DNA from: Paramuribaculum sp.
GTDB lineage: Bacteria > Bacteroidota > Bacteroidia > Bacteroidales > Muribaculaceae
Length of the DNA: 17,841 nucleotides
NCBI GenBank assembly: GCA_029051965.1
Contig: JAIDJZ010000041.1
Location: 1-17,841 of the forward strand
Direction of reading: 5' to 3'
A model generated the notes under the pieces. The model was not told the DNA's origin, ran no database searches, and saw only the letters and a program-made list of their open reading frames with translations. Each line of letters opens with the position of its first letter. Position 1 is the first letter of the stretch. Of this stretch, positions 1-17,841 are shown piece after piece. The translations under genes and the position numbers were made by a program.

Positions 1-2
1 GA

Positions 3-1697
3 TCATCATCGTCGGGCGTCATGAGCAGCAGTTCCGCGACGTCAGCTTCTGAGCAGACTGGCAATGAGGGTTCTGAAGTTGAAGAAAGCGGACAGGCGTC
101 GCTTCCTGCCGCTGAGGCGTGGGCGGATTCGGTCATGTCAAAACTTACGCTCAGGCAGCGTATAGCCCAGCTGTTCATTCCCCGCTGGGATTTCAATAAG
201 GGTGTGATCAGCAGTGCGGTCATGCGAAAGCATGTGGTTGAGGATGGTGTAGGCGGTTTCCTGCTTGGCAAGGGGACGATTGCTGAATATGCCGATGCGA
301 TCAATCAGGCGCAGAAGCAGGCGGGAGTGCCTCTTCTCGTTACGCTCGACGGCGAGTGGGGGCTGAATATGCGAGTGCCCGATTCGCCGCGTTTCCCGAA
401 GAATATCGCGCTTGGCGCCATACAGGATCCGTCGCTTCTCGAGGAGTACGGACGGGAGGTTGCGCGCGAGTGCAAACTGCTCGGCATACAGGTCGATTTC
501 GCACCGGTGCTTGATGTCAACTCCAATCCGGACAATCCGGTGATCGGCTACCGTTCGTTCGGTGAGGATCCCGAGCGTGTGGCAAAGGCTGGCGCGGCCT
601 TCTGCAAAGGCATGGAGGGTGAGGGTGTCATGTCTGTCGGGAAGCATTTTCCCGGTCACGGTGACACTTCGGTTGATTCGCATAAGGCTCTTCCTTCTGT
701 CGATCATTCGGTTGCGACGCTTGAAAGTGTCGATTTCCTGCCGTTTGTCGAGGCGGCCAAGTCTGGAATGTCCGGAGTGATGGTAGGGCATCTGCGTGTG
801 CCGGCGCTCGATAAGAGCGGGACGCCTGCCTCGCTGTCGAAAGCTGTGACGACTGATGTGCTGCAGAAGAAACTCGGTTTTGACGGACTGATATTCACCG
901 ATGCTCTTGCCATGAAGGGTGCGGCGACAACAAATGAAAACAATTGCGTCAGTGCCTTTAAGGCGGGTGCTGATATTCTTCTTAATTCGGCCTCGCCTTC
1001 GAAGGATATCCAGGCGATGGTCGATGCGGTCAATGCGGGAACTGTCGACAGAAAGGAGATTGACCGCAGATGCCGGAAGCTGCTGGTGTACAAGTATAAT
1101 CTCGGACTTGCCAACCGTCAGGCGATCAAAAAGGAGGGTCTGGCTTCGAAGATAACCAACGCGCAGACCCGAGGTCTTCTCGACCGTCTGGCCAAAGCGT
1201 CGGTGACTGTTGTCAGAAACAACGACGGACTTCTTCCGCTTGGGAATCTGTCGGAGCGCAATGTGGCGGTTGTTTGTCTCGGCGCTCCGTCGACGGGCGA
1301 ATTCGCGTCGGTCTGCAAGAAGTATTCTCCGGCAGCGGTCTATTCGGTGACGAATGCGGCGGCGGTGGCCAAAGCTGTAGCCGGAGCTAAGAAGGCTGAT
1401 GTGGTTATTGTCGGGGTGTTTAATACGGATGCCGTGACGAAGGATGCCTATTCCCAGCTTGTCAAGGCTGCGGGTGCGGTTGTGCCGGTCTTCTTTGTCA
1501 ATCCTTTCAAGATGCAGCGGTTCAGCGGGCTTGGTGGCGCGCCGACGCTTGTTGCTGCCTATGATGACACTAAGGAGCTGCAGAGTGCGGCCGCTCAGGC
1601 TGTGTTCGGCGGAATCGGAGTGGACGGCCGTTTCCCGGTCAATATCAAAGGAGTCGCTTCGCTTGGCGAGGGGGTTGTCTTAAAAAAAAAAGATTAG
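3..1697 (+). CDS. Glycoside hydrolase family 3 module (NagZ-like), 5' truncated, N-terminal half of a split fusion protein
   Basis: This is a family 3 glycoside hydrolase of the beta-N-acetylhexosaminidase (NagZ) type. It probably removes N-acetylglucosamine from peptidoglycan fragments or glycans in the periplasm. The reading frame is open to the left edge, so the true start and the expected signal peptide lie outside; the first in-window ATG (base 21) sits in a Ser/Glu-rich linker. Counting from that ATG, the TIM barrel covers about residues 38-360. It contains KHFPGHGDTSVDSH at 208-221, which carries the Asp/His acid-base dyad of this family, and FTDALAMKG with the predicted nucleophile Asp294. 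Residues 380-555 form the GH3 C-terminal alpha/beta domain. The frame ends at TAG 1695-1697, directly after a run of ten A. The other frame runs without a stop into the serine hydrolase at 1724. In Bacteroidetes, as I recall the family, these two modules form one polypeptide of about 1000 residues. The family call is firm; the substrate is inferred. Confidence 0.9.
   Translation, partial: SSSSGVMSSSSATSASEQTGNEGSEVEESGQASLPAAEAWADSVMSKLTLRQRIAQLFIPRWDFNKGVISSAVMRKHVVEDGVGGFLLGKGTIAEYADAINQAQKQAGVPLLVTLDGEWGLNMRVPDSPRFPKNIALGAIQDPSLLEEYGREVARECKLLGIQVDFAPVLDVNSNPDNPVIGYRSFGEDPERVAKAGAAFCKGMEGEGVMSVGKHFPGHGDTSVDSHKALPSVDHSVATLESVDFLPFVEAAKSGMSGVMVGHLRVPALDKSGTPASLSKAVTTDVLQKKLGFDGLIFTDALAMKGAATTNENNCVSAFKAGADILLNSASPSKDIQAMVDAVNAGTVDRKEIDRRCRKLLVYKYNLGLANRQAIKKEGLASKITNAQTRGLLDRLAKASVTVVRNNDGLLPLGNLSERNVAVVCLGAPSTGEFASVCKKYSPAAVYSVTNAAAVAKAVAGAKKADVVIVGVFNTDAVTKDAYSQLVKAAGAVVPVFFVNPFKMQRFSGLGGAPTLVAAYDDTKELQSAAAQAVFGGIGVDGRFPVNIKGVASLGEGVVLKKKD
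1682..1691 (+). other. A10 homopolymer at the frame junction between the GH3 and serine hydrolase modules
   Basis: Ten consecutive A follow GTCTT and precede GATTAG. In the upstream frame they read TTA AAA AAA AAA GAT TAG, giving a stop. In the -1 frame they read through LKKK-RLALSEPSEVGM into the downstream serine hydrolase with no stop. A run of 8 or 11 A would give one continuous protein. The site also has the A-AAA-AAA form on which ribosomes or RNA polymerase can slip. The sequence alone cannot tell an assembly error, a real frameshift mutation, a phase-variable tract and productive slippage apart. Confidence 0.85.
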
Positions 1698-1723
1698 CGC
1701 TGTCTGAGCCGTCGGAAGTCGGG

Positions 1724-2965
1724 ATGAGGGGCGACCTCGAGGCGACAGTCGACGGGATTATCAGGAAGAGTCTTGATGCGGGCGCGATGCCGGGGTGTCA
1801 GATTCTTGTTGCAAAGGATGGCCAGATTGTACTTGACAAGAGTTACGGCCGTCTTGACCGCGGGACTTCATCGTCTGCTGTCGATGAGTCGACGATCTAT
1901 GATCTCGCTTCGATGTCGAAAGTCTGCGGAACGCTGGCTGCGCTGATGAAGAGCTATGACCTCGGTCTGTGGAAACTCGACGACCGGGTCGAGAAATTTA
2001 TTCCCGAGACAAAGGGGAAAGCCGTTGGACGCATCACGATGAGCGAACTGCTTTATCATCAGTCGGGGCTTCCTGCCATGCTCAATATTTTCCGCCTTGT
2101 CCTCGATCCGGAAAGCTACGATGGCGATCCAATTAAATATTCTGCGCGCGACCCCTATACGGTCAAGATTCAGGAAGGGGTCTACGGGCATAAGAATGCG
2201 CGGCTGAGAACCGATATTTTCTCGAGCGAGAAGTCGGAGGAGTTTCCCCATGAGGTCGCCGAGGGTATTTATGCTTCCGACAGTGCGCGGTGTGTGATCA
2301 TGGATGCCATCTATAATCTGACTCCCAAGTCAAAGGGGAAGTATGTCTACAGTGACCTTAATTTCTGTCTTCTTATGCAGATTCAGGAAAATCTGACGGG
2401 AGCTCCGCATGAGGACTGGGTCGAGGCCGCCGTGTTTGATCCGCTCGGAGCTTTCTCGACGGGCTATCGTCCGCTTGAGTTCTATGACCGCGAAAAGATT
2501 GCGCCGACTGAGGTTGACCGTTATCTCCGCAAGCAGCATGTGCATGGGACGGTCCATGACGAGACGGCTGCATTTTCAGGCGGTGTTCAGGGCAATGCCG
2601 GACTTTTTTCCAATGTCGACGAGCTTGCCCGGCTGTTTCAGACGTGGCTGAACGGCGGTGTCTATGGCGATCAGAGGATCTACAGCGAGGAGACGGTCAG
2701 ACTGTTTACGGAATCGAAGAGTCCGACGTGTGACCGCGGGCTTGGTTTCGACCGGCTTGTCAGCAAGCAGGCGTGGGGTATATCTCCGAAAACGTATGGT
2801 CACACCGGTTTCACCGGGACTTGTTTCTGGATCGATCCGACGCAAAATCTGATTTTCATATTCCTTTCGAACCGTGTCAACCCGTCGCGCGACAACAAGG
2901 CTTTCACCAGGATGTCGCCGCGCAATGCGGTTCTGAAGGCGGTCTATGATTCGATGGCAAAATAG
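1724..2965 (+). CDS. Beta-lactamase-fold serine hydrolase (S12 / class C type), C-terminal half of the split GH3 fusion
   Basis: This is a penicillin-binding-protein-like serine hydrolase of the AmpC/S12 superfamily, probably acting on peptidoglycan-type peptides or as an esterase in the periplasm. Counting from ATG 1724, SMSK at residues 63-66 supplies the SxxK nucleophile motif, Tyr209-Ser-Asp supplies the second (YxN-like) motif, and HTG at 360-362 stands in for KTG. Length (413 residues) and motif spacing are complete. The N-terminus has no signal peptide or lipobox, so the module would stay in the cytoplasm if made from this ATG. The frame is open upstream through the A10 run, and the codons just before the ATG encode RLALSEPSEVG, which resembles the linker of fused homologues. 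I therefore read this as the C-terminal domain of the preceding gene. Independent initiation at 1724 cannot be excluded. Confidence 0.88.
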   Translation: MRGDLEATVDGIIRKSLDAGAMPGCQILVAKDGQIVLDKSYGRLDRGTSSSAVDESTIYDLASMSKVCGTLAALMKSYDLGLWKLDDRVEKFIPETKGKAVGRITMSELLYHQSGLPAMLNIFRLVLDPESYDGDPIKYSARDPYTVKIQEGVYGHKNARLRTDIFSSEKSEEFPHEVAEGIYASDSARCVIMDAIYNLTPKSKGKYVYSDLNFCLLMQIQENLTGAPHEDWVEAAVFDPLGAFSTGYRPLEFYDREKIAPTEVDRYLRKQHVHGTVHDETAAFSGGVQGNAGLFSNVDELARLFQTWLNGGVYGDQRIYSEETVRLFTESKSPTCDRGLGFDRLVSKQAWGISPKTYGHTGFTGTCFWIDPTQNLIFIFLSNRVNPSRDNKAFTRMSPRNAVLKAVYDSMAK

Positions 2966-3023
2966 GCTCTCTGGGCGGCTGTGGCTGTCGGTTCGTCGCA
3001 TGAGAGGCGCGGGAGGGGCTCCG

Positions 3024-3043
3024 GCAAATGTTAGCAAATGTTA
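3024..3043. repeat. Perfect tandem 10-bp repeat just upstream of the parC promoter
   Basis: GCAAATGTTA occurs twice back to back (3024-3033 and 3034-3043). It ends 10 bp upstream of the -33 element of the parC promoter, where an activator or an AT-rich upstream element would act. Chance duplication is the alternative. Confidence 0.6.
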
Positions 3044-3053
3044 TTTTGAAATC

Positions 3054-3084
3054 TTTGCAGCGTGGGAGATTTTTCGTAACTTTG
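3054..3084 (+). promoter_or_regulatory. Bacteroidetes-type promoter for the parC operon
   Basis: TTTG at 3054-3057, a 19-bp spacer and TAACTTTG at 3077-3084 match the Bacteroidetes housekeeping consensus TTTG-N19-TAnnTTTG exactly. The predicted transcript start near 3090 leaves a leader of about 45 nt before ATG 3136, with no Shine-Dalgarno, as is usual in the phylum. Confidence 0.85.
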
Positions 3085-3135
3085 TGGAAAGCGGGCTGCA
3101 AAGCCATGTCCAGCCCTTTCTAAACTGACAACCAG

Positions 3136-5814
3136 ATGAGCGAAGATATTTTTACCGAAGAAGAATTTGACGAACTGAACGACGTAGAGGAGGCTTCCGA
3201 AGGGGGCTTCTCGTCGATGTTCGTGGACCTGTCCGATGACATTGTCCGCCAGCAGCTGCGAGGAATGTTCCAGAGCTGGTATCTCGACTATGCCTCATAC
3301 ACGATTCTCGATCGTGCGATTCCGCATATTGATGACGGGCTGAAGCCGGTGCAGCGTCGTATTCTTCACTCGATGAAAACGCTTGATGACGGCCGGTTCA
3401 ACAAGGTGGCCAATATTGTCGGAAACACGATGCAGTATCACCCCCACGGCGATGCCTCGATCTATGGCGCGCTCGTGCAGCTCGGACAGAAGGAACTTCT
3501 TGTCGAGACGCAGGGAAACTGGGGTAATACTCTGACCGGCGCTCCGGCTGCAGCGGGTCGATATATCGAGGCCCGTCTGTCGCAATTCGCGCTTGATGTG
3601 CTCTACAATCCGAAGGTTACGAAATGGACTCTCAGCTATGACGGCCGAAAGAAAGAGCCTGTCACGCTTCCGGCAAAATTCCCTCTGCTTCTCGCTCAGG
3701 GAGTGAGCGGTATCGCGGCTGGTCTGTCGTCGCTGATTCTGCCCCATAACTTCAATGAGATTCTTGATGCGGCGATCGCATATCTCCGGGGGGGCGACTT
3801 TACGCTCTATCCCGATTTCGCAACCGGAGGGTTCATAGATGTCAACCGCTATAATGACGGCGCGCGCGGCGGAAAGGTCAGAATCCGTGCAAAGATCGAG
3901 AAGATCGACAACAAGACGCTGGCGATTACGGAGATTCCGTTTTCGACCACGACCGATTCTCTGATCGATTCGATCATAAAGGCTGCCGAAAAGGGAAAGA
4001 TAAAAATCCGCAAGGTCGACGACAATACGGCGGCGACGGCGATGATCCTTGTCCATCTTCAGCCCGGGACCTCAAGCGACAAGACTATCGACGCGCTCTA
4101 TGCGTTTACGGATTGCGAGCTTCCGGTTTCGCCCAACTGTTGTGTCATCTACGACAATAAGCCTCACTTCATCAGTGTCAGCGATCTGTTGCGCCGCAGT
4201 GTCGAGACGACGCGCTCGATTCTCCGTTCGGAGCTTGAGATTCAGCTTTCGGAAGTCAACGAGCAGCTCCATTTTGCCTCGCTTGAGAAAATCTTTATCG
4301 AAGAACGTATCTATAAGGACAAGGAGTTTGAGGATAGCCGCAGCAAGGAGGAGGCTATCGCCCATATCGACAAGCGGCTTGAGCCCTGGAAACCGAAGCT
4401 GATCCGTGAAGTGACTGTCGAGGATATCGAGCGGCTCTTCGAGATCAAGATGGGCCGCATCCTGAAGTTCAATTCAAGTCAGGCAGAAGAGAATATCGTG
4501 GCCTATCGCGACCGTATTGCATCGCTTCAGGATACGCTGGCCCATCTGACCGACTATGCGATCAGATGGTTTGAGAATCTGAAGGAGAAGTATGGTGCCG
4601 ATCATCCGCGTCGCACCGTGATCCGCAGTTTCGAGAATATCGCTGCCGCTACCGTGGCTGAGGCTAACGAGAAGCTTTATATCAACCGCGAGGAGGGTTT
4701 TATCGGGACATCGCTCAAGCGCGACGAGTATCTCTGCTCATGTTCGTCGATCGACGATATAATAATCTTCTATAAGGACGGGACCTACAAGGTGACGCGG
4801 GTTCAGGAGAAGATGTCGGTCGGTAAGGGAGTGCTCTATGTCAATGTGTTCAAGAAAGACAGCCGTACGATCTATAATGTCATCTATCAGGATGGCAAGG
4901 GTGGCGCCTACTATATGAAGCGCTTCAATATCACCGGGGTGACCCGCGACCGTGACTATAACGTGACGCAGGGCCTCAAGGGTTCGAAGATTGTCTGGTT
5001 TTCGGCCAATCCTAATGGCGAGGCTGAGGTCGTGAAGGTCACACTGAAGCCATTGCCGCGTCTGAAAAAACTATTCATTGACGTTGATTTCAGTGAACTG
5101 TCCATCAAGGGGCGCGGGGCACGCGGTAATCTGGTGACCCGTAATGAGGTTCATCGTTTTTCACTGAAGGAGAAGGGCAAGTCGACGCTGGGAGGCCGGC
5201 AGGTTTGGTTCGATCCGGATATTCTTCGCCTCAACTATGACGGTCGCGGCGATTATCTCGGCGAGTTCGGACCAGACGATCTTGTGCTTGTCGTCTTGAA
5301 AAACGGTGAATACTATACCTCAACCTTCGATGCGGCAAATCATTATGATGACAACATTCTGAAAATCGAGAAGTATCGTCCGAAGCATGTCTGGACGGCT
5401 ATTGTCAGAGATGCCGATCAGCAGAACTATCCCTATCTCAAACGCTTTACTTTTGAGCCGTCGGCCCGTAAACAGCGTTTTATCGGCGAGAATGCAAAAT
5501 CACAGTTGCTTCTGCTGTCGGAGGCTTTCGGCGCAAGATTCGAACTGACGTTTCTCGAACCGGACACTTTCCGCGGCCCGCTCGAGGTCGTTTCGCCCGA
5601 TTTTATCGCAGTCAAGTCGTTCAGGGCAAAGGGTAAACGTCTGACAACCTATGCTGTCGATGAAATAAAGGAGCTTGAGCCTCTCGAACTTGACGAGCCG
5701 GATGAGGAAATCGTTCCGGTCGAGAATGACGAGCCTGAGATCGTTGATGAGGATGCGGGCAAGTCGGAAGAACAGGTCAGAGACGAGATTTTGGGTCAGC
5801 AACGAATTTTTTAA
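3136..5814 (+). CDS. parC: DNA topoisomerase IV subunit A (ParC, Bacteroidetes type)
   Basis: This is the breakage-reunion subunit of a type IIA topoisomerase, which unlinks daughter chromosomes together with ParE. The winged-helix/tower core starts near residue 35 with YLDYASYTILDRAIPHIDDG, typical of Bacteroidetes ParC rather than GyrA. The catalytic Arg142-Tyr143 pair lies in AAAGRYIEARLS. The helix contacting the DNA gate carries HPHGDASIYG, in which the positions equivalent to E. coli GyrA Ser83 and Asp87 are Ala107 and Gly111. The C-terminal part (about 520-840) is a divergent beta-propeller-like region without a clear GyrA box. It is followed by a very acidic tail ending EEQVRDEILGQQRIF. 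The length of 892 residues suits the family. The gene is first in an operon with DUF3316 (9-nt gap) and the S41 protease. No parE is adjacent. GyrA is the alternative but fits less well. Confidence 0.92.
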   Translation: MSEDIFTEEEFDELNDVEEASEGGFSSMFVDLSDDIVRQQLRGMFQSWYLDYASYTILDRAIPHIDDGLKPVQRRILHSMKTLDDGRFNKVANIVGNTMQYHPHGDASIYGALVQLGQKELLVETQGNWGNTLTGAPAAAGRYIEARLSQFALDVLYNPKVTKWTLSYDGRKKEPVTLPAKFPLLLAQGVSGIAAGLSSLILPHNFNEILDAAIAYLRGGDFTLYPDFATGGFIDVNRYNDGARGGKVRIRAKIEKIDNKTLAITEIPFSTTTDSLIDSIIKAAEKGKIKIRKVDDNTAATAMILVHLQPGTSSDKTIDALYAFTDCELPVSPNCCVIYDNKPHFISVSDLLRRSVETTRSILRSELEIQLSEVNEQLHFASLEKIFIEERIYKDKEFEDSRSKEEAIAHIDKRLEPWKPKLIREVTVEDIERLFEIKMGRILKFNSSQAEENIVAYRDRIASLQDTLAHLTDYAIRWFENLKEKYGADHPRRTVIRSFENIAAATVAEANEKLYINREEGFIGTSLKRDEYLCSCSSIDDIIIFYKDGTYKVTRVQEKMSVGKGVLYVNVFKKDSRTIYNVIYQDGKGGAYYMKRFNITGVTRDRDYNVTQGLKGSKIVWFSANPNGEAEVVKVTLKPLPRLKKLFIDVDFSELSIKGRGARGNLVTRNEVHRFSLKEKGKSTLGGRQVWFDPDILRLNYDGRGDYLGEFGPDDLVLVVLKNGEYYTSTFDAANHYDDNILKIEKYRPKHVWTAIVRDADQQNYPYLKRFTFEPSARKQRFIGENAKSQLLLLSEAFGARFELTFLEPDTFRGPLEVVSPDFIAVKSFRAKGKRLTTYAVDEIKELEPLELDEPDEEIVPVENDEPEIVDEDAGKSEEQVRDEILGQQRIF

Positions 5815-5823
5815 TAATAACCG

Positions 5824-6690
5824 ATGGCTAAATTTTTTTTAAAGGTTTTGTCGGCAGCGGCGCTGGCGTTGATTCAGCCGGCGACTCTTTCAGCCGAAAA
5901 CTGCGATTCCATGCAGGTTGTCAGACCGGTCAGCTCGCTCTATATGGTGGAGGCGGGAAGTTCACATCTGACAGATACATATCTTAGTCCGATAAAATAT
6001 TCGGGCTGGCACATCGGACTCGATTATGAACGCACACAGGCAATGAGGTTTTCGCCTGACAAGTGGGTCATGCAGATGCGATTCGGACTCGGATTCGATA
6101 AGGCGCTTAATTCGCCCGGAAATCAGTCGATGCTCAGCGGAGAGCTGCATTTTTCGTGGGGGATGATGCGCCGGTGGAGGTTCGACGGCGGCTTTTCGGC
6201 CGGAGCTGGCGCATCCGCACTTCTGGATGCCGGTTGCCTCTATCGTGACCGCGGAGGTAATAATCCAGCGTCGGCCAAGGCGTCGCTGATGGCGGCTGCG
6301 ACAGGCTATGTGTGCTGGAACGGCAGTGTCGGGCGGCTGCCTCTGTCGCTTCGTTATCAGCCGGTGCTGCCTGTTGTCGGCGCGTTTTTTGCTCCGGACT
6401 ACGGCGAACTGTACTATGAGATCTATCTTGGCAATCATTCCGGTCTTGCCCATTGCGGATGGTGGGGCAACTATTTCGCCCTTGAGAATCTTCTGACGGC
6501 TGATCTGCGTCTTGGTTCGACAACACTGCGCATCGGTTACAGAGGCAAAGTGTATTCGACGAAGGTCAACCATACGGTCACTAATATCTCCACCCACGCG
6601 GCTGTCATCGGAGTCGGAGGGGAGTGGATCTCTCTTTCTCCAGACCGACGCCTGTCGAAGGACGCCCGTATTATTTCCGCAACTTACTGA
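5824..6690 (+). CDS. DUF3316 family secreted/envelope protein
   Basis: This 288-residue exported protein has a signal peptide at about residues 1-24 (MAKFFLKVLSAAALALIQPA, with a cleavage-like site after LSA). The body is rich in Tyr, Trp and Gly in alternating beta-strand patterns. It has segments I recognise from the Bacteroidetes DUF3316 family: DTYLSPIKYSG near residue 50, NNPASAKA near 150 and FAPDYGELYYEIY near 190. The family's role is not established; the strand pattern suggests an outer-membrane barrel or barrel-associated protein. It starts 9 nt after parC and is followed 24 nt later by the S41 protease, so all three are probably co-transcribed. The start codon is followed by eight T in a row within the first codons, which has no visible effect on the frame. 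Confidence 0.8.
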   Translation: MAKFFLKVLSAAALALIQPATLSAENCDSMQVVRPVSSLYMVEAGSSHLTDTYLSPIKYSGWHIGLDYERTQAMRFSPDKWVMQMRFGLGFDKALNSPGNQSMLSGELHFSWGMMRRWRFDGGFSAGAGASALLDAGCLYRDRGGNNPASAKASLMAAATGYVCWNGSVGRLPLSLRYQPVLPVVGAFFAPDYGELYYEIYLGNHSGLAHCGWWGNYFALENLLTADLRLGSTTLRIGYRGKVYSTKVNHTVTNISTHAAVIGVGGEWISLSPDRRLSKDARIISATY

Positions 6691-6714
6691 TTCATCTATA
6701 TTAGAGACACTGCT

Positions 6715-7737
6715 ATGTTAAAAAGACTGCTGTCATTCGTCGCTCTGTGGGCCGTTCTGGCCGGCTGCCATGAGGTTGAAGAATATCCAAACGATCCGCG
6801 TGGAAATTTTGAGGCTCTCTGGAATATCATTGACACCCGCTATTGTTTTCTCCTCGACAAGAATGTCGACTGGGACGAAGTCCATGAACGCTATTCGCAG
6901 CGTGTCAGCAACTCGATGACATCGCGTCAGCTTTTCGATCTCCTCGGTGAGATGCTTAACGAGCTTGAGGACGGACACACAAATCTTATGTCGCCCTTCG
7001 GATCGTCGTTCTACCGCAAATGGTGGAGTGACTATCCTCAGAACTATGACGAAAGACTGATCCAGCAGTATTATTTCAATTTCAACTACTATTCGATCGG
7101 GTCGTACACCTACGGATTTCTTCCGGACAATGTCGGCTATATCCATTATTCGACATTTGAGACCGGGCTCGGAAGCGGCAATATCGATCTGATTCTCGAT
7201 TATTTCAGCAGTGCCAACGGCCTGATCTTTGACGTGCGCGACAATGGTGGCGGAAATCTGACGAATGTCGAGCAGATTGTGAGCCGATTCATCGACGAGC
7301 GGATCAAGGCAGGCTACATTATCCACAAGACCGGCCCGGGCCACAGTGATTTTGATGAGCCGTTTGCCTATTATATCGATCCGGTCGGCGGAGGACACCT
7401 TGCGTGGACAAAACCGGTTGTTGTTCTGGCTAACAGAAGCACGTTCAGCGCAGCCAACAATTTCGTTTCGATCATGAAGTCGCTGCCTCATGTGACTGTG
7501 GCAGGAAGTACGACGGGTGGCGGCAGCGGCATGCCGTTCAATTCGGAGCTGCCCAATGGCTGGGGGGTGCGTTTCTCCGCCTGTTCGATTCTTGACAGCA
7601 GCGGTGCCGTGACTGAATTCGGTGTTGAACCGACAGAGGGCTGCGCTGTCGACATGGATCCGGATGCCGCAGCATCCGGTCATGACACGATTCTTGATTT
7701 CGCGATCCGTCGTCTTCTCAGCGGGGCGGGTAGCTGA
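6715..7737 (+). CDS. S41-family peptidase, lipoprotein (C-terminal-processing / tricorn-core type)
   Basis: This is a serine protease of family S41, probably periplasmic or surface-anchored. The N-terminus MLKRLLSFVALWAVLAGC is a lipoprotein signal with lipobox LAGC and lipidated Cys18. Residues 30-100 form the helical N-terminal region ending in LEDGHTNLM, typical of Bacteroidetes S41 proteins. The catalytic core is about 135-330. It includes LIFDVRDNGGGNL, then NRSTFSAANNFV with predicted nucleophile Ser245, then AGSTTGGGSG forming the oxyanion-side loop. No PDZ domain is visible between the N-terminal region and the core, which makes this a short form (340 residues). It is last in the parC operon. 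Its last 20 bp overlap the 3' end of trpB on the other strand. Confidence 0.88.
   Translation: MLKRLLSFVALWAVLAGCHEVEEYPNDPRGNFEALWNIIDTRYCFLLDKNVDWDEVHERYSQRVSNSMTSRQLFDLLGEMLNELEDGHTNLMSPFGSSFYRKWWSDYPQNYDERLIQQYYFNFNYYSIGSYTYGFLPDNVGYIHYSTFETGLGSGNIDLILDYFSSANGLIFDVRDNGGGNLTNVEQIVSRFIDERIKAGYIIHKTGPGHSDFDEPFAYYIDPVGGGHLAWTKPVVVLANRSTFSAANNFVSIMKSLPHVTVAGSTTGGGSGMPFNSELPNGWGVRFSACSILDSSGAVTEFGVEPTEGCAVDMDPDAAASGHDTILDFAIRRLLSGAGS
7660..7679. other. Intragenic hairpin near the convergent S41/trpB 3' ends
   Basis: CCGGATGC (7660-7667) and GCATCCGG (7672-7679) form a perfect 8-bp stem around the tetraloop CGCA. It lies inside the S41 coding region and 39 nt past the trpB stop. No U tract follows on either strand, so a terminator role is only a possibility. 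Confidence 0.35.
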
Positions 7738-8920
7738 GGAAGGTCTCCATGTCTTTATCGCCGCGTCCCGATAGGCTGACAACCACAATGTCGTCGGGCT
7801 GAAACGCTGTCTTGTCGAGCGCGGCCAGCGCATGGCTGCTCTCAAGGGCCGGAATGATTCCTTCACGACGGGCAAGATTGTAGGCAGCCGCAAGCGCTTC
7901 ATTGTCGTCAGCGACTATTATTTCGGCACGTTTTTGCTGCGCAAGGCATGCTATGAGCGGCCCGACTCCCGGATAGTCCAGTCCGGACGAGATCGAATAG
8001 GCTTCTGCTGGGGTTCCGTCCGGGCGTGTCAGCACCATTGTCTTTGAGCCGTGGAGAACGGCCGGTGTGCCTGCGCTGAGGGATGCAGCTGTTTCGCGCG
8101 ACTCAATTCCATGTCCGCCGGCTTCAACGGCAATCAGTCTTACTTCCGGATTGTCGAGGAAATGATAGAATGCGCCGGAGGCATTGCTCCCGCCTCCGAT
8201 ACATGCTATTACGCAGTCGGGATTCTCGCGGCCGGTCATTTCTTTCAGCTGCAGCCGGATTTCGTGGCTGATGACTGACTGAAACCGGCTGACAATTTCC
8301 GGATAGGGGTGAGGGCCCACGGCACTTCCGATCAGATAGAAAATCTCGTCCGGATTTGCGGACCATGCGGCAAGAGCCGCATCGACGGCGCTGGAGAGTG
8401 TCGCGCTGCCGCTGTCGACCGGGATTACTTTTGCGCCAAGCATTTCCATTCTCATTACGTTCGGGTGCTGGCGACGCACATCTTCAGCGCCCATGAAGAT
8501 TTCGCATTCCAGTCCGAGAAGGGCCGCAACGGTTGCCGTGGCTACGCCGTGTTGTCCTGCGCCGGTTTCGGCTATGATTTTTTTCTTGCCCATACGTACG
8601 GCCAAAAGGGCCTGTCCGATTGCATTGTTGATCTTGTGGGCGCCGGTGTGGTTCAGATCTTCACGTTTAAGGAAAATCTTAGTTCCGTATTGACTGCTCA
8701 GTGATGGGGAGTAATATAGCGGAGTGGGGCGTCCGACATAGTCGTGGAGCAGACGGTCGTATTCTGTCAGAAATGTCGGGTCGGCAATGTTTTTGCGAAA
8801 TGCCTCATCGAGTTCGCGGATGATCGGGAGAAGTTTTTCCGGGACATATGCGCCACCGAAAGAGCCGTAGAAGCCGTCGGAATCGACGGGGAGCAGATTG
8901 TCGAGAGGGTAGTGGATCAT
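7718..8920 (-). CDS. trpB: Tryptophan synthase beta chain
   Basis: This is the PLP-dependent beta subunit of tryptophan synthase, joining indole and L-serine to give L-tryptophan in the cytoplasm. From ATG 8920 the protein is 400 residues. It shows FYGSFGGAYVPE at 17-28, KREDLNHTGAHKINN with the PLP lysine Lys96, AETGAGQHG with the catalytic Glu118, and the phosphate-binding GGGSNASG loop. SSGLDYPGVGP marks the TrpB1 class. I chose 8920 because the frame upstream of it runs back through a transcription terminator and is not conserved-looking; a start at 9019 is therefore unlikely. No trpA or other trp gene is next to it. The gene's 3' end overlaps the convergent S41 gene by 20 bp. Expression is predicted to be controlled by the attenuator and leader peptide at 8975-9133. 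Confidence 0.95.
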   Translation of the reverse strand: MIHYPLDNLLPVDSDGFYGSFGGAYVPEKLLPIIRELDEAFRKNIADPTFLTEYDRLLHDYVGRPTPLYYSPSLSSQYGTKIFLKREDLNHTGAHKINNAIGQALLAVRMGKKKIIAETGAGQHGVATATVAALLGLECEIFMGAEDVRRQHPNVMRMEMLGAKVIPVDSGSATLSSAVDAALAAWSANPDEIFYLIGSAVGPHPYPEIVSRFQSVISHEIRLQLKEMTGRENPDCVIACIGGGSNASGAFYHFLDNPEVRLIAVEAGGHGIESRETAASLSAGTPAVLHGSKTMVLTRPDGTPAEAYSISSGLDYPGVGPLIACLAQQKRAEIIVADDNEALAAAYNLARREGIIPALESSHALAALDKTAFQPDDIVVVSLSGRGDKDMETFLSYPPR

Positions 8921-8974
8921 AATAATGAAATTGGGGTGTAGGATGTTTTTGGGTGGAGTTGGCGATGTGTAGTG

Positions 8975-9010
8975 AAAAAAAAGAGCCGCCTTGCTTAACA
9001 GCAGTGCGGC
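8975..9010 (-). terminator. Intrinsic terminator of the trp attenuator, 55 nt before trpB
   Basis: On the minus strand, GCCGC-A-CTGCT (9010-9000), loop GTTA and AGCAA-G-GCGGC (8995-8985) make a 10-pair stem with one internal mismatch and one wobble. TC and eight T (8982-8975) follow. It lies between the leader peptide and trpB, so it terminates transcription before the gene rather than after one. Confidence 0.87.
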
Positions 9011-9098
9011 ACACATCAAAATATAATATAACCTATTGAAAATTATCTATGGATTAGTAACGTTCCATGACAGATGCCGCACTTCGGAAATCGAGTGC
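9003..9098 (-). promoter_or_regulatory. trpL: Antiterminator and protector pairing segments of the trp leader
   Basis: Read as minus-strand RNA, segment 1 is GCACT (9098-9094), segment 2 is AGUGCGGCA (9083-9075) and segment 3 is UGCCGCACU (9011-9003), the 5' arm of the terminator. Segments 2 and 3 pair perfectly over 9 bp, plus a U-G at 9074/9012; this excludes the terminator. Segments 1 and 2 pair over 5 bp, plus two inner pairs; this would free segment 3 for termination. Segment 1 begins 2 nt past the second of two tandem Trp codons, so a ribosome stalled there would cover it. The geometry follows the classical enteric trp attenuator. Confidence 0.82.
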
Positions 9099-9133
9099 TG
9101 CCACCATAACTGTATGTTTGTGCGGGTTGTCAT
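9047..9133 (-). CDS. trpL: trp leader peptide with tandem Trp codons (28 residues)
   Basis: This short ORF begins ATG ACA ACC CGC at 9133 and ends at TAG 9049-9047. The peptide starts MTTRTNIQLWWQHSISEVRH and ends LSWNVTNP. Trp residues are at 10, 11 and 23; the two tandem TGG codons are at 9106-9101. Three Trp in 28 residues is far above background. The ORF starts about 15 nt after the predicted transcript start, and its codons 12-20 include pairing segments 1 and 2. I see no Shine-Dalgarno, but an A-rich stretch precedes the ATG, as for other genes here. The peptide itself probably has no function beyond sensing charged tRNA-Trp. No alignment was possible, but sequence, position and structure agree. 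Confidence 0.88.
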   Translation of the reverse strand: MTTRTNIQLWWQHSISEVRHLSWNVTNP

Positions 9134-9154
9134 GAATGATGTTTTTTATCGATG

Positions 9155-9186
9155 CAAAATTAGAAATGTTTTAAATAATATACAAA
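9155..9186 (-). promoter_or_regulatory. Promoter of the trp leader and trpB
   Basis: On the minus strand TTTG (9186-9183) is followed after 20 bp by TAATTTTG (9162-9155), matching TTTG-N19-TAnnTTTG with one extra spacer base. The start would be near 9148, giving a leader RNA of about 15 nt before the leader peptide ATG. Confidence 0.75.
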
Positions 9187-9234
9187 TATTTGAATAAAAA
9201 AGTTTGAATTTTGTGGAAAAGATGAATAATTTAT

Positions 9235-9255
9235 CGCATATGCAGTAAATATGCG
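9235..9255. repeat. Short inverted repeat upstream of the trp leader promoter
   Basis: CGCATAT (9235-9241) and ATATGCG (9249-9255) are perfect 7-bp arms separated by 7 bp. It lies about 50 bp upstream of the -33 element of the trpL promoter in an otherwise gene-free stretch. It could be a DNA operator or chance; nothing shows which. Nothing else gene-like is visible between 9187 and 9311. Confidence 0.4.
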
Positions 9256-9302
9256 GTTAAAGTTGCCTGAGGGATTCTGACAGCACCCTCGCCATCCGGC
9301 AG

Positions 9303-9348
9303 AAAATAACAGGCGCTGTGTCAAAATTCATAATTTTGACACAGCGCC
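9303..9348 (-). terminator. Strong hairpin terminator behind the PepSY-like lipoprotein gene
   Basis: GGCGCTGTGTCAAAATT (9312-9328) and its exact complement (9332-9348) form a perfect 17-bp stem closed by the triloop CAT. On the minus strand it is followed by TGTTATTTT, an imperfect U tract. It begins 46 nt past the stop at 9395, isolating that gene from the trp leader promoter downstream. Confidence 0.75.
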
Positions 9349-9394
9349 ATGTTAATCTATGTACCGTTGATAATTCTTATGTTTTATTGTCGGA

Positions 9395-9925
9395 TCAGAA
9401 AACCGTGTCGGGGGTTACGTCGGCATCGGTGTCAGGAATCGCTTTGACAAATGTGTAGTCCTCGCCTGAGAATATCAGAAGGAGATCTCCGGTCTGATCA
9501 GTCGGAGTCACTTCGATTACGTAAACATCCTTTTCGGTCTGCGGATATTCATAGAAAGAAATGTCATCGACTTTTGCCGTACGGTATTCGGTTTTGTTGA
9601 AAGCGGTGTTCAGACCTGCAGGGGCGAGGAAGAAGTCCTTGCCGTAGTCTGTTTCGGTCATAGCCCAGCTGTCGGTTGCCTGTTCGGCCAGTTTGAACCA
9701 GGCTTCTTTTTCAGTAAGGCCGCCGGCTTCAGACCACTCTGCAGTGTAGTAGATTCCCTCTTTTTCCCATTTCGGGTTTGTTACCTGAGGATACTTTGCC
9801 TGAAAAGCTTCCTTGCATACAGAGGGTACGGACGAGATTGCGGGATCGTCATCGTCGTCGCATCCCGCAAGCGGAAGTGCTGCCGCAAAGGCTGTCATTC
9901 CGATGAGAATTAATTTGAAATTCAT
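9395..9925 (-). CDS. PepSY-like (beta-lactamase-inhibitor-like) lipoprotein
   Basis: This is a 176-residue lipoprotein. Its signal MNFKLILIGMTAFAAALPLA runs into lipobox LAGC with lipidated Cys22. Five Asp follow the Cys immediately, resembling the acidic lipoprotein export signal described for Bacteroidetes surface lipoproteins, so surface exposure is possible. The body holds two related modules, about residues 33-96 and 104-163. The first has the family signature AFQAKYPQVTNPKWEKEG-YYTAEW; the second ends in YVIEVTPTDQTGDLLLIFSG. This matches the Bacteroidetes PepSY-like putative beta-lactamase-inhibitor-like family, whose real function is unknown. The gene is monocistronic as seen: its own terminator follows, and the next gene upstream (10140-11093) is 214 bp away. 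No convincing promoter consensus was found in that gap. Confidence 0.8.
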   Translation of the reverse strand: MNFKLILIGMTAFAAALPLAGCDDDDDPAISSVPSVCKEAFQAKYPQVTNPKWEKEGIYYTAEWSEAGGLTEKEAWFKLAEQATDSWAMTETDYGKDFFLAPAGLNTAFNKTEYRTAKVDDISFYEYPQTEKDVYVIEVTPTDQTGDLLLIFSGEDYTFVKAIPDTDADVTPDTVF

Positions 9926-10043
9926 GTTAAGGGGTGAGTTTTTTTGAGATAAGATAAAAGTGTTTCTGTCGATAGTCAGGAGTCCGGTCTCTCAAATCTT
10001 CATTAATGCCGGATTTGTAATCAGCATGAGGTTTCCGGCTGAA

Positions 10044-10074
10044 GTGTTAACGGGCCCCGTTGAATTTCTAACAC
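10044..10074. other. Nested inverted repeat 3' of the aspartic protease gene
   Basis: GTGTTA (10044-10049) and TAACAC (10069-10074) enclose a smaller hairpin, AACGG (10049-10053) with CCGTT (10057-10061); the two share base 10049. The structure lies about 65 nt past the stop at 10140 on the minus strand. No U tract follows, so a terminator role is weakly supported. Nothing else recognisable is present in the 214-bp gap. Confidence 0.25.
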
Positions 10075-10139
10075 AGTCCGGGGCGGAAATGTTCAGTCGG
10101 TGTGCGGTGCGGTTGGTGAAACTGTCGTTGGACCGTGTG

Positions 10140-11093
10140 TCAGATCGAGTGGCGGAAGTAGATTCCTTTGCCTTCGATGTCGATGATCATGTCCTGCTGG
10201 AACACGTTGAGGGGATTGATCTGGAAGTCATCTTCGTTGTTGTCGTAGTAATAGACTTTTTTTGTTCCCGAACGAGATCCGAAGTCAATCCATCCTTCGT
10301 CGTCGACATATGCCTCGAATGTTTCGCGCATTGTCGAGAGCGAATCTTTTCTGAGGCTGTGTTTTGCGCGGGCAATCGAACTGGCTGGTTTCTTGACCGG
10401 TGCGCGCTGCAGGCCTGTGTCAAGCTGATAGACGTTGGGACGCTGGTTGACCGATACGATAAGGTAGGGTCTGACGGCAGACCAGAGAATGTCGGTCAGA
10501 TGGATGTTGTGTTCCATCTCGACAACTTTGCTGAACGAGGAGGGAATCTTCTCGCAAAGTGCGGCTGTGTGATTGGCAAAACGGCATTCGATTTTGAATT
10601 TTCTGAGGACGTCGAGTCCCAACGTTGATATGGTGGCGTCGGTTTTCGCAAAGTCAACGTTGTGGAACACCGTGGCGGGTTGGCCGGTGTAGGTTACTGT
10701 CACGTTTCCGGTCGAATCTTTTTCAGTGACATATCCTCCGACAGGGAGCGACACTGTGTAGCGTCGGCTGGAATAGACGATGTCTCCGTAGCCGTCGCGC
10801 CCCAGAATCGGTCCGAACGATTCTTTGACCTCATAGCCCATTTCCCGAAGTGTCTCCGCATCATTTTCAGAAAGAGAGGACATGTCGGCCCCAGTGTCGA
10901 ATTTGAATTTGAGTCCGGGGGCCATTTCAAGAAAAATCGGGGTTCCGCTGAGGGGCATGACAACTTCGCAGTCGTCAACCGGCGGATCGGCATGGAAGTT
11001 TTTCTGAGTGCTCCGTGTTATAAACAGCATCAATGCCATACCCAGAACGAATACAGCTAAAATAGGAATCGTGATCAGTAGAATCTTTTTCAT
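10140..11093 (-). CDS. Membrane-anchored retropepsin-like aspartic protease with two DTG motifs
   Basis: This 317-residue protein has one N-terminal membrane helix (about residues 4-26) and no lipobox, so the rest should face the periplasm. The first lobe (about 45-180) has KFDTGADMSSL with DTG at 66-68 and ends with a retropepsin-like STLGLDVLRKFKIEC strand-helix-strand. The second lobe (about 205-315) has YQLDTGLQRAPV with DTG at 225-227 and ends INPLNVFQQDMIIDIEGKGIYF, which parallels the first lobe's end. Each lobe thus looks like a retropepsin monomer, giving an internal pseudo-dimer with both catalytic aspartates in one chain. Bacterial retropepsin-like proteins usually carry one DTG per chain. 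The substrate is unknown. The gene has its own promoter at 11113-11143. Whether the second Asp is catalytic is not proven by sequence. Confidence 0.78.
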   Translation of the reverse strand: MKKILLITIPILAVFVLGMALMLFITRSTQKNFHADPPVDDCEVVMPLSGTPIFLEMAPGLKFKFDTGADMSSLSENDAETLREMGYEVKESFGPILGRDGYGDIVYSSRRYTVSLPVGGYVTEKDSTGNVTVTYTGQPATVFHNVDFAKTDATISTLGLDVLRKFKIECRFANHTAALCEKIPSSFSKVVEMEHNIHLTDILWSAVRPYLIVSVNQRPNVYQLDTGLQRAPVKKPASSIARAKHSLRKDSLSTMRETFEAYVDDEGWIDFGSRSGTKKVYYYDNNEDDFQINPLNVFQQDMIIDIEGKGIYFRHSI

Positions 11094-11112
11094 CAGTTTT
11101 CGAAATGCGAGG

Positions 11113-11143
11113 CAAAGGTAGATTTTACTTTCTGTAATTCAAA
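11113..11143 (-). promoter_or_regulatory. Bacteroidetes-type promoter of the aspartic protease gene
   Basis: On the minus strand TTTG (11143-11140), exactly 19 bp and TACCTTTG (11120-11113) give a perfect consensus match. The predicted start lies near 11107, about 14 nt before ATG 11093. Confidence 0.82.
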
Positions 11144-11245
11144 ACTGTGTACTTTTTTGCGACCGTCATTTAATCTTTTTGTAACACATGTTGCTGCGGT
11201 TGCAAGTTTGTAACAATTCCGTCATCCTGATTATAGCGTGTGGAT

Positions 11246-11289
11246 AAAAAAGGAATCGGGAAGCAGGAGATGAAACCTGCTTCCCGATT
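11246..11289 (-). terminator. Intrinsic terminator of the tRNA-Gln gene
   Basis: AATCGGGAAGCAGG (11254-11267) and CCTGCTTCCCGATT (11276-11289) form a perfect 14-bp stem with an 8-nt loop. On the minus strand it is followed by CC and six T (11251-11246). It starts 5 nt past the tRNA 3' end. Confidence 0.88.
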
Positions 11290-11293
11290 TGCG

Positions 11294-11364
11294 TTGTCTT
11301 ACCAGGATTCGAACCTAGACAGACAGAACCAAAAACTGTAGTGCTACCATTACACCATAAGACA
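11294..11364 (-). tRNA. tRNA-Gln (anticodon TTG)
   Basis: On the minus strand, acceptor arms TGTCTTA (11364-11358) and TAAGACA (11301-11295) pair perfectly, with discriminator A at 11294. The D arm contains GGTGTAATGGTAGCAC. The anticodon stem ACAG/CTGT holds the loop TTTTGGT with anticodon TTG, and the T arm is CTAGGTTCGAATCCTGG. The 3' CCA is not encoded. The anticodon stem has a T-T pair next to the loop. The gene is preceded by its own promoter and followed by a strong terminator. Confidence 0.93.
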
Positions 11365-11397
11365 ATCGGTTGCCCAGACACGAAGTCTAAAGCGATG

Positions 11398-11428
11398 CAA
11401 AGTTACGCATAATCTGCAAATCATGCAA
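11398..11428 (-). promoter_or_regulatory. Promoter of the tRNA-Gln gene
   Basis: TAACTTTG at 11405-11398 on the minus strand is a perfect -7 element. At the 19-bp position upstream the -33 box reads TTGC (11428-11425), a partial match to TTTG. The start would fall about 25 nt before the mature tRNA 5' end. Confidence 0.65.
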
Positions 11429-11505
11429 GCCTTTGGTCAAATTATTTGGTTTGCCGCTGGCGCTATAATAGCTCCGGATGGCATTGGAGAGCTGTCGTGA
11501 GTCTA

Positions 11506-12798
11506 TTATTTGACAAGGAGGAGATGGTAGTTTTTCTTTCCGCGCTGAACGAGGATGTATTTGTCGTTAAGGAGCATGTCGACAGTCGCGGGAAGGTATG
11601 GGTCGGTGACTTTTTCTTTGTTGATGCTGAGTCCGCCACCCTGAACCATTTTGCGCATTTCGCCTTTCGAGGGGAATACGGGGGCTTTGTCGGTCAGGAG
11701 ATCGGCGAGTTTGATACCTGCTTCGATGTCGGCGCGGCTCACTTCGCATCGTGGCACACCTTCCATGACGGCCAGCAGTGTGGCTTCGTCGATTTTGCGG
11801 AGGATTTCGCCTGCTTTGTTGCTGAAAAGGATCTGAGAGGCCTCAACTGCGGCTTCGTAGTCTTCAGCTGAGTGGACCATTGTCGTGATTTCTTTGGCGA
11901 GGCGTTTCTGGAGAGGACGCAGTCCGGGATTTTCGGCCTGCTCGGCAACGAGAGCTTCGATTTCCTCTTTTGTCAGTTCGGTGAAAATCTTGATGTATTT
12001 TTCGGCATCCGCGTCGGAGACGTTGAGCCAGAACTGATAGAACTGATAGGGAGAGGTGCGGTTTGGATCGAGCCAAACGCTTCCGCTTTCGGTTTTTCCG
12101 AATTTGCCTCCGTCGGCTTTAGTGATGAGGGGGCAGGTGAGGGCATAGGCTTCGCCGCCGGCGGTGCGTCGGATGAGTTCGGTTCCGGTCGTGATGTTGC
12201 CCCACTGGTCAGAGCCGCCGAGCTGGAGGCGACAGTTCTTGTTTTCGTAGAGGTGGAGGAAGTCGTAGCCCTGGATTAGCTGATAGGAGAATTCGGTGAA
12301 CGACATGCCCTGCTGGTTTTCACCGCCAAGACGCTTTTTGACAGAGTCTTTTGCCATCATGTAGTTGACGGTGATGTGTTTGCCGACGTCGCGGATGAAC
12401 GAAAGAAATGAGAAGTCTTTCATCCAGTCGTAGTTGTTGACGAGTTCGGCTGCATTCGGGGCGTCAGAGTCGAAGTCCAGAAATTTGGCCAGCTGTTTTT
12501 TGATAGCTTCCTGGTTGTGGCGCAGGGTTGCTTCATCGAGGAGTTTGCGTTCCTGGCTTTTCCATGAGGGGTCGCCGATCATGCCGGTGGCACCTCCGAC
12601 GAGTGCGATCGGTTTATGGCCAGAGCGCTGGAAATGTTTGAGCATCATCACGCCAACGAGGTGGCCGATGTGGAGGGAGTCGGCCGTCGGGTCGATTCCA
12701 AGATATGCAGCTGTCATTTCCTTTTTCAGCTGCTCTTCTGTGCCGGGCATCATCTGGTGGATCATGCCGCGCCATGTCAATTCTTCAATAAAATCCAT
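11506..12798 (-). CDS. tyrS: Tyrosyl-tRNA synthetase
   Basis: This class I synthetase charges tRNA-Tyr with tyrosine in the cytoplasm. The 430 residues start [11 protein letters not shown]. The Rossmann fold has the HIGH motif at 43-46 ([10 protein letters not shown]), the tyrosine-binding GSDQWGN near 195-201 and the KMSKS equivalent KFGKT at 232-236. The C-terminal part ends in an S4-type RNA-binding domain (about 360-425: [10 protein letters not shown] ... [16 protein letters not shown]). Length and domain order are normal for bacterial TyrRS. It has its own promoter at 12837-12868 with an overlapping inverted repeat. The 5' leader is only about 30 nt, too short for a T-box. Confidence 0.95.
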
Positions 12799-12836
12799 TT
12801 TTTATTGTGGTTTCTTTTTGTTTCGGTAATTTTCCG

Positions 12837-12868
12837 CAAAGATAACACCTTTTGTTGGATTATGCCAA
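12837..12868 (-). promoter_or_regulatory. tyrS promoter
   Basis: TATCTTTG (12844-12837 on the minus strand) is a perfect -7 element, about 40 nt before the tyrS ATG. The -33 box at 20-bp spacing is TTGG (12868-12865), a weaker match. It lies inside the right arm of the inverted repeat at 12849-12874. Confidence 0.72.
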
Positions 12869-12874
12869 CAGAAG
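12849..12874. promoter_or_regulatory. Candidate operator: near-perfect inverted repeat over the tyrS promoter
   Basis: CTTTTGTTGG (12849-12858) and CCAACAGAAG (12865-12874) match in 9 of 10 positions around the 6-bp spacer ATTATG. The repeat fills the spacer and -33 region of the tyrS promoter, upstream of the transcript start, so it would act as DNA, not RNA. A dimeric repressor bound here would block tyrS. Confidence 0.55.
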
Positions 12875-12925
12875 GTCCGATTCTGTAATAGGCGTTACGG
12901 CTTTTTAAAATTAAGAGCGGGTTGT

Positions 12926-12959
12926 TTTGAGGTATTCCCGAAATAAATGATTAAATTTG
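12926..12959 (+). promoter_or_regulatory. Promoter of the DUF3078-Crp operon
   Basis: TAAATTTG (12952-12959) is a perfect -7 element. TTTG at 12926-12929 lies 22 bp upstream, slightly longer than usual. A start near 12966 gives a leader of about 105 nt and excludes the ATG at 12947, supporting the start at 13070. Confidence 0.6.
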
Positions 12960-13069
12960 CCGTTGAAAGCATCGGTGTTAGCGGTTCAGTGCCGTTTTTT
13001 AGCGCCGGAATGTATCATTCCTTTTCTAAAGTCCGAATTTATCACACTATTGTTCTTTACCTCAGCCAT

Positions 13070-14437
13070 ATGTCGATAAAGAAACTGATTATCACAATGT
13101 CGCTTGCCGCGATAGGTTCGATGGCCTCAATGGGTCAGTCGCTCTCAGGATCGAATTTTCTGAATAATTTCTGCACGCGTGATTCGATTGATTTCGCTCA
13201 TCTGTCGTCGCCGTCGTCGTCTGTAAGGGGGCTTCTGATTGAAAGCTGCGATTTCGACAGTCTGATTTCAATACCCGAGCGGTCTTACCGCTCGGCTCTT
13301 CTGGAGTTTGCGGCTCCGGCGGTTTTTGACAAGTATGAATTGCTCGATACTGTTCCGCTGACTCCGGCCACGCATGGTCATTTCAATGAGGCATTCCAAT
13401 GGCTCGATGACTATCAGACGTCGTATGCGGTTCTGAATAATGCCCGTCAGAATTATATTTTCTCGAATCCGGGCCGAATCATGTATGACAGGGCGAGCCT
13501 TCCCGAGCCTCCGAAGTCCTATCGTGCGTATGTCGATCCGATGACAACGAATATAGTCGTCGAGGAGATCGCGGTTTCGACCGATGAGTCGCCGCTCCAG
13601 CTCTCTGCCGACATCAATTATAAGAAATGGCTCAATACGTTCGACGCGTCGCTGCAGTTTTCCCAGGCCTACATTTCGCCGAACTGGTATCAGGGTGGGA
13701 AAAACAATCTCAACCTGATCGGTCATGCGATCTATAACATCAAGCTGAATCAGAAATTCTATCCCAACGTCCTCTTCGAAACGACCGTGCAGTATAAGCT
13801 GGCGCTTAACTCTGCGCCCGACGACAGTATCCATGCATTCAATATCTCGGAAGATCTGTTTCAGATTAATTCGACATTCGGTCTCAAGGCAGCCAAGCGA
13901 TGGTATTATTCTGCGAATCTGCTTTTCAAGACGCAGCTGCTGAAGAGCTATCCGACAAACTCGCGCAAGGTTCAGTCTTCGTTCATGTCTCCGGGCGAGC
14001 TCAACCTCGGTCTCGGTATGACCTACAACTATGAGTCGCCGAAGAAAAATTTCACGTTCGGCGCGTCGATCTCCCCTCTGTCGTGGAATCTGAAGACGTG
14101 CATGGACTCGGATCTTGATCCGACGGCCTATGGCATAGAGGCGGGACATCATTCGGTCAATACGTTCGGTTCGAGTGCTGAGCTGAAGGCGATGTGGAAG
14201 GTTGCCTACAATATAGTTTACAACACGCGTCTGTTCTTCTTTACAGACTATGGAAAAGTCCAGACCGACTGGGAGCATACGATAGATTTCAATATCAACA
14301 AGTTCCTGTCGACACGCCTGTTTGTCAACATGCGCTATGACACTCAGACGCCGCGCCCTGCCAACAGCAGCAAGTGGCATAAGTTCCAGCTGAAGGAGAT
14401 TTTCAGCTTTGGATTTGCCTATCATTTCGGTGTCTGA
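13070..14437 (+). CDS. DUF3078 domain-containing outer-membrane-type protein
   Basis: This exported protein of 455 residues belongs to the Bacteroidetes DUF3078 family. I start it at ATG 13070, where MSIKKLIITMSLAAIGSMASMGQ makes a normal signal peptide; the in-frame ATG at 12947 lies upstream of the predicted -7 element and adds an atypical leader. Residues 20-155 are a variable region. From about residue 175 the protein has the DUF3078 signature NWYQGGKNNLNLIG and continues as alternating amphipathic beta strands to the C-terminus FSFGFAYHFGV. That ending, with an aromatic-rich last strand, suggests an outer-membrane barrel. The function of the family is not known. It heads an apparent four-gene operon with two unknown secreted proteins and a Crp/Fnr-like regulator, with gaps of 29, 22 and 7 nt. 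Confidence 0.82.
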   Translation: MSIKKLIITMSLAAIGSMASMGQSLSGSNFLNNFCTRDSIDFAHLSSPSSSVRGLLIESCDFDSLISIPERSYRSALLEFAAPAVFDKYELLDTVPLTPATHGHFNEAFQWLDDYQTSYAVLNNARQNYIFSNPGRIMYDRASLPEPPKSYRAYVDPMTTNIVVEEIAVSTDESPLQLSADINYKKWLNTFDASLQFSQAYISPNWYQGGKNNLNLIGHAIYNIKLNQKFYPNVLFETTVQYKLALNSAPDDSIHAFNISEDLFQINSTFGLKAAKRWYYSANLLFKTQLLKSYPTNSRKVQSSFMSPGELNLGLGMTYNYESPKKNFTFGASISPLSWNLKTCMDSDLDPTAYGIEAGHHSVNTFGSSAELKAMWKVAYNIVYNTRLFFFTDYGKVQTDWEHTIDFNINKFLSTRLFVNMRYDTQTPRPANSSKWHKFQLKEIFSFGFAYHFGV

Positions 14438-14466
14438 GCGAATATTCATTCCGGCCTCTTCTCCTT

Positions 14467-15093
14467 ATGTTCTCAAGAAATCAACTTATAGTCCTGCTGG
14501 TGGTTTTGATGGCCATTCCGGCGCAGTGTGTTCTGGCTGCATCGAAATTGCTCGGGCAGCTACCCAGGACGTCGTCTGTTGTTGAGGATTTTTCCGTAGA
14601 CCGCCTGCGGGCTGATCTCGGCCGGATGCCGTTGCATCACATCGAAGGGATCTGGCGTTATACGACAGAGAAAACCGAAATAGCAATCATTAGACCCGTC
14701 TGTCTGGAGGGGTGTGATATCGCTGCCGGTGGGGTCGATGAGGGGTGCTATTACATTGTGCTGACGGGGAGCGCCGATCGGTCACTGCGCCCGGGAACGG
14801 TCATGGGTGTTGTAATTCCGTCGGCAAAAAGCGGTGTCTACGAAGCCCGGATCTATACGCGTAAGGCCGCCTCACTGATGTATGACCCACGCAAATTCAC
14901 TCTGAGGCTTTCCGATGATGATTCGCGATTGGTTTTCGATAAGAAAAAATCGGAGTTTTCTGTCAATCTATGGCATTTCGTGCCCTATCTCTGGCGCTAT
15001 TCTGTGAGGCGTAATGTGTCGGCTCCGGCTGTGTCGGGGTGCATCCGCGTCTATCCTGAGCCTGAACTGCCTCTCGAACCGCGTTATCTTTAG
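14467..15093 (+). CDS. Secreted protein of unknown function (208 residues)
   Basis: I cannot assign a family with confidence. The N-terminus MFSRNQLIVLLVVLMAIPAQ followed by CVLAAS is a signal peptide, probably cleaved after VLA near residue 24. The mature part has IEGIWRYTTEKTEIAI at about 59-74, resembling segments of Bacteroidetes proteins that bind or present small ligands, but this is only an impression. Two Cys lie close together in RPVCLEGCD (about 77-84) and may form a disulfide. The C-terminal half is basic (VRRNVSAPAVSGCIRVYP). It lies 29 nt after the DUF3078 gene and 22 nt before another secreted unknown, so the three probably form one envelope-related transcript. Confidence 0.75.
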   Translation: MFSRNQLIVLLVVLMAIPAQCVLAASKLLGQLPRTSSVVEDFSVDRLRADLGRMPLHHIEGIWRYTTEKTEIAIIRPVCLEGCDIAAGGVDEGCYYIVLTGSADRSLRPGTVMGVVIPSAKSGVYEARIYTRKAASLMYDPRKFTLRLSDDDSRLVFDKKKSEFSVNLWHFVPYLWRYSVRRNVSAPAVSGCIRVYPEPELPLEPRYL

Positions 15094-15115
15094 ATCCATA
15101 TTCTTCCGGAATTAG

Positions 15116-15586
15116 ATGAAACAGTTGCTGTTCATATTGATTGCTTTTCTTGGCGTGATGGCCCACGGTATTGAAAGGACCACTCGCCGGAATCTTAAAG
15201 TGTCGCCCGGTGCGGTGGCGGTTGAGACGGTGGCTGAATATGACACAATAGCGGTTGACCGGGAGGCGGACATCCGTCTGTCGGGTTTTGACAAGCCGCT
15301 GAGGTCGAACTATGAGACGCTTTTTATTACGAATAATCTTGGCGAGAGGTTGTCGGGGGTTGTCATCGAGTTGAACTATCTTGACGGAGAGGGGCGGCAG
15401 CTCCACAAACGGGAGATCTGTGTCGGGTGTGATGTTCCGGATTCCGAGACCCGGCAGATCCGTTTCCGGTCGTGGGACCGTCAGCAATCATTTTATTATA
15501 GGCTATCCGCCAGACCGCGTCGTTCGACTGCAGTTCCGTTCGATCTCAGATGTCGTGTGGTTGCCGTTGTCATTAAAAAGAACTGA
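15116..15586 (+). CDS. Secreted protein of unknown function (156 residues)
   Basis: This is a small exported protein with signal peptide MKQLLFILIAFLGVMAHG, cleaved around residue 18. The mature region reads as one beta-sandwich-like domain: RLSGFDKPLRSNYETLFITN at about 54-73, then LSGVVIELNYLDGEGRQLHK, then SWDRQQSFYYRLSARPRRS. This pattern resembles small Bacteroidetes proteins in which paired strands carry a conserved comment-like 'tnn l...i...i.Y.d..G.qlh' theme, as in FxLYD-type domains, but I cannot name the family. Two Cys, in ICVGCD (about 101-106), may pair. The gene sits between the 208-residue secreted protein and the Crp-like regulator (7-nt gap), so it is almost certainly co-transcribed with the regulator. 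Confidence 0.75.
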   Translation: MKQLLFILIAFLGVMAHGIERTTRRNLKVSPGAVAVETVAEYDTIAVDREADIRLSGFDKPLRSNYETLFITNNLGERLSGVVIELNYLDGEGRQLHKREICVGCDVPDSETRQIRFRSWDRQQSFYYRLSARPRRSTAVPFDLRCRVVAVVIKKN

Positions 15587-15593
15587 AATCATT

Positions 15594-16190
15594 ATGTCAC
15601 ATCCGATCGACGATATAAAGGACGATCTGTCGCCTGATTTTGAAGCCGCTTTCCGCCAGCTTATTGCCGAGAGACTCTATAAGAAGGGTGAGACGATCTC
15701 TTCAATGAATGACATGAGGAGCCACTTGTTCTACATCATGTCCGGTTCGGCTCGTGTCTACTATATTTCCGGGGGAAAGGAGCATACTTATTCATTCGCT
15801 TTTGAGAATGAGTATATCTCGCTGTCCTATCCGCTGCTGAAGGATAGCGACTATGTGACCACTATCGAGTTCCTGGAGCCGACGCTTGTGGCTACAGTGT
15901 CTTTCGAAAAGATTCAGTCGCTGATGCGTCAGTATGATCCGGTTTCGATCGGTTTTGTGCTGAAGGAAATGTTCAAGGGGCTTATGAAGCAGATGTCGAT
16001 TCTTGAGGAGCGCATTCTGGTCCTGCAGACTTATTCGGCCAATGAAAAGTTTGACTGGCTCATCAATCGTTATCCGAAGATTTTCGGGCGTGCGAATCTG
16101 ACGCAGATCGCTTCGTATCTCGGCATGACGAAGGAGACTCTCTATCGCATCCGTTCAGGCAAATACGGAGCTTCTGCTCAGAGAAAGTAG
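15594..16190 (+). CDS. Crp/Fnr-family transcriptional regulator
   Basis: This is a DNA-binding regulator of 198 residues. Start ATG 15594 is chosen because the longer frame from 15381 overlaps the upstream gene and has no homology-like content. Residues 10-120 form the cyclic-nucleotide-binding-type beta roll (LFYIMSGSARVYYISGGKEH). A long helix (about 120-155) serves as the dimer interface. The C-terminal winged helix-turn-helix carries LTQIASYLGMTKETLYRIRSG at about 170-190. The cAMP-binding cassette of Crp (GE...R-S/T-A) is not recognisable and the iron-sulfur cysteines of Fnr are absent, so the ligand is unknown. Being last in a transcript with three envelope proteins, it may respond to an envelope or metabolic state; that is inference. 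A bidirectional terminator follows. Confidence 0.88.
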   Translation: MSHPIDDIKDDLSPDFEAAFRQLIAERLYKKGETISSMNDMRSHLFYIMSGSARVYYISGGKEHTYSFAFENEYISLSYPLLKDSDYVTTIEFLEPTLVATVSFEKIQSLMRQYDPVSIGFVLKEMFKGLMKQMSILEERILVLQTYSANEKFDWLINRYPKIFGRANLTQIASYLGMTKETLYRIRSGKYGASAQRK

Positions 16191-16199
16191 GGTATATCA

Positions 16200-16250
16200 A
16201 AAAGAAGAGCGGAGTGTCAGATTTCAGGTTCTGGCACTCCGCTCGTTTTT
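16200..16250. terminator. Bidirectional intrinsic terminator between the Crp and FKBP genes
   Basis: GAGCGGAGTGTCAGA (16207-16221) pairs with TCTGGCACTCCGCTC (16230-16244) as a 15-bp stem with one G-T pair and an 8-nt loop. TTTTT follows on the plus strand (16246-16250), and TTCTTTTTG follows on the minus strand. It ends the Crp operon and the convergent FKBP-lemA-glyS operon. Confidence 0.88.
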
Positions 16251-16266
16251 ATGGTCTGATTCCGTT

Positions 16267-16830
16267 TCAGGGAATTTCGTAGGCGGGTATGTCCTTGAGG
16301 CCGATGTTGAACCGCAGGGCTGAGTAGGGGGGGATGGTGACGACTCCAGTGGAGGAGGTGTTGCCCATGTAGCCGTAGCCCATTGTGTAGGGGACAATGA
16401 TTTCGCAAGAGTCACCGACATGCATCTGCGTCAGGGCGACCTGCCATCCGACAATCGTTTCGGCAAGCAGGAAGGTTCGTACGCTGTCGCTTGCAACTGT
16501 TGTTGAGTCAAAGCCGTTGCCGTCATACAGGTAGCCTTTGTATTTGACAGTGACCTGACTTGTGATCAGTGGCTGCAGGTTGCCTTCGGTCTTGGAGCGG
16601 TCATTGAAGTAGTGGATCAGCAGGCGCGATTCGGGATACCATGAGGGCTGGACAAGCGAATAGTAGGGAGAGCCGTCGGGGTTGGTTTTTGCTTCCATTT
16701 CGGCGTACCACGCATTGTTGGCTTTGCGCCAGTCTTCATATTCATTCCATTGGTTGTCGGAATCTCCGCATGACTGGATGACGAGACCAGCTCCGAAAAT
16801 CGCGGCAGTGATAAAAAATAATTTCTTCAT
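16267..16830 (-). CDS. FKBP-type peptidyl-prolyl cis-trans isomerase, lipoprotein
   Basis: This is a prolyl isomerase that should assist protein folding in the periplasm. The 187 residues begin MKKLFFITAAIFGAGLVIQSC, a lipoprotein signal with lipidated Cys21. After a linker and small N-terminal region (25-90), the FKBP domain runs 92-181: VTVKYKGYLYDGNGFDST, then IVGWQVALTQMHVGDSCEI with the active-site Trp, then MGYGYMGN and the closing IPPYSALRFNIGLKDI. The Tyr, Trp, Ile-Pro-Pro and Phe residues of the binding pocket are present, so it is probably active. It follows lemA with a 17-nt gap in the glyS-lemA-FKBP transcript. Confidence 0.92.
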   Translation of the reverse strand: MKKLFFITAAIFGAGLVIQSCGDSDNQWNEYEDWRKANNAWYAEMEAKTNPDGSPYYSLVQPSWYPESRLLIHYFNDRSKTEGNLQPLITSQVTVKYKGYLYDGNGFDSTTVASDSVRTFLLAETIVGWQVALTQMHVGDSCEIIVPYTMGYGYMGNTSSTGVVTIPPYSALRFNIGLKDIPAYEIP

Positions 16831-16847
16831 TTTTTCAGAGACTTCGC

Positions 16848-17444
16848 TTAAAATTCAACTTTCGGAGCTTTTGCAGCACCCTCTTCGGCTGAGAACTGCG
16901 GTTTGGTCGCGAATCCGAACATTCCGGCGAAGATTGTTGCCGGAAAGCGTCTGATCGTGGTGTTGTAGGTCCGAACTTCCTCGGTGTAGCGCGAGCGTGC
17001 GGTGGCGATGCGGTTTTCCGTGCCTTCGAGCTGAACCTGAAGGTCTTCGAAGTTTTTGCTTGCTTTGAGGTCGGGGTAGTTTTCTGAAACGGCAAGAAGC
17101 GATTTCAGTGCCGACGAAAGGTCGTTCTGCGCTTTTTGGAATTTTGCGAGGTTTTCCTCATTGAGGTCGTCGACGTTCAGAGTGATCGACGTTGCTTTCG
17201 CACGTGCTTCGGTGACCTTCTCGAAGGTCTCGGACTCGTGGGTCGCATAGCCTTTGACTGTGCTTACGAGGTTGGGGATGAGGTCTGCACGTCGCTGATA
17301 CTGGGTTTCTACTTCTCCCCAGCTCTGATCGACACCCTCTTCGAGTCCGACCATTTTATTATAGGTCGAACATGCGCCCATTCCACATAAAAGCAGTAGG
17401 CCGACGACGATAATGAGCAGTATGGTTGATGTTTTTAATTTCAT
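16848..17444 (-). CDS. lemA: LemA family protein
   Basis: This is a 198-residue LemA-type protein. It has one N-terminal membrane segment (about residues 7-25, STILLIIVVGLLLLCGMG), followed by a periplasmic helical bundle with the family signature: YNKMVGLEEGVDQSWGEVET, then QRRADLIPNLVSTVKGYA (about 50-67), then SENYPDLKASKNF and ENRIATARSRYTEEVRTYN. The sequence GAC at 23-25 is lipobox-like but weak. The biochemical role of LemA proteins is not settled; they often accompany membrane metalloproteases, none of which is visible here. It lies 41 nt after glyS and 17 nt before the FKBP gene. Confidence 0.93.
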   Translation of the reverse strand: MKLKTSTILLIIVVGLLLLCGMGACSTYNKMVGLEEGVDQSWGEVETQYQRRADLIPNLVSTVKGYATHESETFEKVTEARAKATSITLNVDDLNEENLAKFQKAQNDLSSALKSLLAVSENYPDLKASKNFEDLQVQLEGTENRIATARSRYTEEVRTYNTTIRRFPATIFAGMFGFATKPQFSAEEGAAKAPKVEF

Positions 17445-17485
17445 TTACGGGTTATGGAAAGAGATTAGTTTTGGTCTGGTTGTTT

Positions 17486-17841
17486 TCAGGCAAGTTTTCT
17501 CAGCAGGGAGTTGAGGCTTACGCTGTCGTGGATGAGTTTGTGGAGATCGTCGACGCTTACGCGAGTCTGTTCCATCGTGTCGCGATGACGGAGGGTGACT
17601 GTGTTGTCTTCAAGCGTCTGATGGTCAACAGTGATGCAGTAGGGGGTTCCGATCGCATCCTGGCGGCGGTAGCGTTTTCCGATCGAGTCTTTTTCGTCGT
17701 AGTGGGTGGCGAAGTCGAATTTGAGGTCGTTGACGATTTCGCGCGCTTTGTCGGGGAGTCCGTCTTTTTTGACGAGCGGCAATACGGCGCATTTTACTGG
17801 AGCAAGCGCTGCCGGCAGATGGAGCACCACACGGGTGTCGC
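17486..17841 (-). CDS. glyS: Glycyl-tRNA synthetase, C-terminal part (runs off the right edge)
   Basis: This is the 3' part of the single-chain, homodimeric-type glycyl-tRNA synthetase, a class II enzyme charging tRNA-Gly. Only about 118 codons are in the window; the frame continues beyond 17841. What is visible is the anticodon-binding domain: VVLHLPAALAPVKCAVLPL, DEKDSIGKRYRRQDAIGTPY and CITVDHQTLEDNTVTLRHRD, which are diagnostic for this enzyme, ending HDSVSLNSLLRKLA. The class II catalytic motifs are outside. lemA follows after 41 nt without a clear promoter, so read-through is likely. Confidence 0.93.
   Translation of the reverse strand, partial: DTRVVLHLPAALAPVKCAVLPLVKKDGLPDKAREIVNDLKFDFATHYDEKDSIGKRYRRQDAIGTPYCITVDHQTLEDNTVTLRHRDTMEQTRVSVDDLHKLIHDSVSLNSLLRKLA

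Follow-up and report, generated by a model that had tools for sequence, protein, structure and literature searches.

The window, a stretch of 17,841 nt from a Paramuribaculum sp. genome (Bacteroidales, Muribaculaceae; contig JAIDJZ010000041.1 of assembly GCA_029051965.1), encodes on its minus strand a tryptophan synthase beta subunit (trpB, 7718–8920, 400 aa; 561.7 bits against TIGR00263, cut-off 392.45) with no other trp gene adjoining it. This raises the question of how a stand-alone trpB is controlled and what it serves. The original prediction placed a ribosome-mediated tryptophan attenuator ahead of the gene. Its core was upheld by the retention of the Trp codons in relatives, by covariation between the antiterminator and the terminator and by simulated ribosome stalling. 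We consider it highly probable that the leader senses charged tRNA-Trp and controls the stand-alone trpB in this way, probably for the salvage of indole.

The leader was read on the minus strand. Inspection of the sequence located the promoter (9155–9186) as TTTG (9186–9183), a 20-nt spacer and TAATTTTG (9162–9155). Promoters of Bacteroidota have the consensus TTTG/TAnnTTTG; the element bearing TAATTTTG matched this consensus and not that of sigma-70, and transcription would be expected to start at about 9150. Of the 34 leaders found by scanning the family, 30 had a TAnnTTTG box no more than 80 nt ahead of their ATG. The leader ORF (9047–9133), coding for MTTRTNIQLWWQHSISEVRHLSWNVTNP, has 28 codons plus TAG, and relatives have a leader with WW or WxW at the same position. 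Codons 10 and 11 are tandem TGG TGG (9106–9101), the putative sensing codons. Segment 1 (GCACTCG, 9098–9092), the partner of segment 2, begins 2 nt past them. Segment 2 (AGTGCGGCA, 9083–9075), the antiterminator segment, lies within the ORF, whose stop codon (TAG, 9049–9047) is found 26 nt beyond it. Segment 3 (TGCCGCACT, 9011–9003) is the perfect complement of segment 2 and doubles as the 5' arm of an intrinsic terminator (8975–9010), which consists of a hairpin (9010–8985, −15.1 kcal/mol), TC and a U8 tract (8982–8975). The 9 contiguous pairs of segments 2 and 3 give a duplex (2:3) of −18.9 kcal/mol; the hairpin of segments 1 and 2 (1:2) amounts to −9.5 kcal/mol, or −13.7 kcal/mol if extended to the Trp codons. 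Each of these parts, from the consensus-like promoter and the placement of segments 1 and 2 to the perfect 2:3 pairing and the terminator built on segment 3, had been described in the original prediction and was recovered as described. At the sequence level, the leader has the trpL-type features of tandem codons for the product amino acid in a leader ORF and a terminator ahead of the structural gene. Between the leader and the upstream gene (9395–9925, minus strand), a near-perfect long hairpin (GGCGCTGTGTCAAAATT...AATTTTGACACAGCGCC, 9312–9348) was observed; it is probably the terminator of that gene, insulating the attenuator.

The structure exceeded chance expectations. When the 171-nt leader was shuffled 200 times with dinucleotides preserved, only one version folded at least equally well (z −3.2), and in 200 mononucleotide shuffles the upstream RNA never equalled the stability of the 2:3 duplex. 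Short ORFs opening with ATG and containing WW or WxW arose in 38 of 1800 dinucleotide shuffles of leader-bearing upstream regions and on none of their 45 reverse strands; the 45 regions used in this control had been selected for possessing a leader.

Homologous leaders kept the Trp codons in most relatives. Of 119 family genomes searched, 41 had a close TrpB (E < 1e-100), and a scan of up to 420 nt upstream of trpB for a short ATG ORF containing WW or WxW found such a leader ahead of 34 of these 41 genes. Leaders without the Trp codons would speak against attenuation, and seven loci lacked a leader by scan; however, one of them (G031) has WRWW by eye and in another (G093) the contig ends too near trpB. 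G006 has a single-Trp variant, and in G056, G012, G026 and G113 no leader was seen upstream of trpB by eye either. Within the genus, trpB was present in 15 of 34 genomes and preceded by a WW leader at all 15 loci (4 from the family scan, 11 from a genus scan). TGGTGG was invariant in all 30 aligned leaders, the aligned stretches having been anchored on TGGTGG. No terminator was called in four of the 34 leader-bearing family loci (G047, G087, G011 and G007).

In the other families of the order, 54 TrpB loci were scanned; 19 were positive, of which 17 were counted as genuine and two (L194 and L221) were judged to be chance. Where trpB was seemingly the first gene, a leader was present at 17 of 24 loci (16 after removal of one judged to be chance), and where a long frame abutted trpB, at 2 of 30 (1 after the same correction). 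At one locus of another family (L161), a WW leader (MNYFIVNIYWWRRLLLCKLRAG, position 1476) and a terminator were found ahead of trpE, not trpB. In G056 and G012 (L088 and L095), trpB and a trpG/trpD block were on separate contigs and the scan detected no Trp leader ahead of trpB; the stretches fetched from the second contigs of these two genomes yielded no trpE.

An attenuator predicts that segments 2 and 3 change together, and this was what we observed. Thirty family leaders had a called terminator, and 21 of them were used to build alignment A2 and covariance model R1. The genome of the window (G000, 88% complete) was deliberately held out; G105, G070, G051, G104, G002, G101 and G083 were excluded as misaligned by MAFFT in our judgement, and G077 because of an N, exclusions that favour regular members. 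In these 21 relatives, 96.4% of the cells of helix 2:3 were paired and 10 cells were changed on both sides. None of 500 shuffles scored as high in paired cells, double-changed cells or covariation score. Two of the five measures were not beyond the shuffles, namely the number of pairs changed on both sides (3 of 8, reached by 48 of 500 shuffles) and the 7 further pair types (50 of 500). Slid partners of helix 2:3 paired in 8–59%. The terminator helix, formed by segments 3 and 4 (3:4), was paired in 97.6% of cells with 4 pairs changed on both sides. The least conserved helix was 1:2, with 80.7% paired cells and a single pair showing changes on both sides, and helices 1:2 and 3:4 combined had 90.6% of cells paired.

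An alignment-free swap test gave the same picture. Across 28 genomes, omitting G037 (bad terminator call) and G077 (N), each leader paired with its own segment 3 at −15.5 kcal/mol on average and with swapped ones at −11.5 kcal/mol (permutation p 5e-5). In the 16 genomes without the common GCCATCG, the values were −15.6 and −10.5 kcal/mol (permutation p 5e-5). Further versions gave p 5e-5 with 39 genomes and 1e-4 with 15 genomes of the genus, and were weakened by the anchoring of G418, G419 and G421 on a wrong upstream TGGTGG. A cruder version with 10 nt of the terminator arm, superseded by the full-arm test, gave p 5e-5 (30 genomes) and 0.00135 (21 genomes without CATCG). Between G000 and its closest relative, G426 (TrpB 78% identical), helix 2:3 contained a double change from A-U to U-A; the helix of G426 is shorter, with 7 contiguous pairs. 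By covariation and by the swap test, then, the leaders contain an antiterminator whose pairing excludes the terminator.

The covariance-model search gave a mixed outcome. The held-out model matched the window element (8975–9109, minus strand) as its sole match in the window (E 9.4e-4), whereas a whole-genome search of G000 by this model, run under stricter filters, missed the element. An order-wide search listed 182 of 295 genomes at E <= 1. Thirty of these loci were fetched; tblastn placed three beside trp genes, and of eight inspected by eye only L161 was a new leader. The remaining matches were taken to be plain terminators or chance, and no prevalence was drawn from them.

These data also bear on another reading, in which a small RNA or short peptide gene simply ends at the hairpin as its plain terminator and trpB is transcribed from its own downstream promoter. 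The Bacteroides small RNA family BTnc201 (RF04177) does align over its full length to 8976–9058, the terminator half of the leader, yet with 21 bits against a cut-off of 105. A plain terminator would not predict the covariation of segments 2 and 3; moreover, the leader, antiterminator and terminator are retained jointly upstream of trpB, and the combination of leader and terminator also precedes trpE at one locus of another family. We therefore regard this reading as very improbable and retain attenuation of trpB.

The effect of ribosome position was simulated with 31 nt masked and with RNA up to segment 3 only, the 5' end being placed either at 9147 or at the ATG. When codons 10–11 occupied the A site, segment 1 was hidden, 1:2 was excluded and the pairing probability of 2:3, P(2:3), was 0.98, in agreement with the claimed logic of stalling. 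With the A site on codons 16–24, 8–9 of the 9 segment 2 bases were covered and P(2:3) was 0.00 in both set-ups, so that in silico a ribosome stalled on the tandem codons and one that had passed them had opposite effects. On codons 12–13, P(2:3) was 0.29–0.31 or 0.98 depending on the 5' end. On codons 4–9 it was 0.93–0.99, like on the Trp codons, and folding therefore bounds the stall site on the downstream side only. P(2:3) was also high in ribosome-free RNA before segment 4 is made (0.66 or 0.97, set by the choice of 5' end) and with a ribosome at the stop codon (0.95–0.96), because 2:3 is more stable than 1:2. Since 2:3 outweighs 1:2 at equilibrium, termination under Trp-replete conditions must depend on kinetics and translation. 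When the full transcript was folded with a stalled ribosome, the probability of 3:4 was 0.20 in one set-up and 0.92–1.0 in another; this full-length equilibrium result depends on the set-up and was not leaned upon.

The same calculation was made for 27 relatives (the 30 leaders minus G000, G037 and G077) as the probability of segment 3 being sequestered by upstream RNA. The mean was 0.75–0.76 at the last two Trp codons, 0.33–0.36 four to six codons beyond them and 0.44 without a ribosome; two to five codons before the last Trp codon it was 0.62–0.76.

The third Trp codon (codon 23, 9065–9067), which the original prediction had noted alongside the tandem pair, is indeed in frame. With the A site on it, all 9 segment 2 bases were covered and P(2:3) was 0.00; a stall there is predicted to favour termination, not read-through, and this codon is not predicted to be a regulatory stall site like the tandem pair. 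Ahead of the Trp codons, the motif CCGCAC (9120–9125) is able to pair with GTGCGG of segment 2 and is a possible further competitor for it. This pairing reached a probability of 0.46–0.50 with the A site on codons 12–14 and the 5' end at 9147, but not with the ATG end, and it was left out of the model because its mean was 0.07 in the 27 relatives.

That the stall scan does not separate the Trp codons from those just upstream would also be expected if the nascent peptide sensed Trp itself within the ribosome, as in TnaC-like arrest, in place of codon hunger. A short Trp peptide does precede the switch, and residues such as NIQY or NTYW are common immediately ahead of WW. Arrest peptides require defined residues, however, and the leader peptides vary widely in length and sequence outside WW/WxW. 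TnaC-type sensing induces with Trp, the opposite of what a Trp-producing gene would call for. We consider such an arrest mechanism highly unlikely here, and sensing through the charging of tRNA-Trp remains the preferred reading.

We thus propose the following mechanism, which is very likely as stated. When Trp is scarce, the ribosome would stall at codons 10–11 and cover segment 1; segment 2 would capture segment 3 before segment 4 exists, and trpB would be transcribed. When Trp is plentiful, the ribosome would pass codons 10–11 and move onto segment 2, or be released, letting 1:2 form; the free segment 3 would then pair with segment 4 and transcription would end at the U-tract. As for the kinetics, we infer that the local hairpin 1:2 is the first to form, and that segment 2 is covered by the ribosome during the synthesis of segments 3 and 4. 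The original prediction held that 1:2 must re-form behind the ribosome, since segment 2 lies inside the coding region. Re-formation is one route to termination, though not the sole one, as a ribosome on codons 16–24 blocks 2:3 in the simulation. The passage of the ribosome would itself spare the terminator, with re-formed 1:2 as a second line. The TrpB induced in this way would make Trp from imported indole and serine.

The proposed substrate is suggested by the trp genes that were not found in this genome and by changes in TrpB itself. A joined TrpD-TrpC-TrpA query had no match in G000, nor in the genus members G105 and G008 (both 99% complete). In total, 11 trpB genomes had no TrpD/C/A match, comprising 8 of the 41 in the family and three more in the genus (G426, G428 and G421; 86–92% complete), and a WW leader was found at all 11 lone trpB loci. 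In a tree of 55 TrpBs, 10 of the 11 lone proteins, from five genus codes, grouped together behind a single branch supported at 100/99 (the window at 7718–8920, L083, L084, L086, L089, L101, L121, L226, L227 and L234). The eleventh, from G013 (L123), sat among operon-type TrpBs and apart from the other lone TrpBs in 200 of 200 bootstrap trees. If only the well-supported branches are considered, a single origin of the lone TrpBs including that of G013 may be compatible with the tree.

The lone clade differs from the other TrpBs at residues K167, N171 and R175 (E. coli numbering), which we take to be contacts with TrpA. K167 was present in 42 of 42 other TrpBs and in none of the 10 of the lone clade; the corresponding numbers were 41 of 42 and 1 of 10 for N171, and 41 of 42 and 0 of 10 for R175, the exception among the others for R175 being G013. 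This lone trpB outside the lone clade is thus already without R175, and possibly represents a recent loss of the operon. In contrast, K87, E109, Q114, H115, D305, E350 and S377 were kept in all 10 lone-clade TrpBs; the window TrpB keeps K87, E109 and S377. For the 230 sites with at least 90% conservation among the other TrpBs, retention in the lone clade averaged 86%. Among 318 windows of 13 alignment columns, the four least kept in the lone clade all start within the putative TrpA-contact helix, and the one starting exactly at the helix TLK ranks 17th least kept. A search for tryptophanase (PF01212) in 14 genomes gave at most 32 bits in the 11 lone-trpB genomes and 148.5 bits in G057, which is suggestive only. 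As trpD, trpC and trpA were not found and the TrpA-contact residues are lost, the induced enzyme most likely uses imported indole and serine, and the sequences suggest that the lone trpB serves the salvage of outside indole under Trp starvation.

The same gene losses could be read as decay, with the attenuator and trpB as remnants of a lost trp operon. Besides the missing trpD, trpC and trpA, some lone TrpBs have end branches far above the median of 0.22 (G421: 0.86). A decaying remnant is difficult to reconcile with a WW leader at 11 of 11 lone trpB loci found, with matched trpB frames free of stops and catalytic residues retained by all 10 lone-clade proteins, or with the paired change that upholds helix 2:3 between G000 and G426. 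We rate this reading very improbable, and a maintained attenuator on a probable salvage gene remains our preferred explanation. Beyond the window, we tentatively put forward, with somewhat less than even confidence, that a TrpA-independent TrpB lineage with an eroded TrpA-contact helix and an intact active site, spread across several genera of the family, is a one-gene unit for indole salvage with its own Trp-starvation switch, and that this switch shares ancestry with Bacteroid-trp, having been rewired from the 3' arm to the 5' arm of the terminator.

The interest of the locus seems to lie mainly in this changed wiring and in the salvage gene that the switch seemingly controls. If the proposal is true, Trp attenuation has outlasted the pathway whose control it evolved for, and auxotrophic gut bacteria retain a switch on a salvage enzyme, with their growth tied to the indole of their neighbours. 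It would also provide a natural series of TrpBs that have departed from TrpA. Attenuators that do the same job through the 5' arm or through the loop and 3' arm are a natural pair, in which the kinetics of co-transcriptional folding can be compared directly.

The original prediction supposed that such an attenuator ahead of a lone trpB might not have been described in detail before in Bacteroidales. As a class it is not new. Bacteroidota Trp peptide leaders are catalogued in Rfam as RF01692 (Bacteroidete tryptophan peptide leader RNA, Bacteroid-trp), and Bacteroid-trp is listed as cis-regulatory in a table of Weinberg et al. 2010 (PMC2864571). In the available text of PMC6414381, Bacteroid-trp is placed upstream of the Flavobacterium psychrophilum trp operon and likened to the E. 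coli leader, so that the E. coli logic has already been applied to it in that species. According to the accessible part of PMC9723704, transcriptome data suggest leader-peptide attenuation of amino-acid operons in F. psychrophilum, and the excerpted text of PMC7366714 calls short ORFs in long B. thetaiotaomicron leaders reminiscent of leader-peptide attenuation. A literature search, in which subscription journals were little covered, returned no account of the present leader branch or of a lone trpB controlled in this way.

The window element resembles RF01692 in combining a Trp-rich leader peptide, a terminator and trp genes in Bacteroidota. It is a divergent branch of the Trp peptide leaders that the RF01692 model misses. 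Against positions 8900–9250 of the window, RF01692 had no match at E <= 10, its cut-off of 49 bits not being reached. With stricter filters, it reached the cut-off in none of the 119 family genomes (best 40 bits, G083). It was over the cut-off in 7 of 149 genomes of the order and in the control Bacteroides ihuae. Upstream of trpB in the other families of the order, it matched 10 of 19 loci at E <= 0.1, 6 of them over the cut-off, with a best match of 90.7 bits. G083 (L128, L242) has a near-RF01692 leader (those 40 bits) and its TrpB clusters with one from a Bacteroidaceae record; its leader type and TrpB lineage agree, as if operon and leader had moved jointly. Of all Rfam families searched at gathering score, only a tRNA had a match in the window (no T-box and no enteric amino-acid leader), and the permissive matches (BTnc201, L20_leader and others) were dismissed as chance, being far below cut-off.

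The two branches differ in wiring. Each call was made at p <= 0.05 with 200 shuffles, omitting G047, G087, G011 and G007, which had no called terminator. Among 24 leaders of the other families, the antiterminator segment that follows the Trp codons (GTCGTGAG etc.) faces the terminator loop and 3' arm in 20 cases but the 5' arm in a single one; for the 10 RF01692 matches among them, the corresponding counts are 9 and 0. Among 30 leaders of the window's family, in contrast, the antiterminator segment faces the 5' arm in 23 and the loop and 3' arm in 2. For the window antiterminator itself, p was 0.000 against the 5' arm and 0.820 against the loop and 3' arm (200 shuffles). The loop and 3'-arm wiring of RF01692-type leaders is a feature found here, outside the Rfam description, and is absent from the window.

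Known salvage loci offer a second comparison. Chlamydia trachomatis trpRBA likewise shows Trp-dependent control of a tryptophan-synthase salvage locus, as set out in the available sections of PMC7755916, which also give the E. coli trp attenuation logic. There, control is exerted by TrpR and YtgR, the latter made via a WWW motif and acting in trans, and the annotated trpL is described as unvalidated and without consecutive Trp codons (PMC7755916). Unlike the window genome, Chlamydia retains trpA. Incomplete Trp pathways of human gut genomes are similar in that auxotrophs retain the final step and possibly live on salvaged indole (PMC9026213, in the text available); the table given there has a class with TrpA and TrpB (14 genomes) and no TrpB-only class, and the same text does not treat trp regulation.

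The E. coli trp leader, trpL, resembles the window element in its tandem Trp codons, its segments 1–4 and an antiterminator capturing the terminator's 5' arm. In E. coli trpL, the stop codon lies between segments 1 and 2. The window element departs from this plan in that segment 2 is within the ORF, with the stop 26 nt beyond, and in that it precedes one gene, not an operon.
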